This document shows positions 1 to 64,000 of a stretch of 64,000 nt of DNA, piece after piece (the first letter of the stretch is position 1; each line of letters begins with the position of its first letter). A program made the position numbers and the translations under genes. The DNA is from Bacteroidales bacterium. GTDB lineage: Bacteria; Bacteroidota; Bacteroidia; Bacteroidales; UBA932. Location: positions 62,001 to 126,000 of the forward strand of contig JAGBHM010000026.1 in NCBI GenBank assembly GCA_017935505.1. The letters run 5' to 3'. Below the pieces are notes generated by a model, which worked only from the letters and a program-made list of their open reading frames with translations, was not told the origin of the DNA and searched no databases.

Positions 1-2
1 GT

Positions 3-1100
3 GTCTGTATGGTTTATGTGGCAGCCCATGTGGGCTTTGCTGGGGCAATACTTAACCCTTTCACAATAGGAATTGCCCAGGATCTGGCGCAGCTTCCGCT
101 CTTTTCGGGAATTGAATACCGGCTTTTCTGCTGGGTTGTGCTTAATGTGATATTGATAGCATTTGTGTTGCTGTATGCCCGTAAAGTAAAGAGGAATCCA
201 ACGAGCTCTCCGATGTATGAACTTGATGCACATTGGAGGAACCATATTGCAGAGCAGGGGGGCAATATCTCAGATTACCGCAACGGCGCCTCATGGTTCT
301 CCTTTGCAATAGCCGCTGTTGCCGTGGTAATATTTACAATAGCATATAGTGCCGATACAGTACTCTCCATAGGTACAGGGAAATACCATACCCCATGGCT
401 GCTTCCTGTGGTTGCGCTGCTCTTTATTGTCTCCTCTGTAGGGGCTCTCAGGAAGTCTGTGCACTTTTATATATTGACACTCCTCGGGTTTACTATAATA
501 TATCTTATCGTTGGAGTGCTGGGTTACCAGTGGTATATAGGTGAGATTTCTGCACTCTTTCTTGCCCTTGGCATATTCAGCGGTATTGCCATGGATCTGA
601 GTGCAAACAAGATTGTGAATGAATTGATGGCCGGTGCCAAGGATATTCTTAGTGCAGCCCTGATTGTGGGACTTGCAGCCGGAATTGTGTATATCCTTGA
701 GGAGGGGCGTATAATTGATACAATACTGCATGCCATGGCAAGCGGTCTGGGCGAGGCTGGCGAAGTGGGCTCATTGGGGCTCATGTATGGTATACAGACA
801 GTCATCAACCTTGTGATACCTTCAGCCAGTGCCAAAGCTGCCATAACAATGCCGATTATGGCGCCATTTTCAGATATAATAGGTGTGAGCAGGCAGGCTA
901 CTGTGCTTGCATTCCAGTTCGGCGACGGCTTTACAAATATGATCACTCCAACATCAGGGGTACTGATTGCCGTTCTCGGCATAGCCCGTATACCTTACGG
1001 AAAATGGTTCAAGTGGATATTGCCGCTTATCCTCATCCTTGTACTTGTGGGATTCTTATTGCTGATTCCTACCGTATTTTTACCCCTGAGCGGCTTTTGA
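3..1100 (+). CDS. YfcC/DcuC-family membrane carrier, C-terminal part (runs off the window start)
   Basis: This is an integral inner-membrane transporter of the YfcC/DcuC family (C4-dicarboxylate anaerobic carrier-like; members are assigned to dicarboxylate or basic amino-acid/peptide transport). The reading frame is open to the first base, so the ATG at 9 is internal and the N-terminal third is outside the window; family members are usually about 450-500 residues and 363 are seen here. The motif NPFTIGIAQ near the visible start is typical of the family. Many hydrophobic helices follow, including a re-entrant-like stretch with PSASAKAAITMPIMAP. The substrate cannot be told from sequence. It ends about 35 bases before the rpsL promoter and appears to be a separate unit. 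Confidence 0.8.
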   Translation, partial: VCMVYVAAHVGFAGAILNPFTIGIAQDLAQLPLFSGIEYRLFCWVVLNVILIAFVLLYARKVKRNPTSSPMYELDAHWRNHIAEQGGNISDYRNGASWFSFAIAAVAVVIFTIAYSADTVLSIGTGKYHTPWLLPVVALLFIVSSVGALRKSVHFYILTLLGFTIIYLIVGVLGYQWYIGEISALFLALGIFSGIAMDLSANKIVNELMAGAKDILSAALIVGLAAGIVYILEEGRIIDTILHAMASGLGEAGEVGSLGLMYGIQTVINLVIPSASAKAAITMPIMAPFSDIIGVSRQATVLAFQFGDGFTNMITPTSGVLIAVLGIARIPYGKWFKWILPLILILVLVGFLLLIPTVFLPLSGF

Positions 1101-1134
1101 TATTCCTTATTTTCGATAAAATGTGGCATAAATC

Positions 1135-1165
1135 TTTGTAGTTTAAGAAATTAATTTTACCTTTG
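1135..1165 (+). promoter_or_regulatory. Promoter of the str operon (rpsL)
   Basis: TTTG at 1135-1138 and TACCTTTG at 1158-1165 are separated by exactly 19 bases. This is the Bacteroidota housekeeping pattern TTTG-N19-TAnnTTTG. Transcription would start a few bases downstream, leaving a leader of roughly 45-50 bases before the rpsL ATG at 1218. Confidence 0.9.
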
Positions 1166-1217
1166 CAACCCGTTTTATACTCGGGTTTTAGTATAAAGTA
1201 AAGATTAACAATTAATT

Positions 1218-1601
1218 ATGCCAACAATTCAACAGTTAGTTCGCAACGGTCGCGAGGTTATTGTAGAGAAATCAAAATCTCGTGCACTGGATGCTTGTCC
1301 TCAGAGACGTGGAGTTTGTGTGCGTGTTTACACAACAACTCCTAAGAAACCTAACTCAGCTATGCGTAAAGTAGCTCGTGTAAGGTTGACAAATCAAAAA
1401 GAGGTGAATGCCTACATCCCTGGAGAAGGACACAACTTGCAAGAGCACTCAATCGTTCTTGTTCGTGGTGGTCGTGTAAAAGACCTTCCAGGAGTACGTT
1501 ATCACATTCTTAGAGGTGCATTGGATACTGCAGGCGTAGACGGACGTAAACAATCACGTTCACTTTACGGTGCAAAGAGACCTAAAGCAGCTAAGAAGTA
1601 A
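1218..1601 (+). CDS. rpsL: 30S ribosomal protein S12
   Basis: S12 is part of the decoding centre of the small ribosomal subunit. The 127-residue length is normal. The sequence carries PKKPNSA (the lysine region where streptomycin-resistance changes occur) and [13 protein letters not shown], the second conserved decoding loop. Both are wild-type in appearance, so no resistance substitution is visible at the usual lysines. It is the first gene of the str operon with a strong upstream promoter, and rpsG follows after 29 bases. Confidence 0.98.
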
Positions 1602-1630
1602 GTCATTAATCATTTAAAAGTTTTAAAAAG

Positions 1631-2107
1631 ATGAGAAAATCGAAGCCTAAAAAGAGGATTCTACTTCCTGATCCGAAATTTCACGATGTAATGGTTACCC
1701 GTTTCGTGAATAATTTGATGTTGCAGGGTAAGAAGAGTATCGCTTATGCTATTTTTTACGATTCAATCGACATGATTGGCGAGAAGATGAAAGATTCTGA
1801 CAAGGCTCCAATAGAAATCTGGAAAAAAGCTCTTGAGAATGTAACCCCACAAGTTGAGGTAAAAAGCCGCAGAGTGGGTGGTGCAAACTTCCAGGTTCCT
1901 ACTGAGGTGCGTCCTGAAAGAAAGATTTCGCTTTCTATGAAGAACATGATTCTTTATGCTCGCAAACGTTCAGGCCGCTCAATGGCTGAAAAATTAGCTG
2001 CAGAGATACTAGCTGCATACAATAATGAAGGTGCTGCCTTCAAGAGAAAAGAAGACATGCACAAGATGGCTGAGGCCAATAAAGCATTTGCTCATTTCCG
2101 TTTTTAG
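1631..2107 (+). CDS. rpsG: 30S ribosomal protein S7
   Basis: S7 is a primary 16S rRNA-binding protein that organises the head of the small subunit near the E site. The 158-residue protein has the conserved [19 protein letters not shown] block and a C-terminal [13 protein letters not shown]. It lies between rpsL and fusA in the standard str-operon order, with 15 bases to the fusA ATG, so it is co-transcribed with them. Confidence 0.98.
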
Positions 2108-2122
2108 TATCAAGGAGATTCA

Positions 2123-4240
2123 ATGGCAAGAGATTTAAGATTCACTAGAAATATCGGTATCATGGCTCATATTGATGCCGGTAAGACAACAACTTCCGAG
2201 AGAATTTTGTTCTACACTGGTAAGACCCACAAAATTGGTGAGGTTCACGAAGGTGGTGCTACAATGGACTGGATGGTTCAAGAGCAGGAGAGAGGTATCA
2301 CAATTACTTCTGCTGCTACTACAGCTTTCTGGAACTACAGAGGTAATCAATATCAAATTAACTTGATTGATACCCCAGGCCACGTTGACTTTACTGTAGA
2401 GGTGGAGAGATCATTGCGTGTTCTTGATGGTACTATTGCTACATTCTGTGCTGTAGGCCGCGTTCAACCGCAGTCTGAGACAGTTTGGAGACAGGCGGAC
2501 AAATACAGAGTTCCTAAAATTGCTTATGTTAACAAGATGGACCGCGTAGGTGCGGACTTCCTTGCTGTAGTTGCTGAGATGAAAGAGAAATTGGGCGCCA
2601 ATGCTGTTCCAATCGCTCTTCCTATCGGTGCTGAGGATAAATTCCAGGGTATCGTAGACCTTATCGCTATGAAAGGTTACTTCTACGATCAAGAGAGCAA
2701 AGATCTTGTTAACTATGAGGTAAGAGATATTCCAGCGAATATGCTTGCAGAGTGCGAGGAGTGGAGAGGCAAACTTATTGAGTCTGCCGCTGAGTACGAC
2801 GAGGCTCTGATGGAGAAATTCTTTGATGATCCAGACAGCATTACAGAGGATGAGATTATCGCTGCTTTGAGAAAAGCTACAATTGATATGGCTATCGTTC
2901 CTATTACTTGTGGTTCTTCATTCAAAAACAAAGGTGTTCAGTTCCTTCTAGATGCTGTTATGAGATACTTGCCTTCACCACTTGATAAAGGTCAGGTTGA
3001 GGGTACTAATCCTAACACTAACGAAACTGAAGTTAGAAAATTCAATGTAAAAGAGCCTTTCTGTGCCTTGGTGTTCAAGATTGCAACCGATCCATTTGTT
3101 GGTCGTCTCGCATTCATGAGAGCTTACTCAGGTAAATTGGATGCTGGTTCTTATGTGTTGAATACACGTTCCGGTAAAAAAGAGCGTATTTCTCGTCTGT
3201 TCCAGATGCACTCAAACAAACAGAACCCTATTGAGTTCGTTGAGGCAGGTGATATCTGTGCAGCAGTAGGTTTCAAAGAGCTTAGAACCGGTGATACAGT
3301 ATGTATTGAGTCTAACCCAATCGTTCTTGAGCAGATGACTTTCCCTGATCCTGTGATTGGATTGGCTGTTGAGCCTAAGACTCAGAAAGACCTTGACAAA
3401 TTGGGTATTGCTCTTGGTAAACTTGCTGAGGAGGACCCTACATTTACAGTGAAGGCTGATCATGAGACCGGTCAGACTGTAATCAGCGGTATGGGTGAGC
3501 TTCACTTGGATATTATTGTTGACCGTTTGAGAAGAGAGTTTGGTGTTGAGATTAACCAAGGTGCTCCTCAAGTTAACTACAAAGAGGCTATCCGCTCTAC
3601 AGTTCAACACAGAGAGGTATTCAAGAAACAATCCGGTGGTAAAGGTAAATTCGCCGATATTATCGTTGAGATCGGCCCTGCTGACGAGGGTGTTACCGGC
3701 CTGCAGTTCATTGACGAGGTAAAAGGTGGTAACGTTCCTAAAGAGTTCATCCCTGCAGTAGAGAAAGGTTTCAAATCTGCTATGGCAAACGGTGTATTGG
3801 CAGGTTATGAGGTTACTTCACTTAAGGTTATCCTTAAAGATGGTAGCTTCCACCCAGTTGACTCTGATGCCCTTTCATTTGAAATTGCTGCAAGACAAGC
3901 ATTCCGTAAAGCACTTCCTAAGGCTACTCCAGTTATCATGGAGCCTATCATGGCCCTTGAGGTAGTAACTCCTGAGGATTACATGGGTGATATCATCGGA
4001 GACTTGAACAAGCGTAGAGGTCAGATTACCAGCATGGATGCCAACGGTAACGCCAGAGTTGTAAAAGCTAATGTTCCACTATCAGAGCAGTTCGGTTATG
4101 TAACAATCCTAAGAACTATCTCTTCTGGTAGAGCAACCAGCACAATGCAGTTCTCACACTATGCAGATCTTTCTGCAACTCTTGCTAAAGAGGTGATTGA
4201 GAAATCTGGCAACAAGAAGCTTGGTGAGGATGACGAATAA
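2123..4240 (+). CDS. fusA: Elongation factor G
   Basis: EF-G is the translational GTPase that drives translocation. The 705 residues are full length. The G1 loop [10 protein letters not shown] is near residue 16, the switch region RGITITSAA follows, then G3 DTPGHVDF and G4 NKMD. Domains II-V follow (for example GMGELHLD in domain III). It is the str-operon copy, between rpsG and rpsJ. There is no sign of truncation. The codon choice is strongly biased (GGT, AGA, GTT), as expected for a highly expressed gene. Confidence 0.98.
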
Positions 4241-4274
4241 TAATGAATTATAAATTGGTTAACAATTATATACA

Positions 4275-4580
4275 ATGAGCCAAAAAATAAGAATTAAATT
4301 AAAATCTTACGATCACGCATTGGTAGACAAGTCTGCTGATAAAATCGTAAAAACAGTAAAAGCTACAGGTGCTGTTGTTAGCGGTCCTATTCCACTTCCT
4401 ACAGACAAGAAGATCTTTACTGTTAACCGCTCAACCTTCGTGAACAAGAAATCACGCGAGCAGTTTGAGTTGAATTCTTTCCGCCGTCTATTGGATATCT
4501 ACAGCTCTACTCCTAAAACTGTAGACGCTTTGATGAAGTTGGAGTTGCCAAGCGGTGTTGAAGTAGAAATCAAAGTTTGA
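4275..4580 (+). CDS. rpsJ: 30S ribosomal protein S10
   Basis: S10 is a small-subunit head protein and, as NusE, a transcription antitermination factor. The 101-residue protein has the typical [14 protein letters not shown] start and the conserved GPIPLPT loop. It follows fusA by 34 bases and should be co-transcribed with it. In most Bacteroidota the next genes are rplC, rplD, rplW, rplB, rpsS, rplV, rpsC, rplP. Here the next item is a tRNA promoter that begins two bases after the rpsJ stop, and rplP reappears only at 62899. No terminator separates rpsJ from the tRNA, so the str transcript probably ends at the tRNA terminator. Confidence 0.97.
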
Positions 4581-4582
4581 TT

Positions 4583-4613
4583 TTTGTAAAAATAAAAATA
4601 TTCACTATCTTTG
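4583..4613 (+). promoter_or_regulatory. Promoter of the CAT-anticodon tRNA
   Basis: TTTG at 4583-4586 and TATCTTTG at 4606-4613 are spaced by 19 bases, a full match to the phylum consensus. It starts right after the rpsJ stop codon, so the tRNA can be made independently of the ribosomal operon. Confidence 0.85.
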
Positions 4614-4662
4614 CGATCGCAATTGTCTGAAAAGACATTTGCGGTCATCAAAGAGGTGATAC

Positions 4663-4737
4663 GGATCCATAGCTCAGTTGGTTAGTAGCACCTGACTCAT
4701 AATCAGGGGGTCGCTGGTTCAAGCCCAGCTGGATCCA
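4663..4737 (+). tRNA. tRNA with CAT anticodon (Ile2/lysidine type or elongator Met)
   Basis: A complete cloverleaf of 75 bases. The acceptor GGATCCA pairs with TGGATCC. The anticodon stem CCTGA/TCAGG encloses CTCATAA, and the T arm GCTGG/CCAGC encloses TTCAAGC. The discriminator is A and CCA is not encoded. The variable/T-arm segment resembles bacterial tRNA-Ile2 genes, whose C34 is modified to lysidine, but an elongator Met identity cannot be excluded by eye. The D stem is weak: GCTC faces TAGC, giving only three good pairs, with one extra base in the loop compared with the usual form. Confidence 0.9.
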
Positions 4738-4742
4738 CAGAG

Positions 4743-4771
4743 AAGCACTCAAGAGATTGGGTGCTTTTTTG
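4743..4771 (+). terminator. Rho-independent terminator after the tRNA
   Basis: The stem AAGCACTC/GGGTGCTT with an 8-base loop is followed by a run of T. It closes the tRNA unit and probably the str-rpsJ read-through transcript. Confidence 0.85.
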
Positions 4772-4830
4772 TTTAGGGGTAGTGCATGTTTGAAGTGTAT
4801 TTATAAAGGACGCTAAATGGAGAGAATGTC

Positions 4831-5805
4831 ATGAAAAAACTTAGAGAAGTATTGGTGGTAACCACCTTCCTGTTTGTCGGATTTATATTTGTTTCTTGCG
4901 GTAAATCAGATCCTGAACAGCAATCTCAGGGCGGTAATGATAAGCCACAGGTAGAATTCAAGCGAAGTGAAAATACAAATAATGGAGTTATATATAGAAC
5001 TGGTAATGCCCCTGTAATCTTTTCGGCACCTCATGGAGGGACTTCAGAGGGAACCAATCTTACGGTAAGGACCTCCAGCAACTGTTCTGATCCTGATTTT
5101 GCAACTGTAAGGGATGATAAGACTGTTGAGCTGGCCAATATGATTGATTCTATTTTCTTTGCCAAGACAGGCAAATATCCCTATATGATTATTGCCAATG
5201 TCAGCAGAAAATATGTTGATTTCAATAGGAAAAAACTCTATGCATGTCCTAGGAATGCCCCTAACAATGAGTATGTATGGGATGTTTATCACAATTGGAT
5301 AAAGAAGGCGGAGGAGTTTGTCGAGAAGGAGTTCGGCTCGGGTCTCCTTCTTGATATTCATGGCCAGGGACATGCTGTGAAGCAGGTGGAGATAGGGTAT
5401 TGCTTAAGTGCATCAGAACTTGACCTTTCAGATTCGCAATTGTCTGGAGATAGCAGGTATCTTTTTGATTTCAGCATGAACAGACTTGTAGACAACAACA
5501 AAAGTGGTTCCAGCTTTGTTGATATTCTGAGAGGTCCATATTCTTTGGGTTCTCTGATGTACAAGAATGGTCTGGCTTGCGTACCTCATTCGCAGAATAC
5601 ATCTCCCGGCGATCTGCCTTATTTCAATGGTGGCTATATTACATATATGTACGGTTCTTCTGAAGATATAGGCATGATTGATGCCGTGCAGCTTGAGTTT
5701 GATAATGTTTCAAGGCGTGATGAGAACCGTAAAAAAACGGCAACAGCCCTGGTGGAGGCTGTTGTGGAGTTCATAAACAAACACTACAAGGTAGATCCGC
5801 TATAG
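4831..5805 (+). CDS. N-formylglutamate-amidohydrolase-like lipoprotein
   Basis: This is a predicted zinc-dependent amidohydrolase of the N-formylglutamate amidohydrolase fold. It begins with a lipoprotein signal (hydrophobic segment, then VSCGK with the cysteine near residue 23), so it is anchored in an envelope membrane. Visible family motifs are SAPHGG, RKYVDFNR, LLLDIHGQGH and a late VQLEFDN; the histidines and acidic residues would bind the metal and substrate. A secreted form argues against a role in cytosolic histidine breakdown, so an action on an extracytoplasmic amide substrate is inferred. It stands alone on the plus strand after the tRNA. No clear promoter was seen. Confidence 0.7.
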   Translation: MKKLREVLVVTTFLFVGFIFVSCGKSDPEQQSQGGNDKPQVEFKRSENTNNGVIYRTGNAPVIFSAPHGGTSEGTNLTVRTSSNCSDPDFATVRDDKTVELANMIDSIFFAKTGKYPYMIIANVSRKYVDFNRKKLYACPRNAPNNEYVWDVYHNWIKKAEEFVEKEFGSGLLLDIHGQGHAVKQVEIGYCLSASELDLSDSQLSGDSRYLFDFSMNRLVDNNKSGSSFVDILRGPYSLGSLMYKNGLACVPHSQNTSPGDLPYFNGGYITYMYGSSEDIGMIDAVQLEFDNVSRRDENRKKTATALVEAVVEFINKHYKVDPL

Positions 5806-5808
5806 AAG

Positions 5809-6252
5809 TTATAGGGCGGGAACTGCAATATCCTTGCGTTCTGACATGAAATAGTCAACGGCATATCTGCCGGGGCCTGTGATGTACATTATTATAAATA
5901 TCAGCAGATATACCAGTGCAAGCTCTTTTACTGCGAAAGGGTCTGCTGCGTGTATTTTGAAAACGGCCATTCCCATTGTAAAGATCATCGGGATGAGTGC
6001 AAGCCTATAGAAAAGCCCCAGAATAAATGCCGCAGAACAGATGAATTCGGCAAATATGGCAAGAATCAGTGATGTCTGGGAGCCAATGCCCAAAGGATCG
6101 GGAAATGTGGTTGAAAGATGGCCGTAGGCCATAAGTTTCTGCACTCCATGAGTGAGGAATAGAATGCCAAATACAATTCTGGCCAACAGAAGGAAGAGTG
6201 AATAGTAGGGTGAGGTGTTGTCGTAATTTGGGAATAAAAATCTTCGTATCAT
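5809..6252 (-). CDS. DoxX-family membrane protein
   Basis: A small four-helix membrane protein of the DoxX family, about 147 residues from the ATG at 6252. An alternative upstream start at 6318 adds 22 residues that are hydrophilic and unlike the family, so it was not used. The N-terminal RIVFGILFLTHGVQKLMAYG and a following helix ending in a glycine/arginine-rich turn are characteristic. DoxX proteins are linked to thiosulfate oxidation or redox systems in a few species, but the exact job here is unknown. It is the last of three minus-strand genes after the YeiH-like exporter and the serine hydrolase, with an 82-base gap. Confidence 0.8.
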   Translation of the reverse strand: MIRRFLFPNYDNTSPYYSLFLLLARIVFGILFLTHGVQKLMAYGHLSTTFPDPLGIGSQTSLILAIFAEFICSAAFILGLFYRLALIPMIFTMGMAVFKIHAADPFAVKELALVYLLIFIIMYITGPGRYAVDYFMSERKDIAVPAL

Positions 6253-6334
6253 AAAGCAATGCCGTTTTCTATCTGAAACAACGGATAAAGCCAATAGTTC
6301 AGATGAAAACGGCATCATTATTTTTGCAGTAACT

Positions 6335-7471
6335 CTACTTCTTGTTGATCCAGTCCGAAACGGTAAGCGGAATAGGGTCTTTAAGCAACAATGCTGTCAG
6401 CGGATTGATTATATCGTGTCCATGCGCACTGTTGGTGAAATATACGAGAGTTTTTTGCTCAGAAGGAATTACAAGGAAGAGCGCTTTGAAACTTCCGTTG
6501 TCGCCCCAGTGCCAAAGGATTTTGCCGTGAGTGGCATTATCCTCTGTGCCGATACCCATAGCCCATGCAATCTTATTGTCGCAGTCACGGTTGTTGTCGC
6601 GATATCTGAATGCCTGGCCGCTGTTGGTCTGGAACATCACATCAAATGTCTCAGGTTTGAGTCCAGTGCCATTGAGGAGGGCCTGTACAAATTTTGAGTA
6701 GTCTGCAGCACATGTTCTAAGGGTATACCCCACATTTGCACGCGGATGGCGGCCTTTTCCTCTATTTTCACCACTTTTGTTATATCCGTCAACAGTAAGT
6801 GTGTCATAAATTGGAAGCCATGAATATGAAGAGTATTCCATGCCAAGAGGATCAAATACAATCTCTTTTGCAATGGCATCGATGTCTTTTCCCTTTATTG
6901 CCTCCACTGCTCTCTGCAGGAATGCAAAGCCTTCTCCTGAGTAACCGAAGCAGGAGTCTGTGGCGAATTTGAACTCGATGGTTGAGGTTGGCCACTCTGC
7001 AGATGACGGGCTTGCGCTCCAGTTGGGCAGTCCGGTCCTGTGGTTGAGCACAATACGCGGAGTAAGCAGTCTAGCCCTCTCCTTATCGGCAAAACGGTCG
7101 ATATCGGTATATTCACAGATTGGTTTGTCGAGATCTATCTGGCCATCTTCATAAAGTTTCATTACTATATAAGCAAATACCACTTTACTCAAAGAGGCTG
7201 CCTGGAATATTGCCGGCTGTGGTGTGGCTGGTTCTGCGGAGGCGATTTTGAGTGAGTCGTAGAATGCGGGATTCTCCACCTGGAGAGAGATTCTCTCTTC
7301 GGGCGAGATATACTCAAGCTGGATTAGCGGAACCTGGGCATCGCTTATTATTTTGGCAATTTCATCTCTATAAAACTGCTCATTGTTCTGGTTTGAGCAA
7401 TGTACAAACACAGTTGCTACAATCAAGAGGGAGGCAAATAGTGCCACCCTCTTCATAATGTCTCTTATCAT
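6335..7471 (-). CDS. Serine beta-lactamase-like (class C fold) lipoprotein hydrolase
   Basis: A penicillin-binding-protein/class-C-beta-lactamase-like hydrolase (PF00144). A lipoprotein signal ends at VHCSN. The SxxK active site is SLSK near residue 94, a Tyr-based second motif is YSGEGF, and a C-terminal HWGDNGSF takes the place of the KTG motif. Such proteins include esterases and D-amino-acid or peptide hydrolases; antibiotic hydrolysis cannot be inferred. The start used is the ATG at 7471; a second ATG at 7456 gives a tighter signal peptide and is equally possible. It lies 17 bases downstream of the YeiH-like gene and is likely co-transcribed. Confidence 0.75.
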   Translation of the reverse strand: MIRDIMKRVALFASLLIVATVFVHCSNQNNEQFYRDEIAKIISDAQVPLIQLEYISPEERISLQVENPAFYDSLKIASAEPATPQPAIFQAASLSKVVFAYIVMKLYEDGQIDLDKPICEYTDIDRFADKERARLLTPRIVLNHRTGLPNWSASPSSAEWPTSTIEFKFATDSCFGYSGEGFAFLQRAVEAIKGKDIDAIAKEIVFDPLGMEYSSYSWLPIYDTLTVDGYNKSGENRGKGRHPRANVGYTLRTCAADYSKFVQALLNGTGLKPETFDVMFQTNSGQAFRYRDNNRDCDNKIAWAMGIGTEDNATHGKILWHWGDNGSFKALFLVIPSEQKTLVYFTNSAHGHDIINPLTALLLKDPIPLTVSDWINKK

Positions 7472-7488
7472 ATATTAAATATTGAATT

Positions 7489-8793
7489 CTACAGTCCGAA
7501 TGACGGTTTTACAATTCCAAAGAGAATGTAAGCAAGCACAAATGTTACCACAATATTGAAACATTGTGCAATCAGGAATGAGTAAAGGGTATTCCTGTTC
7601 TCTTTTGAAATGATATCTTTTAGGCGTGTATCCAATCCTATGCAAACGAATGCAAGCGAAAAGAAGAGTTGCGAGAATGTCTTTGCCAAAGAGGTCTCAA
7701 CAAGTTTTGATTTGGCAAAGTCAGGGAATACCTCACCGCTCTGGCACAAGCTGAACACCAATGATGCAGCTACAAAACCAATGATGAATTTAGGGAATTT
7801 TTCCCATACTATACCCAATGAAGGACGCTGTGATTTTCCATCTTCTCCTTTAGTTGAGAGATACAATGCAATGAAGAATGCTACAAAACCGATAAGCACA
7901 TTCTGGGTAGCTTTTACAATCACTGCAGTTTTGTTGGCAAGGTCACTAACCTCTGCAAATGCCATCTCTGAAGAGGCTGCAACACCACTTGTTGTATCAA
8001 TGGTTCCTCCAATCCAAGCTCCTGCAATCTCCTGCTGTATTATAGGGTCTGATGATACAAGAGGAACAATCATTTCAGCAAGCCATGGCATCAGATAAAT
8101 CATAGGAACTACAACGATGAGCACTACAGATACAATGTATGAGAGTTTCTTGTCGTCTGTACCGGCAACACGGGCAGCTGTGATACATGCAGATACACCG
8201 CATATCGAAAGACCGCTTGACATGGTCATTGCTGTAGAACGGTCCACTTTGAATTTGCGGGCAATGAAATAGGCGAAGAACCATACAATTGTTACAACCA
8301 GAATAGCCTGAAGCAGACCCATTGAACCGGATTTCATTACATCACGGAACAGAATTGTAGCACCGAGGCACACAACGCCTATTTTAATGAAGTATTCACC
8401 TTGGATGGCTGGTTTCAGCCATTCAGGGATATGAAAACAGTTCCTGATTATAAGACCGAATATTACAGAGAAGAATACAGCTTCAAATCCATAATATTTG
8501 ATGAAAGGAATCTTTGCAATCCACAATGCGAGAGCCGCAATTATGAACACAAATATAAAACCGCCAAGAAGCCTCTTTACAGGGCGTTTAAGCAACAGAT
8601 TACCTGCGAAAAGCACAACAAGTGCGATTACAAAAAGGGTTCCCATATCGGCCCACGCTCCGAGAGACCTCAAATCTGACGGAATTGAAATTTCGGGAAG
8701 ATGATATGCAAAGCCTGCGATTAGGAGCAGAGGAATGGACATTATAACTACAACCCAATCTTCTACAAGGAATTGCTGTAAGAATTTTTTCAT
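7489..8793 (-). CDS. YeiH-family putative sulfate exporter
   Basis: An inner-membrane protein of the YeiH/UPF0324 family (PF03601), annotated as putative sulfate exporters. At 434 residues it is somewhat longer than the usual 340 or so; the extra length is an N-terminal region with additional helices before the conserved core. The conserved GLIIRN, the helix containing GVVCLGATILF, the block SSGLSICGVSACITAA and a late FVCIGLDTRLKD are all present. It heads a minus-strand group with the beta-lactamase-like and DoxX genes. A near-consensus promoter lies at 8816-8846. The substrate is not established by sequence. Confidence 0.8.
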   Translation of the reverse strand: MKKFLQQFLVEDWVVVIMSIPLLLIAGFAYHLPEISIPSDLRSLGAWADMGTLFVIALVVLFAGNLLLKRPVKRLLGGFIFVFIIAALALWIAKIPFIKYYGFEAVFFSVIFGLIIRNCFHIPEWLKPAIQGEYFIKIGVVCLGATILFRDVMKSGSMGLLQAILVVTIVWFFAYFIARKFKVDRSTAMTMSSGLSICGVSACITAARVAGTDDKKLSYIVSVVLIVVVPMIYLMPWLAEMIVPLVSSDPIIQQEIAGAWIGGTIDTTSGVAASSEMAFAEVSDLANKTAVIVKATQNVLIGFVAFFIALYLSTKGEDGKSQRPSLGIVWEKFPKFIIGFVAASLVFSLCQSGEVFPDFAKSKLVETSLAKTFSQLFFSLAFVCIGLDTRLKDIISKENRNTLYSFLIAQCFNIVVTFVLAYILFGIVKPSFGL

Positions 8794-8815
8794 GATGATT
8801 TAGATTTAGAAGTCG

Positions 8816-8846
8816 TAAAGGTATGTATTATTTTCTGCTTATCCAA
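8816..8846 (-). promoter_or_regulatory. Probable promoter of the YeiH-like gene
   Basis: On the minus strand, TACCTTTA (7 of 8 matches to TAnnTTTG) lies 19 bases downstream of TTGG (3 of 4 matches to TTTG). The leader would be about 20 bases. Confidence 0.5.
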
Positions 8847-8904
8847 TCCTAAAGTGAGAATAAAGGTATGATGTTGGGGAAGAGAAGAGATTCGGTGATA
8901 TAAA

Positions 8905-8935
8905 AAAGAAAAAGGATGCCTTTCGACATCCTCTT
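8905..8935 (-). terminator. Terminator of tRNA-Glu
   Basis: On the minus strand a GGATG/CATCC stem with an 8-base loop, starting just after the tRNA 3' end, is followed by a T-rich tract. Fits a factor-independent terminator. Confidence 0.75.
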
Positions 8936-8938
8936 TTG

Positions 8939-9010
8939 TAGTGGATAGGAGAATCGAACTCCTATTTGAAGATTGAGAATCTTCCGTCCTAACCGTTAGA
9001 CGAATCCACC
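8939..9010 (-). tRNA. tRNA-Glu (CTC anticodon)
   Basis: A 72-base cloverleaf. The acceptor GGTGGAT pairs with ATCCACT (first pair G.U). The D arm is GTC/GAC, the anticodon arm GAAGA/TCTTC encloses TTCTCAA (anticodon CTC), and the T arm AGGAG/CTCCT encloses TTCGATT. The TTCGTCTAACGGTTAGGAC start is typical of tRNA-Glu. CTC is the rarer Glu isoacceptor, which many bacteria do without. CCA is not encoded. Confidence 0.93.
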
Positions 9011-9025
9011 AATTGGTTGGGATTG

Positions 9026-9056
9026 CAAAGGTAGTGTAAAATTTTATATATGCAAA
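9026..9056 (-). promoter_or_regulatory. Promoter of tRNA-Glu
   Basis: On the minus strand TTTG (9056-9053) and TACCTTTG (9033-9026) are separated by 19 bases, a full consensus match, ending about 15 bases before the tRNA 5' end. Confidence 0.9.
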
Positions 9057-9190
9057 TTTTTTTTTGAAAAAATTGTACAAAAAACGGCAAATAGTCGTTA
9101 ATAATGTATTATTGGTATCAATTTGTTTATTATATTTGGATTTAAATTAGAATTTTTATAATTTAGAGCACAGAAGAAAAACCAATTATT

Positions 9191-10915
9191 ATGAAAACAG
9201 ATATACAGATAGCAAAAGAGGTTAAGATGCGCCCAATAGTTGAGGTTGCAAAGAGTATTGGAATAGATGAGGATGATCTCGAACTTTATGGTAAATATAA
9301 GGCTAAAGTGCCTCTCAAATATTATAAGGAGAAGGACCTGACAAAATCAAAACTTGTGCTGGTTTCGGCCATCTCCCCAACTCCTGCAGGAGAGGGAAAG
9401 ACAACGGTATCAATAGGATTGTCTCAGGCTCTTAACAGGCTGGGGAAAAAGTCGGTAGTGGCATTGAGAGAGCCCTCTCTGGGCCCTGTGTTCGGTATAA
9501 AGGGCGGTGCTACAGGTGGTGGTTATTCACAAGTTGTTCCGATGGAAGATATCAACCTCCATTTTACAGGCGATTTTTCGGCAGTGGAGAAGGCTCATAA
9601 TCTATTGTCGGCAGTTATTGATAATAATATACAGAGCAAGAAACACTCATTGAATCTCGATCCGCGCACAATCTCTTGGAAGAGAGTTATGGATATGAAT
9701 GACCGTTCGCTCCGCAAGATTGTTGTGGGACTGGGCGGAACTACTTCAGGTATTCCGCGTGAAACAGGTTTTGACATTACTGCGGCTTCTGAGATTATGG
9801 CAATACTTTGCCTTTCAAATGATATTGCAGATCTCAAGAGAAGGCTTGGAAATATCTTTATCGGATATACATTCGATAAAAAACCGATTTTTGCCCGCGA
9901 CCTCAAGGTGAATGGAGCAATGGCTGCATTGTTGAAAGATGCAATCAAACCTAATCTTGTGCAGACCCTCGAAGGTACCCCTGCATTTATACATGGTGGT
10001 CCTTTTGCAAATATAGCGCAGGGTACAAATACTGTAATTGCAACAAAAACTGCATTGGCTCTCTCGGATTATACAATTACCGAGGCTGGTTTCGGATTTG
10101 ATCTGGGTGCGGAGAAATTCCTTGATATCAAGTGCCGTTTTGCGGATCTGAATCCGCAGGCTGTTGTGCTTGTAGCCACTGTGAGGGCGATAAAATATCA
10201 TGGAGGCATGTCTCTCAAGGAGCTTAAGGAGGAGACAACTGCATGTGCCGACGGCGTTTGCAGTGTTGAAGAGATAACACGCAGGCTGGAGGCGGTGAAG
10301 AAGGGTATCGAGAATATGCAGAAACATATAGAGAACATCAAGCAGTTCAACCTTATCCCGATAGTTGCAATCAACCGCTTTGTTACAGATGCTCCTGCGG
10401 AGCTGGAGTATATAAAGGAGTTCTGCAACAGTATGGGAGCACAGGCTTCTATTGTTGATGTGTGGAGCAAAGGTGGAGCAGGTGCAGAAGAGCTTGCATC
10501 AATGGTTGTTGAACAGATTGAGAAGAATCCTGAGGGCCAGAGATTCAAACCATTGTATGATCTTGAGTCGCCTGTCAAGGAGAAGATTGAGACCATCGCC
10601 AGAAAGATATATGGAGCAGTTGCGGTAGATTATACCTCAAAAGCTAAATCAGACCTTAAGAAGATTGAGAATCTCGGATTGGAGAATCTGGCAATCTGTA
10701 TGGCAAAGACCCAGAAATCGCTTTCGGACAATCCTGATCTGCTCGGACGTCCAAAAGATTTTGTGATTACAGTGCGTGAAATTGAAATTGCAGCAGGTGC
10801 CGGCTTCCTGATTCCTATAACAGGTGAAATTATGCGTATGCCGGGTCTCCCTGAAGAGCCTGCTTCTGAGAAGATGGACATTACAGATGATGGTGAGATA
10901 ACAGGTTTGTTCTAG
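9191..10915 (+). CDS. fhs: Formate-tetrahydrofolate ligase
   Basis: Cytosolic enzyme that makes 10-formyltetrahydrofolate from formate, tetrahydrofolate and ATP, feeding purine synthesis and one-carbon metabolism. The 574 residues are full length (the family is about 555-560). The ATP loop is SPTPAGEGKTT near residue 65, followed by REPSLGPVFGIKGGATGGGYSQV in two conserved blocks and the FDITAASEIMAILCL segment. The C terminus carries the MPGLP motif. The AraC-type regulator follows after 9 bases and is probably co-transcribed. A TATATTTG at 9131-9138 may be its promoter -7 element, but no matching TTTG was found at the right spacing. Confidence 0.95.
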   Translation: MKTDIQIAKEVKMRPIVEVAKSIGIDEDDLELYGKYKAKVPLKYYKEKDLTKSKLVLVSAISPTPAGEGKTTVSIGLSQALNRLGKKSVVALREPSLGPVFGIKGGATGGGYSQVVPMEDINLHFTGDFSAVEKAHNLLSAVIDNNIQSKKHSLNLDPRTISWKRVMDMNDRSLRKIVVGLGGTTSGIPRETGFDITAASEIMAILCLSNDIADLKRRLGNIFIGYTFDKKPIFARDLKVNGAMAALLKDAIKPNLVQTLEGTPAFIHGGPFANIAQGTNTVIATKTALALSDYTITEAGFGFDLGAEKFLDIKCRFADLNPQAVVLVATVRAIKYHGGMSLKELKEETTACADGVCSVEEITRRLEAVKKGIENMQKHIENIKQFNLIPIVAINRFVTDAPAELEYIKEFCNSMGAQASIVDVWSKGGAGAEELASMVVEQIEKNPEGQRFKPLYDLESPVKEKIETIARKIYGAVAVDYTSKAKSDLKKIENLGLENLAICMAKTQKSLSDNPDLLGRPKDFVITVREIEIAAGAGFLIPITGEIMRMPGLPEEPASEKMDITDDGEITGLF

Positions 10916-10924
10916 GAGAGGCAA

Positions 10925-11779
10925 ATGAGTGCTGTACATCAGGGCAGGACGTTTGTAATCAGGCGTCTGAATAAAAGTTGTTACGAACGGCAGGATGGTG
11001 TTCATCCTGCCCGTTCTTCGCTGCACAGTTTCTTTTATCTGAGCGAAGGGTCGGTCCTTGTTGATATAGAGGATGCTACCTATTTTATACAGGAGGATGA
11101 CCTTGTGATAATTCCGTCGGGGAAATCATTCAAGGTGCGTTATTACGAAAACAGCAAGGGCTATATGGGAGGGTTTCATGACTCTCTGGTTGATATTGTC
11201 GCGGCAGAGGGTGTGGTGAATATGTTTGATTTTTTGAGGATATGGAGCAATCCTAAAATAGCGCTCGACAGCCGTTCAAGTGCCAGCATTGCGCTGCTGC
11301 TGGAGCGGTTGGCTGTGGAGAGTGAGGAGCATGAGCCAAACAGGGAGATTGTAAGGGCCTATCTTATGGCATTCCTTGTGGAGGCTGATCTGATGTACAA
11401 AAAGGTGAATACCCAGATGTCCAGGCATAATGATGTCACTTGCAATAAGTTTCTTGAGTTGCTCTTTTGCAGGAAAGAGGGGGAGGAGAGGGCTGATGTG
11501 GCCCCGTTGTCGGTGACATATTTTGCAGGCCAGCTCAATATTACCCCTAACCATCTTAATAAAGTGGTGAAGAGTGTGACCGGCAAATCTCCGTCGGTGT
11601 GGATAGAGGAACTGGTTATACAGGAGGCAAAGCGTCTGCTCAGGACAACTTCTCTGCCGCTTGGAGAGGTTGCGGCATCAGTTGGAATGCATGACCAGTC
11701 ATATTTTGCCCGACGCTTCAAAAGGCATGAAGGCATCTCTCCAAGGGAGTACAGGGCTCGGGGCTATAAAGGAATCTAA
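10925..11779 (+). CDS. AraC-family transcription regulator
   Basis: A 284-residue regulator with an N-terminal cupin-like sensing domain (residues about 25-90, including DDLVIIPSGKSF) and a C-terminal AraC double helix-turn-helix (about 190-280). The HTH region has NITPNHLNKVVKSVTGKSP and a second unit ending in SYFARRFKRHEGISPREYR. The start at 10925 leaves 9 bases from the fhs stop. The next gene, 94 bases downstream, is a TonB-dependent receptor with its own promoter, so control of that receptor is the natural guess. The ligand is unknown. Confidence 0.9.
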   Translation: MSAVHQGRTFVIRRLNKSCYERQDGVHPARSSLHSFFYLSEGSVLVDIEDATYFIQEDDLVIIPSGKSFKVRYYENSKGYMGGFHDSLVDIVAAEGVVNMFDFLRIWSNPKIALDSRSSASIALLLERLAVESEEHEPNREIVRAYLMAFLVEADLMYKKVNTQMSRHNDVTCNKFLELLFCRKEGEERADVAPLSVTYFAGQLNITPNHLNKVVKSVTGKSPSVWIEELVIQEAKRLLRTTSLPLGEVAASVGMHDQSYFARRFKRHEGISPREYRARGYKGI

Positions 11780-11842
11780 GCAAATGATTGATTTGTCCTA
11801 ATTTTTTCATATTATATCCTAAAATATATCTGTAATATGGTA

Positions 11843-11850
11843 TATTTTTG
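11843..11850 (+). promoter_or_regulatory. Probable -7 element of the TonB receptor gene
   Basis: TATTTTTG matches TAnnTTTG and lies 23 bases before the receptor ATG. No TTTG stands at the standard distance upstream, which would fit a promoter that needs an activator such as the adjacent AraC protein. That dependence is inference. Confidence 0.45.
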
Positions 11851-11873
11851 CGTTTTGGAAAAATTGGGAATAC

Positions 11874-14177
11874 ATGTGCCGCACAATACTTTTTTTAACA
11901 ATAACACTTCTTTCATCTCTATTCTCTACAGAGGTTTCCGGGAGAATTCTCTCTGATGCATCGGACAAAAAGCTTCAGGTGAGGGATACTGCCATCTCTT
12001 TGAGCGAAGTTGCTGTTGTTGCCCAGCTCAAACAGAAAAACGACTTGAGGCTTGAGCCTCTCTCATCATCCGTTCTGAAGATGGGCAATATAGAGAGGAG
12101 GCAGATTTCGAGTCTGAATGATTTTTCATACTATACACCCAATCTTTATATTCCGGACTACGGTTCAAAAATAACCTCTTCGATATATGTGAGGGGGTTG
12201 GGCAGCAGAATAGACAATCCTGCTGTTGGCCTGTATGTAGACAAGATACCATATCTCAACAAGAACGGATTTGACTCTGATCTCTGGGATATTATGCGTA
12301 TGGAGGTGCTCAGGGGCCCACAAAGTACCCTCTATGGAAGGAATACTATAGGAGGTATAATTAATATACATACCCTTTCACCGATGGTCTATCAGGGGAC
12401 AAGGTTCTCTGTCGGATATGGCAATGGAAACAGCTTGAATATAAAGGGCTCCACATATTGGAAACCTGGTGAAAAATGGGCATTCAGTGTGGGTGGCAAC
12501 TACTATTCAACCGACGGTTTCTTTGACAATGAATATGACGGTTCTGACTGTGACTGGATGAAAGGGGGAAGCGGAAGATTCCGTCTGGTCTTCAAACCCG
12601 GAAGCCGGTTGACAATAGACAACTCCTTTATAGCAGGCAGGGTAGAGCAGGGTGGATACACATACTCCCTGTATGATGCGGAGAGTGGAACAACAGCTCC
12701 TGTCTCTTACAATGATTTGTGCGGATATGAGCGTACAACAATATCAAACGGACTTTCTGTAAATTATGAGATGGACCGCTACCTTCTCTCAAGTGTTACC
12801 TCATGGCAGTATCTGGATGACTGTATGACCCTTGACCAGGATTTTACACCCAAAAGAATGTTTACTCTGCAGCAGGCTCAGAATGAGCATACTGTAACTC
12901 AGGATATTGTATTGAAGCGCAATGGGGAGAATAAGAGGTGGCAATGGCTTTCAGGCTTGACCCTTTTTTATAAAAGTATGAAGATGGCAGCACCTGTGCG
13001 CTTTAAGCAGGATGGTATCAATGAGCTCATACTTGCCAATATAAATAAAGGTATCCATACTGTTTTTCCCAATGATGATATTCTTTTTCAGGAGGATGAA
13101 TTTGATATTTTCAGCAACTTCAAGGCACCTGTATTTGGAGCGGCAGTATATCATCAGAGTGAGTATAAGGTTGGCCGATTTGCCTTCACTGCCGGTTTGA
13201 GGATTGATTATGAACATTCTCAGCTGGATTATGATTCAAACAGTTCCCTGAGCTATAAGTTTACCTTAACCATGCAGCAGTTCAAGGCGTTCAGGACACA
13301 ATTAAAAGGCAAAGAGAAGCGTGATTACATAGAGCCTCTGCCGAAATTTGCGGTGCAGTACTCCTTGAAGGATTATGGAAATCTCTATGTTTCAGTGGCA
13401 AGGGGTTTTAAAGCCGGAGGATACAATACCCAGATGTTCTCTGATATCCTCCAGAATCAGATGCAGACCGATATGATGGCGGATCTTGGAGTCTATTTCG
13501 ACAATGCCGGCATTGCAGGCTATACTGTAGGAGAGGTAATTACATATAAGCCGGAGTATAGTTGGAACTATGAGTTGGGTGGCCATTTCAACCTTTGGGG
13601 AGGCCGTCTGAGGGCGGATGCCGCACTGTTCTATATTGATTGCACAGACCAGCAGCTTACAATATTTCCGAGTGGAAAGACAACCGGACGCATGATGACC
13701 AATGCCGGACGTACAAGAAGTTTGGGCGGGGAGCTCTCCCTTAATGCGAGAGTTGCATCCGGTTTGGATATGGGGCTCTCTTATGGCTACACCGATGCCA
13801 GGTTTGTAAAGTACAACAGTGGAATAGCAGATTATAAAGGCAAGCATGTTCCGTATGTTCCAAAGAATACACTGTCGGCAACAGCAAATTATACACTCTA
13901 TAAATTGGGCAATTTCCTGGACAAACTCTCTTTCAGAGCCGGATACAACGGTGTAGGGGAGATTTACTGGAATGAGGCAAATGATATGAAGCAGAAGTTC
14001 TATTCACTGGTGAATGGTTCGGTTTATGCGCAGAAAGGCCTCTTCTCATTGGAGTTTTGGGGCAAGAATCTTACAGGTACCGATTATAATGCCTTCTACT
14101 TTGTCTCCGTGGGAAATACCTTCTTTTCAAAGGGAAAACCCGCCCAATATGGTGTGACACTTTCAGTAGAATTTTAA
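11874..14177 (+). CDS. TonB-dependent outer-membrane receptor
   Basis: A 767-residue outer-membrane beta-barrel with an N-terminal plug, powered by TonB, for uptake of an unknown ligand. A signal peptide covers about residues 1-24. The TonB box/plug region runs from about residue 40 and includes IYVRGLGSR, VGLYVDKIPY, MEVLRGPQSTLYGRNTIGG and an IINIHT plug end. The barrel ends in a final strand with an aromatic C-terminal residue (SVEF). It lacks the carboxypeptidase-like N-terminal domain of SusC proteins and is of siderophore/vitamin-receptor size. A small lipoprotein gene follows after 22 bases and an AraC regulator precedes it. Confidence 0.9.
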   Translation: MCRTILFLTITLLSSLFSTEVSGRILSDASDKKLQVRDTAISLSEVAVVAQLKQKNDLRLEPLSSSVLKMGNIERRQISSLNDFSYYTPNLYIPDYGSKITSSIYVRGLGSRIDNPAVGLYVDKIPYLNKNGFDSDLWDIMRMEVLRGPQSTLYGRNTIGGIINIHTLSPMVYQGTRFSVGYGNGNSLNIKGSTYWKPGEKWAFSVGGNYYSTDGFFDNEYDGSDCDWMKGGSGRFRLVFKPGSRLTIDNSFIAGRVEQGGYTYSLYDAESGTTAPVSYNDLCGYERTTISNGLSVNYEMDRYLLSSVTSWQYLDDCMTLDQDFTPKRMFTLQQAQNEHTVTQDIVLKRNGENKRWQWLSGLTLFYKSMKMAAPVRFKQDGINELILANINKGIHTVFPNDDILFQEDEFDIFSNFKAPVFGAAVYHQSEYKVGRFAFTAGLRIDYEHSQLDYDSNSSLSYKFTLTMQQFKAFRTQLKGKEKRDYIEPLPKFAVQYSLKDYGNLYVSVARGFKAGGYNTQMFSDILQNQMQTDMMADLGVYFDNAGIAGYTVGEVITYKPEYSWNYELGGHFNLWGGRLRADAALFYIDCTDQQLTIFPSGKTTGRMMTNAGRTRSLGGELSLNARVASGLDMGLSYGYTDARFVKYNSGIADYKGKHVPYVPKNTLSATANYTLYKLGNFLDKLSFRAGYNGVGEIYWNEANDMKQKFYSLVNGSVYAQKGLFSLEFWGKNLTGTDYNAFYFVSVGNTFFSKGKPAQYGVTLSVEF

Positions 14178-14199
14178 TGGACAATAAAAACAGATAATT

Positions 14200-14679
14200 A
14201 TGAAACTAAAACTTTTTTTCAGAATGCTTCTCTGCTCAATGGCACTTCTTTCATTTGCAGCATGTTCAGATGATGATGATTCGCTCTTTATTGAAGATGG
14301 AATTATTGCATATGTTGGAGATGTTGTTGTAGATCAGAATGATGGCACAACCTATACCGACAAAGATGTAAAAATAGAACTTACCTTCGATGCTGTTGCA
14401 AATACAGCGGAGATGCTTGTGAAACAGGTGAAATTTGCAGAGAAGATGCCTATCAGGCTGGATATGACAGTGAAAGGCATAGACTTTACAATAGCCGGTT
14501 CGGGGATTACCATTGCTGGAAACAATATTGTGCCGGAGGCTATGGGCGGCCCGTTCCCAATGTATACAATAATAAACCTTTCGGGTAAGGTTACAGACTC
14601 TGATTTCTCATTTTCAATGAAATGTGGAGAGTTCCCTGTAACATTTACAGGAAAAGCTGTGCTGACATCAGCAAAATAG
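14200..14679 (+). CDS. Small calycin-like surface lipoprotein, likely partner of the TonB receptor
   Basis: A 159-residue lipoprotein whose signal ends in FAACSDDDDS. Acidic residues right after the lipid-bearing cysteine match the Bacteroidota surface-export signal, so cell-surface display is likely. The rest is predicted beta-strand rich with alternating patterns typical of the calycin-like (PF13944-type) Bacteroides lipoproteins. This family assignment is by overall pattern and is moderate. It is co-directional with and 22 bases after the TonB receptor, so it probably captures the same ligand at the surface. Confidence 0.6.
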   Translation: MKLKLFFRMLLCSMALLSFAACSDDDDSLFIEDGIIAYVGDVVVDQNDGTTYTDKDVKIELTFDAVANTAEMLVKQVKFAEKMPIRLDMTVKGIDFTIAGSGITIAGNNIVPEAMGGPFPMYTIINLSGKVTDSDFSFSMKCGEFPVTFTGKAVLTSAK

Positions 14680-14713
14680 TACAGAAGAGAGATGGAGCAG
14701 GTAGCGCATGGCA

Positions 14714-15028
14714 CTAATGCTCCCTTTTCGGATTTTTGGGGAACCAACCTTTGCGGACCCTTTCCCGCTGCTCAAAGACCTCCAGTATCGACCAGAAACA
14801 GGAGAAGGCTGTAACGCCAAGCAGTATGGAGAGGGTGTTCTCTTTTATATATACCGACAAAATCGTACATACAATACCTGCGACAAGGAAAGCCCACCAG
14901 CATTTCACTCCAAAATAATACTCGCCCTTTATCACAAGAGGGTGGAACATTCCTATTATTAAAAATGTTGCAAGGCCTATCAGAAGTCCCTGCAGATTGT
15001 ATTGCTGTAGAAAATCGAAAAGTATCAT
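14714..15028 (-). CDS. DUF4491-family small membrane protein
   Basis: A 104-residue protein with three predicted helices. The start at 15028 was chosen because the protein then begins with a hydrophobic helix and the longer frame adds only an unlike 20-residue leader. The block FLIIGMFHPLVIKGEYYFG with the following KCWW is the DUF4491 signature as I recall it. The function of the family is unknown. It converges on the preceding lipoprotein gene, leaving 34 bases. Confidence 0.65.
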   Translation of the reverse strand: MILFDFLQQYNLQGLLIGLATFLIIGMFHPLVIKGEYYFGVKCWWAFLVAGIVCTILSVYIKENTLSILLGVTAFSCFWSILEVFEQRERVRKGWFPKNPKREH

Positions 15029-15124
15029 GGTGCGTGAATTGGTGATATGTAACTCAAAGATACTTATTTTTCCGGCACATATCCGCATTAAGGAAAAATT
15101 TGATTACCTTTAGATTTTTGAGCA

Positions 15125-16606
15125 ATGGTAAAGATAAGGACACGCATTCACGACAAGTTCTCCCTTGAGTTCAAAATCTGGCATATGCAGGAGAACAACC
15201 GGAAAGCTGATTCAAGGCGGATCCGCAAATACCGTCTTGAGAGCTGGATTTTTGTCCCTGCAACATTGGACATAAATGCGCTTACATACAGCAGGGAGCA
15301 CTTCTATTCAGATATTACCAACTATTACAGGGCTATAACTCCGGTTTATACTCTCGAAGAGATGGCATACGGTGACAAATGTACCGTATCTGAGACCAAA
15401 GTCTCATTCAACCCCAATGCCGGCTCGCCATTCGGGTATCTTTCAAATGCAGTATATAATCTTATAAATTATCCTACAGAAGAGAATGTATCTGAGTATG
15501 AGTATCAGATAAAGATGTTCTGCGCTATATTCAAGAGTGCCCTCCGCGAGAGGTACAATGCTCTCAAAGCGAATGGAGGTGCTGCAGATTTTGAGGGGTT
15601 TAGAAATGATCTCTTCGTAATACTGAAAAATTATGCGCTGCTGTGCGACTGCCTGAAAAATAATGTAAAGGCAGCTCTCTACAACTATTGCTCCTTTGGC
15701 GAGGAGTTTATAATCAATCTGTCGGAATCCTACTCTTATAAAATATATGAAGTCTCCAACAGCAGTAAAAGTGTGGCGGAGTGGCTGCTCGAATTGGGCC
15801 GCTATAAAGAAAGCAGAGGTTATGGCGTTCTTAAAGAGGGGGATGACAAGAAAAATGCAAATCTTTTGCACCGCTGGGGTGTGCTGAAAAAATATGTTGA
15901 GAGCGATCTCTTTTTGAGTGCAGACAAGCGCAAGAGCGGAGTGCTTAAAGAGCAGGTCTACTACAGCATTGCTGCAGGCCTTTCAATGATCTTTGCAACA
16001 GCGGTGGCTTTCACATTCCAGCAGAAATACGGCAACTTCACCATGCCTCTCTTTGTAGCTCTGGTTGTGAGCTATATGTTGAAAGACCGTATAAAGGAGC
16101 TGGTACGTTCCGCCTTTTCGAGCAACAGAAAAATCAAGTATTTCGACAACAAGACACTCCTTGGAGTGAAAGATACTATTATCGGCTACAGTCGGGAAGG
16201 CTTTGATATCATTCCTCAATCCAAAGTGCCGCAAGAGATAATGGAGATAAGAAACCGTTCATTCATTGTGGATGCAGAGAACAGGATAAATAATGAGAGT
16301 ATCCTTTTTTACAGGAATCTTATCAGACTTGACCAGAAAAAACTTGAGGAGACCTCAGAATACAAGATAGAGGGAATTAATGAGATATTGATGCTGAATC
16401 TCTCTTCTTTTGTCAAAAAAATGGACAATCCTCAGAATGTGTACAAGCTCTGCAATGCTGAAAAAGAGTTTGTTGAGGTGAGTGTCAAAAAAATTTACTA
16501 TATCAATTTCGTATTGCGCATCAGCTGGGATGAGGGGGTATTCTGCCAACGCTACCGTGTAGTTATGAACCGTGACGGCATAGTGAGCATGGAGTCGCTG
16601 ATGTAG
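15125..16606 (+). CDS. Unknown membrane protein, 493 residues
   Basis: I do not recognise a family. The N-terminal ~280 residues are soluble, helical and charged. Two adjacent transmembrane helices lie at about residues 283-320 (YYSIAAGLSMIFATAVAF, then FTMPLFVALVVSYML), followed by a short basic loop. The remaining ~165 residues are mixed alpha/beta, ending in a strand-rich block with WDEGVFCQRYRVVMNRDG. There is no signal peptide, so both large domains probably face the cytosol as a hairpin-anchored protein. It is monocistronic, divergent from the DUF4491 gene and convergent with the C69 peptidase, with a shared terminator at 16671-16702. Confidence 0.6.
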   Translation: MVKIRTRIHDKFSLEFKIWHMQENNRKADSRRIRKYRLESWIFVPATLDINALTYSREHFYSDITNYYRAITPVYTLEEMAYGDKCTVSETKVSFNPNAGSPFGYLSNAVYNLINYPTEENVSEYEYQIKMFCAIFKSALRERYNALKANGGAADFEGFRNDLFVILKNYALLCDCLKNNVKAALYNYCSFGEEFIINLSESYSYKIYEVSNSSKSVAEWLLELGRYKESRGYGVLKEGDDKKNANLLHRWGVLKKYVESDLFLSADKRKSGVLKEQVYYSIAAGLSMIFATAVAFTFQQKYGNFTMPLFVALVVSYMLKDRIKELVRSAFSSNRKIKYFDNKTLLGVKDTIIGYSREGFDIIPQSKVPQEIMEIRNRSFIVDAENRINNESILFYRNLIRLDQKKLEETSEYKIEGINEILMLNLSSFVKKMDNPQNVYKLCNAEKEFVEVSVKKIYYINFVLRISWDEGVFCQRYRVVMNRDGIVSMESLM

Positions 16607-16670
16607 TTGCAATGAGGTTACGGGCGGCCTACCATCCAAATTTACTTCGGAATATCCATATATAAATACG

Positions 16671-16706
16671 AAATAAGGTGACCAGATTCGGTCACCTTAT
16701 TTTATC
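16671..16706. terminator. Bidirectional terminator
   Basis: A perfect 13-base inverted repeat, AAATAAGGTGACC/GGTCACCTTATTT with a 6-base loop, has A-rich and T-rich flanks. It lies between two convergent genes and can serve both. Confidence 0.9.
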
Positions 16707-16726
16707 GTATAATAAGTATTTGTATA

Positions 16727-18520
16727 CTATTTAACAGGAGTCTCAGCTGTCTCGGTTTTCTCTGTGCTTTCCACATTTTCTACAGTTGCAGCCTCCTCTT
16801 TCTTAGGCTGTGATACGATGGTCTGGGCTGCTGCAGGATCGGCAGCTACAGCCTCTTTCCATTTTTGTGAATATCCTGGTTGTGCCGGATTTGCAGGGAT
16901 ATTCCTTTCATAACCGTTGTCGGAGAATGAACCGTCCGGGTTCTGGCGTTTCACATTACCGTCGATATATTTTACAAGAAGATATTCATCCAGCTCTTTC
17001 CACTTCTTGAACATACGGTCTGCAAACATTTCAGACCACTCGGTAAGATATGCCTTAACCTCCTCAGGGTTTGTATTGTAGATTCTCAGGGCCTCTTTAT
17101 CAACAGTTGAGATAATTTTTACAGCACCATTCTCATGCTCGTCTGCTGCCTTTCTGATTTCAGGAGCCAGAAGATTGTACCTCAGATATGCTGCATGAGC
17201 AACCCTGTTGAAGAGCCAGAAGGCTGAGGTAGGAGAGTAGGTTGTCATATTTCCATTACCACACTCAAAGCATTTAGGAACTTTTATACTCGATGAGTAA
17301 ACTGGTGTAAGACAAGATGTTGCAGCATCATCAACTCCAAACCAGATAATTCCTCCAATCTCATCAGGCAACCAGTTGCGGGCCTGGCCAAGGAGCCAGA
17401 AACCGGTTTGTTGGGTGGCAATGGCCCTCTCATTTGTATATTTCACACCGTTAACCTCAAAACCCATAGGACGCCATCTGTAAGGTAGCTCAAATCCACC
17501 TGCTCCGATATCTTTGCGCATATCCATAGGGGTATCTTCATAATGGTCGCGCATTACATCGGCAACCTCTTTGAGGGTAACCTTCTCAGCTGGTTTAATA
17601 TATAGAGGCATCTTGTTGGCAGGGTTCTGACCCATTGCAAAGTCGAGGTAATCAGAAGCCGGTTTGTCGCCAATCATGCCCTTGCCAAGAATATTGAACG
17701 CGCTCCATACTCTTGCCTCACAGCCTCTCATTGCGCTGAAATCTGCAGGAGCGTAGGCGTCACAGAAGCTGAAATTTTCATCACTTCCCTCATAATAACC
17801 CATCTCACGTGCGAAATTGATGACATCTTTATGATATAGGCAGTTTTCAGGGTCGTTCAATGGGAAAGAGGTTATGCGCGACTGGTTGGCGTGGGCACTG
17901 ATATAACCGTCGGGAATCCTAACAGCAACCCATACAGCACCTTTATTGAGATTTACACCTTTTTTGTTGAGTTTTGTTCCGCGGCCAATCATCTCCATAA
18001 TCCATACCTCGTCTTTGTCGGCAATTGAAAAAGATTCTCCTCCCGAGGCGTAACCATACTCGGCCACGAGTTCTGTCATTACTTTAATGGCCTCACGGGC
18101 GCTTTTGGCCCTCTGTAGGGTTACATAAATGAGAGATCCGTAATCTACGATTCCAGTGGTATCCACAAGCTCTTCCCTTCCTCCGAAAGTAGTTTCGGTA
18201 ATAATCAGCTGATGCTCGTTCATGTTTCCCATGGTTGAGTAGGTCTTCTCTATCTGGGCAATATCTCCCATATATTTTCCGGTATCCCACTCAAATATTT
18301 TCAGCAGGCTTCCCTTTGGAAATACTCCGGCAGGTGTATGGTAGAGCTCTCCGTAAAGAACATGTGAGTCTGCCGAATAGGTTACCATAACCGATCCGTC
18401 TTTGCTTGCGCCTTTTGTTACAAGTACATTGCTGCATGCTCCCGCATGGTTTGCAGAGATGGCAAATATTATGGCCAAAGCAGAGAATGTTTTCAATATC
18501 AAAGCAGTTAATTGTCTCAT
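16727..18520 (-). CDS. Secreted C69-family dipeptidase
   Basis: An N-terminal-nucleophile peptidase of family C69, hydrolysing dipeptides or short peptides. A signal peptide ends at HAGA, and the next residue is the presumed catalytic cysteine in CSNVLVTKGASKDG, which signal cleavage would expose. Other conserved parts are YGYASGGESFSIADKDEVWIMEM and the WGDTG-like EWDTGKY segment. At 597 residues it is longer than Lactobacillus PepD because of a C-terminal extension ending in a Lys/Glu/Thr-rich low-complexity tail. The periplasm is the likely site. It stands alone between the bidirectional terminator and a divergent small gene. Confidence 0.88.
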   Translation of the reverse strand: MRQLTALILKTFSALAIIFAISANHAGACSNVLVTKGASKDGSVMVTYSADSHVLYGELYHTPAGVFPKGSLLKIFEWDTGKYMGDIAQIEKTYSTMGNMNEHQLIITETTFGGREELVDTTGIVDYGSLIYVTLQRAKSAREAIKVMTELVAEYGYASGGESFSIADKDEVWIMEMIGRGTKLNKKGVNLNKGAVWVAVRIPDGYISAHANQSRITSFPLNDPENCLYHKDVINFAREMGYYEGSDENFSFCDAYAPADFSAMRGCEARVWSAFNILGKGMIGDKPASDYLDFAMGQNPANKMPLYIKPAEKVTLKEVADVMRDHYEDTPMDMRKDIGAGGFELPYRWRPMGFEVNGVKYTNERAIATQQTGFWLLGQARNWLPDEIGGIIWFGVDDAATSCLTPVYSSSIKVPKCFECGNGNMTTYSPTSAFWLFNRVAHAAYLRYNLLAPEIRKAADEHENGAVKIISTVDKEALRIYNTNPEEVKAYLTEWSEMFADRMFKKWKELDEYLLVKYIDGNVKRQNPDGSFSDNGYERNIPANPAQPGYSQKWKEAVAADPAAAQTIVSQPKKEEAATVENVESTEKTETAETPVK

Positions 18521-18655
18521 ATTTGTCTCTAATTATTATATGGTATTAATTTAAATTGTCGTTTTTTTCTCTTTTTATTATCTTAGCATCCTGAAAGGGG
18601 GTGGATGCTCCACAAATATAATATTATACTCAGTTTATACCAAATAAAGATTCAT

Positions 18656-19096
18656 ATGAAAGCATATGTGAAATATATTCTTCTGCTGCTTGTAATGGTA
18701 GCTCCGGCATATATGTATGCCCAGCAGCAACAGCCCGAAAAATCACCCGAAGAGATTGCCGCTTTGGAGGTGACAGCCCTGGAGGAGGATCTTAAACTTA
18801 ATGCTGCACAGACATTTTATGTGGACTCAATATTGAGCCATAACTACAGGGCTCTGTTTGATGAGTATGAAGATATGAAGAACTCCGGCCGCCAGAACAC
18901 AGATTCATACAGACATGTCAGCGAAAAATGGCTTAACAAGAACCTTGAGGCACTCAAGAAGGTCCTTGATGACCAGCAGTATATAATGTACCTCAAACGT
19001 GTGGGCAAAGGGAAGGAGTATAAGAAGGGAAAGGATGGCCTTTACTATAAAAAAGAGGAACTCGACAAACAGAAAAAAGCAAAATCCCGCAAATGA
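18656..19096 (+). CDS. Small exported helical protein
   Basis: A 146-residue protein from the ATG at 18656 (an earlier start at 18605 would bury the signal peptide). The signal peptide ends near YAQQQQ. The mature part is helical, with LEEDLKLNAAQTFYVDSILSHN and a later VLDDQQYIMYLK, a layout reminiscent of Spy/CpxP-like periplasmic proteins common in Bacteroidota; that resemblance is weak. The C terminus is very lysine-rich. The 5' arm of the terminator lies inside the last codons. The function is unknown. Confidence 0.65.
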   Translation: MKAYVKYILLLLVMVAPAYMYAQQQQPEKSPEEIAALEVTALEEDLKLNAAQTFYVDSILSHNYRALFDEYEDMKNSGRQNTDSYRHVSEKWLNKNLEALKKVLDDQQYIMYLKRVGKGKEYKKGKDGLYYKKEELDKQKKAKSRK

Positions 19097-19112
19097 CGGG
19101 ATTTTTTATTTG
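19081..19112 (+). terminator. Terminator overlapping a gene end
   Basis: AAAATCCCG/CGGGATTTT with a 7-base loop and a T-tail. The left arm is part of the last codons of the small exported protein and the loop holds its stop codon. Confidence 0.85.
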
Positions 19113-19124
19113 TCGGACTTTGAC

Positions 19125-19934
19125 CTATTGCTCTATTTTATTGAAAACAGGCTTGCGTTTTTCAAAATGAACTAACCATTTGAACCCGCAATCCTCAATT
19201 ATTGGTGTGTATTTCTCAAAGTTTTCGGCAATGCGCCATGGCTCATGGGCATCAGAGCCAAGACTTATAGCCTCTCCACCCAACTCTTTGAAGCGTCTCA
19301 ATATCTCCAGATCAAGCTGGGGTGTGTATCCGTTGCGCTCACGGTAGGTATTTGTATTTATCTCCAATGCTTTTCCCTCCTCTGCGAGAAATTTGAGGAT
19401 AGGGTCCAGGGCATCACCGAACTCACGGTAGCTGATATCCCTTGCCTCATATGGGGCGTACCTTGCTATGTAGTCGAAATGGCCGAGGATATCAAAATCG
19501 CCATACTCTATGATGCATTTGTGCATAACCTCGTAGGCCCTGCCGTATGCCTGGCTTTTGCTCTTGCCTATATAATATTCGCCGTAATAAGGATCTACAT
19601 TATCTATGAAATGAAGTGAGGCAATCACTGTATCAAAGCGGTATTTGCTTGTAAACTCCTTAATCTTTTCTATGCAACACTCCTGAAGACCCACTTCTAT
19701 ACCTTTGAAAATCTTTAAATTAGGATATATTGTAGTGTATTGGTTAATCTCCTTCTGCTGTTTGGCCGGGTCGAATATGAAGAAGTCCTTGCTCCCCGGA
19801 GCATCAATGTCGAGATGGTCGGTGATGCTTATCCCGGCCAGCGGAATACTGGCTGCCTTTTCCAGACTCTGCGCGAGATTCATTCTGCTGTCGGGAGAAA
19901 AATGGCTGTGTGTATGGTTGTCGTAAAATCTCAT
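19125..19934 (-). CDS. PHP-domain phosphatase, histidinol-phosphatase (HisJ) type
   Basis: A cytosolic metal-dependent phosphoesterase of the PHP superfamily. The motifs are in order: HTHSHFSPDS (first metal pair), ISITDHLDID, GIEVGLQ, IASLHFID, ILGHFDYIARY, LEINTNTYR and GSDAHEPWR. This arrangement and the 269-residue length match HisJ-type histidinol phosphatases of histidine synthesis, but no other his gene is nearby, so a different phosphate ester is possible. It is divergent from nhaD. Confidence 0.85.
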   Translation of the reverse strand: MRFYDNHTHSHFSPDSRMNLAQSLEKAASIPLAGISITDHLDIDAPGSKDFFIFDPAKQQKEINQYTTIYPNLKIFKGIEVGLQECCIEKIKEFTSKYRFDTVIASLHFIDNVDPYYGEYYIGKSKSQAYGRAYEVMHKCIIEYGDFDILGHFDYIARYAPYEARDISYREFGDALDPILKFLAEEGKALEINTNTYRERNGYTPQLDLEILRRFKELGGEAISLGSDAHEPWRIAENFEKYTPIIEDCGFKWLVHFEKRKPVFNKIEQ

Positions 19935-20030
19935 GAGTAATATTCCTGTAAATGGAAAAACCGCCGCAAAGATAGGAAAACCTTAACATTTTATTAATCT
20001 TTTTGGAGATACCTGGGTTTTATTATTGTA

Positions 20031-20038
20031 TAAATTTG
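20031..20038 (+). promoter_or_regulatory. Probable -7 element of nhaD
   Basis: TAAATTTG matches TAnnTTTG. It lies 25 bases before the ATG at 20064. The upstream TTTG element is not clear. Confidence 0.4.
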
Positions 20039-20063
20039 CGCCTTCGTTATAACCGTTTCAAAT

Positions 20064-21380
20064 ATGGAATTTTCAATGATATTGCTCTTTGTTGTGGGAT
20101 ATCTGGCAATTGCCCTTGAGCATGTTACAAAGATAAACAAGGCAGCTGTTTCGCTGCTGATGACCGCGATATTATGGTCGCTCTACTCATTTATCTCTCC
20201 CTCTGAGGCGCCTGTACAGATTCTTCACCAGTTGGGTGAGGTCTCTTCTATTGTATGTTTCATTTTTGGCGCGATGGTGGTTGTGGAGCTTGTAGACAGT
20301 TATGGAGGCTTCTCTCTTGTTGCCCATATAATAAAGGCAAAGAACAGGAAATTGCTGCTGCTCATATTGTCGGTACTCACATTTTTTATGTCTGCAACCC
20401 TCGACAATATGACAACTACAATTATCATGATTGCCATAATGTGCAAACTTATTCATGATCCCTCCGTGAGACTGTGGTTTACATCAATTATTGTTCTTGC
20501 CGCAAATGCAGGTGGTGTATGGTCTCCTATTGGAGATGTTACCACGATAATGTTGTGGGTTAAAGGAAATGTGACTGCGGAGGCCATTATACCTCACCTG
20601 ATATTGCCAAGTATTATTTCTCTGGCCGTTCCGCTACTGTTATCTCTTGGCAAGGTAAATGGTAATGTCTTGGCAGACCCTGAAGCCGGAGCTTTTGAGG
20701 AGGGAGAAAAATTGTATCCGCAAGTTACCAGAATTGAAAAAGGGTTAATATCTGTTGTTGGTGTATTGGGTCTTATCTCTGTGCCGGTATTCAAGGCAGT
20801 CACCGGGCTGCCACCATTTATGGGTGTTCTGCTGGTGATGGGTCTGCTGTGGGTCATAACAGAGGTGATGTATACAAAGCATAAGGAGATAAAGGAGAGC
20901 AATAAATTACGTATTCCAAAGGTAATCAAGGTGATAGATCTCCCTACCGTACTCTTCTTCTTTGGAATTCTTATGGCAGTGGGAGCGCTTCAGGAGCAGG
21001 GAATTTTGAAACAACTTGCCGGTCTGCTTGATTCCATGACACAGAATGTCTATCTTATTACAGGAATTATAGGTGTGCTCTCATCAATTATCGATAATGT
21101 TCCACTTGTTGCTGCCGCCATGGGTATGTATCCTCTAGTAGATCCCGCTATGGTTGAAGCAGGAACATATGCCGCAGCTTTTGTGCAGAATGGTATATTC
21201 TGGGAGTTGTTGGCCTATTGTGCCGGAGTGGGTGGAAGCCTTCTTATTATAGGCTCTGCAGCCGGAGTGGTTGCCATGGGTATGACCAGAATATCATTCG
21301 GCTGGTATCTCAAGAATATAACATGGAGAGCCTTCCTGGGCTATGTCGCCGGAATGGTCCTCTATATGCTTATATTCTGA
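20064..21380 (+). CDS. nhaD: NhaD-type sodium/proton antiporter
   Basis: An inner-membrane Na+/H+ antiporter of the NhaD family in the ion-transporter superfamily. The 438 residues form about 12 helices. Conserved features are SATLDNMTTTIIMI, NAGGVWSPIGDVTTIMLW and, in the second half, IIDNVPLVAAAMGMY; the repeated Asp-Asn/Asp pairs are expected to bind the ion. It would export sodium and help pH and salt homeostasis. It is monocistronic and converges with the small lipoprotein gene that ends 5 bases away. Confidence 0.9.
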   Translation: MEFSMILLFVVGYLAIALEHVTKINKAAVSLLMTAILWSLYSFISPSEAPVQILHQLGEVSSIVCFIFGAMVVVELVDSYGGFSLVAHIIKAKNRKLLLLILSVLTFFMSATLDNMTTTIIMIAIMCKLIHDPSVRLWFTSIIVLAANAGGVWSPIGDVTTIMLWVKGNVTAEAIIPHLILPSIISLAVPLLLSLGKVNGNVLADPEAGAFEEGEKLYPQVTRIEKGLISVVGVLGLISVPVFKAVTGLPPFMGVLLVMGLLWVITEVMYTKHKEIKESNKLRIPKVIKVIDLPTVLFFFGILMAVGALQEQGILKQLAGLLDSMTQNVYLITGIIGVLSSIIDNVPLVAAAMGMYPLVDPAMVEAGTYAAAFVQNGIFWELLAYCAGVGGSLLIIGSAAGVVAMGMTRISFGWYLKNITWRAFLGYVAGMVLYMLIF

Positions 21381-21384
21381 GCAG

Positions 21385-21801
21385 TTATTTAAGGGCTGAG
21401 ACTTTCCAGCCCTCTTCGGTTTTCACAATATCAAGTTTGCTCTCTTTTACGAGATTTGATGTGGCAAGACTGTCCGCTGCAGCATTTACTATATTGTAAT
21501 ATACTGTTACAGAGTCATCTCCAGCAGCCTCTGCTGATTTTATCTGAGGAGCATAATATTGGGTATGTCTCTTTATGTTCTCCCTTATCTCTTCATTAAG
21601 GGCATTCATCTCTTCAAGTGCATCGAGAAGATCCTGCTCCAGGGCCGGTGTGCAGTATTTTGCCGCATTCTCATAATCTGCAGCGAAGTATGCTTTCAAG
21701 AAATCTTCTGCAATGTTTTCTGGTTTTGGCCCCATATTGCAAGAGACAGCAAATAATAAAGTGATGATTGATATAAAAAGTTTAAAAATATTGTATTTCA
21801 T
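21385..21801 (-). CDS. DUF4878-like lipoprotein
   Basis: A 138-residue lipoprotein with signal ending FAVSCNMG. The mature part has an NTF2-like pattern (AEDFLKAYFAADYENAAKYCT, then strands ending in EGWKVSALK) as in DUF4878 proteins. No catalytic residues are evident and the function is unknown. It lies 27 bases downstream of mutS2 on the same strand and may share its transcript. Confidence 0.7.
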   Translation of the reverse strand: MKYNIFKLFISIITLLFAVSCNMGPKPENIAEDFLKAYFAADYENAAKYCTPALEQDLLDALEEMNALNEEIRENIKRHTQYYAPQIKSAEAAGDDSVTVYYNIVNAAADSLATSNLVKESKLDIVKTEEGWKVSALK

Positions 21802-21828
21802 AATAATATAATAGTTTATTGAAAGTAA

Positions 21829-24354
21829 TTAATCTAGTTCTACAATAGTAATTCCAGAGCCTCCGAAACGGATATCTTCGTCTCTGCACGAGGTAACTCC
21901 AGGAACCGTTTTGAGGTATTGCCGTATCTCCTCTTTAAGTATGCCGTTTCCTTTGCCATGCAAAATCTTCACCTGGTCCATACCTACCATAAGGGCATCA
22001 TCTATGAATCTGGCAACAATGTCAAGGGCATCAACCAACCTCTCGCCACGAATATCTATACTTGGCTTGAAGTTCAGCCTTTTTTGGGAGAAATCCTGAC
22101 TGTGGATATTGCTCATTGGTTTTGGCTGTTTGCTCAGTACAGTGTTGAACTCCTTGTTTGAAATACGCTCAAGCAGTTCTTGTGAAATCTTGCTGGTTAT
22201 ATTTCCCACAGAGATAGTTATGCTGTTCTTGCCAACTTGCAGTACCTCGCCAATAAGGTCATTCCCCTTTACTTTTACTTTGTCTCCAACTTTGAGGGCA
22301 CCACTATCGGGGATATTCTCATTGCCGGTTACAGCCTCGCCATTTTCCTGTCCGGATGCTCCCGCAAGCCTCTGATGCTCTCTGCGTTTGCGCTCCTCCT
22401 TTCTCTTCTTCCTCTCAATCAGCTGTTGCATCTTATCTGCAATTTTCTTGTCGGAAACGCTCTCCGACTCATTTTGCAGGGTTTTGTTGAACTCTTCGAG
22501 CTCTTTTCTGGCAAGTTTTGTCCTCTCTTTTTCAGCTTGGGCAACTTTAATTGCTTTTATTGTAGCCTCAATCTTCTTGTTGGCCTGCGACAGAATCTCT
22601 TCAGCCTCTCTCTTTGCTTCGGCAATAATCTGTTTTTTAGAGCTTTGTATCTCTTCCAGCTCTTTCTGGTATTTGTCTGTAATATTTTCGAGAGTCTTGT
22701 CGGTATGCTTTATTTTAAGCAATTTCTCATCGAGCTGACGCCTGTTGCGGGAGATTTTGCGGAGTTGTTTCTCCATATCCACAAATGAGGTTCCGGCCCT
22801 CTCCTCGGCCTCTTTTATGATATTTTCGGGCAATCCTATCTTTCGGGCAAGTTCAAAGGCAAATGAGTTTCCAGGCAGCCCCGTTTCCAGTTTGTATAGA
22901 GGTCTGATATTGGCTGTATCAAAGAGCATTGCACCGTTGATTGTCCCTTTACTGTTGCCTGCATAGAGTTTGAGGTTTGTATAGTGTGTTGTAATTACTC
23001 CGTATGCACCCCTGCTCTCTATATGCGAGAGAATTGTTTCGGCAATTGCTCCTCCGGCAGCAGGTTCTGTCCCGGAGCCGAATTCATCAATCAAGACAAG
23101 GCTCCTGTTGTTTGCCCTAAGCAGGAGTTCCCGCATGTTAGTGAGATGAGAGCTGTATGTACTCAGGTCATTCTCAATTGATTGTTCGTCTCCTATATCA
23201 ATGAAGATATTGTCGAAAATTGTAAATTCACTCACTTCAGAGGCCGGCACAAGCATGCCCCACTGGAACATATATTGTAGAATTCCGGTAGTTTTCAGAC
23301 AGACCGATTTTCCTCCGGCATTCGGACCTGATATCACCAGAATATGCTTGTTGGGATTAAGTGTTAGGGTTAGAGGAACGATCTCCTTCTTCTCCTTTTT
23401 CAGGGCAGCCTCCAGCAGAGGATGGCGTCCCTTTACAATTTTCAACTCATTATCCTGCGACAAAATGGGTTTGCCTGCCTCCATCTGGAGTGCAACCAGC
23501 CCTTTTGCCCTTATAAAATCAATCTCCCCCACAAACCTTGCACCGTTGATAAGATCGGCTATATATGGTCTTACAAAATCAGAGAATTCCCTTAAAATTC
23601 TGTAGATCTCCCTCTGCTTTGCAAAATAGAGCTCTTTAACCTCATTATTCAGCTCGACAACCGCCGCCGGCTCAATGAAAACAGTTTTTCCAGAGGCCGA
23701 CTCATCATATACAAAACCTTGGAGCTTCCTTTTGTTACCGCTGCTTACAGGAATGAGCATGCGTCCGTCCCTTACAGAAACAGTGGCCTCCTGGTCTGCT
23801 ATTCCCTCCTCCTGGGCTTTGCGTAGAATTGACTGGATCTTTCTTGAAATGGAGTTCTCCTTCTCATTTATGCTGCGGCATATCTTGTATAGCTCTATAG
23901 ATGCATTTTCCCGTATCTCACCCGATTTGTCGAGAATTGCATCAAGTCTTCTTCCTATTTCAGGGAAGAAGAGTACAGGCTCAGCCATACCCTTGAGGTT
24001 GGGGTACTGCTCTGGCTTGCATTTTTTGAAGAAAGCGAGTATAGACTTGAGATTTTCCAGAAAGATCTGGAGCTTGCGCAGGTTTTCTATGCTCAGAACA
24101 GAGGATTCGGTCTCCAGGGGTTTCAGAAATGTTATGCTGTCGATATATCCTTCTGAAGGGAAAGAGGGTTCGAACATACATATAAGGCGCATCTCATCGG
24201 TGAGGGAAAGCCTTTTCAATATTGTGCCAGGATTTGTGGAAACCTTCTCTGTTTCAACTCTTTCCTTGGCGTAATTGGTTGAGCACCTCAGGGCCAATGA
24301 TTCCTTTATTTTATTGAACCCCAGTTTCTGTTCTATCTTTATATAATTTTCCAT
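21829..24354 (-). CDS. mutS2: Endonuclease MutS2
   Basis: A MutS paralogue lacking the mismatch-recognition domain. It acts on recombination intermediates or on collided ribosomes in studied species. The core clamp/ATPase has Walker A GPNAGGKS near residue 342 and VLIDEFGSGTEP (Walker B). A long coiled coil lies at about 510-640, then a KOW-like segment (KVGDKVKVKGNDLIGEV). The C-terminal Smr nuclease domain has SIDIRGERL and ILHGKGNGILK. The start at 24354 gives the standard MENYI; four extra codons are open upstream. A TATCTTTG box at 24364-24371 would place the transcript start only a few bases before this ATG. Confidence 0.95.
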   Translation of the reverse strand: MENYIKIEQKLGFNKIKESLALRCSTNYAKERVETEKVSTNPGTILKRLSLTDEMRLICMFEPSFPSEGYIDSITFLKPLETESSVLSIENLRKLQIFLENLKSILAFFKKCKPEQYPNLKGMAEPVLFFPEIGRRLDAILDKSGEIRENASIELYKICRSINEKENSISRKIQSILRKAQEEGIADQEATVSVRDGRMLIPVSSGNKRKLQGFVYDESASGKTVFIEPAAVVELNNEVKELYFAKQREIYRILREFSDFVRPYIADLINGARFVGEIDFIRAKGLVALQMEAGKPILSQDNELKIVKGRHPLLEAALKKEKKEIVPLTLTLNPNKHILVISGPNAGGKSVCLKTTGILQYMFQWGMLVPASEVSEFTIFDNIFIDIGDEQSIENDLSTYSSHLTNMRELLLRANNRSLVLIDEFGSGTEPAAGGAIAETILSHIESRGAYGVITTHYTNLKLYAGNSKGTINGAMLFDTANIRPLYKLETGLPGNSFAFELARKIGLPENIIKEAEERAGTSFVDMEKQLRKISRNRRQLDEKLLKIKHTDKTLENITDKYQKELEEIQSSKKQIIAEAKREAEEILSQANKKIEATIKAIKVAQAEKERTKLARKELEEFNKTLQNESESVSDKKIADKMQQLIERKKRKEERKRREHQRLAGASGQENGEAVTGNENIPDSGALKVGDKVKVKGNDLIGEVLQVGKNSITISVGNITSKISQELLERISNKEFNTVLSKQPKPMSNIHSQDFSQKRLNFKPSIDIRGERLVDALDIVARFIDDALMVGMDQVKILHGKGNGILKEEIRQYLKTVPGVTSCRDEDIRFGGSGITIVELD

Positions 24355-24363
24355 ACGCTTGTG

Positions 24364-24371
24364 CAAAGATA
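24364..24371 (-). promoter_or_regulatory. -7 element of mutS2
   Basis: TATCTTTG on the minus strand, a full match to TAnnTTTG, ends 10 bases from the mutS2 ATG. The leader would be nearly absent. On the plus strand the overlapping TACCTTTA (24381-24388) may serve plsY. Confidence 0.5.
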
Positions 24372-24406
24372 AAATATTTATACCTTTACATTATAATTTA
24401 ATTCGG

Positions 24407-25087
24407 ATGAATCTTTCGTACTGGATCATTTATATATTATTTATAATATTGGCCTATCTTGTGGGCTCAATATCCAGTTCCATAATTCTCGGCAAACTGA
24501 TTTATGGCATAGATGTGAGGGATTATGGAAGCAAGAATCCGGGCGCAAACAATACGCAGAGGGTTCTCGGCTGGAAAATGGGTCTTCTGGTGCTGTTGTT
24601 CGACCTGTTGAAAGGAGTGGCGGCAGCATGCCTTGTCTTCTTCATGCCATTCAAACCGGAGACCAACAGTTTTGTAATCACGCAGATTGTCTTTGGCTTT
24701 GCTGCGATACTCGGACATATATTTCCTGTTTACCACAATTTCAAAGGAGGTAAGGGGGTTGCCACTCTGTGCGGTGTATTGTTGGCAATACATCCATTTG
24801 CAGTACTTATCTGTACCGGAATATTCCTCATAGTATTCTTCATTACCAGATATGTCTCTGTGAGTGTGATTGCTGCTGTAACATGTTTTCCATTTTTTGT
24901 AAATACACTTTTTGCATTGTGGCTTGAGCCGAAAGAGACATTTACTGTAAAAGTTTTCAGTATTGTGGTTGGTATAACAATCTGGCTCACCCATTGGAGT
25001 AATATCAAACGCCTGTATCATGGCAAAGAGGAGAAATTTTCCATTAAAAAAGCCCTGAAAAAGGGGGAGAAGGTTGAAAACAGGTAG
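24407..25087 (+). CDS. plsY: Acyl-phosphate:glycerol-3-phosphate acyltransferase PlsY
   Basis: An inner-membrane enzyme that transfers the acyl group of acyl-phosphate to glycerol-3-phosphate, the first step of phospholipid synthesis. Diagnostic motifs are GSISSSIILGKL, YGSKNPGANNTQRVLG, and FPVYHNFKGGKGVATLCG, which form the phosphate-binding loops. The 226 residues have about 7 hydrophobic helices. The start at 24407 replaces a non-ATG upstream frame start and puts the first helix at the N terminus. It is divergent from mutS2, and the ComF-family gene follows after 48 bases. Confidence 0.93.
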   Translation: MNLSYWIIYILFIILAYLVGSISSSIILGKLIYGIDVRDYGSKNPGANNTQRVLGWKMGLLVLLFDLLKGVAAACLVFFMPFKPETNSFVITQIVFGFAAILGHIFPVYHNFKGGKGVATLCGVLLAIHPFAVLICTGIFLIVFFITRYVSVSVIAAVTCFPFFVNTLFALWLEPKETFTVKVFSIVVGITIWLTHWSNIKRLYHGKEEKFSIKKALKKGEKVENR

Positions 25088-25135
25088 CTGTTGCCGGCAG
25101 TAGGCCGGTAGCTGTTGTGGGGAGAATTTGAGGGG

Positions 25136-25906
25136 ATGATGAGTAAGTTTTTATCTTTTTTCAGGGGCAGCATCCTAGCTGTGGCGGATCTGCTCTTTCC
25201 AAGGAGGTGTGTAGTTTGTGGAGAGCCTCTGTTGCTGTATGAAGAGCATTTCTGTATGCATTGTCTGGCAGAATTGCCACTTACATATTTCTGGACCTAT
25301 AAAGAAAACGGAGCTTTTGTATCATTCTACGGGAGGGTGCATCTGGAGAATCTGTACTCTCTGTTTTACTATACCGAATCATACAGGAGGGCTATCCATT
25401 CATTCAAATATCACTCAAATGTGCGGCTGGGCTACTATCTGGCAAAGATGCTTGGCGAGAGAATTGGGGTGTCATATATCGATTATATAATACCGGTACC
25501 GCTGCATTACAGGAAAAAATGGAAAAGAGGCTTCAACCAGTCGGAGATAATTGCGGAGGGGATACGGGCAGGAATTATGGCGGCAATCTCCAAGATGGAG
25601 CAGAAGTGTGTGAGTAATGATAGTAAAGAGAATCTGTCGGCCCCTGTTGTGCTGACTAAGGTTCTGTGTAGGCGCAAGTTTACTGGAACGCAAACTCAAC
25701 GGGAGAAGATGGAGCGTTGGAAAAATGTTGAATTCGCATTTGTCCTCAACAGAAGGGGTGCAAAAAAATATAATCTCGATGGAAAACACATCCTGATCGT
25801 AGATGATGTCGTAACCACTGGAGCAACTCTGGATGCCTGTGCAAACATACTGCAGCAAAACTTCAACTGCCGCATATCAATAGCTACATTGGCGTGTGTG
25901 GAGTGA
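25136..25906 (+). CDS. ComF-family phosphoribosyltransferase-like protein
   Basis: ComF/GntX family: an N-terminal zinc ribbon (CVVCGEP and CMHC) followed by a type-I phosphoribosyltransferase fold with VPVPLH-like PVPLHYRKKWKRGFNQSE and the PRPP loop ILIVDDVVTTGATL. In naturally competent bacteria ComF acts in the cytosol on incoming DNA; elsewhere the role is unclear. The ATG at 25136 was chosen over a TTG at 25115; ATG codons stand in tandem at 25136 and 25139. The 3' end is duplicated in damaged form at 26870-26965, beyond the toxin-antitoxin pair. Confidence 0.88.
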   Translation: MMSKFLSFFRGSILAVADLLFPRRCVVCGEPLLLYEEHFCMHCLAELPLTYFWTYKENGAFVSFYGRVHLENLYSLFYYTESYRRAIHSFKYHSNVRLGYYLAKMLGERIGVSYIDYIIPVPLHYRKKWKRGFNQSEIIAEGIRAGIMAAISKMEQKCVSNDSKENLSAPVVLTKVLCRRKFTGTQTQREKMERWKNVEFAFVLNRRGAKKYNLDGKHILIVDDVVTTGATLDACANILQQNFNCRISIATLACVE

Positions 25907-25939
25907 AATATTTATTTCATAACCTTATTTTCAACATAT

Positions 25940-25983
25940 TTGTATTGTATTTGTTGATACAATGTAATATATTTGCAATACAA
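25940..25983 (+). promoter_or_regulatory. Promoter/operator of the toxin-antitoxin pair
   Basis: Two nested inverted repeats: ATTGTAT (25944-25950)/ATACAAT (25957-25963), perfect with a 6-base spacer, and TTGTATTG (25940-25947)/CAATACAA (25976-25983). A TATATTTG -7 element (25968-25975) lies inside the outer repeat, so a bound antitoxin dimer would cover the promoter. This is typical of autoregulated RelB/DinJ systems; binding is inferred. Confidence 0.7.
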
Positions 25984-25995
25984 AATGTAATAATT

Positions 25996-26289
25996 ATGGG
26001 GCAATCAACTATATCAATTAGGGTGGATGAAAAGCTGAAAAAGAGCTTTGATGAACTATGCAATGAAATAGGCTTAAGTAATTCTGCAGCTGTGACAATT
26101 TTTATGAAGGCCGCAGTGCGGGAGCAGCGTATTCCGTTTGAGTTGCGCACAGAATCAGAAGAAGAAATCCGGGCAAAAGGACTTGCCGCATTTCACAAAC
26201 TTAGAGCGATTGCACAAGAAAATGGCGTTGCGGGAATGAGTCTTGAGGAGATTAATGAGGAGATAAGATTGGCGAGAAGGGGAGAGTAA
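25996..26289 (+). CDS. RelB/DinJ-family antitoxin
   Basis: A 97-residue antitoxin. The N-terminal ribbon-helix-helix DNA-binding part (STISIRVDEKLKKSFDELCNEIGLSNSAAVTIFMKAAV) is classic RelB/DinJ, followed by IPFEL and an acidic C-terminal tail that would bind the toxin. The start is the ATG at 25996; the longer frame upstream is not protein-like. It ends one base before the PIN toxin ATG, so the two are translationally linked. It likely represses its own promoter through the repeats at 25940-25983. RelB/DinJ antitoxins more often pair with RelE/YafQ toxins than with a PIN protein. Confidence 0.88.
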   Translation: MGQSTISIRVDEKLKKSFDELCNEIGLSNSAAVTIFMKAAVREQRIPFELRTESEEEIRAKGLAAFHKLRAIAQENGVAGMSLEEINEEIRLARRGE

Positions 26290-26290
26290 T

Positions 26291-26752
26291 ATGAAAATCT
26301 ATGCAGTTATTGACACCAATGTGATTGTATCAGCGCTACTGTCCCGTTTTAAGAATACAAGCACTGTGCAATTGATGCAGCACTTGATTCTGGGAGATAT
26401 TACACCAATTTATAATGATGATATTTTGGCGGAGTATTACTCTGTTTTAACCAGACCGAAATTTAAATTACCAGAATCGCTTATAGATGAGACTTTGGAA
26501 GTTGTCAAGAAATTTGGTATCAACTCATCAAGAAAAGAGGCTGAAGAGCAACTCCCCAATCCAAAGGATATTGTTTTCTATGAGGTTGCTCTTGCAAATG
26601 AAGATTCATTCCTTGTTACCGGCAATACAAAACATTTTCCCAAAAAACCGTTTGTGGTTACGCCTGCAGAGATGCTTCATATTATCCAAGAGATGAATTC
26701 GCCTAATCACGGTTTGCTCTCTGAGCCTTCTGTGCGCTATGGCAGGAAGTAG
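26291..26752 (+). CDS. PIN-domain toxin (COG1569 type)
   Basis: A 153-residue ribonuclease-like toxin of the PIN superfamily, in the 'putative toxin component, PIN family' group. The first acidic residue is in VIDTNVIVSALL, a middle acidic residue is in DDILAEYYSVL, and the late NPKDIVFYEVAL / EDSFLVTGNTKHFP block completes the metal site. The frame and start are fixed by the one-base gap from the antitoxin. Expected action is cleavage of RNA when the antitoxin is lost. The pair occupies exactly the gap between the ComF-family gene and a broken second copy of its 3' end. Confidence 0.85.
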   Translation: MKIYAVIDTNVIVSALLSRFKNTSTVQLMQHLILGDITPIYNDDILAEYYSVLTRPKFKLPESLIDETLEVVKKFGINSSRKEAEEQLPNPKDIVFYEVALANEDSFLVTGNTKHFPKKPFVVTPAEMLHIIQEMNSPNHGLLSEPSVRYGRK

Positions 26753-26769
26753 GGCGCGATCATTATTCT

Positions 26770-26870
26770 TATATCACTCTAATGTTATGTTCTAACATAA
26801 TATAACAGTTATATAAGTATATAAGGATATAAGGATTACACTATACTAATATCACTCTTATATTATGTTC
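26770..26870 (+). repeat. Imperfect 22-base direct repeat and palindrome behind the toxin gene
   Basis: ATATCACTCTAATGTTATGTTC at 26770-26791 in two parts (ATATCACTCT + AATGTTATGTTC) recurs at 26849-26870 as ATATCACTCT + TATATTATGTTC. The first copy overlaps a perfect palindrome TTATGTT-CT-AACATAA (26785-26800). The second copy abuts the start of the ComF remnant. The stretch between is very AT-rich, with short 'ATATAAG' repeats. It may mark an insertion edge. Confidence 0.6.
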
Positions 26871-26965
26871 TTACCACCGGCGCAACCCTTGAGGCCTGTG
26901 CAAACATACTGCAGTAGAACTTCAACTGCCGCATATCAATAGCCACATTGGCTTGTGTGGAATAA
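26870..26965 (+). pseudogene. Broken copy of the ComF-gene 3' end
   Basis: About 32 codons read as LTTGATLEACANILQ, stop, NFNCRISIATLACVE, stop. They are nearly identical to the last residues of the intact protein (VTTGATLDACANILQQNFNC and so on). One nonsense codon (TAG for CAG at 26915) and several synonymous changes separate the copies. The intact gene ends at 25906, so the antitoxin, toxin and the AT-rich repeats lie between two copies of the same gene end. No start codon or upstream part exists, so it is a remnant. Confidence 0.88.
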
Positions 26966-26993
26966 TCATATGTATTTTATTGCATCATTTATA

Positions 26994-27001
26994 TATCTTT
27001 G
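26994..27001 (+). promoter_or_regulatory. -7 element of the phosphoesterase gene
   Basis: TATCTTTG, a full TAnnTTTG match, lies 37 bases before the ATG at 27039. The -33 element is not clear. Confidence 0.5.
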
Positions 27002-27038
27002 TGAAAACAAAGATTATAGACAATTAAGAACACAAGAT

Positions 27039-29357
27039 ATGAAAAGAGTGTTGGGAATATTGGTTTCCTTGTTTATGGCTGGTGCAATATATGGCCAAAG
27101 CGGGGAAGTTTTTGTAGATGCCAATAGCAATGGTGTCAAGGACAAAGGTGAAAAAGGTTTGAGTGGAGTAGTGGTGTCAGATGGTTTTACTCTGGTAAAG
27201 AGTGACAGTAAAGGAGAGTTCTCCATAAAGCTTGCCGACAGATCGAGATTTATTACCCTCTATACACCTTCAGGATACAGACACACCACCCCGATCCATA
27301 TAGATGTGCGAGAGGGGCTGCCAGCACAACTCTCATTCGGCCTTGTTCCTGCCGATGATTTTACAGGACAGTTTATCCAGATGTCCGATATAGAGGAGAG
27401 ATCATATCTCGACTGGATGGATGACTTCAAATCCTATATGGGGGTTAAAAAGGTAGATTTTGTAGCAGTTACAGGAGATATATGTTATGAGCCTGGATTG
27501 AAGATAACTGGTACCACATTCAATACAGAAAATGTTGGAGTCAGGATGGTATATACACTCGGAAATCATGATTTGATAAAAGGATACAAAGATGCACAGG
27601 GCCGCGACTACGGTGAAAAACTGTATGAAGATCTCTTTGGCCCCGTGTGGTACTCATTCAATGTAAAAGGGGTCCACTATATGGTTACCCCAATGCTATC
27701 AGGAGATGCCAAGGCCTCATATACACCAGACGATGTATACAGCTGGATGAGGAGTGATTTGGAGAGTATACCTCAAGGGACCCCTGTGGTCATTTTCAAT
27801 CATGGGATTTTGGGAAATACAGAAAATCTAGTTTTGAGTACCGACAAACAGACTCTAGATTTGTCAAAATACAATGTAATAGGTTATATCTATGGCCACA
27901 ACCATGTGAACTACCACTATACAAATAAAAATGGTACCCAGATAATCTGCACCATTGCGCCCAATAAGGGTGGTAACGACCATTCGCCATCCTCATGGAG
28001 ACTCTTTACTGTAAATGGTTCAGAAATGACCAATGAGTTGCACTACTATCCTATCCCAAAACACATTGCTGCAACTGGACGTGTTTCAGGGGATAAGGTG
28101 GAGATATCAGCCGTTGTATATGACGGAAAATCTGATGTGGAGAATGTACGTGTCACTCATAATCAGTCAACAATTGATATGACGCGCATAAACCAGTTTA
28201 CCTGGAGTGCTACAGCCCCATATAGTGATGGGAAATATCAGATAAGTGCCCTTTTCAGCGATTCTGAGACAAGGGTGGAGAGTTTAAAATTCGAGAAAGC
28301 CCTTGTGTGGGAGAGACATCTGCCCGGCTTGGGAGGATTGGGAAACCCTATTGTTTCAGGTGATTTGATCTTTGTTCCACTTGTAGACGATCAAATGAGT
28401 GAAAATTGTGGTGTGATTGCTTTAGACAAAAATAGTGGCCAGCAGGTGTGGTTCTATAAAACATCCGGTTCGGTCAGAAACAACATGGCACTTGAGGAAG
28501 GACTATTGTTTGTGAGTGATGTGAATTCAGTTTTATATGCATTTAATCCTCAAAACGGTGAACTTGTCTGGAGTTACAAATTCAGAACAGACGGGTTGTA
28601 TCCTTGTAACTCTCAAGGTGTTGCATATCACCAAGGGGTATTGTATGTGGGACAGGGCAGCAATATGACCGCTGTCAGAGCCAAGGATGGTTCGGTAATA
28701 TGGAAAAATGACAGCGGTTATAATGGAGGTATCACAGATGTCTCTACCTATGTGGTGGCTGATGGAGTGTTGGTCGTTAACTCTTACTGGATTGGTAGAT
28801 ATGGATTTGATATTGCCACCGGCAAACTGATGTGGGAAAAGAGGGATACTGAGAGCAAATATAGTACAGGTACGCCTGTTTGCAAAGATGGAAAAGTCTA
28901 TTATACAGCATATAGAACTTTGGTAGAGATGGATCCACGCACAGGAGAGGAGACCAAGAGGGTAAAACATGGTCACCTCTTCAATACCAGATCCAGAATG
29001 CTGATAAAAGATGGAATGGTTATAGTGGGAACCTCAAATCACGGTATGACAGGTTATAAGTTTGATGATTTCTCACAAGTGTGGAATACTACCACCATGC
29101 CGGCCCTAATCTATACCTCGCCATACACCAAGAGTTATGAGATGTCTATAGAAGGTGACCCTGTTCAGTTTGGTGAAAACATTATATATGGATGCAACGA
29201 CGGTTATGTATATTGTAATACCGTAAAAAAAGGTGCTTATGTGTGGCGATACGAGATGGGTATGCCGGTATTGGCAAATCCTGTAATCGATGGCGATTAC
29301 CTGTATGTGCTGGATATGGGTGGTAAACTAGTGAAGCTTTCACTGGATAAGCTATAA
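27039..29357 (+). CDS. Secreted metallophosphoesterase fused to a PQQ-type beta-propeller
   Basis: A 772-residue exported protein. A signal peptide ends near IYGQ. An N-terminal SdrD-B/MetallophosN-like domain (DANSNGVKDKGEKGLSGV) is followed by a calcineurin-like phosphoesterase with TGDICYEP, TLGNHDL, VIFNHGIL and YGHNHVNYH. The first metal motif reads SDIEER, where DxH is usual, so one metal ligand is changed. The C-terminal ~350 residues form PQQ-like propeller blades (ALDKNSGQQVWFY, FNPQNGELVWSY, DIATGKLMWEK). The substrate may be a phosphodiester or phosphomonoester outside the cytosol. It is monocistronic, and its promoter lies just after the ComF remnant. Confidence 0.85.
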   Translation: MKRVLGILVSLFMAGAIYGQSGEVFVDANSNGVKDKGEKGLSGVVVSDGFTLVKSDSKGEFSIKLADRSRFITLYTPSGYRHTTPIHIDVREGLPAQLSFGLVPADDFTGQFIQMSDIEERSYLDWMDDFKSYMGVKKVDFVAVTGDICYEPGLKITGTTFNTENVGVRMVYTLGNHDLIKGYKDAQGRDYGEKLYEDLFGPVWYSFNVKGVHYMVTPMLSGDAKASYTPDDVYSWMRSDLESIPQGTPVVIFNHGILGNTENLVLSTDKQTLDLSKYNVIGYIYGHNHVNYHYTNKNGTQIICTIAPNKGGNDHSPSSWRLFTVNGSEMTNELHYYPIPKHIAATGRVSGDKVEISAVVYDGKSDVENVRVTHNQSTIDMTRINQFTWSATAPYSDGKYQISALFSDSETRVESLKFEKALVWERHLPGLGGLGNPIVSGDLIFVPLVDDQMSENCGVIALDKNSGQQVWFYKTSGSVRNNMALEEGLLFVSDVNSVLYAFNPQNGELVWSYKFRTDGLYPCNSQGVAYHQGVLYVGQGSNMTAVRAKDGSVIWKNDSGYNGGITDVSTYVVADGVLVVNSYWIGRYGFDIATGKLMWEKRDTESKYSTGTPVCKDGKVYYTAYRTLVEMDPRTGEETKRVKHGHLFNTRSRMLIKDGMVIVGTSNHGMTGYKFDDFSQVWNTTTMPALIYTSPYTKSYEMSIEGDPVQFGENIIYGCNDGYVYCNTVKKGAYVWRYEMGMPVLANPVIDGDYLYVLDMGGKLVKLSLDKL

Positions 29358-29386
29358 AGGCATTATCAAGATTTCAATCCTTCCCC

Positions 29387-29435
29387 CACCTCCGGCGTCT
29401 TTTGGCCAATTCGCGACGGAGGTGTCCTGATTTTC
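29387..29435 (+). terminator. Possible terminator hairpin after the phosphoesterase gene
   Basis: An 8-base stem CACCTCCG/CGGAGGTG with a 22-base loop, 30 bases beyond the stop, followed by a weak T-rich stretch. It could also be part of the decayed sequence here. Confidence 0.35.
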
Positions 29436-29620
29436 TCAGAATTGTCGGAAAAACAACTCAAAAAACAACTCAGAAATTCCAGAAAAATTCATCAAAAATT
29501 CCGGAATTAAATATTGCTGTACAATTTTCAACTTTTTACGCTACGGTTTCCTGTTTCCGCATTTCACCGTTAGTTTTGTTCTGCACTATTGGTTTTGTTT
29601 CACACCATTAGCTTGTGCAA
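29395..29620 (+). pseudogene. Decayed coding remnant, possibly the end of an AlbA_2-type ATP-binding protein
   Basis: In one frame the DNA reads GKTTQKTTQK, a linker often seen near the C terminus of Bacteroidota putative ATP-binding/AlbA_2 DNA-binding proteins just before a winged helix. Neighbouring frames hold other plausible pieces, but no frame continues. This is a weak call based on one short motif; chance is possible. Confidence 0.25.
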
Positions 29621-29689
29621 CTCAAAATCTTTGAAGTTCATCAGCTGTAGTCGCAAACGCATCTCGTTTTGCTATTGTATTTTGATTCG

Positions 29690-29752
29690 ACAGCTGAGCA
29701 GCATAACTCGCTCTGCTCGAACAGATGCAGCTCTACCGCTGCCTCATCTGCA
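29690..29752 (+). repeat. Tandem hairpins in a gene-poor stretch
   Basis: Two stem-loops occur in the ~235 bases before the Rpn-type gene: GAGCAG/CTGCTC (29696-29718) and CAGATGCAGC.../GCTGCCTCATCTG (29722-29750). The whole 29358-29854 stretch holds no convincing gene. It contains this structure, the possible remnant above and a diverged repeat of the motif GCAACTCAA...GAAGTT (about 29619 and 29760). Confidence 0.4.
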
Positions 29753-29854
29753 TACAATACGCAACTCAATGAAGTTTGCTTGCTGCAGTTGATGAATTAC
29801 AAGATAGAGAGAATGAACTACAAGGTAGGACTAACTTAAAAAAGGAGGATTGAT

Positions 29855-30748
29855 ATGGAGAGTAGATTTAAAAGAAACGGTATTCTTAATCCGTTTGTAG
29901 ATTGGAGTTTCAAGTATCTGTTCGGAACGGAGCAGAGCAAACCCAATCTGATGGGCTTTCTTAATCTGTTGCTTATGCCCCAATCTCCGATTGTGGAGAT
30001 AGAGTATCTTAACAGTGAGTCTCTGCCGGAAGAGAAGAGCATTAAGGGATGCGTTTTTGATATTCTTTGCAAAGACAGGAATGGTGAGCGGTATCTTATA
30101 GAGATGCAGAACAATCAGGTAGGCAATATTGTGGAGAGGATCGTTTATTATGGTTGCAGGTTGATAGACCAGATGGGCCGACGGGGCAGGGAGTGGAACT
30201 ACGGCTATATAAAGAGGGTTTATGTAATCTGTCTGATGAACTTCACATACGAGGAGTCTCCAAAATTAAGAAGAGATATTCAACTGTGTGATATAGAGAA
30301 CAATCAGCAATTTTCCGACAAATTGAACATCATTATGTTGCAATTGCCTTGTCTTAAGGCGCAAAGCTTGGAAGAGTGCAACGAATATTATCAAAAATTG
30401 TTATTTTTGTTGCAACAAATGACCACAGGTATGAGAACAATAGAAGAGTTGAAGGCAGAAGTAGCAGCCACTGATTTACCGCAAGAAACTAAAGAGGTCT
30501 TCTATCAGGTACTGGATACAGCCGATGAAGCCTCGCTTTCAGAGAAGGAGCGTATCCGCTACGAATCCAATTTGAAGGCCTACAGAGATACAATGAGCTG
30601 CATAAAATTTGCTGAGACCAAAGGCGAAGCAAGAGGTGAAGCAAAAAGCAAACTTGAAATCGCCAGATCAATGAAGAACAAAGGTTTGGATTGCGCTCTG
30701 ATTGCGGAGTGCACAGGCCTGTCGGTTGAGGAGATAGGAGGGTTGTAG
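29855..30748 (+). CDS. Rpn-type PD-(D/E)XK nuclease (transposase-like)
   Basis: A 297-residue protein of the PD-(D/E)XK 'nuclease family transposase' group (PF12784), related to recombination-promoting Rpn nucleases. The start is typical: NPFVDWSFKYLFGTE. The acidic motif lies in CVFDILCKD and the E-x-Q motif in YLIEMQNNQ. The C terminus has a charged repeat (KGEARGEAKSKLEIARSMK) and a small helical end. Such proteins cut DNA and raise RecA-independent recombination, or act as toxin/defence genes; they rarely form complete transposons. An unusually strong Shine-Dalgarno (AAAGGAGG) lies 6 bases before the ATG. No terminal inverted repeats were found. Confidence 0.88.
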   Translation: MESRFKRNGILNPFVDWSFKYLFGTEQSKPNLMGFLNLLLMPQSPIVEIEYLNSESLPEEKSIKGCVFDILCKDRNGERYLIEMQNNQVGNIVERIVYYGCRLIDQMGRRGREWNYGYIKRVYVICLMNFTYEESPKLRRDIQLCDIENNQQFSDKLNIIMLQLPCLKAQSLEECNEYYQKLLFLLQQMTTGMRTIEELKAEVAATDLPQETKEVFYQVLDTADEASLSEKERIRYESNLKAYRDTMSCIKFAETKGEARGEAKSKLEIARSMKNKGLDCALIAECTGLSVEEIGGL

Positions 30749-30774
30749 AAATTGGTGTTATCTGATAAAAAATC

Positions 30775-30814
30775 AAATGGAGAAGAATCGCTGAGATTTT
30801 TCTCCATTTTTTTT
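30775..30814 (+). terminator. Terminator after the Rpn-type gene
   Basis: AAATGGAGAA/TTCTCCATTT, a 10-base stem with 15-base loop, followed by a T run. It isolates the next locus from upstream transcription. Confidence 0.85.
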
Positions 30815-30826
30815 GATACCTGTTTA

Positions 30827-30864
30827 GGGGGTGGGCCTCTTCATTTGTCTTATAGGCCAAACCC
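30827..30864 (+). promoter_or_regulatory. Hairpin in the region before the SusC gene
   Basis: GGCCT (30834-30838) pairs with AGGCC (30854-30858), flanked by GGGT and ACCC. It ends 16 bases before the SusC ATG. No TAnnTTTG promoter is visible here, which fits recognition by the ECF sigma factor encoded downstream, but the hairpin's role is unknown. Confidence 0.4.
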
Positions 30865-30880
30865 AAAAAATTATTAACCT

Positions 30881-33800
30881 ATGCTATTATTGAAAAACAA
30901 AAGTTTTAGACGGATGGCGCTTATGTTTGTGCTATTGGTCTTCAGCTCTTCGTTAATGGCTGCTAATGTCACCATTAAAGCCAAGAATGAATCGCTGAAA
31001 TCGGTTTTAGAGAAGATAACACAGCAGACAGGTTATGAATTTGCCTATTCAAACGCAATTAACCCTAATTCAATTAAGGTTAATGTTGAGGTGACAAATC
31101 AGGACTCTGATGTGTTTTTTAAAGAATTCTTCAGCAAATATGGTATTGTTTACAAAGTTTCAGGAAAAACAATATCTCTATCCAAACAGGATATTGCAAC
31201 CCAACAACCACAACAAAAAGAGCTAAAGGAGAACCAGAAAGTAAAAATCTCCGGTGTAGTTATAGATGAGAATGGTACATCTATTCCTGGCGTTTACGTT
31301 ATGGTAATGGGAACCAAACGTGGAACCACTACAGACATCACAGGAAAATATGAGCTCGACTGTACTGTAGGCGAAAAATTGGAATACTCATGTATGGGTT
31401 TCAAAAATGTGGAGATGACAGTTGGCAAATCCCTTAACCCATTCAAAAACGTAGTAATGGCCGAGGATCTCGTTGCCCTTGAGGAGGCAGTTGTTATCGG
31501 TTACGGTAATACACAAAAAATCAAGGATGTTCCAGGTGCAATCTCTCACGTTGGTGCAAAAGCTATTGAGCAGGCATCTGTAGGTACAACAATTACCTCT
31601 TTGTTGCAAGGTAGAGCAGCCGGTGTAGATGTTATGGTTCAATCAGCATCACCTACATCTCCAGTTTCTGTTGTTATCCGCGGTATGTCTTCATTGAGCG
31701 GTGACAACCAGCCTCTATGGGTTATAGACGGTATTCCTGAATATAGTGCAGGTGTAGATGGCTCTGTTGCAAATGTCCTTTACTCTTTGAACCTTCAGGA
31801 TGTTGAGAGTATAGATATCTTGAAAGATGCCTCTGCAACTGCAATTTACGGTTCACGTGGTGCAAATGGTGTAATTGTGGTAACTACCAAGAGCGGTAAG
31901 AATGGTATGAAACCTACAGTTGAGGTCTCTTCAAGAGTTGGAATCCAATTCCCTGATTTTAACTCGTACGATTACTTCAATGCTGCAGAGTATAAAGAGT
32001 TTATGACCGCAGCTATACATTACTCAATGACAAACAAAGGAGTTCAGGACAATGTTATTAAGCAGTTCATAGATCAGGATCATCTGAATACTCTTCACAG
32101 AAGTGAGTGGACTGCAGCGGATTTGAAAATGGCACCTAATGCATTCTATTCAAGCGATACAAAATGGCTTGATTTCCTTACTCAGAAACCTATCCAACAG
32201 CAATATAACATTAGTGTAAGGGGAGGTCAGAGAAATATGAACTATTTGGCATCTTTTGCTTATAATGATAATATTGGTGTTGTAAAAGGAGGATACAACA
32301 AAACATTCAGTGGAAGGGTGAGACTGGAGGCAAATGTCAACAAGAACATGACTTTCAGAATTAATGTAAGTGGAAGCAGCAGAAAGGCATCAAATAAAGA
32401 CAATCTGATATCAAAAATCAAAGATGTAAGACCAGATCTTCCTCTTTATAATGAGGATGGTACCATCTATTCAGGCGACGAGTTTACACAAAATCCTCTT
32501 CTTACATTGCAGAATACCAACCGCAGCGTTGGTGAGAGTATTGCTGCAAGCCTTGAGTTTGAGTATAAATTCCTCAAAGATTTCAGATTTACATCAAGGG
32601 CAAATGTGAACTATTCAAACAGTGAGACTTTGCAATATGAATTGAGCAGACACTATGCAAGTACCAATACAGATGTGGCTGCATCTAGATATTGGAGCAG
32701 ACCAAAATCAGATACCAAAGTATGGGACAACACATTGTTGTATACTAAGAAATTTGGCAAAAACGATATCTCTGCCTCTTTGACTGCATCTATGGAGAGA
32801 AACCAAATGACTATTTACGGAATGTCTGCAAGTGTCTTTGCAGATGACGAGATATTGAACAGTTTCTCAGATGCTTCTGTGTTGAATAATATGTCTGAGA
32901 CTTATCGTCGTACTTCATTGCTTTCGCAGATTGCCCGTGTACAGTATAATTACGACAGCAGATACCTTGCAACGGTAACTGTACGCAGGGATGGTTCATC
33001 ACGTTTTGGTGATGGTAGCCGTTGGGGATGGTTCCCATCATTCGGTTTGGGATGGACAATCACCAATGAGAAATTCTTCAAGAACTGGAACATAGAAGAT
33101 ATAATATCATTTGCAAAATTCAGAGCCAGCCATGGTAAATCTGGTTCGCAGAATTTATCTGATTATCAATGGCTTTCATTGGTTGGATCTAACCAATATA
33201 ATGAAGAGGTGGGTATTTATCCGTCAAATATAGGAAATAATAACTTGAGATGGGAAGAGGCCTGGATGACTGATATAGCATTGGATTTGGAGTTCTGGAA
33301 ATCGAGAATCAGAACTTCAATTGGATACTTCCAGAAAAAATCAGATTTCCTTATCTACAGCCAGACATTACCAACAAGTACCTCATTCTCAAGTATTACC
33401 TCAAACTTGGCAGCCAGTACCACCAAAGGTTGGGAGTTCTCATTTGATATTGATATTGTGAAAAATGCAAAATGGCAGTTGACATATCACGTAAATGCAG
33501 CAACCAACTCTACTTGGATTGACAAATTCAATAACTCTACCAAGGAGTATATTTCAACATATACAAAACTTGAGGCAGGCCAGAAGTCTGGCCAATGGTG
33601 GGGATATCAGACATATAACAGATTGTTTGGTTCGGCAGAGGAGGTTATAGCACTCAAACAGTTTGGATCAAATGGCAGTATTACAAATTATAGAGTTGCC
33701 CATGAAACTGCAGGTGATCTTTATATCAAAGATCAGAATGGAGACGGTGTAGTTAACGCTACCAATGATAAAACATATTTGGGCTCTCAGATCCCTAAAG

Positions 33801-34330
33801 TGTATGGTGGTATGGGGTTGCAACTTTACATTGGCAACAGTTTGAATATTGGTGCCAACTTCTCATATGCACTTGGTCACAAGAGACTTTGGATGATGGC
33901 TTGTAATGATGCATCAGGTGCTTCTGTAGATAATCAGTCCAATAAAATGGCAGGTATGTCTGCGGTAGTTCCTCAAAACTCCCCTTACAATCCTGCAACA
34001 TTCCCAGCCATCACTCCATATGGAGATGGTCAAAATGGAGGTTCTGTCAATTTCTCTGATTATTTCTTGTATGATGCTTCATACTTCAGACTTAATACTA
34101 TAAATGTAAACTACAGATTGGGCAAACAATATTTTGGCAACTCAATCGTAGACAATATTGAGTTCTCTTTGCAGGCTGGCAATTTGTTCACCATTACAAA
34201 ATATCCAGGATTTGATCCACAGGGTAACTTTGCGGCAAGTACATCACTTACTGCAGCAATGGGTGTTGACAACAGCTACTATCCGTCTGCAAGAACATTT
34301 ACAGCGGGTGTTAAAATTACTTTCAGGTAG
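30881..34330 (+). CDS. SusC-type TonB-dependent receptor with STN signalling domain
   Basis: A 1149-residue outer-membrane import pore that works with the SusD protein encoded next. After the signal peptide, an STN domain (residues about 30-105, SLKSVLEKITQQTGYEFAY) marks it as a signal-transducing receptor that talks to a FecR-type anti-sigma. A carboxypeptidase-like domain follows (ISGVVIDENGTSIPGVYV). The plug has VVIGYGNTQK, the SusC-typical VSVVIRGMSSL, LWVIDGIP, IDILKDASATAIYGSRGANGVIVVTTK. The barrel ends AGVKITFR. The matching sigma and FecR genes lie at the end of the same locus. The ligand is unknown; no glycoside hydrolase or protease is encoded here. Confidence 0.95.
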   Translation: MLLLKNKSFRRMALMFVLLVFSSSLMAANVTIKAKNESLKSVLEKITQQTGYEFAYSNAINPNSIKVNVEVTNQDSDVFFKEFFSKYGIVYKVSGKTISLSKQDIATQQPQQKELKENQKVKISGVVIDENGTSIPGVYVMVMGTKRGTTTDITGKYELDCTVGEKLEYSCMGFKNVEMTVGKSLNPFKNVVMAEDLVALEEAVVIGYGNTQKIKDVPGAISHVGAKAIEQASVGTTITSLLQGRAAGVDVMVQSASPTSPVSVVIRGMSSLSGDNQPLWVIDGIPEYSAGVDGSVANVLYSLNLQDVESIDILKDASATAIYGSRGANGVIVVTTKSGKNGMKPTVEVSSRVGIQFPDFNSYDYFNAAEYKEFMTAAIHYSMTNKGVQDNVIKQFIDQDHLNTLHRSEWTAADLKMAPNAFYSSDTKWLDFLTQKPIQQQYNISVRGGQRNMNYLASFAYNDNIGVVKGGYNKTFSGRVRLEANVNKNMTFRINVSGSSRKASNKDNLISKIKDVRPDLPLYNEDGTIYSGDEFTQNPLLTLQNTNRSVGESIAASLEFEYKFLKDFRFTSRANVNYSNSETLQYELSRHYASTNTDVAASRYWSRPKSDTKVWDNTLLYTKKFGKNDISASLTASMERNQMTIYGMSASVFADDEILNSFSDASVLNNMSETYRRTSLLSQIARVQYNYDSRYLATVTVRRDGSSRFGDGSRWGWFPSFGLGWTITNEKFFKNWNIEDIISFAKFRASHGKSGSQNLSDYQWLSLVGSNQYNEEVGIYPSNIGNNNLRWEEAWMTDIALDLEFWKSRIRTSIGYFQKKSDFLIYSQTLPTSTSFSSITSNLAASTTKGWEFSFDIDIVKNAKWQLTYHVNAATNSTWIDKFNNSTKEYISTYTKLEAGQKSGQWWGYQTYNRLFGSAEEVIALKQFGSNGSITNYRVAHETAGDLYIKDQNGDGVVNATNDKTYLGSQIPKVYGGMGLQLYIGNSLNIGANFSYALGHKRLWMMACNDASGASVDNQSNKMAGMSAVVPQNSPYNPATFPAITPYGDGQNGGSVNFSDYFLYDASYFRLNTINVNYRLGKQYFGNSIVDNIEFSLQAGNLFTITKYPGFDPQGNFAASTSLTAAMGVDNSYYPSARTFTAGVKITFR

Positions 34331-34348
34331 AATTTAAAGAGAGAATTT

Positions 34349-35875
34349 ATGAAAAACAAGATATTATTGATACTAAGTGCGGTTCTGATTTTCGCATCTT
34401 GCGAAGATTTCTTGAACGAGAAGCCAAGACACAAGTGGGATGCAGATGCTGCTGTTTCTACTTATGATGGTGCAAAGAAAGCAGTGACAGGTATATATGG
34501 CAGTGTTATGACAGGTGATGGTTTGGGTATGGATATGACTGGAAGACTTTGCACAAAGTTAGCCATGGCATACGCTGGTACTTTCCAGAATGATCTATAT
34601 GCGTCATATAAATCAACAAACTCACCAACAGCACTATGGAATACAGCTTATTCAGGAATCAATGCTGCAAACTTTGCTATTGAAAAGATTTCTAAATTAA
34701 GTGATGATATTTTCCCTTCAGCAAAAGCTAAGAATGAGTTATTGGGAGAGGCAATCTTTTTGAGAGGTTATTTTCACTCTTTGGTAATGCTTTGCTATTG
34801 CTATTGGTGGACAGATGACGATACAAGCCCATATGGTGTAATTTACAGAAATCAGTCAGCAAGTCCTATAAATACAAATATCCCAAGAAGTACAGTGGGT
34901 GAGAGCTGGAAACAGATATTTGATGATATAGATTTTGGTATCCAGAATATGTCAGAGACTTTCACTACTCCACGCAAAGTTTCACAGATTTTTGCTAAAG
35001 CGTGGAAAGCCAAACTTCTTATGGTAAGGGGTGAGTTTGAAGATGCAGAAGACCTTATTGATGATTGTTTCGATGCACTTCCTGCAGCCGGCATTGCAAT
35101 GCAGGCAGATATGGCTGAGCACTTCAATCAGGCTTGGGACTCAAAAGAGAATATCTTTGTAAGATATCTTGAGGATGACGGGAACAGAACTGCAAATGCA
35201 GGACCCATTATGACTCGTGGGGCCCAATACTTTGCTGTTGCAGCTACATGGTATACCGCTAATGGCGGTTACTGGTATCCTTATCAGCAGAATGCCACTT
35301 GCGGATTGGTTAATACAGAGGCACAGGTTTGGATGAGGGCAGATCCAAGATGGAAAGTAGTAACAGGTGTATCACGCCATCCATTGGCCAGCTATACCAC
35401 ATATCATTGGACCTTTACAAAACTTTTTAGAAAAGGTGAGTATGACGGTTATTATGGAACACCAAAAGATGAGAAGTATGCAATCTATTTTATGAGAGTT
35501 CCTGAACTTTATATTATGAAGGCTGAGTGTCTTGCCCATAATGGAGCCTCTTATGCAGATGCTATTGCCCCTATCAACCAGATGAGGGCACAGAGAACAA
35601 ATCCTGTATTGCCTCAGATTGCCACACCTGCAACCCAGCAGGAGGTATGGGATATAATTTACCAAGAGTATTGTAAGGAGCTTATCCTTGAGAACGGATG
35701 TGAATTCTTTGCTGCAGCAAGAATTCCTAATAACAGTGGAGTTTCTTATTTGGAGGCTTCCAGATCAAACAGGAGCCAAGCTACTGATTTTACCAAGATG
35801 CAATGGCCTATCCCTAGCGTTGAGATGATCAACAACTTGGCGTTGGCCGGTATGCAGAATCCAGGACAAGATTAA
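34349..35875 (+). CDS. SusD/RagB-type surface lipoprotein
   Basis: A 508-residue surface lipoprotein that forms the lid of the SusC pore and binds the ligand. The lipobox is FASCEDFLNE, with acidic residues after the cysteine (surface-export signal). SusD features include LNEKPRHKWD near the start, LLGEAIFLRGYFHSLV (TPR-like helices), PELYIMKAECLAHNG and a C-terminal ILENGCEFFAA block. It starts 18 bases after the SusC stop and is clearly co-transcribed. Confidence 0.95.
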   Translation: MKNKILLILSAVLIFASCEDFLNEKPRHKWDADAAVSTYDGAKKAVTGIYGSVMTGDGLGMDMTGRLCTKLAMAYAGTFQNDLYASYKSTNSPTALWNTAYSGINAANFAIEKISKLSDDIFPSAKAKNELLGEAIFLRGYFHSLVMLCYCYWWTDDDTSPYGVIYRNQSASPINTNIPRSTVGESWKQIFDDIDFGIQNMSETFTTPRKVSQIFAKAWKAKLLMVRGEFEDAEDLIDDCFDALPAAGIAMQADMAEHFNQAWDSKENIFVRYLEDDGNRTANAGPIMTRGAQYFAVAATWYTANGGYWYPYQQNATCGLVNTEAQVWMRADPRWKVVTGVSRHPLASYTTYHWTFTKLFRKGEYDGYYGTPKDEKYAIYFMRVPELYIMKAECLAHNGASYADAIAPINQMRAQRTNPVLPQIATPATQQEVWDIIYQEYCKELILENGCEFFAAARIPNNSGVSYLEASRSNRSQATDFTKMQWPIPSVEMINNLALAGMQNPGQD

Positions 35876-35892
35876 TTTAAAAAGGAATTATT

Positions 35893-36873
35893 ATGAAGAT
35901 TTTAAAACATATACTGATGTTTATTGGGGCTGGAATTCTATTTGTTTCCTGTGATGAAATTTCACGAGAGCCGCTGTTGCCCTACCCAAATGATGTTACC
36001 TTCAACAAAGAGGAGAACAGTATTGATGTTGAGGTTCCTGCACTAGATTTCGTGCAGTTTGATGCCCCTTTCACTGCAAGGGCTTTTAATGAAGGTTCAA
36101 TTATATTCAATGCAAAGAAAAAGGCAGACGGAACCCATATAGGTTTTGCCCTTTCAAACAAGAACAACAGATCTTATCCGTTCTGCAACTCTACCCCATA
36201 TGGATCTGAGAATCCGGATCCTGCTGTTTTGAAGGCGGCTACAGATACAGCATTGTATTCTTGTTTTACAGGTTCCAATGTGAATAAGTTGAAGAATTTT
36301 GCAGTTGTAAGAGTTGAGGGAGAAGAGGCATTTTTTACAATAGACAAACCAAGAGTGGTTGAGCATATTCTTATCTCCAACTGTACATTTAACTACCTTA
36401 CTCTTTACTATGGAAGCTTCTTATCATCGAGATGGGATGCTACAACCCAATCTTACTTACCATTGAATGCCAACGGTACTGATGCATTTGTAGCTAACCC
36501 TAATATTATCAATACCACCATCAAGGGTCTATGGCGTGTTCCTGATTATTATAACTTCTTCCAAGGTGAGTCGGTTACAAGAATGTACAACAATACCAAG
36601 AAAACAAACGGTTATTTTAAAGTTATAGCAACAGGATATAATGGCAATACCCAAACTGGTACTTCTGAGTTTTATCTTTCTGTAAGAACGAATGTTGCAC
36701 CTGAACCATACAATAAATGGAATACTGTATTGAATGCATGGGGCCCGTGGGATTTGTCAGGACTTGGTGTTGTAGATAAAATTGTGTTTACATTGGATAG
36801 TTCAGAAAAACGAGCAGATGGTTCATTGAAACTTGCACCATACTTCTGTATAGACGGAATTAGACTTAAATAG
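35893..36873 (+). CDS. DUF4465-type surface lipoprotein
   Basis: A 326-residue lipoprotein (FVSCDEISRE, surface-type signal). The C-terminal half, with NGYFKVIATGYNG, EFYLSVRTN, WGPWDLSGLGVVDKIVF and YFCIDGIRLK, matches the DUF4465 jelly-roll-like pattern. It is probably an accessory ligand-binding protein of the SusC/SusD complex. It begins 17 bases after SusD and is followed by a terminator hairpin, so it is the last gene of the SusCD transcript. Confidence 0.75.
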   Translation: MKILKHILMFIGAGILFVSCDEISREPLLPYPNDVTFNKEENSIDVEVPALDFVQFDAPFTARAFNEGSIIFNAKKKADGTHIGFALSNKNNRSYPFCNSTPYGSENPDPAVLKAATDTALYSCFTGSNVNKLKNFAVVRVEGEEAFFTIDKPRVVEHILISNCTFNYLTLYYGSFLSSRWDATTQSYLPLNANGTDAFVANPNIINTTIKGLWRVPDYYNFFQGESVTRMYNNTKKTNGYFKVIATGYNGNTQTGTSEFYLSVRTNVAPEPYNKWNTVLNAWGPWDLSGLGVVDKIVFTLDSSEKRADGSLKLAPYFCIDGIRLK

Positions 36874-36908
36874 ATAAGATTGGTTAAAGTTAAGGTTAAT
36901 GTTTGTTG

Positions 36909-36959
36909 ATTCAGGTGAGGGCTTGGCTCTTTTACAGGCCCTTGCCTGAATTGTTTTTT
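36909..36959 (+). terminator. Terminator after the SusCD transcript
   Basis: ATTCAGG plus AGGGC pair with GCCCT plus CCTGAAT (small internal loop), followed by a T run. It divides the SusC-SusD-DUF4465 unit from the TlpA/sigma genes. Confidence 0.8.
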
Positions 36960-36998
36960 GAAGATAGAGTTAATAGGAATTATATTTAATTGTTTTAG

Positions 36999-38132
36999 AT
37001 GAGAAAAATATTATTACTTGCCGTTGTGGTATTGTGTTTATGCTCGTGCGGCAAAAAGGCTGAGACAGGTTACAGGATTAATGTGGAGTTTAAAGGAGAT
37101 CTGTCGGGTCAGATATTGGATACTGTTTATTTGCGCAAGCCTGGTGCTGTGGATACAGCCCTTGTTGTAGATGGCAAGGCTTGTTTTGAGGGTAATATGC
37201 AAACTCCTGATGAAGTGATTCTGTTTGGAAAAGCTTTTGGTACTAAAGGTCGCCAAGTTCTGTTTTTTCTGGAAAATTGTGAGAATAATGTAGTTTTGAC
37301 CTTCTCAAAGGGTGGCATCACTGATGTTAAAATAGAGGGTGGAGAGTACCAGAAATTTTATGATTCATTGGTTTCTGCACGCCGGGATATTCATGAAAAG
37401 CGAAAATTTGCTGAAGTTCTTGGTGCATACAGGTCGAGCAAAGATGAGGCAGAGAAGGCAAAGCTTCTTGAAATTTGGAAGAGTATAAGTCGCGAGCGTG
37501 ATTCTGTTTGCAAGGCTATGGAGGATAATTATATGGCCAGCAATCCTTTGAGCCAATATGCTCTTGTGTATTTATTCAAGAATGTTGAGAATTTCTCTGA
37601 TGCAGAACTGGAGGCAAGAATCGCGGCATTTAAGGCAGTGCCTGAGTTTGTAGAGAATAAGAAACTTAAACAGATTGAGCAGGCTGCTGCACAGCTCAAG
37701 GCTGTAAGGGTTGGCAATAAGGTTGCAGATTTTACTCAGAATGATCCGCAGGGCAATCCGGTTAAGTTTTCTGATGTGTATTCTAAGAACAAGCTTACCA
37801 TGGTGGATTTTTGGGCGAGCTGGTGCGGTCCGTGCAGGGCATTCAATCCAACTCTTATGAAAATCTATGAGAAATATCACGATAAGGGCTTTGAGGTGCT
37901 TGGTGTCTCTTACGATTCCAATAAGGATGCTTGGGTAAAATGTATTGAGAGTGAAAAGTTGCCTTGGCCACAGGTTTCAGACCTTAAGGGGTGGGGTAAT
38001 GCAACAGTAAATATGTTCTACATTAAAGGTATTCCTCAAAATCTGTTTGTAGACCAGAATGGTACAATTGTAGGCTATAAGGTTAACAGGAATACCATAG
38101 AGCAATTTATAAAAGAGCAGTTGGAGAAGTAA
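36999..38132 (+). CDS. TlpA-like thioredoxin-fold lipoprotein with DUF4369 N-terminus
   Basis: A 377-residue envelope lipoprotein (CLCSCGKK). The N-terminal half looks like a DUF4369 beta domain (residues about 25-120), then a helical linker. A C-terminal thioredoxin-like domain has the redox motif WCGPC near residue 273 and the cis-proline loop IKGIPQNLFVDQNG. It would reduce or exchange disulfides outside the cytosol. It lies between the SusCD transcript and the sigma gene. A TATATTTA (36981-36988) 20 bases after TTTG may be its promoter. Its position suggests a role in folding or reducing the ligand or proteins of this locus. Confidence 0.88.
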   Translation: MRKILLLAVVVLCLCSCGKKAETGYRINVEFKGDLSGQILDTVYLRKPGAVDTALVVDGKACFEGNMQTPDEVILFGKAFGTKGRQVLFFLENCENNVVLTFSKGGITDVKIEGGEYQKFYDSLVSARRDIHEKRKFAEVLGAYRSSKDEAEKAKLLEIWKSISRERDSVCKAMEDNYMASNPLSQYALVYLFKNVENFSDAELEARIAAFKAVPEFVENKKLKQIEQAAAQLKAVRVGNKVADFTQNDPQGNPVKFSDVYSKNKLTMVDFWASWCGPCRAFNPTLMKIYEKYHDKGFEVLGVSYDSNKDAWVKCIESEKLPWPQVSDLKGWGNATVNMFYIKGIPQNLFVDQNGTIVGYKVNRNTIEQFIKEQLEK

Positions 38133-38145
38133 CGAAACTGCGGAT

Positions 38146-38176
38146 TTTGCGGTTTAACTAAACTTCATTACATTTG
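38146..38176 (+). promoter_or_regulatory. Housekeeping promoter of the sigma/FecR pair
   Basis: TTTG (38146-38149) and TACATTTG (38169-38176) are spaced by exactly 19 bases, a full consensus match. The regulators are thus made by the main sigma factor, ready to act on the SusC promoter. Confidence 0.8.
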
Positions 38177-38198
38177 GATACGATATAAAGTCTTGGTT

Positions 38199-38753
38199 GT
38201 GTTTCATTCAGAAGAGGAGAAAATAGAGCTTTTTAGGGTAGTGTTCCGCAAGTATTACAACAATGTTGTATACTATGCGTTGCACTACCTCGACACATAC
38301 GAAGAGGCTCAGGATGTGGCAAATGATGTATTCACTTCATTATGGCAGCATCTTGATGAGTATCAGGACAATATCTTGCCAAGTGTAATGGCAATGGCAA
38401 GAAACCGTTGCATTAATATCCTCAAAAGAGAAAAGTACAAAAGGGAGCATAATAAATATGTTGCCCGTTCCAGGAAATTTGATATAAATTTTACTTCATT
38501 GGCAGACTCAACTATTGAGGAACTTTTTGAGAAAGAAGCCATGAATGTGCTCATGGAAGCACTGGAGAAGATGCCTCCAAAAACAAAAGAGGCATTTATG
38601 CTCAGCCGCTTCCGTAACAAGACCTACTCGGAGATAGCCCAGATCCAGAATGTCTCTGAGAAGAATATTGAATATAGAATTTCATCGGCCCTTAAGATAT
38701 TGCGTAAAGCAATGGGACTGCTTACATTTTGGACAATTAATTATTGGTTGTAG
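38199..38753 (+). CDS. ECF sigma factor of the Bacteroides expansion family
   Basis: An ECF (sigma-70 family) factor of the TIGR02985 group. Region 2 has YNNVVYYALHYLDTYEEAQDVANDVF; region 4 has ALEKMPPKTKEAFMLSRF and TYSEIAQIQNVSEKNIEYRI. There is no upstream in-frame ATG. GTG at 38199 (used) or TTG at 38193 are the only starts consistent with length and with the promoter just upstream. FecR follows after one base. It is predicted to activate the STN-type SusC operon once FecR is signalled. Confidence 0.93.
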   Translation: MFHSEEEKIELFRVVFRKYYNNVVYYALHYLDTYEEAQDVANDVFTSLWQHLDEYQDNILPSVMAMARNRCINILKREKYKREHNKYVARSRKFDINFTSLADSTIEELFEKEAMNVLMEALEKMPPKTKEAFMLSRFRNKTYSEIAQIQNVSEKNIEYRISSALKILRKAMGLLTFWTINYWL

Positions 38754-38754
38754 T

Positions 38755-39783
38755 ATGGATGACAGCTCGCTTATAGAATATATCTCAGGTAATGCCAATC
38801 AGCAGACAACAGATCTTGTTGAGGGGTGGATTATGCAGAGTGATGAGAATATGCAGCACTTTATAAAGGTAAAGGATGAGTATATTTACAGCACATTGCC
38901 CAATATGCCTGCTTCCGACAAACAGATGCAGATTGCTGAAGGGATTATAAAGCAGCAGACCAAAAATAGAAAAATAGAGAAGCTACATTATATAACTCTT
39001 GGAGCTGTGGCAATATTTACTGTAGCCCTCTTTACCAATATGGCAATAATGCTGCACCGTTCTTCATACCGGGCGCAGGATGAGAACCTTCCGGCCCAGA
39101 GAATAGTGTTTGCAGAGTTCCCAAAACCATATACCCATACAATCTATACAAATAAGGGAACTAGAGGAGAGGTTATTCTTCCAGACAGTTCTGTGGTAAA
39201 ACTTAACTCAGATACAAAAATTACTTTTCCTGATAAATTTATTGGCCCAACCAGAGAGGTCTTTATAACAGGGGAGGCCTATTTTAAGGTGAAACCCAAT
39301 CCCGATACCCCAATGGTTGTGAGTACCAACAGGAATATTGTTGTAAAGGTTCTGGGAACAGAATTCAACCTCAGGGCTTATGAAAATGAAGCTACAACAC
39401 GCACTACACTATATAGCGGCAAAGTAGATGTTTTGGGTACCAAATCTGATGGAGAAACATTTAAGCTGGCCGAGCTCAAACCTAATGAGTCTTATGTAAC
39501 AAGAGAGGCCAAGGCTCCTTTGAAGGTGCTTAAGGCAGATACTTTAAAAATTGCAGCATGGCGCAATGGAGTGCTTATTTTCGACAATACCCCTATGGAT
39601 GCGGTAATAAAAGAGTTGGAAAGGTGGCACGGAGCATCAATAACAGTAAGGAATGATAAATTGTATAAATACACATTCACTGCAAAATTCAACCAGGAGC
39701 CACTGGTTAGGGTTCTCGAATCAATAAAATTCTGTACAGACATCAAGTATACTATAGATGGAAATGAGGTAGTTTTTTATTAA
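38755..39783 (+). CDS. FecR-family anti-sigma factor
   Basis: A 342-residue membrane regulator. The cytosolic N-terminal part (about 1-75) would bind the sigma factor. One transmembrane helix is at about 76-98 (HYITLGAVAIFTVALF). The periplasmic FecR domain includes TNKGTRGEVILPDSSVVKLN and GEAYFKVK, and a C-terminal DUF4974-like domain (NTPMDAVIKELERWHG) would meet the STN domain of SusC. The start at 38755 was preferred to a longer frame that overlaps the sigma gene. The pair lies downstream of the SusC/SusD genes they should control. Confidence 0.93.
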   Translation: MDDSSLIEYISGNANQQTTDLVEGWIMQSDENMQHFIKVKDEYIYSTLPNMPASDKQMQIAEGIIKQQTKNRKIEKLHYITLGAVAIFTVALFTNMAIMLHRSSYRAQDENLPAQRIVFAEFPKPYTHTIYTNKGTRGEVILPDSSVVKLNSDTKITFPDKFIGPTREVFITGEAYFKVKPNPDTPMVVSTNRNIVVKVLGTEFNLRAYENEATTRTTLYSGKVDVLGTKSDGETFKLAELKPNESYVTREAKAPLKVLKADTLKIAAWRNGVLIFDNTPMDAVIKELERWHGASITVRNDKLYKYTFTAKFNQEPLVRVLESIKFCTDIKYTIDGNEVVFY

Positions 39784-39794
39784 AAGTTTTTATA

Positions 39795-39802
39795 TATATT
39801 TG
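39795..39802 (+). promoter_or_regulatory. Probable -7 element of cdaA
   Basis: TATATTTG, a TAnnTTTG match, lies 36 bases before the cdaA ATG and just after the FecR stop. Confidence 0.45.
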
Positions 39803-39837
39803 TACGTGAGTTGCGTTATTTTACAATTGATATTGTT

Positions 39838-40626
39838 ATGTTGGATTTTATAGATATCAAGCTCATAGATGTTATAGATGTCATTCTGGTGGCGTTGCTG
39901 GTTTATTATATTTATAAACTCATAAGAGGTACGGCCGCTATCAGCATCTTTTCCGGCATAATAATAATATATGTGGCATGGATTATTGTCAATGCCTTGA
40001 ACATGAGTTTGCTCTCTGCAATTCTGGGGCAAATTTTGGGAGTTGGAGTAATTGCTATAATTGTATTGTTCCAACAGGAGATAAGGCGCTTTTTGCTCCA
40101 TTTGGGAAATAGATATATAAACGGAGGGGAGAGCCGCAAAATCATAGGGCTCATTTTTGGAAGGAGACAGGAGGAGATTCCATTGGAGACTCTTGATGAG
40201 ATTACGCAGGCCTGCCGCAAGATGAGTGAGACCAAGACCGGTGCACTGATTGTGTTGGCACACACCTCATCCATCGACCAAATTGTGGAGACCGGAGATG
40301 TTGTGGATGCCAATATAAACAGGAGGCTGATTGAAAATATCTTCTTTAAAAATGCCCCTCTGCATGACGGAGCCATGGTTATTGCCAACAACCGCATAGT
40401 TGCGGCTCGCTGCACGCTGCCTATCAGTGAGAATCCGAATATACCGGCACAGTATGGAATGCGACATAGGGCTGCCACTGGTCTTACAGAGCAGACAGAT
40501 GCCACTGTTATTGTTGTATCTGAAGAGACCGGCAACATCTCTTTTGTGAAGGATGGCCAGATAAAGAGGATGTCGAGCATCACGGAGCTCAGGCTTGCCA
40601 TAGAGGGTGCCTATAAAGCGGGTTGA
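39838..40626 (+). CDS. cdaA: Diadenylate cyclase CdaA
   Basis: A membrane-bound diadenylate cyclase making cyclic di-AMP from two ATP. Three N-terminal helices are followed by the DAC catalytic domain with LHDGAMVI (DGA near residue 176) and GMRHRAA (RHR near 208), the two metal/ATP motifs. The 262-residue length from the ATG at 39838 is standard. An alternative start at 39811 (TTG) was not used. In Firmicutes cdaA is next to glmM/ybbR; here neither is present. It converges on the ABC transporter gene. Confidence 0.95.
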   Translation: MLDFIDIKLIDVIDVILVALLVYYIYKLIRGTAAISIFSGIIIIYVAWIIVNALNMSLLSAILGQILGVGVIAIIVLFQQEIRRFLLHLGNRYINGGESRKIIGLIFGRRQEEIPLETLDEITQACRKMSETKTGALIVLAHTSSIDQIVETGDVVDANINRRLIENIFFKNAPLHDGAMVIANNRIVAARCTLPISENPNIPAQYGMRHRAATGLTEQTDATVIVVSEETGNISFVKDGQIKRMSSITELRLAIEGAYKAG

Positions 40627-40637
40627 TCTGTAGCTTT

Positions 40638-42278
40638 TCAGCCTTGGATTGTGAGTGTGTTGCTGCAAAGGGCAGATGCAGCTCTCCGGTGTGTTACAAT
40701 TATCAGAGTCTTTCCATCCAGATTTTTAGTGAGCCTTGTGAGCAGAACCTCCTCTGTGTCACTATCGAGTGAGGCGGTAGGTTCATCCAGCAATATGATG
40801 TTGCCTCTGCGCAGAAGTGCTCTGGCAATTGCAACTCTTTGGGCCTGGCCTTCGCTCAGTCCAGCTCCTTTTTCCCCGCATATGGTTTCAAGCCCGTTAG
40901 GAAGCTCAAGTACAAAATCGGCCGCAGCAGAGTGAAGAGCCCTCTTTATCTGCTCATCTGTGGCGAGGGGATTGCCCAACAGCAGGTTCTCCCTTATTGT
41001 TCCGCTCATCAGAGTATTACCTTGTGGCACATATATGATGTTGCAGCGTGTCTGCGATGATGCCAGTAGGCTCTGCTCTTTGTCATAGATTGATACCGAG
41101 CCGGAATTTGGATCAAGCAACCCAAGTGCCAACCTCATCAGAGTGCTCTTTCCTGCTCCGGTCTCTCCCATCAGGGCTGTTGTGCTGCCTGGTGCAAAGT
41201 TGTAGGAGAAGTTGGACAGGATATTTTTCGAACTGTCGGGATAGGAGTATGTTACATTATTAAAGCATATTCCCGATGGATTCTGCAGCATAACCGGGTC
41301 GCCCGATTCCTCTTTTGGCAGTGACAATATCTCTGCAAGTCTCTCTGCGGAGGTGATGCTGTTGATTAATACAGGCAATTGTGCCGCCAGATTGATGATA
41401 GGGCGTTGTATCTGGCCCACAAGCTGCAGAAAAGCAGTCATGGTTCCAAATGTAACAGTTCCGGCAATGATTCCGAATACTCCCCAGAGGAATGCAGCGG
41501 CATATCCGGTGAAGAATCCGGCCTGGACAAATGATTTTGTGAATATGCTGTATCTGGTTTTGTCAATTACATGACCGAGCAGTGATGACTGCCGGCTGGT
41601 TAGATTCTCCTTTATATAATCTCCCTGTTCAAAAGAGTTTATAGTAATTCTGTGCTGCAGACTCTCCTGCATCAGTGTATGCACATGGCTCTCCGACTCC
41701 CTGATGTTACTGTTGAGACTCCTCATCCTTTTTATATAGGCCTTGCTAATGGTCAGCATAGTGAGCATCAGGCCCGGAATGGCCCATGCAAGTGCCGGCT
41801 CAAGCAAAAACAGGAATGTAAATGCCGCCAGAAATTGTATGGAGGCGGTGATGGCAGTAGGAACAGATTTGGTGATTGCATCGGCAACTATGCGCACATC
41901 TTCTGTAATGCGGTTCATGGAGTCACCGCTGTGGAAACTCTCTTTTCCAAACCATTTGCTCTCCATTAGTCCGGTAAAGAGTGTATACCTGAGCTTGTTT
42001 TTAAGAATAATTTCGGTAATGTTGTTCAGTCTGGTTTCCATGGCCGAGAATACTATCTGCAGGAGCAGACATATGGCCATTCCGGCAATGTTCATACCCA
42101 GATTCCCGGTATTTTTAGAGGTGGCAATATCCACCAGTTCCTTGCAGAACCATACAAATGCGAGTGAAGTGCAGATGTAGAGCATACCGGCAAGGGATGA
42201 CAAAGCTATGCGGCCCCTTACATCTTTAGATGCTTTCCATATCCATTTTATGCAGTCTGTACTCTTCATGTCAACCAT
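40638..42278 (-). CDS. ABC exporter with fused membrane and ATPase domains
   Basis: A 546-residue type-IV (MsbA/LmrA-like) exporter half-transporter: six helices (residues about 20-310), then an ATPase with Walker A GETGAGKS near 376, Q-loop YVPQGN, signature LSEGQ near 476, Walker B IILLDEPTA and H-loop VTHR. No C39 peptidase domain is present, so any leader would be removed by another enzyme. It overlaps the nucleotidyltransferase gene by 8 bases and is the last gene of the metK-linked cassette. It probably exports the cassette's product. Confidence 0.9.
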   Translation of the reverse strand: MVDMKSTDCIKWIWKASKDVRGRIALSSLAGMLYICTSLAFVWFCKELVDIATSKNTGNLGMNIAGMAICLLLQIVFSAMETRLNNITEIILKNKLRYTLFTGLMESKWFGKESFHSGDSMNRITEDVRIVADAITKSVPTAITASIQFLAAFTFLFLLEPALAWAIPGLMLTMLTISKAYIKRMRSLNSNIRESESHVHTLMQESLQHRITINSFEQGDYIKENLTSRQSSLLGHVIDKTRYSIFTKSFVQAGFFTGYAAAFLWGVFGIIAGTVTFGTMTAFLQLVGQIQRPIINLAAQLPVLINSITSAERLAEILSLPKEESGDPVMLQNPSGICFNNVTYSYPDSSKNILSNFSYNFAPGSTTALMGETGAGKSTLMRLALGLLDPNSGSVSIYDKEQSLLASSQTRCNIIYVPQGNTLMSGTIRENLLLGNPLATDEQIKRALHSAAADFVLELPNGLETICGEKGAGLSEGQAQRVAIARALLRRGNIILLDEPTASLDSDTEEVLLTRLTKNLDGKTLIIVTHRRAASALCSNTLTIQG

Positions 42279-43380
42279 TGAATCTGAAAAAATTCAAAAT
42301 GCCATTTATAAAAAAGGAGATCCAACCTCTTATAACATCGTATGGAGCGATGGATACTATATAAAAAAATCTTTTTGCATTAGCATTTAGTGTATAGAGC
42401 TTTCCTGCAATCCGACCCTTAGGACGAGGTGAACTCTTAACATGTGCGTGGTACCCGAAATTACCCTCCCTCAATATTACCTCAAGCAGGGCATCCGCCT
42501 TCCTGCGGCTGGTACCGGTATATAAAGGTAGTTCATTTTCCGGAAGTCCCAAGTGGCGTACGGCAAGTTCTCCAAAAATCTGCCAGACATTACACATTCC
42601 AAATGACTTTAAATCGCTTTCCAGCTCCCTGAGATCGATCTCTTTATGGAATTTGTGGAGATAAAGCACCCAGTCGCAAACTTGTCTGAGCCCTATGCCT
42701 CCTGCTACAAAGTGGTGCCATATATGGTTGAGAATATATATTGCATCAAAATTATAGGGCGGAAGGTTTATTGTTGTCCCGGCAATTTTACGCAAGTTGT
42801 TACCAGACAGCTGCTTTAAGGTCCACTGCTGATATCTCCTGTCGGCACGGATGCCCGGAATGGTATCCGCTATTTTATGTAGTTCAATAACAACTCCTTT
42901 ATAGTTGAGATGGTAGTGCTTTGCATTTTCCAAAGGTACCTCTTCCTCTTCCTGACCAGATTCTGCAATGAGGAGCCTGAATGCCTTAAGGCAGTTGTTA
43001 GGGCCGATATACAGATCAATATCTCCGCATTGGCGTATTGTTGGATCCGGATAGTTCAGAGCCAGCCCTTCTCCTTTGAGCAGCACATATTCTATATTGT
43101 TGCTGTTCAGGATGGATGCAACCTCAGCCAGGCGGCTGTTCAAAAGGTTATGTGATGAAATTATTCTGAAAAGTGCTCTCTGTAATCTGGTTTTGGCAGC
43201 CTCCTCTGGCTGCTGCTCTTGGGGTAGTTTTCCGGCAGCAGATGCCACAAGCCCCAAAAGGGTTTGTCTGGAAGCAGCCTCTATAATCTGACTCCACTCT
43301 ATCGGCTCTTGGATTCCGGCAGGAGTCCCCCATAAGGCACTTCTGACAAGTGAAAGCATATTCTTTTCAGAAATATTCAT
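42271..43380 (-). CDS. Nucleotidyltransferase-family protein (PF14907 type)
   Basis: A 369-residue protein of the uncharacterised nucleotidyltransferase group (NTP_transf_5). The catalytic region has VLLKGEGLALNYPDPTIRQCGDIDLYIG (in two segments), with the paired Asp of DIDLYIG near residue 120, and a later YHLNYKGVVIELH. The helical C-terminal part contains YILNHIWHHF. Homologues often sit with PqqD-like and HprK-like genes in lasso-peptide and other peptide-modification clusters, where they add nucleotides. The ATG at 43380 was chosen over a TTG at 43386. It follows PqqD by 16 bases. Confidence 0.85.
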   Translation of the reverse strand: MNISEKNMLSLVRSALWGTPAGIQEPIEWSQIIEAASRQTLLGLVASAAGKLPQEQQPEEAAKTRLQRALFRIISSHNLLNSRLAEVASILNSNNIEYVLLKGEGLALNYPDPTIRQCGDIDLYIGPNNCLKAFRLLIAESGQEEEEVPLENAKHYHLNYKGVVIELHKIADTIPGIRADRRYQQWTLKQLSGNNLRKIAGTTINLPPYNFDAIYILNHIWHHFVAGGIGLRQVCDWVLYLHKFHKEIDLRELESDLKSFGMCNVWQIFGELAVRHLGLPENELPLYTGTSRRKADALLEVILREGNFGYHAHVKSSPRPKGRIAGKLYTLNANAKRFFYIVSIAPYDVIRGWISFFINGILNFFRFNG

Positions 43381-43396
43381 TCCCAAGCCCTCTATG

Positions 43397-43663
43397 TTAC
43401 TTTACAATTCCAACCTCCACCCATTTTTCTGCGATGTGGGCGGCATCTTTTTTGGCCAGTTCGGTACTGATGCCATACTCTTCAACCAGAAGATTGGCAA
43501 GTGTATCGATGTCAAACTCTTTGCCCTCCACCGATCTCCAGAGGAATGCGGCTGTAGCATTAAGTGTGATAAGTTTGTTGAAATCGACTTGGGCGGCACC
43601 CTCTCCGATGATGGTGGCCTGCCCCATGATATCCCTTAGTATAAAACCTTCTATAATTTTCAT
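43397..43663 (-). CDS. PqqD-like leader-binding protein
   Basis: An 88-residue protein of the PqqD family, the RiPP recognition element that binds peptide leaders. The block EGFILRDIMGQATIIGEG is the beta part, followed by helices with LNATAAFLWRSVEGKEFDIDTLANLLVEEYG. The ATG at 43663 was used; the TTG at 43672 is possible. It lies 10 bases after the peptidase gene. No partner radical-SAM enzyme or precursor peptide is encoded in this cassette. Its presence is the main reason to suspect a peptide product. Confidence 0.88.
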   Translation of the reverse strand: MKIIEGFILRDIMGQATIIGEGAAQVDFNKLITLNATAAFLWRSVEGKEFDIDTLANLLVEEYGISTELAKKDAAHIAEKWVEVGIVK

Positions 43664-43673
43664 AATGCGCAAT

Positions 43674-44132
43674 TTAGGATATTCTTTTGTAAATTGCCAG
43701 AATATATCTTCTTACAGGTAGCAATTTTTTCCACAAATCTGCCTTTCTCACATGTGTGCGGTCTGTACAGCTTATTTTTTTGTAGCCACCTTTCGCTGGT
43801 TTTATTATGTTTACCGCTTTTGCCTTGATATCCTCAATCCTGCAATATTCACATCCCTTCAGATTACCGTCGCCCATCAGCACTACCCGCTCTTCATCAA
43901 TTCTAATTATGCGGTGCAGGACAAATCTGCACTCCTCCACATAGGCAAGCACAATATCGCCACATTTGATTTCTGATGCCTTTTCAAGCTCAACGCTATC
44001 TTTGTCCCCTCTTAAAAAGGGGAGCATACTGCTGCCTTTTACACGCACAATAACTCTTTTTCCCTCTTCAATGAGCAGGAGAGCCTCATTCATGAGCAGT
44101 TCGGTCCGGGCAGTTTTTCTGGAGATTGACAT
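43674..44132 (-). CDS. S26B-type signal-peptidase-like protease
   Basis: A 152-residue protein of the S24/S26 peptidase fold. The nucleophile motif is VKGSSMLPFLRGD (Ser near residue 34). Then GDIVLAY and RFVLHRIIRI, where a histidine takes the place of the lysine of E. coli LepB, and MGDGN supplies the conserved acidic residue. This Ser-His set resembles the archaeal/SipW (S26B) type. Unlike true signal peptidases, no N-terminal transmembrane anchor is seen, so it may act in the cytosol as a leader peptidase. It overlaps neither neighbour; gaps are 8 and 10 bases. Confidence 0.82.
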   Translation of the reverse strand: MSISRKTARTELLMNEALLLIEEGKRVIVRVKGSSMLPFLRGDKDSVELEKASEIKCGDIVLAYVEECRFVLHRIIRIDEERVVLMGDGNLKGCEYCRIEDIKAKAVNIIKPAKGGYKKISCTDRTHVRKADLWKKLLPVRRYILAIYKRIS

Positions 44133-44140
44133 ATGCAGGG

Positions 44141-45028
44141 TTATGGTTTGGTTACCGATTCACAGCACACTTTTGCAGCATCTTCATTTGGCAGACACTC
44201 CATTACCCAGCATGGAACGGAGGCAATAATCTTTTGCAGTGTTGCATGTTTGTACTCTGCAAATTGCTTCTCCCACACCAGATTAGGGCAACTCGGCATA
44301 AGTGATGCGTATGACTCTATATGTGAAAGCCTTCGGGCTCTATTGTATTTTGCTCTGCTGATTCGTACAATGCCACCCACAGGTGCCTGGAGGTTTTTGT
44401 AGCAAGGAGTTTTTCCGCTCCATGGGGAGCCATAGGCAACGGTTGTTCCCGATTCATCAATCCTTATTACCGGATGGTCATCATTCAGCAGTTCAGACCC
44501 CTCCACTGAGTTAAGCCACATTCTGCTATGTGTGCTTTTTCCGGTTCCGCTCTTGCCGAGGAACATATATGCCTTACCTTTATATATAATGGTTGATGAG
44601 TGTACCATTATAGTGTTGAGAGAGGCTGTCGCGGCCATAAAACAGAAATTCGCGGCAGTATTCAATGTGTTGAATTGCTCAAGCATATTACCATGCAGAG
44701 AGAGCTTTGCCTCGTTTTGTGAGCCATTGATGAGGAGTTTGCCGTTTGTTTGTGGCGAGTGAGGCTGAGTAAATTCAAAATAGAGGCCGTTGCCGGTCTG
44801 ATAAATATCAATAGTGATAAATCCCTCTTCTACACTGTCTCTATTTGAGAAAACAGCTTTCTTGTCAGGAATATCGAGGCTGTCGCATACCGACAAAGAA
44901 AAAAGGGGCCTCTCTCCCTCTTTGGTTTCGAAAGGCCCGTAATTTTCTTCAATTCTATTCCAGAAGGATAAATCGCAGTTTGCCTCTATATTGAATGAAT
45001 GTCCTGCTACTATATAGCTTTTAACCAT
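44141..45028 (-). CDS. HPr-kinase-like (HprK-related) P-loop kinase
   Basis: A 295-residue protein. The C-terminal half resembles the HprK kinase: MVHSSTIIYKGKAYMFLGKSGTGKSTHSRMWL (in segments) with Walker A near residue 158, then LLNDDHPVIR and VAYGSPWSGKTPC, as in HprK-related kinases of peptide-modification clusters (for example the lasso-peptide kinases). The N-terminal part is beta-rich and unlike classical HprK. There is no phosphotransferase HPr gene nearby, so it is not the PTS regulator. The start is the ATG at 45028. It begins 31 bases after metK. Confidence 0.85.
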   Translation of the reverse strand: MVKSYIVAGHSFNIEANCDLSFWNRIEENYGPFETKEGERPLFSLSVCDSLDIPDKKAVFSNRDSVEEGFITIDIYQTGNGLYFEFTQPHSPQTNGKLLINGSQNEAKLSLHGNMLEQFNTLNTAANFCFMAATASLNTIMVHSSTIIYKGKAYMFLGKSGTGKSTHSRMWLNSVEGSELLNDDHPVIRIDESGTTVAYGSPWSGKTPCYKNLQAPVGGIVRISRAKYNRARRLSHIESYASLMPSCPNLVWEKQFAEYKHATLQKIIASVPCWVMECLPNEDAAKVCCESVTKP

Positions 45029-45059
45029 ATTCAATCCAATTTAAGCAGACTATTCAATT

Positions 45060-46313
45060 TTAGCAAATTTCAAATGCTCTCTTTATCTGGTCAACGGCAT
45101 CAACTTTCTCCCATCCGAAGAATTGCACCTCTTTGGTGGTTTTCTGGCCGTTCTCGATAACCTCAACCTCTTTGGTATAAGGCTTTCTTCCCATATGGCC
45201 GTATGCTGCTGTTGCCTCAAATATAGGGTTGGTGAGTCCGAATTTCTCAACAATTTTTGCAGGACGGAGGTCAAAAATTTCTCCAACAGTTTTTGCTATT
45301 TCACCGTCGGTTTTGTTGATGAGGGATGTTCCGCGGGTATTGATGAAGATACTTACCGGTTTTGCAACTCCAATTGCATAGGCAAGCTGTACCAATACCT
45401 CTTTGGCAACACCTGCTGCAACGAGGTTTTTGGCAATGTAGCGGGCTGCATATGCTGCAGAACGGTCTACCTTAGAGGAATCTTTGCCAGAAAAGGCTCC
45501 GCCACCATGTGCACCGCGTCCACCATATGTGTCAACAACAATTTTTCGGCCTGTAAGTCCGGTATCTCCGTGAGGACCACCAATCACAAACTTTCCGGTA
45601 GGGTTTACAAAGAGAATGAAGTCATCCTTGAAGAGCTTCTGAGTCTCTGCAGGAAGCTTTGCAATCATGCGTGGCAGGAGGATATTCTTGATGTCACTCT
45701 TGATACGCTGCTGCATTGCCTGGTCGTTGTCAAACTCGTCATGCTGGGTTGAGACAACGATTGTGTGTATCCTCAGCGGTTCGTGATCATCCGAGTACTC
45801 AATTGTAAACTGTGATTTTGCATCCGGTCTCAAATATGGCATCAGGTTGGTGTTTTTCCTGATCTCTGCAAGCTCCACCAATGCAAGGTGGGCCAGATAG
45901 AGAGGCAGCGGCATATACTCTTCGGTATCGGTGCAAGCATATCCGAACATCATTCCCTGGTCTCCTGCACCCTGCTCCTCTTTGTTGGCAACAACTACTC
46001 CACGGTTGATGTCTGGAGACTGCTCATGCAGAGCTGAGAGAATACCGCAGGAGTTTCCGTCGAACATATACTCAGCTTTTGTGTAGCCTATTCTGTTTAT
46101 TACTCTGCGGGCAACTCCTTGAATATCAACATAAGCCTCTGAGCGTACCTCTCCGCCTATAACAACAAGGCCTGTACTTACGAATGTTTCACATGCTACC
46201 TTGCTCTCGGGATCCTGGCGCAGGAACTCATCGAGGATGGCATCTGAAATCTGGTCTGCAACTTTGTCGGGATGACCTTCCGATACTGATTCTGATGTAA
46301 ACAAATAAGACAT
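45060..46313 (-). CDS. metK: S-adenosylmethionine synthetase
   Basis: Cytosolic enzyme making S-adenosylmethionine from methionine and ATP. The 417 residues have [11 protein letters not shown] at the start, [32 protein letters not shown] and the late [19 protein letters not shown]. It is a full-length metK. The leader holds a SAM-II riboswitch, so its own product should shut it off. Only 31 bases separate it from the HprK-like gene, and no terminator is visible between, so the cassette downstream may be under the same control. Confidence 0.97.
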
Positions 46314-46364
46314 AAACTAAATAATTTAAAGATTTTTAATTATTTAGAAAGGCTTGACAGATAG

Positions 46365-46413
46365 CGTTTTAGCATTTTTTAGCGTGGTTGCAAGCAGTCA
46401 AATCTTTCCACTA
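46365..46413 (-). ncRNA. SAM-II riboswitch in the metK leader
   Basis: On the minus strand the leader reads GTGG-AAAGATTTGAC-TGCTTGCAA-CCAC, then GCTAAA and, after AAAT, GCTAAAA. The core GATTTG..., CTTGCA...CCAC and the tail with repeated GCTAAA match the SAM-II (metA RNA) consensus and its pseudoknot layout. It lies between the promoter and metK, about 50 bases before the ATG. SAM binding would hide the ribosome site or stop elongation and lower metK. Identified by eye against the recalled consensus. Confidence 0.85.
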
Positions 46414-46429
46414 TTCCTTAATCAGGGCG

Positions 46430-46437
46430 CAAAGGTA
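46430..46437 (-). promoter_or_regulatory. -7 element of the metK promoter
   Basis: TACCTTTG on the minus strand, a full TAnnTTTG match, starts the leader that contains the SAM-II aptamer. The upstream TTTG is replaced by an A/T-rich stretch. Confidence 0.7.
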
Positions 46438-46496
46438 GTATAAAAATCCATATTAAAAAATATTAACAGGTTATTAACATTTTTGGGTGTCGGATA

Positions 46497-46528
46497 TTTG
46501 GATGATATTTTGGTTTGATATATTTTTG
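46497..46528 (+). promoter_or_regulatory. Promoter of the nuclease/Oar operon
   Basis: TTTG (46497-46500) and TATTTTTG (46521-46528) with 20 bases between, close to consensus. The leader before the ATG at 46560 is about 28 bases. Confidence 0.65.
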
Positions 46529-46559
46529 CGTGCGAAAAGAAAAAAGATATACTCAGCCT

Positions 46560-48695
46560 ATGAAACAGACTAACTTACTTACCTTTCTATTATCGTTTGC
46601 AATATTGTTGCTCTCTTGTTCAAGCGAAGAATTTGTAGAGAAAATAACCCTCGACAAGTCCCAGCTGAATGTGTCGGCAGATGGAATTTCTGAAAATGTG
46701 GCTGTAACTTCCAATGTGTCATGGACCGCAACATACCTTAATGATGCGGGTACTACAGATTTGAACTGGATAACAGTCTCTCCATCAAAAGGAGAGGGAA
46801 ATGGAACCATAAGTATCTCTGTATCAAAGAATGGCGGGAAGGCCAGAAGTGCAGAGGTCAAAGTCTTCTCTTCGAAGGCGGAAGGCACAGTTGTAGTGTA
46901 TCAGGCGGCTGGAGTGGAAGAGCCTGATGAGCCAGGTGATGAGCCGGGAGATGATCCTGGCAGCGATGATTCGCAATACACAGCAATATCAAAAGTCCGT
47001 GCGTTGTATACCGGCACAGACTACAAGATAGCAGAAGATATCACAATTGCCGGTACTGTGATAAGTGATTACCGCAGAAATACATCGGGCGGCCTCAATA
47101 ACTATACATCGGCAAAAGCCATTATAGTATCGGATGGCAATTCAGGCATAATGCTCTATTGTGGTGCAGACAATACCGAATTCGCCAGAGGAGATAAAGT
47201 TACCGTAAAACTGAAAGACCAGACACTCTCTGTATACAATGGCGGTCCTCTTCAGGTAAACGGACTTCCTCTTGCAAACATTGCAAAGATCGGAACAGAG
47301 ACACCGGTTGCAAAAGAGATAACCGCTTCTGAACTGGTTACAGGCGCGTATGAGAGCACATATGTTGCTGTAAAGGATGTTCAGGTATCTTCTGATGATT
47401 TGGCAAAGACATTCGTAATGTCCGATTCCCATACAAGCATAGCAATAGAGGCAAAGACCGGTGAGATGTTTGATATATTCTCATCAAAATATGCTGTGTT
47501 CGGAACAGAGACTGTTCCTCAAGGAAGCGGTACCCTCAAGGGTATTGCAGGGGTGAACAACGGCAAATACCAGCTGTCGGTTTCAGACAGAAATGATTAT
47601 GCAGGCCTTACAAATGCAAGGTTTGTCTCTGCCCCTAAATTTGCATTGTCATACACAGAGATGAATGTGGCAGGAGAGGGCTCGTCAATTAAGGTGAAGC
47701 TCACTGCAAATGTGGAGTGGACAGCCAGCTCTTCAAATCCGGACTTCCAGTTGAGCCAGTCGAGCGGAAATGCAAGTGCTGAGATAACAATAAATTATAC
47801 TCAGAATCCAAGCACAACAGCAACCCGTACAGCTACTATAACATTCAAGACAACAAATGCTGAGGTGGCAAACAATATAATAACCTTGAAAATAACCCAG
47901 TATGCGTATGAGTCGCTTGTTTCGGATCCTGTAAACAAATGGATTGAACTTCCTAAGATTACACCGGCCGACGGATTTGCATACATTACACATGATATCG
48001 ACCTCAATGGCAAAAAGGTTAGGAACTACTCATATTGGCTCGACGGAAACAACCGTTATGCTCAGTGGGTTGCCTATACATTATATAAAGGTATAGATGC
48101 AAGCAATACAAGCAGGTCTGATGCCTGGAATTTCGACCCTAAGGTTCCTAAGAGATGCCAGCCTGTGCTGGCAAAAGGATGGGGTGTTACCGGTTATGAC
48201 AGGGGACACCAGCTCCCTTCTGCAGACCGTCTCCACTCAGTTGCTGCAAATGAGTCAACATTCTATTATATAAATATGACTGCCCAGAACAGCTCCCTCA
48301 ACCAAGGTATCTGGGGCAAACTGGAGACCAATGTGAGAAACTGGGCCAACAGTTGCGATACTCTCTATGTGGTTACAGGTGCTGTGGCAACAACAAAGGA
48401 GAATACAACTGTCGAGTATATAAAGGATAACAGTGGAAATAATGTTGCAATACCGAAGGCTTACTTCAAAGTTGTGCTGAGATACAAGAAATCGGATACA
48501 ACAAATGGCGGATATTCTGCTGTAGGTTTCTGGTTTGAGAACAAAGCCAATTCTGACGCTTCAATTGCAACCAAACATGCAAAGAGCGTGAAGGCTATAG
48601 AGGAGCTTACCGGATTCGACTTCTTCCACAATTTGGATGATTCAATAGAGAGTGCGGTAGAGGGCTCTGTGACTACCTCTATCTGGGGATTGTAA
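46560..48695 (+). CDS. Surface lipoprotein with BACON domains and a DNA/RNA non-specific endonuclease
   Basis: A 711-residue lipoprotein (lipobox LSCSSEEF with acidic +3/+4 residues, surface type). In order: BACON domain (about 25-115), an acidic Glu/Asp/Pro/Gly linker, an OB-like DUF5689-type domain (about 138-355), a second BACON (about 355-440) and a C-terminal NUC1 nuclease (about 455-711). The nuclease active site is GYDRGHQLPSADR (general-base His near residue 549) followed by NMTAQNSSLNQGIWGKLE (metal-binding Asn). It should cut DNA and RNA outside the cell. The ATG at 46560 was preferred to a non-ATG start at 46515. The Oar-like receptor follows after 55 bases. Confidence 0.9.
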   Translation: MKQTNLLTFLLSFAILLLSCSSEEFVEKITLDKSQLNVSADGISENVAVTSNVSWTATYLNDAGTTDLNWITVSPSKGEGNGTISISVSKNGGKARSAEVKVFSSKAEGTVVVYQAAGVEEPDEPGDEPGDDPGSDDSQYTAISKVRALYTGTDYKIAEDITIAGTVISDYRRNTSGGLNNYTSAKAIIVSDGNSGIMLYCGADNTEFARGDKVTVKLKDQTLSVYNGGPLQVNGLPLANIAKIGTETPVAKEITASELVTGAYESTYVAVKDVQVSSDDLAKTFVMSDSHTSIAIEAKTGEMFDIFSSKYAVFGTETVPQGSGTLKGIAGVNNGKYQLSVSDRNDYAGLTNARFVSAPKFALSYTEMNVAGEGSSIKVKLTANVEWTASSSNPDFQLSQSSGNASAEITINYTQNPSTTATRTATITFKTTNAEVANNIITLKITQYAYESLVSDPVNKWIELPKITPADGFAYITHDIDLNGKKVRNYSYWLDGNNRYAQWVAYTLYKGIDASNTSRSDAWNFDPKVPKRCQPVLAKGWGVTGYDRGHQLPSADRLHSVAANESTFYYINMTAQNSSLNQGIWGKLETNVRNWANSCDTLYVVTGAVATTKENTTVEYIKDNSGNNVAIPKAYFKVVLRYKKSDTTNGGYSAVGFWFENKANSDASIATKHAKSVKAIEELTGFDFFHNLDDSIESAVEGSVTTSIWGL

Positions 48696-48750
48696 AAACA
48701 GTGTTGATTATAATGTTCCAAAAAAAAATAATAAAACTATCTAACAATTT

Positions 48751-51700
48751 ATGAAACAAACTATTAAATGTTTTCTTGCCACTTTGGCTTGCCTGTTCGT
48801 GCTTATTCCGGCATTTGCGCAGGTAACAACATCCGGAATGAACGGATATGTTGGTGAAAAAGGTGCCGAGGCATTGGTTGGTGCAACAATTGTTGCTACA
48901 CATGTGCCTTCAGGTACACAGTATGTGGCCACCGCTAATGACGAGGGCCGTTTTGTGATTAATGGTATGCGTACCGGAGGTCCTTACAAAGTTCAGATCT
49001 CATTTATCGGAATGTCTACCATTGAGTATAAGGATATCTATCTGAAACTTGGTGAAGCTTATGAAATCAATGCGGAGATGGAGTCTTCGAATGAGTTGGA
49101 TGCAATCATCGTTGTTGGTGAAAGTGCATTCAAATCATCTCAGACTGGTGCCGCTTCTTCATTCAACCTCCAGACTGTAGAGTCTATCCCTACAATTGAT
49201 AGAAGTATTTATGATGTTGCGAAATTGTCGCCACAGGCTTCAGTAGGAAAAAATGGAGGTATCTCATTTGCAGGTTCTAACAACCGTTACAACAGCTTCC
49301 AGATCGACGGTGCCATTGCAAATGACGCATTCGGTCTCTCTTCTTCAGGAACAAACGGCGGACAGACCGGTGCCAATCCTGTGTCAATGGATGCAATTGA
49401 GGAGGTTCAGGTTGTAGTTGCTCCTTTTGATGTAAGACAATCTGGTTTTACAGGTGGTGCAATCAACGCAATTACCAAATCGGGAACAAACACTGTGAAA
49501 GGAACATTCTATTCATACTTCAATAACCAGGATATGATTGGAAAGACTCCTGGTGATGTTGCTGTAAGAGAGAAATATTCAACACAGTTGGCGCAGACTT
49601 ACGGTTTCACTGTAGGTGCTCCTATCATAAAGAACAAATTGTTCATCTTTGCCAGCGCTGAGTATTATAAAAAGACATATCCGGATGTAGATTCTCCTGC
49701 AAACGGAACATACAACAGCACTCCTCTTGCTGCTGAGGTATTTGATGCAGACGGAAACTCTTTGGGAAATATCTTCAATGAGAAGATGGCTCAGGCTATG
49801 ATCAACCATTATGAGAAGACTTTCGGCTTCAAGACAGGTGAGTCATATGGCCAGCATCAGGTTGAGGACAGGTCTATCAATGCAATGTTGCGTTTGGACT
49901 GGAATATCAACAACAATAACAAATTGATGTTGCGTTACCAGTTTATGGATGCTTTTGCAGACCAGTACAGCTCAAGCCCTAGCTCTTACAAATTCAACGG
50001 TTCTGCATACAAACAGTCAAATAAGACAAATACCCTTGTATTGGAGTTGAACTCACGTATATCAGACGAAGTTTCAAATGAGTTCCGTGCAACAGGCGTA
50101 TTTGTAAGAGATGAGCGTTCAATCGCTTATGCAGGTCCTAATATGTATATCGACGGAGATGAGATCGGTTTCTCACTCGGTACTGAGTTCTCTTCAGGTG
50201 CAAATGCCATGAGCTCGGATGCCTATACACTTACCGACAATGTCTCTATATATAAAGGTAACCACAATATCACTATCGGAACACACAATGAGTTGTTCAA
50301 ATTCTACAACATCTTCCTTCAGGGTGCTTTCGGAAGCTACTACTTCAATACTGTAGCAGATTACTTTACAAACAACTTCTACAAGTATGCTTACAAATAT
50401 GCAGACCCTGAGCTTACAAACGGCAACACCCGTTGGGGTGCAACCACTTGGGCAGCACAGTTCGGTCTGTATGTACAGGATGAGTGGAAACCTAACAAAA
50501 ACCTTACAGTTACATATGGTTTGCGTGCAGATATGCCGCTTCTTCTGAACAAACCTACAAAGAACCCTACATACAATGAGACTGACATAGCTATTGCAAA
50601 CAAAGCTTATGTGGGAACCATTCCTAGTGCAAAAGTTCTTCTCTCTCCTCGTATCGGTTTCCGTTGGTTTATGGATGAAGACCGTACCATGTTGCTCAGA
50701 GGTGGTGCAGGTCTGTTTACCGGCCGTGTACCTTTCGTATGGCTTTCAAATGCCTACAACAATACAGGTATGGAGTCTAAATCTATAACAGTAAACTCTC
50801 CTTCAAAAGATTTCCCTATTACTACAAACCCTTACAAGGATATTGTTGAGACTGGTATTGCAGCTGCTTCTGGTGGAGCTACAATCAACACTTTGGACAA
50901 GAAGTTCAAATATCCTCAGGTATTCCGTGCAAACTTGGGTTATGAGTATATGTTTGCAAAAGGATGGAAATTCACATTTGACGCATTGTATTCAAAAACA
51001 CTCAACAACGTATTCTTCAAGAACCTTGCACTTACTAGCAAGAATGTTGTTTATGGTGTGAACGCAACTGCAGCAGCAGAGAATGGCGCAAGCACCGCTC
51101 CATACTACACTGTTGACAAGGCTTATGCTGCTATCGTATCATTGGACAATACCAATAAAGGATATACATACTCATTCAGCGGTCAGATTGAGAAATCATT
51201 TGACTTTGGTCTTAACTTGATGGCTTCATATACATTTGGCCACTCATACTCTGTAAATGACGGTACATCTTCAGTAGCATACTCAAACTGGAAATACAAC
51301 TACTCAGTTGATACAAATGCTCCTGAACTTGGCTTCTCATTGTTCGACAGGCCTCACAAAGTAATGGCCATGATTTCTTACAACTCTCCTGTATATGCAA
51401 GAGGCTTGAAGACTACTGTTGCCTTGACATACGAGGGTGCCAGCGGACAGAGATACTCTTACTCAATGAATGAGTCGTCAGACTTTAACGGTGACGGACA
51501 GAAAGGTAACTCAGTATTGTATATCCCAACACAAAAAGAGGTTGGTATGATGAGCTGGGCAGATCCTGCAGATGCTGCAAAATTTGAATCATTTATCAGA
51601 AATGATGAGTATTTGAACAGCAACAGGGGCCAGTGGTCAGACAGATATGCCGGCATAGGTAAATTTGAACACCATTTCGATTTGCATATTGCACAGGACT

Positions 51701-51954
51701 TCTTCTATGACAAAGAGAACGGCAGAAAACTTCAGTTCATTGTAGACTTCATCAACTTCAGCAACTTGCTTAACCCTGAGTGGGGTATCTACTATTCAGG
51801 TGCATACAATGTGCAGATACTCAATGTTACCGCTTTGAGCAAAGATAGCAAAGGCAATATGACCCCTACATATAAATTCAATCCTAAGACTTTGTATGTG
51901 AGTGATTTCATGTCGAGATGGAGATGTCAGTTAGGCTTTAGACTAACATTCTAA
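48751..51954 (+). CDS. Oar-like TonB-dependent outer-membrane protein
   Basis: A 1067-residue outer-membrane barrel. After the signal (IPAFAQ) comes a carboxypeptidase-like domain (VGATIVATHVPSGTQYVA). The plug contains the Oar signature: FEVAKLSPQ-like YDVAKLSPQAS, AGSNNRYNSFQIDGAIANDAF, and PFDVRQSGFTGGAINAITKSGTN in segments. It lacks the SusC motif and no SusD partner follows. Oar proteins are linked to TonB-powered protein secretion in Myxococcus and to uptake in others. It lies between the nuclease and a BACON/OB lipoprotein (31 bases), so one transcript is likely. Confidence 0.9.
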   Translation: MKQTIKCFLATLACLFVLIPAFAQVTTSGMNGYVGEKGAEALVGATIVATHVPSGTQYVATANDEGRFVINGMRTGGPYKVQISFIGMSTIEYKDIYLKLGEAYEINAEMESSNELDAIIVVGESAFKSSQTGAASSFNLQTVESIPTIDRSIYDVAKLSPQASVGKNGGISFAGSNNRYNSFQIDGAIANDAFGLSSSGTNGGQTGANPVSMDAIEEVQVVVAPFDVRQSGFTGGAINAITKSGTNTVKGTFYSYFNNQDMIGKTPGDVAVREKYSTQLAQTYGFTVGAPIIKNKLFIFASAEYYKKTYPDVDSPANGTYNSTPLAAEVFDADGNSLGNIFNEKMAQAMINHYEKTFGFKTGESYGQHQVEDRSINAMLRLDWNINNNNKLMLRYQFMDAFADQYSSSPSSYKFNGSAYKQSNKTNTLVLELNSRISDEVSNEFRATGVFVRDERSIAYAGPNMYIDGDEIGFSLGTEFSSGANAMSSDAYTLTDNVSIYKGNHNITIGTHNELFKFYNIFLQGAFGSYYFNTVADYFTNNFYKYAYKYADPELTNGNTRWGATTWAAQFGLYVQDEWKPNKNLTVTYGLRADMPLLLNKPTKNPTYNETDIAIANKAYVGTIPSAKVLLSPRIGFRWFMDEDRTMLLRGGAGLFTGRVPFVWLSNAYNNTGMESKSITVNSPSKDFPITTNPYKDIVETGIAAASGGATINTLDKKFKYPQVFRANLGYEYMFAKGWKFTFDALYSKTLNNVFFKNLALTSKNVVYGVNATAAAENGASTAPYYTVDKAYAAIVSLDNTNKGYTYSFSGQIEKSFDFGLNLMASYTFGHSYSVNDGTSSVAYSNWKYNYSVDTNAPELGFSLFDRPHKVMAMISYNSPVYARGLKTTVALTYEGASGQRYSYSMNESSDFNGDGQKGNSVLYIPTQKEVGMMSWADPADAAKFESFIRNDEYLNSNRGQWSDRYAGIGKFEHHFDLHIAQDFFYDKENGRKLQFIVDFINFSNLLNPEWGIYYSGAYNVQILNVTALSKDSKGNMTPTYKFNPKTLYVSDFMSRWRCQLGFRLTF

Positions 51955-51985
51955 TTCTGGCAACATTAGCTAATTTTAAAACGAA

Positions 51986-54067
51986 ATGAAAAGTATGAAA
52001 AAATATTTATTATATCTTTTGATGGCATTTGCAGCAATCTCTTTCACCGCATGTGAGGATGATGCTGAACCGATGGGTCAATCCATCAGAGCTGATGTTC
52101 CTGAATTGAATTTTGAGGGACAGAACGGTGCCGAGCAGACTGTGTCGATTCTATCGGACGGTGATTGGGTAGCTTCGGCTCCAGAGTGGATTACAGTTAC
52201 TCCTAACTACGGTACAGGAAATATGACTGTAAGTATTAAAGTTGCAGACAACCTTGATACAGACGGAACTCTCGCTGCCGAGAGAAAAGGTTCTGTGACA
52301 TTCAGCGTACTTGAGTCTGCTGCAACAGTTGCAATTATCCAAGCCGGTGACCCTGCAAAGAAACCTGTGGAGCCTGCAAAAATTACAATTGCAGAGTTTA
52401 ATGCAGCTGCAGAGGATGAAACAGTATTCTATGAACTTACCGGTACAATTTCTGGTGTGAAGAGCACATATTATGGAAACTTCAATATCACAGATCCAAC
52501 AGGAACAGTATATGTATATGGTCTGTATGACAAACAGGGTGGTGAGTATGGCGCATTTGAGAACCTCGGTTTGAGCGAAGGCGACCTTATCACACTCCGT
52601 GGATACAGAGGTTCATACAACGGTCTTATCGAGGTTATGGGCGGTTACTATGTATCACATGTCGCTTCATTGGTATCTGCAACTCCATCAGAGGTTGAGC
52701 TTCCTATCGAGGGTGGTGAGTTTGAGATAGCCCTTGCATATAAAGGTGAAAGTTTTGAGGTTGCAATTGACGATGCTGCAAAATCATGGTTGAACATGGG
52801 TGCTATCAGACCTGACGGTGACACTACAAGAATTTCATTCTCAGCAGGTGAAAACCTTGGCGGTTTGCGTAACGCTACAATATCATTTACCTCTTCTAAA
52901 GGTGATGTTGTATCAACCGTAACAACCAATGTAAAACAGGAGGGTTCAATTGTTGATATTTCAATTGCTGACTTCTTGACAAAAGAGGATGGTCCTGCAT
53001 TGTACAGATTGACCGGTAAAATCAAGAGCATTGTAAAAGAGGAGTATGGTAATATCTACTTGGAAGATGCCACAGGTGAGGTATATGTTTATGGTGTTAC
53101 TGCAACAGCTGTTGAGAAAAATGACAAATCATTTGCATCACTTGGCCTTAAAGTGGGAGATATCCTCACTATAGTTGGAACAAAGAGCTCATACAAAGGA
53201 GAGCCACAAGCCGGTTACAACAATGTTCCTGCTTACTACGAATCTCATATCTCATATACTGAGTCAACAGTGGCAGACTTCCTTGCAGCATCAACCGGTG
53301 ATGCCTATTACAAACTCACTGGAACTGTGAAGAATCTCTCAAACGGCACATATAACAATGCTGAGATTTATGGTAATTTCGACCTTGTAGATGAGGCAGG
53401 TACCTCTGTTTATGTATATGGCCTTACAAAGGCTCCTGTGGCTAAAAACGACAAATCATTTGCTTCCCTTGGAATTAAAGAGGGCGACAAAGTGACCCTT
53501 ATCGGAAAACGTGCAGAGTACAAGGGAACAGCTCAGGTAGGTTCTGCATACTATATCTCACACGAGGCCGGACAGACTGGTGGCGATGAAGGTGGCGAAG
53601 GTGGTGGTGAGGCTACTGGAGGTTATAGCTGGACTCTTGAAAGTGGCGCATTTGGCACTGTAGATGCTTTTAAATCGTCTGTCACAGCAGGTACTCCTGC
53701 CTTGACATGGACTACAGCTATAACATGGGGTGCTAATGGTGGATATATAGGATTTGATACTAATGATAGTGCAAGAGGACTTCAGCTTGGATCAGGAAGC
53801 AAGCCTGCAACAGCATTCTCATTGGAGACAACAGCTACTGGTATTACAGTTTCTTCTATTGTAATCAATGGCTCAATTGCCAGTAGCGGTACTGCAAAGG
53901 TAAGTGTGTATGTGAATGATGCAAAAGTAGGGGAGACAGTTACGCTTACAACAACAGCAACCGATTATACATTTACTTTGGGATCTGCTGTAAAAGATGC
54001 TAAAGTTAAAATAGCTTACGAGAATACTCAAAAAGCTATGTATCTTAAATCAGTTACCTTGAAATAG
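51986..54067 (+). CDS. Surface lipoprotein with BACON and repeated OB-like domains
   Basis: A 693-residue lipoprotein (TACEDDAEP, surface-type signal). It has two BACON domains (about 35-120 and 235-325) and three copies of an OB-like unit (about 130-230, 330-430 and 430-530). Each unit reads roughly YELTGTI...YGNF.I.D.TGTVYVYGL...LGLSEGD.ITLRG...YKG...YYVSH. A Gly/Glu linker (about 532-550) leads to a C-terminal jelly-roll-like domain. No catalytic motif is seen. The OB-like units may bind nucleic acid or sugars. The same OB type occurs in the nuclease, the first gene of this operon. A second ATG at 51995 is possible. Confidence 0.85.
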   Translation: MKSMKKYLLYLLMAFAAISFTACEDDAEPMGQSIRADVPELNFEGQNGAEQTVSILSDGDWVASAPEWITVTPNYGTGNMTVSIKVADNLDTDGTLAAERKGSVTFSVLESAATVAIIQAGDPAKKPVEPAKITIAEFNAAAEDETVFYELTGTISGVKSTYYGNFNITDPTGTVYVYGLYDKQGGEYGAFENLGLSEGDLITLRGYRGSYNGLIEVMGGYYVSHVASLVSATPSEVELPIEGGEFEIALAYKGESFEVAIDDAAKSWLNMGAIRPDGDTTRISFSAGENLGGLRNATISFTSSKGDVVSTVTTNVKQEGSIVDISIADFLTKEDGPALYRLTGKIKSIVKEEYGNIYLEDATGEVYVYGVTATAVEKNDKSFASLGLKVGDILTIVGTKSSYKGEPQAGYNNVPAYYESHISYTESTVADFLAASTGDAYYKLTGTVKNLSNGTYNNAEIYGNFDLVDEAGTSVYVYGLTKAPVAKNDKSFASLGIKEGDKVTLIGKRAEYKGTAQVGSAYYISHEAGQTGGDEGGEGGGEATGGYSWTLESGAFGTVDAFKSSVTAGTPALTWTTAITWGANGGYIGFDTNDSARGLQLGSGSKPATAFSLETTATGITVSSIVINGSIASSGTAKVSVYVNDAKVGETVTLTTTATDYTFTLGSAVKDAKVKIAYENTQKAMYLKSVTLK

Positions 54068-54090
54068 GTTCAGGGCTGTACAACAAGCAT

Positions 54091-54137
54091 TAGCCGCCAT
54101 TGTCAGTATCAACTGGTAATGGCGGCTAGTTGTTTCT
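54091..54137 (+). terminator. Terminator of the nuclease/Oar operon
   Basis: A strong 11-base stem TAGCCGCCATT/AATGGCGGCTA starts 23 bases beyond the stop and is followed by a T-rich but broken tail. Confidence 0.7.
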
Positions 54138-54259
54138 ATATATCTCCTTTGGGTATGTTCTGCTTATTCGTATCTGTGGGTAGAGATCTCTTGTGGAATC
54201 AGAGTTTGTTGCGGTTGTAGAGTTGCATATCTCATCCCAAACACACAACTATATACGCA

Positions 54260-54289
54260 AAGAGGACAGTCCAAAAAGGCTGTCCTCTT
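54260..54289. terminator. Hairpin between convergent genes, likely terminator of the DUF4270 gene
   Basis: AAGAGGACAG/CTGTCCTCTT, a perfect 10-base stem with a 10-base loop, lies 31 bases past the minus-strand DUF4270 stop. The stretch 54068-54319 otherwise holds nothing recognisable. Confidence 0.6.
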
Positions 54290-54319
54290 CTATATTCCAA
54301 TTATTTCAATTATTGGGGC

Positions 54320-55726
54320 CTATTCAACTACTGTATAGATCAGTTGTAGTTCAGGATGCCTTTCTGCTTTAGGACCGTTTATTTTAGCATTAAAATAGGT
54401 GTAGTTGTTTATATAATAGCTGGTGTATCCGTAATAGCTGTCAGTTTCGCTTCTGAGAGGATAGAGCCAGAAACTGTATGAGTCGTCCAGTTCGGATTTA
54501 TCCTTGTTCATTATCTTCTGGATTGTAGATGAAACATCACAGTTATACTGCAACAGTGAGCGGTTCATGACACCCATAGGGTTGTCTGTGCTGTTGTAGT
54601 CTTCGAGCGGATAATAGTATTTTACATCAGTTGTGTCGTTGGCAAATTTCCGGTTTGCAGGAAAAAGGTATGAAGGATACCTGTAGGGCACGATATCAAG
54701 GTTCTCAGGCAGCTCGAACGGGAATACTAGACTGGCCTTTGCTATAAGTACCTTTGCCGGGTCATAACCATTTTCTGCCGCCCACGAATTGAGTACATCC
54801 TTCAAGTCTGCAACATCAACATAAGGTGCTATTCCACCAATGCCTTCAATTGGAAGCTCCTCAAGAGGCTCATCGGTTTCCAGATTCTTTGAACTGTATT
54901 TTGAGGTGTTCAGGGTGTAGCCATATCCTAAGGTAATGGCGATCAAGGTATCTTTTCTCGCCAATCCCTCCTCCCATGTAGGCTGGAAATTGCATTTGAG
55001 GTAGATGAAAGATGATGTGGCATCAAACAGACTCAGACGGCCTCCTTCAATGTTTCCAGCAGGCGGATCGCAAGTTATGTACAAGCCCGGGTGACGCTCA
55101 GAAAAGAGTGCAAGTGAGTCGAGTTCCTCTGCGGTTGCGCTCAGAATCTCTGCTCCGAGTGCATTGTCGAGATATATTTTTATGCTGTCGCCACCAAAAT
55201 ATGTTGCAGCACTGGTGTTGAGCAATGTGTGGTGGTAGTCATCCTCTGAGATTGAGTTGGCGTAAAGAGTTGTGGAATCCAGCTGCTTTTTCAATCTGTA
55301 TACATTGATGTTCTGGGTGATTCCCTCTTGTGAAGGATCCAGAATTACCGATGCAGTGTTGAGTGAGCCACCTGAAGCAACCGCCGCCAAAGGGAGACTC
55401 AAATAAGTTGATATTATTTTAGGATCTTTCCCCAGATCCAACATTGTATTTGTGGGAGAGATGTTTGCTGCCATTCCAAACTCAGCCACTCCAAACTCCT
55501 TGGTGCGGAAAGCGCCTATTGTGGAATATGATGTTGTCACACCTTGAATGCTGTCTGCCATCTTGAGCGTTACAGGCAGAGGCAGTGATACCGACTGCAT
55601 TTTCAGCTTGTGGTCATCCGGTATATAGTCTGATCCTACCGATTTGTCAACGGTAATACATGAAAAAACTAACAGACATGAGAATGCTGTTAGTATCATG
55701 GTGCGGAGTGTATCCTTAAATTGCAT
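54320..55726 (-). CDS. DUF4270 lipoprotein
   Basis: A 468-residue lipoprotein (lipobox VFSCITVD). The start DKSVGSDYIP and the following YSTIGAFRTKEFGVAEFGMAANI are typical of DUF4270, a Bacteroidota-specific beta-rich family of unknown function. It overlaps the end of the GT5 gene by 11 bases, and this pairing is conserved in many Bacteroidota. The mature protein would be in the envelope while its partner is cytosolic. Confidence 0.85.
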   Translation of the reverse strand: MQFKDTLRTMILTAFSCLLVFSCITVDKSVGSDYIPDDHKLKMQSVSLPLPVTLKMADSIQGVTTSYSTIGAFRTKEFGVAEFGMAANISPTNTMLDLGKDPKIISTYLSLPLAAVASGGSLNTASVILDPSQEGITQNINVYRLKKQLDSTTLYANSISEDDYHHTLLNTSAATYFGGDSIKIYLDNALGAEILSATAEELDSLALFSERHPGLYITCDPPAGNIEGGRLSLFDATSSFIYLKCNFQPTWEEGLARKDTLIAITLGYGYTLNTSKYSSKNLETDEPLEELPIEGIGGIAPYVDVADLKDVLNSWAAENGYDPAKVLIAKASLVFPFELPENLDIVPYRYPSYLFPANRKFANDTTDVKYYYPLEDYNSTDNPMGVMNRSLLQYNCDVSSTIQKIMNKDKSELDDSYSFWLYPLRSETDSYYGYTSYYINNYTYFNAKINGPKAERHPELQLIYTVVE

Positions 55727-56549
55727 TATTCTCTAGAATTGTGTCGTAAAACTGGTTATACTCTTTAATGTATTCAGAATCGGAGGTACTGATTCCTACA
55801 TATGGCAAGACAGGCAATTTTGAAGCTTTGACAAATGATGCAAGCTCCTCATTTATATTCTGACTTCCCATAATTATTCCGTCTGCATTCTGAACAGCCA
55901 ACTTAGCAAGATTTGTGCCATTAGCCGGAGACAATATATCCAGATCCTTGTTTTTGATACCAGGGAGTATAATCTTTGAACGCATATCATCGGCAAAAGT
56001 GAAGGAATCGGCCTCATCATAGAGCGAAAGTATCAGTTTGCTGTCTGTGAAGATAGGGTCATCCTTATATATTTTCTTCAGATATAGCGGCAAAATATGA
56101 GAGATCCAGCCTTGGCAGTGGATGATGTCCGGTTTCCATCTCAACTTCTTCACAGTCTCGAGAACGCCTCTGGCAAAGAAGATGGCCCTTTCATCATTAT
56201 CCTCAAAGAAATTTCCGTTTTCGTCATTGAAAATGAATTTTCTCTGGAAATAATCGTCATTATCTATGAAATAAACCTGCATACGAGCCGACGGAATTGA
56301 TGCGACCTTGATAATCAGAGGTCTGTCGATATCATTCACGATAATGTTCATTCCAGAAAGACGTATTACTTCATGCAGTTGGTTACGTCTCTCATTAATG
56401 CATCCGTAGCGAGGCATGAACGAACGAATCTCTTTTCCGCTTTCCTGTACTCCTTGTGGTAGGTATCTGCCTACTGTAGAGGCGGTTGTCTCCGGGATAT
56501 ACGGTAGAATCTCCGAATTGACGAACAATACTCTTTTAGGTTCTTTCAT
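55716..56549 (-). CDS. Stand-alone GT5 N-terminal domain (glycogen/starch synthase-like)
   Basis: A 277-residue protein equal to the N-terminal half of glycogen synthase (Glyco_transf_5). It begins RVLFVNSEILPYIPETTASTVGRYLP, where the usual ADP-glucose-binding KxGGL is replaced by ETTAST, and continues with PDIIHCQGW. The C-terminal GT-B domain that carries the nucleotide-sugar site is absent, so it may not be a working synthase. It is not a local frameshift: the gene ends cleanly, overlapping DUF4270. This short form is common in Bacteroidota. The promoter is TATCTTTG at 56570-56577. Confidence 0.85.
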   Translation of the reverse strand: MKEPKRVLFVNSEILPYIPETTASTVGRYLPQGVQESGKEIRSFMPRYGCINERRNQLHEVIRLSGMNIIVNDIDRPLIIKVASIPSARMQVYFIDNDDYFQRKFIFNDENGNFFEDNDERAIFFARGVLETVKKLRWKPDIIHCQGWISHILPLYLKKIYKDDPIFTDSKLILSLYDEADSFTFADDMRSKIILPGIKNKDLDILSPANGTNLAKLAVQNADGIIMGSQNINEELASFVKASKLPVLPYVGISTSDSEYIKEYNQFYDTILENNAI

Positions 56550-56569
56550 ATAGATAAAATTTAGCCATG

Positions 56570-56577
56570 CAAAGATA
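56570..56577 (-). promoter_or_regulatory. -7 element of the GT5/DUF4270 operon
   Basis: TATCTTTG on the minus strand, a full match, 21 bases before the ATG at 56549. It is back-to-back with the ftsX promoter. Confidence 0.6.
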
Positions 56578-56614
56578 ATAAAAAAAATAAAGAAAATGAT
56601 ATGTAATTTTTATA

Positions 56615-56622
56615 TATCTTTG
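56615..56622 (+). promoter_or_regulatory. -7 element of the ftsX operon
   Basis: TATCTTTG, a full TAnnTTTG match, lies 13 bases before the ftsX ATG. Confidence 0.6.
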
Positions 56623-56635
56623 AGGGTTAATTGCT

Positions 56636-57514
56636 ATGGTCAAGAAAGAAAAAAATATAATAGCGCGCAGACTGGTACACTCCTATTTATCGTCCATCAT
56701 CAGTATAAGCATGGTTCTTCTGCTGGTGGGATTGTTTGCTATTCTGGCTGTAAATGCAAAATCTGTTTCCGACTATTTCAAGGAGAATGTGAAGATCTCT
56801 GTAATCCTCAAGGAGGAGGTGGAGGATCTGGATGCCAGGGAGGTGGATAAACATATAGGGGGCCTCAATTCGGTCAAGTCTACTGAATATATCTCCAAGG
56901 AGCAGGGAACCAGGGAGATGAAAGATCTGCTCGGGGAGGATTTCCTTAAGGTATTTGATGTGAACCCTATTCCGATATCGATAGATGTACTGCTTAATGC
57001 AGATTATTTCGAACCCGACAGCCTCGAGGCTTTCAAGTTGCAGATGAGTTCATTGCCTCAAGTTGATGAGGTGCTCTATCAGAATACCCTGATTGAGGCC
57101 ATAAATGACAATATAGAGAGGATAGGACTGGTACTCATGGTGTTTATAGCATTGCTGCTGTTTATATCATTTGTGCTGATAAACAATACTGTGCGGCTGA
57201 ATGTCTATTCAAAGAGATTCTCAATCTACACTATGCGCCTGGTGGGGGCTACAAAGGCTTTCATAAGGGCTCCGTTCCTGTTGCGCTCAATGTTTCAGGG
57301 ACTTATTTCGGCGCTTATTGCAGTGCTTATCCTGCTTGGAGTGCTCTTTGTGGTAAAGGAGCAGTTTGCACAGCTGTTCAATGTCTTTGAGCCTAAGCTG
57401 CTTGCAGCGGTTATGTCGGGAATAGTGCTTTTGGGAATACTTATTTGTGTCGTTTGCACATTTTTTGTTGTGAACAAACTGGTGTCGCTCACCAATGATG
57501 AGCTTTATTATTAA
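56636..57514 (+). CDS. ftsX: Cell-division protein FtsX
   Basis: The membrane part of the FtsEX complex, which regulates cell-wall hydrolases at division. The 292 residues have one N-terminal helix, an extracytoplasmic domain (about 45-160, with DLDAREVDKHIGGLNSVKSTEYIS in segments), then three helices, the first near IGLVLMVFIALLLFISFVL. FSIYTMRLVGATKAFIRAPF is the coupling region typical of FtsX. It heads ftsX-DUF3098-uppP-lpxH. ftsE is not nearby, as is usual in this phylum. Confidence 0.92.
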   Translation: MVKKEKNIIARRLVHSYLSSIISISMVLLLVGLFAILAVNAKSVSDYFKENVKISVILKEEVEDLDAREVDKHIGGLNSVKSTEYISKEQGTREMKDLLGEDFLKVFDVNPIPISIDVLLNADYFEPDSLEAFKLQMSSLPQVDEVLYQNTLIEAINDNIERIGLVLMVFIALLLFISFVLINNTVRLNVYSKRFSIYTMRLVGATKAFIRAPFLLRSMFQGLISALIAVLILLGVLFVVKEQFAQLFNVFEPKLLAAVMSGIVLLGILICVVCTFFVVNKLVSLTNDELYY

Positions 57515-57515
57515 A

Positions 57516-57797
57516 ATGGAGAAGATGAAAAAGAGAACAAATGCCGTGAAAGGGCAGAATGAGATTGATGAGAAGAGTTTTGCAATTCCACGCAAAAACG
57601 TGCTTTATATAATTGCAGGCTTTGCCGTTATGTTATTCGGCTATGTGCTGATGGCCGGAGGCGGATCCGACAATCCCAACGAGTTCAATGACCAGATGTT
57701 CAATTTCAGAAGGACAGTTCTGGCTCCCATTGTAATATTGGCGGGAATGGTGCTGGAGATAGTGGCAATAATGTACAGGGGCAAAAATAACAGGTAG
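57516..57797 (+). CDS. DUF3098 membrane protein
   Basis: A 93-residue protein with two helices (NVLYIIAGFAVMLFGYVLMAG and TVLAPIVILAGMVLEIVAIMY) on either side of a short loop with the conserved FNFRRTVLAP. It belongs to DUF3098, a Bacteroidota family that is nearly always next to ftsX. The ATG at 57516 lies one base after the ftsX stop. Confidence 0.85.
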   Translation: MEKMKKRTNAVKGQNEIDEKSFAIPRKNVLYIIAGFAVMLFGYVLMAGGGSDNPNEFNDQMFNFRRTVLAPIVILAGMVLEIVAIMYRGKNNR

Positions 57798-57802
57798 ATG
57801 AT

Positions 57803-58651
57803 ATGACTGGAGTAGAGGCTATAGTGATGGGACTGGTCCAGGGACTTACCGAATTTCTTCCGGTGAGCAGCAGCGGACATCTTACAATCTGTAAAAATCT
57901 TTTTGGCATAGAGAGCTCCAATCTGAGCTTTGAAGTGGCAGTGCATGCCGCAACAGTACTCAGCACAATAGTTGCGTTCCGCAGTGAGATCTGGGACTTG
58001 ATAAAAGGTGTTTTCAAACTGGAGATGAATCCACAGAAAGATTATCTGTTCAAGATAGCGGTTTCGATGATTCCGATATTTATAGTAGGTGTTTTCTGCA
58101 AGGATTTTGTTGAAGAGCTCTTTGGCAGTGGTCTTGCAGTTGTCGGTTTCATGCTGATTGTAACATCTGCCCTGCTCTCATTGAGCGAAGTTATGACCAG
58201 AAGGCAGATGGCCAGAGCCTTGCAGCAGGCAAATGGCTATGACCATGGCGGAGAAGTGTCGGAATGTGGTAAAAATATAGGGTATAAGGAGGCATTCATT
58301 ATTGGCCTGGCTCAGGCATGTGCGGTCCTTCCAGGTCTTTCACGTTCGGGTTCCACCATTTCAACAGGGTTGATGTTGGGAGTCAAGAAGTCTGAGGTTG
58401 CCAAATTCTCATTCCTAATGGTGCTTGTCCCAATCCTTGGTGAAGCATTTCTTGAACTTGTAGGAGGGGAGTTCGGCCAGGCATCTTCTGGAATAGGGGC
58501 GATGCCGTTGATATTAGGCTTTGTAACAGCATTCTTGTCGGGACTGTTCGCATGCAAATTGATGATAAACCTTGTGCGTAGAGCCAGATTATGGGGCTTT
58601 GCCATCTATTGTGCCATAGCAGGAATCGCTTGTGTAATTGCTAGTTTCTGA
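57803..58651 (+). CDS. uppP: Undecaprenyl-diphosphatase UppP (BacA)
   Basis: An inner-membrane phosphatase that recycles undecaprenyl diphosphate for cell-wall and surface-glycan synthesis. Family motifs: GLVQGLTEFLPVSSSGHL near the start and AVLPGLSRSGSTISTGL in the second half, which together form the active site. The 282-residue length is normal. It starts 5 bases after the DUF3098 gene, and its stop overlaps the lpxH ATG. Confidence 0.95.
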   Translation: MTGVEAIVMGLVQGLTEFLPVSSSGHLTICKNLFGIESSNLSFEVAVHAATVLSTIVAFRSEIWDLIKGVFKLEMNPQKDYLFKIAVSMIPIFIVGVFCKDFVEELFGSGLAVVGFMLIVTSALLSLSEVMTRRQMARALQQANGYDHGGEVSECGKNIGYKEAFIIGLAQACAVLPGLSRSGSTISTGLMLGVKKSEVAKFSFLMVLVPILGEAFLELVGGEFGQASSGIGAMPLILGFVTAFLSGLFACKLMINLVRRARLWGFAIYCAIAGIACVIASF

Positions 58652-59418
58652 TGAAGGGTAAAAAACTGTGCTATTTTGTCTCGGATGTCCATTTGGGACT
58701 CGATTATAAAGACGCTGCCGAGCGGGAGCGCCGTTTTGCCTCTTTTCTTCAGACTCTTCCTGCAGAAACTGAGAAATTGTTTCTGCTGGGTGATATCTTT
58801 GATTTTTGGTATGAATATAAAAATGTGGTCCCAAGGGGGTTCACAAGAACTTTGGGCGCCCTTGCCGCACTTGTGGACAGAGGCGTTGAGGTCCATTTTT
58901 TCAACGGGAATCATGATATCTGGACATACAACTACTTTGAACAGGAGATAGGTATGATTATGGAGCGTCGCCAGCCGGCCGTATTTGAGATTTCAGGTAA
59001 GAGATTCTGTATAGGTCATGGAGATGGTCTGGATGCCTCTGATAAGGGCTACAAGCTCCTGAAAGGACTCTTTACAAACAGATTCGCACAAATTCTCTTC
59101 AGCTGTCTGCATCCGCGCTGGGCATTCGGATTCGGCCACTCATGGAGCAAGCACAACCGCCTTTCAAAAGGAGAGAAGTTTCTGTTCAGCGGAAGCGGCG
59201 AGCCGCTTGTGAAATTTGCCGAGGATTTCCAGCAGAGGCAACCATCTGATGAAAAAGTGGATTACTTCATATTCGGACATTACCATTACAATGCCCATTG
59301 CCAGTTGGATAATGGCGGTGAGATGTTTATGCTGGGTGAATGGATAAACCATTACGATTACCTGCTCTTTAATGGTGAAAATATTGCCAAAGGCTTCTAC
59401 TTGAAGAACATTGAGTAG
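58651..59418 (+). CDS. lpxH: UDP-2,3-diacylglucosamine diphosphatase LpxH
   Basis: A membrane-associated metallophosphoesterase of lipid A synthesis that splits UDP-2,3-diacylglucosamine to the lipid X step. All five motifs are present: SDVHLG, LGDIFDFW, NGNHD, IGHGDGLD and FGHYHYN. The 255 residues are normal. The ATG shares its A with the TGA of uppP, a sign of translational coupling. The 3' end overlaps the convergent DUF4294 gene by 22 bases. Confidence 0.92.
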   Translation: MKGKKLCYFVSDVHLGLDYKDAAERERRFASFLQTLPAETEKLFLLGDIFDFWYEYKNVVPRGFTRTLGALAALVDRGVEVHFFNGNHDIWTYNYFEQEIGMIMERRQPAVFEISGKRFCIGHGDGLDASDKGYKLLKGLFTNRFAQILFSCLHPRWAFGFGHSWSKHNRLSKGEKFLFSGSGEPLVKFAEDFQQRQPSDEKVDYFIFGHYHYNAHCQLDNGGEMFMLGEWINHYDYLLFNGENIAKGFYLKNIE

Positions 59419-60038
59419 TACAGATAGTCGAAAACCCCGTCGTGGTACATCTGTACCAGCTCTTCAACAACTTTGTCTTCTCCAAATTTGTCGTACGGTT
59501 TCTTGAGGTCTGAGCCGAACAGCTTTGCCACCCCTTGCCAGAAACCTGCAGCTGCGCCTCCGCGGTAGTTCTTTATTACATAGAATGAGGTTTGTCCCAA
59601 TTCCCTGTCGAGCAGCTTGAGCAGAAGCTTGCCTTGTGATAGTGTAAGGCTTCGCAGTGGCTTTTCAAACTCCTTGAAGAGTCTTTTTTCATATTGGCGC
59701 AGATATTTCTCCCTCTCTTTCTTTGTGAAGTTTGAATGGGCCAAAGTGCTGTCGGCATCCCTTGTTATCTCCTTAGCAATGAGGGCATAAGGATATGTTT
59801 TTTTGAAATTGTAAACAGTTTTGTAGTATTCTCTCCATTGGCGGCTCTTTTTCCAGTTGTCCGGTCTGTTGAATACATACAATGGGGCAATTTTGTCGGC
59901 AAAAAGGGTGTCTCCATTGTCCTGTATTATAAACCCGATAGTCTTGCCCCTTCTGTTTTGGGCACATGCATCCGCTTGGGGCAATGTGATGGCCACAAGG
60001 AGAAAACTTATTAATATATAGAGCTTTTTTTGATGCAT
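59397..60038 (-). CDS. DUF4294 exported protein
   Basis: A 213-residue exported protein. The signal peptide ends near ADACAQN. The conserved block KSRQWREYYKTVYNFKKTYPYALIAKE (in segments) and QGKLLLKLLDRELGQTSFYVIKNYRGG is the DUF4294 signature. The function is unknown; the family is widespread in Bacteroidota. It overlaps the lpxH 3' end and is divergent from gltS. Confidence 0.82.
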   Translation of the reverse strand: MHQKKLYILISFLLVAITLPQADACAQNRRGKTIGFIIQDNGDTLFADKIAPLYVFNRPDNWKKSRQWREYYKTVYNFKKTYPYALIAKEITRDADSTLAHSNFTKKEREKYLRQYEKRLFKEFEKPLRSLTLSQGKLLLKLLDRELGQTSFYVIKNYRGGAAAGFWQGVAKLFGSDLKKPYDKFGEDKVVEELVQMYHDGVFDYLYYSMFFK

Positions 60039-60113
60039 TATGCAAAATTTTGAGCAATTATTAAGCCAAATATATTAACTTTATCGTTCATTAATAACTA
60101 AACTTAAAAAAAT

Positions 60114-61472
60114 ATGTTCGATGCTTCCGTTTTTACCCCATGGACCCTATTTGTAGACCTTGGTCTCATTTTTGGCCTGCTGCTTATGGGAAAACTTATA
60201 CGAGTAAAAGTAAAACTTATCCAGAAACTCTTCATACCACCTAGCCTCATTGCCGGATTGCTGGGTCTTGCATTCGGTACCAACGGCCTTGGATGGCTTC
60301 CATTTTCAAACAACCTCGGAACATATGCCGCTGTGTTGATTGCACTTGTATTTGGAGCATTGCCATTGTCTTCTCCAAAAGTTTCTATGAAAGAGGTGTC
60401 GGACAGAGTTGGCCCTATGTGGGTGTTTGCCCAGCTGGGTATGTTGCTGCAGTGGGCACTTGCGGGTCTGTTCGGACTATTTGTCCTCAAACTTATATGG
60501 CCTGATTTGAATGATGCATTCGGTGTAATGTTGTCAACAGGATTTTATGGTGGACACGGAACAGCTGCTGCAATAGGTTCTGCATATGAAGGACTCGGAT
60601 GGGATGAGGCTCGCAGTTTGGGTATGACTACTGCCACTGTAGGTGTTGTCTGTGCAATTATAGGAGGATTGATTATGATCAAATGGGCTGCACGAAACAA
60701 ACAGACTGCCTTTATCGCCGATTTCAATGATTTGCCTAATGAGCTCAGAAGCGGTCTGCTTCCTCATGATAAGAGAGACTCTATAGGAACAGCTACAACC
60801 TCTTCAATCTCAATAGAATCCATTACTTTGCAAATGGCCTTTATATTTGTAGTGGCATTTGTAGGCTACATGATAAGCCAGGGAGTGAAGATGTATTACC
60901 CTAAATTGGAGTTGCCGGTATTCAGCTGTGCCTTTATAATCGGCCTTCTCTTCAAAAAGATATCAGACAAGACAGGCGTATCAGACTATATTTGTCCAAA
61001 TACTACACAGCGTTTGAGCAGTTTCTTTACAGATCTGCTGGTGGCATGCGGTGTAGCCTCTATAAAACTTGGAGTTGTTGTAAAATATGCATTGCCTCTA
61101 ATTGTGCTCATTATCTTTGGAGTTGTAGTAGTATGGTTCATCTCATTCTATTTTGGAAAACATCTCTCCAAAACCTACTGGTTCGAGCGCTCTATTTTTG
61201 CATGGGGATGGTGGACAGGAACCATGGCTATGGGTATTGCCCTTATAAGAATAGTGGACCCTAAATTGTTGAGCAAGGCTATGGATGATTATGCATTGGC
61301 ATATCTGCCTATTGCCCCGATAGAGATTCTGTTGATAACATTTGTTCCAATCATGTTCGTCAACGGGCATGGCTTGTGGCTGATGCTTGCATGTCTGGCA
61401 CTTTCACTTCTTTTGTTGTTGCTGGCCAAAAAAATGGGCTGGTGGATCGGTTCAAATAAAAGTAAAGCATAA
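60114..61472 (+). CDS. gltS: GltS-type sodium/glutamate symporter
   Basis: An inner-membrane secondary transporter of the glutamate:Na+ symporter family. The 452 residues have ten or more helices in two repeats. The re-entrant motif STGFYGGHGTAAAIG is diagnostic, as is the second-half block GVASIKLGVVVKY. It would import glutamate with sodium. The stop is followed directly by the ATG of an exported dipeptidase (no gap), so the two form an operon. Confidence 0.88.
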   Translation: MFDASVFTPWTLFVDLGLIFGLLLMGKLIRVKVKLIQKLFIPPSLIAGLLGLAFGTNGLGWLPFSNNLGTYAAVLIALVFGALPLSSPKVSMKEVSDRVGPMWVFAQLGMLLQWALAGLFGLFVLKLIWPDLNDAFGVMLSTGFYGGHGTAAAIGSAYEGLGWDEARSLGMTTATVGVVCAIIGGLIMIKWAARNKQTAFIADFNDLPNELRSGLLPHDKRDSIGTATTSSISIESITLQMAFIFVVAFVGYMISQGVKMYYPKLELPVFSCAFIIGLLFKKISDKTGVSDYICPNTTQRLSSFFTDLLVACGVASIKLGVVVKYALPLIVLIIFGVVVVWFISFYFGKHLSKTYWFERSIFAWGWWTGTMAMGIALIRIVDPKLLSKAMDDYALAYLPIAPIEILLITFVPIMFVNGHGLWLMLACLALSLLLLLLAKKMGWWIGSNKSKA

Positions 61473-62636
61473 ATGAAAAGATATTTGCTTATCATATTTT
61501 TGTCGGTATTCTGTGGCGGAGTCCTCTCCGCCCAAAGTACCGGTTGTGCGGAATCCTGGAAGAAGGCCGAAAATAGGGAACCCCTTACAGAGGCTGAGTG
61601 TGTGGCGGTTGCAGACTCTATACACAAGAGGTATGTAACGCTGGATTCCCATAATGATGCAGCTCTCTATCTGAACCATCCGGAGCGTCTTGCAAGGAAG
61701 GTGAGGAATAATGCTGCAGGATATACTGTGGTAAGCGGCCAGGTCTCTTTTGAAAAGATGAAAGAGGGAGGCTTGGATGCCGGTTTCTTTGCAATATATC
61801 TGGGGCAGAAGGCTTTGGATCAGAAATCCCTTGATTCTGTATATACCCTCTGTTCGACAGAACTTGATTTGTTCAAGAAATATGTCGGAGATCATGCAGA
61901 GGAGGCTGAAATAGCATATTGCCCGTCGGATTTGGCAAAAATCAAGGCAAAAGGCAAGAGCATTGTGGTGCTGGCAATAGAGAACGGATATCCGATAGGT
62001 AAGGAGCTCTCCAGACTGGATGAGTTCTATAACCGTGGAGTAAGATATCTTACACTTAGCCATAACTCTGCAAACTGTATCTGCGACGCTTCTATGGATA
62101 AGGAGCCTGAAAGGTATGGAGGATTGTCTGATTTCGGATACAAGGTCATAAAGAGGATGAACAGATTGGGCATGATCATAGATGTTTCACATGCCTCTTC
62201 TTCAACTCTTGCAGATGTGTTGGAGTGCAGCAAGGCACCGGTTGTGGCAACCCATTCCGGAGCCTGGGAGATGAAGAACCACAAGAGGAACCTTACAGAT
62301 GATGAGATGAGGGCTATTGCAGCCAAAGGCGGTGTGATCCAGTGCGCTACCGGACGTTTCTTCCTTTCGCATCTTCCAAAGAAGGATGTGACAGTAAAAC
62401 ATCTGGTTGACCATATCGACCATATGAAGAAGATTGTTGGCCCCGACCATATAGGTCTCGGTACCGATTTTGACGGTGGCGGTGGAGTTGTGGGACTGGA
62501 GGATTGTTCAAAGATGAAGGCTATCACCGTTGAAATGCTCAAAAGAGGTTATACTCCCGAGGAGTTGGGCAAGTTCTGGGGTGGAAATTTCCTGAGAGTA
62601 TGGGAGGAGATAATTAATGTTTCAAAGAAGATGTAA
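61473..62636 (+). CDS. Exported M19-family membrane dipeptidase
   Basis: A zinc dipeptidase of family M19 (renal-dipeptidase type). The signal peptide ends near LSAQ. Metal and active-site motifs are TLDSHNDAAL, AIENGYPIG, YLTLSHNSAN, IIDVSHASS, ATHSGAWE and GLGTDFDGGGGV. The 387 residues are full length. It cuts L-L or L-D dipeptides in the periplasm; glutamate so released could be taken up by the preceding gltS, though the substrate is inferred only from the neighbourhood. Confidence 0.92.
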   Translation: MKRYLLIIFLSVFCGGVLSAQSTGCAESWKKAENREPLTEAECVAVADSIHKRYVTLDSHNDAALYLNHPERLARKVRNNAAGYTVVSGQVSFEKMKEGGLDAGFFAIYLGQKALDQKSLDSVYTLCSTELDLFKKYVGDHAEEAEIAYCPSDLAKIKAKGKSIVVLAIENGYPIGKELSRLDEFYNRGVRYLTLSHNSANCICDASMDKEPERYGGLSDFGYKVIKRMNRLGMIIDVSHASSSTLADVLECSKAPVVATHSGAWEMKNHKRNLTDDEMRAIAAKGGVIQCATGRFFLSHLPKKDVTVKHLVDHIDHMKKIVGPDHIGLGTDFDGGGGVVGLEDCSKMKAITVEMLKRGYTPEELGKFWGGNFLRVWEEIINVSKKM

Positions 62637-62713
62637 TGCGAGACTTTTTTGTTGTGGTACAATTTTGTCGCAAATTGCACTTTTGAAAAAGTTTTGATTC
62701 TCGTAAGTTAATG

Positions 62714-62744
62714 AAAATGGCAGCGTTGGCTGTCATTTTTTTTT
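62714..62744 (+). terminator. Terminator of gltS/dipeptidase
   Basis: AAATGGCAGC/GCTGTCATTT (one G.U pair) with a 4-base loop and a long T run. It separates this operon from the ribosomal genes. Confidence 0.9.
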
Positions 62745-62775
62745 GTCGAAAATTGAATAAAAAATGTAAAAAATA

Positions 62776-62805
62776 TTTGTTTCTTAAATATTTTGTGTAT
62801 CTTTG
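62776..62805 (+). promoter_or_regulatory. Promoter of the rplP ribosomal operon
   Basis: TTTG (62776-62779) and TATCTTTG (62798-62805) with 18 bases between. It gives rplP its own start, about 90 bases before the ATG, which would not be needed in an intact S10 operon. Confidence 0.85.
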
Positions 62806-62898
62806 CAACCCCATAAATATGGCTCCGTTACAGCTATGTGTCTGGGAATCAATAAATTAAAGAGTTACAATAATTTTTATTGTCAAATTTAGAAAGTA
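62806..62898 (+). promoter_or_regulatory. Leader of the rplP transcript with two hairpins
   Basis: About 90 bases of untranslated leader. ATGGCT pairs with AGCTAT near the 5' end and ACAATAA pairs with TTATTGT (62866-62882) just before the ATG. This could be a regulatory leader, but no known ribosomal-protein leader was recognised. Confidence 0.4.
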
Positions 62899-63318
62899 AT
62901 GTTACAACCAAAGAAAACCAAGTTTAGAAGACAGCAGAAGGGCCGCATGAAAGGTGTTGCCCACAGGGGTGCTCAATTGGCATTCGGCTCATTTGGTATT
63001 AAGACACTTGAGTCTTGCTGGCTAACAGGTCAACAGATTGAGGCTGCACGTCAGGCCGTAGTTCGTTATATGAAACGTGAGGGTAAAATTTGGATCAGAA
63101 TATTCCCTGATAAACCTTATACCAAGAAACCAGCTGAGGTACGTATGGGTAAAGGTAAAGGTGCTCCAGAGGGATTCGTTGCTCCAGTTACTCCAGGTAG
63201 AATGCTTATAGAGCTTGAGGGTGTTCCTATGGAGATTGCAAAAGAGGCTCTCCGTCTTGGTGCACAGAAGTTGCCTGTAACTACCAAGTTTGTAGTTCGT
63301 AGAGATTATGTTGAATAA
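62899..63318 (+). CDS. rplP: 50S ribosomal protein L16
   Basis: L16 helps form the A-site tRNA pocket of the large subunit. The 139 residues start [19 protein letters not shown] and include [18 protein letters not shown], both conserved. In nearly all bacteria it follows rpsC; here it is the first gene after a promoter and a dipeptidase operon. Confidence 0.97.
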
Positions 63319-63336
63319 TTAATGGGGAATTGAAAG

Positions 63337-63534
63337 ATGAAAATGTCAGAAATACGCGAGCTGCCTGCAAAAGATTTGCGTGAGCGCTTGGAGTCAGAAG
63401 TTGCTGCTCTTAACCAGTTGAAGATGAATCATGCGATTTCTCCATTAGAGGATTCTTCAAAAATCAGAAAAGCAAGAAAAAATATTGCAAGAATGCTCAC
63501 CGTGTTGAGCCAAATTGAAAACCAGAACAAATAA
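63337..63534 (+). CDS. rpmC: 50S ribosomal protein L29
   Basis: L29 lies at the exit tunnel and contacts trigger factor and SRP. The 65-residue protein has EIRELPAKDLRERLESE and the conserved ARKNIARMLTVL helix. It is 18 bases after rplP, in standard order. Confidence 0.95.
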   Translation: MKMSEIRELPAKDLRERLESEVAALNQLKMNHAISPLEDSSKIRKARKNIARMLTVLSQIENQNK

Positions 63535-63544
63535 GTCGTAGTTC

Positions 63545-63799
63545 ATGGAAAGAAGACTTCGTAAAGAAAGAATAGGTGTAGTGGTTAGCAACAAAATGGA
63601 CAGAACAGTTGTAGTTGCTGTAAAAACTAAAGAGAAACACCCTATTTACGGAAAGTTCGTAAATAAAACCACTAAATTTGTTGCTCACGATGAGAAGAAT
63701 GAATGCAATGAGGGTGATACTGTAAGAATTATGGAGACCCGTCCGTTGAGCAAAACAAAACGTTGGAGACTAGTAGAAATCGTAGAAAAAGTTAAATAA
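63545..63799 (+). CDS. rpsQ: 30S ribosomal protein S17
   Basis: S17 is an early-binding 16S rRNA protein with an OB fold. The 84 residues carry [21 protein letters not shown] and the late [20 protein letters not shown] (in segments). Ten bases after rpmC. Confidence 0.96.
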
Positions 63800-63801
63800 C
63801 A

Positions 63802-64000
63802 ATGATACAACAGGAATCAAGATTATTGGTAGCAGATAACAGCGGTGCAAAGGAAGTTCTTTGTATTCGTGTGTTAGGTGGTACACGCCGTCGCTATGCA
63901 AGTGTTGGTGACAAGATTGTTGTTGCCGTTAAAAGTGCAATCCCTGGCGGTGATGCTAAAAAAGGCTCTGTTTCTAAAGCAGTAGTAGTTCGTACTAAAA
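63802..64000 (+). CDS. rplN: 50S ribosomal protein L14, N-terminal part (cut by the window end)
   Basis: The first 66 residues of L14: [19 protein letters not shown], then [20 protein letters not shown]. The family is about 121 residues, so the gene continues outside the window. The ATG is two bases after the rpsQ stop, in normal spc-type order. Confidence 0.95.

Follow-up and report, generated by a model that had tools for sequence, protein, structure and literature searches.

The window, the whole stretch of 64,000 nt analyzed here, originated from a gut bacterium of the Bacteroidales with a 2.24-Mb genome, close to Candidatus Egerieousia. At 46497-54130 it contained three genes of the same orientation between a promoter and a strong terminator, which together form one transcription unit, as the first-pass annotation had proposed. 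The unit encoded a surface lipoprotein nuclease, an Oar-type TonB-dependent barrel, and a second surface lipoprotein with OB repeats, and its features were as follows:

46497..46528, plus strand: promoter TTTG-N20-TATTTTTG (Bacteroidetes -33/-7), exact consensus match.
46560..48695, plus strand: surface lipoprotein nuclease, 711 aa, lipobox LLSC-SSEE, domain order BACON-DUF5689-BACON-Endonuclease_NS (Pfam, motif, dN/dS).
46977..47597, plus strand: DUF5689 (OB-type) domain of the nuclease (PF18942, E 3.6e-28).
48015..48641, plus strand: Endonuclease_NS catalytic domain (PF01223, E 2.3e-42).
48751..51954, plus strand: Oar-type TonB-dependent barrel, 1067 aa, PF13620 and OMP_b-brl_4 (Pfam, fold match).
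51995..54067, plus strand: surface lipoprotein, 690 aa, lipobox C-EDD, domain order BACON-OB-BACON-OB-OB with a C-terminal beta domain (Pfam, structure model).
52364..52672, plus strand: OB repeat 1 (profile E 9.5e-44; Z about 10 to Stn1, RPA, and PolD DP1).
52940..53260, plus strand: OB repeat 2 (profile; with repeat 3, aligned to Teb1 AB and to the p204 HIN-dsDNA complex).
53246..53575, plus strand: OB repeat 3 (profile).
54089..54130, plus strand: terminator hairpin with a 19-bp stem (-30.8 kcal/mol, z -5.03).

The exact Bacteroidetes promoter consensus was matched nine times in the window versus 1.1 matches expected. The start of the nuclease gene was assigned to the ATG at 46560; the TTG start of the open reading frame at 46515 falls within the promoter. 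The OB lipoprotein gene started at the ATG at 51995 (alternative, 51986), and the intergenic gaps measured 55 nt between the nuclease gene and oar and 31-40 nt between oar and the OB lipoprotein gene. The dN/dS values of 0.03-0.21 across all three genes (0.08-0.14 for the nuclease gene) indicated purifying selection. The unit was flanked by metK upstream and by a DUF4270 gene downstream, both on the opposite strand. The DUF4270 protein (54320-55726, minus strand), a neighbor of the unit and not a member of it, showed a distant resemblance, below the family cut-off, to BamH, a component of the Bacteroidota BAM complex, which is the outer-membrane assembly machinery (PMC12611786). A DUF4270 gene also adjoined a solo Oar at the same slot in many genomes of the genus.

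The active-site motif of the nuclease was intact (DRGH and N..W..LE) and aligned with those of the solved Serratia nuclease and Anabaena NucA, with which the window nuclease also shared its catalytic domain. It differed from these two enzymes in its lipoprotein anchor and in the BACON and DUF5689 modules fused to the catalytic domain. The earlier description of a BACON-OB-nuclease was accurate for BACON, the OB class, and the nuclease, and is refined here in that the OB module is specifically a DUF5689 domain. The sole match of the DUF5689 profile among solved structures, a replication factor A, did not reach significance (E 0.35); therefore, no fold is claimed for this domain from that search. 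A second NS nuclease of the same genome (C18) stood alone.

The third gene was a BACON-OB lipoprotein, as had been annotated, with two BACON domains, the OB repeats, and a lipobox. In both lipoproteins the lipobox was followed by acidic residues (CSSEE and CEDD), which bears out the surface-export signals that had been read in them. The domain types said to be shared by the two proteins were limited to BACON and the OB class, because the nuclease has DUF5689 as its OB module and the repeats in the third gene belong to a different, RPA-like OB family. The OB lipoprotein was modeled at pLDDT 74. A whole-model Foldseek search retrieved generic multi-domain beta proteins only and was set aside in favor of domain-level alignment and a sequence profile. 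At the domain level, the OB domains were closest to nucleic-acid binders of the telomere and RPA type (Teb1, Stn1, RPA, and HIN) and to the anticodon-binding domain of LysRS. Independently of structure, the sequence profile of the repeats matched archaeal RPA32 (E 1.9e-5), and PF01336, the nucleic-acid OB family of Pfam, was matched in 9 of the 12 orthologues (best, 1e-10). Sequence and modeled fold place the repeats in the RPA/telomere nucleic-acid-binding class, and binding of single-stranded nucleic acid is predicted for them. OB folds can also bind sugars or proteins, which counts against a nucleic-acid reading.

The middle gene encoded an Oar-type TonB-dependent barrel, in line with the first-pass annotation (PF13620, 5.3e-13; OMP_b-brl_4, 5.1e-53). 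It was present in a single copy and was the only close Oar in its genome. The best fold matches of the predicted barrel were TonB-dependent receptors, although the model was of low confidence (pLDDT 60); the plug domain PF07715 scored 19 bits (cut-off, 23.9), with a pLDDT under 50 in the plug region.

The conservation of the unit was surveyed in a sample of GTDB species comprising 148 genomes of the order, 41 relatives, and 40 named loci, in which contig ends hid some neighbors. The nuclease-oar-OB lipoprotein order was kept in all five of the close relatives fetched, so the co-occurrence in relatives on which the original proposal depended was found. A second order, oar-OB lipoprotein-(lipoprotein)-NS nuclease, was located at metK (L127/L173, L063/L112, L065/L111, L079, L081, L083, L084, and L093). 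An NS nuclease lay within 12 kb of 14 of the 18 OB-linked Oar genes versus 2 of the 82 other Oars, the rows of this count being related by descent; both exceptions were paralogues inside the same operons as OB-linked Oars. The chance expectation, from some one NS nuclease per genome, was about 1%. In the Oar tree, the OB-linked Oars fell into separate, well-supported clades; few contrasts were available on this tree for an independent-pairs comparison. The two gene orders and these separate positions make an inherited chance neighborhood unlikely. Elsewhere (genome G157), a separate OB lipoprotein gene (L174|1) was situated directly 5' of the nuclease gene (L174|2), whereas the two are fused in the window. 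Oars with neither a nuclease nor an OB lipoprotein were the majority in the Bacteroidales, which implies a different or wider substrate for the Oar family at large and counts against the import of nucleic acid. In six genomes of the same genus (G003, G004, G011, G017, G019, and G021), the lipoprotein nuclease module was unlinked from a solo Oar. That module (L116-L122) comprised a long lipoprotein, NS nuclease, EEP nuclease, OMP945, DUF5689 lipoprotein, and M3 peptidase, and adjoined a Sir2-like gene.

These data bear on the export of the nuclease by Oar, which had been put forward as one of two functions. In Myxococcus xanthus, Oar of the Oar-Ton system is required for the secretion of the protease PopC (PMC6434023). 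The window Oar has the same PF13620 and barrel architecture as Myxococcus Oar, and its gene adjoins that of the nuclease, the presumed cargo. However, in the window clade the nuclease is equipped with a lipobox and an acidic surface-export signal of its own, the majority of Oar genes lack a neighboring nuclease, and lipoprotein nucleases of the same type are unlinked from Oar in the six genomes mentioned above. Oar is therefore very unlikely to export the nuclease, and this part of the first-pass annotation found no support.

The second gene order also connected the unit to DNA uptake. In other Bacteroidales, the loci of this order often continued into genes for an EEP nuclease, OMP945 (a second CarboxypepD_reg barrel), a DUF5689 lipoprotein, and an M3 peptidase. 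In Flavobacteriales, OMP945 and DUF5689 were paired in 19 of the 20 loci, in 15 of which an EEP nuclease lay beside the pair, and the pair was also found in all nine further Flavobacteriales loci read. According to a report on Riemerella anatipestifer, the PF13620 barrel RA0C_RS04915 and the adjacent DUF5689-DUF5017 protein RS04920 are essential for natural transformation, and both are close in numbering to comEC (RS04895) (PMC8459023). Loss of tonBA in Riemerella lowers natural transformation without an iron defect (PMC8383284). One 2.04-Mb Flavobacteriales genome (G373) carried comEC, metK, and the genes for EEP, OMP945, and DUF5689 within 18 kb. OMP945-DUF5689 is probably the Riemerella transformation pair, since domains, gene order, and place agree; this equation was made by domains, order, and proximity to comEC rather than by direct sequence comparison. 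The EEP nuclease, a conserved neighbor of the pair in Flavobacteriales (L189-L219), was not among the genes named by the Riemerella transposon screen in the accessible part of its report. The gene metK lay near uptake-type genes both in Bacteroidales (oar cluster; L173 and L127) and in the Flavobacteriales genome G373 (L209).

The window unit and the Riemerella-type pair both contain a CarboxypepD_reg outer-membrane barrel beside a DUF5689-containing surface protein; a nuclease gene adjoins the pair in Flavobacteriales, and in several Bacteroidales the pair is linked to oar, the OB lipoprotein gene, and the nuclease gene. They differ in that the barrel of the pair is of another subfamily than the window Oar and the neighboring nuclease is EEP, whereas that of the window is of the NS type. 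Orthology of the window Oar to the Riemerella-type barrel was rejected; full-length similarity to OMP945 was absent, the match being confined to 73 aa at the N-terminus (E 0.06). The window genome has an EEP nuclease at C30:64510, but this is a different paralogue with unrelated neighboring genes and was also rejected as a member of the system. OMP945 was absent from the window clade (G000, G012, G018, and G015), and G020 had a distant partial match only (26% identity). ComEC of the window clade was 396 aa long with the Competence domain only, in contrast to 586-678 aa with DUF4131 in Flavobacteriales. Across the window family, ComEC measured about 360-396 aa (L182, G000:C8:28146; L186), with DUF4131 and the C-terminal part missing. 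The window also contained a comF-like gene, recognized by its cysteine motif (25136-25906, plus strand).

Natural transformation is another function to be weighed. The nuclease would make single strands, the OB lipoprotein would hold them, Oar would pass them to the periplasm, and ComEC would pass them to the cytoplasm. The linkage of the unit in other families to a pair whose type is essential in Riemerella speaks for such a machine, as does the place of the comF-like homologue in G020 and G015, directly beside both metK and the nuclease-Oar unit. On the other hand, the window clade lacks OMP945, its ComEC is short, and long donor DNA would not survive a non-specific nuclease. We regard transformation as an improbable role of the unit.

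Taken together, a unit that combines a nuclease, RPA-like OB domains, and a TonB-dependent barrel, and that is linked elsewhere to a DNA-uptake pair, is best read as an outer-surface system for nucleic-acid capture and TonB-dependent import, which we consider moderately probable. At the cell surface, the lipoprotein nuclease would cut DNA or RNA. The cut product (single-stranded or oligonucleotide) would be held by the DUF5689 and BACON modules of the nuclease together with the three RPA-like OB domains of the second lipoprotein, and the TonB-driven Oar barrel would carry the nucleic-acid product across the outer membrane. We infer nucleic acid as the substrate, the inward direction, and the docking of the OB lipoprotein on Oar, a contact that is suggested by the pairing of their genes. 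The scavenging branch of the first-pass annotation (cut, bind, and import) thus gains support from the linkage in relatives, the second gene order, and the OB repeats, which are assigned to the RPA/telomere class by sequence and model. In the window organism, the scavenging of nutrients such as phosphate and nucleobases is more likely than transformation, because the clade is without OMP945 and its ComEC is short. The M3 peptidase encoded in the wider cluster suggests protein or nucleoprotein as a further substrate, which weighs against a pure nucleic-acid reading.

The arrangement of a barrel, adjacent surface lipoproteins, and a surface hydrolase in one operon is that of SusCD-type TonB-dependent uptake loci. 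Unlike these, the window unit contained no carbohydrate enzymes, its substrate is most likely nucleic acid, and no SusD-family Pfam match was found in its two lipoproteins. The nuclease and OB lipoprotein might instead serve surface defense or the remodeling of extracellular DNA, with the barrel importing something else or merely docking them. Secreted NS nucleases have such roles, and Oar is found alone in most genomes. However, oar and the OB lipoprotein gene were tightly paired even where no nuclease was nearby (L077 and L129), and a search of PADLOC-DB for anti-phage defense gave no match for any of the three proteins. A role in defense or remodeling appears unlikely, and capture and import remains the preferred reading.

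An Oar-nuclease-OB system of exactly this composition was not found described in the open-access journal papers searched, in keeping with what had been noted before; the related barrel and DUF5689 pair is that of Riemerella (PMC8459023). Tentatively, Oar and the OB lipoprotein may constitute a TonB-powered importer of ssDNA or oligonucleotides that, together with OMP945-DUF5689-EEP, forms a Bacteroidota route replacing the type IV pilus and secretin of other Gram-negatives; this broader proposal is speculative. The unit is a compact three-gene model in which a barrel is accompanied by a nuclease and an explicit partner of the nucleic-acid-binding type, which makes TonB-dependent nucleic-acid import testable. 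It offers a candidate substrate for DUF5689 and for the large family of orphan Oar-like barrels. Since a CarboxypepD_reg barrel and a DUF5689 protein are required for transformation in Riemerella, the unit also bears on how the outer membrane is crossed in Bacteroidota.
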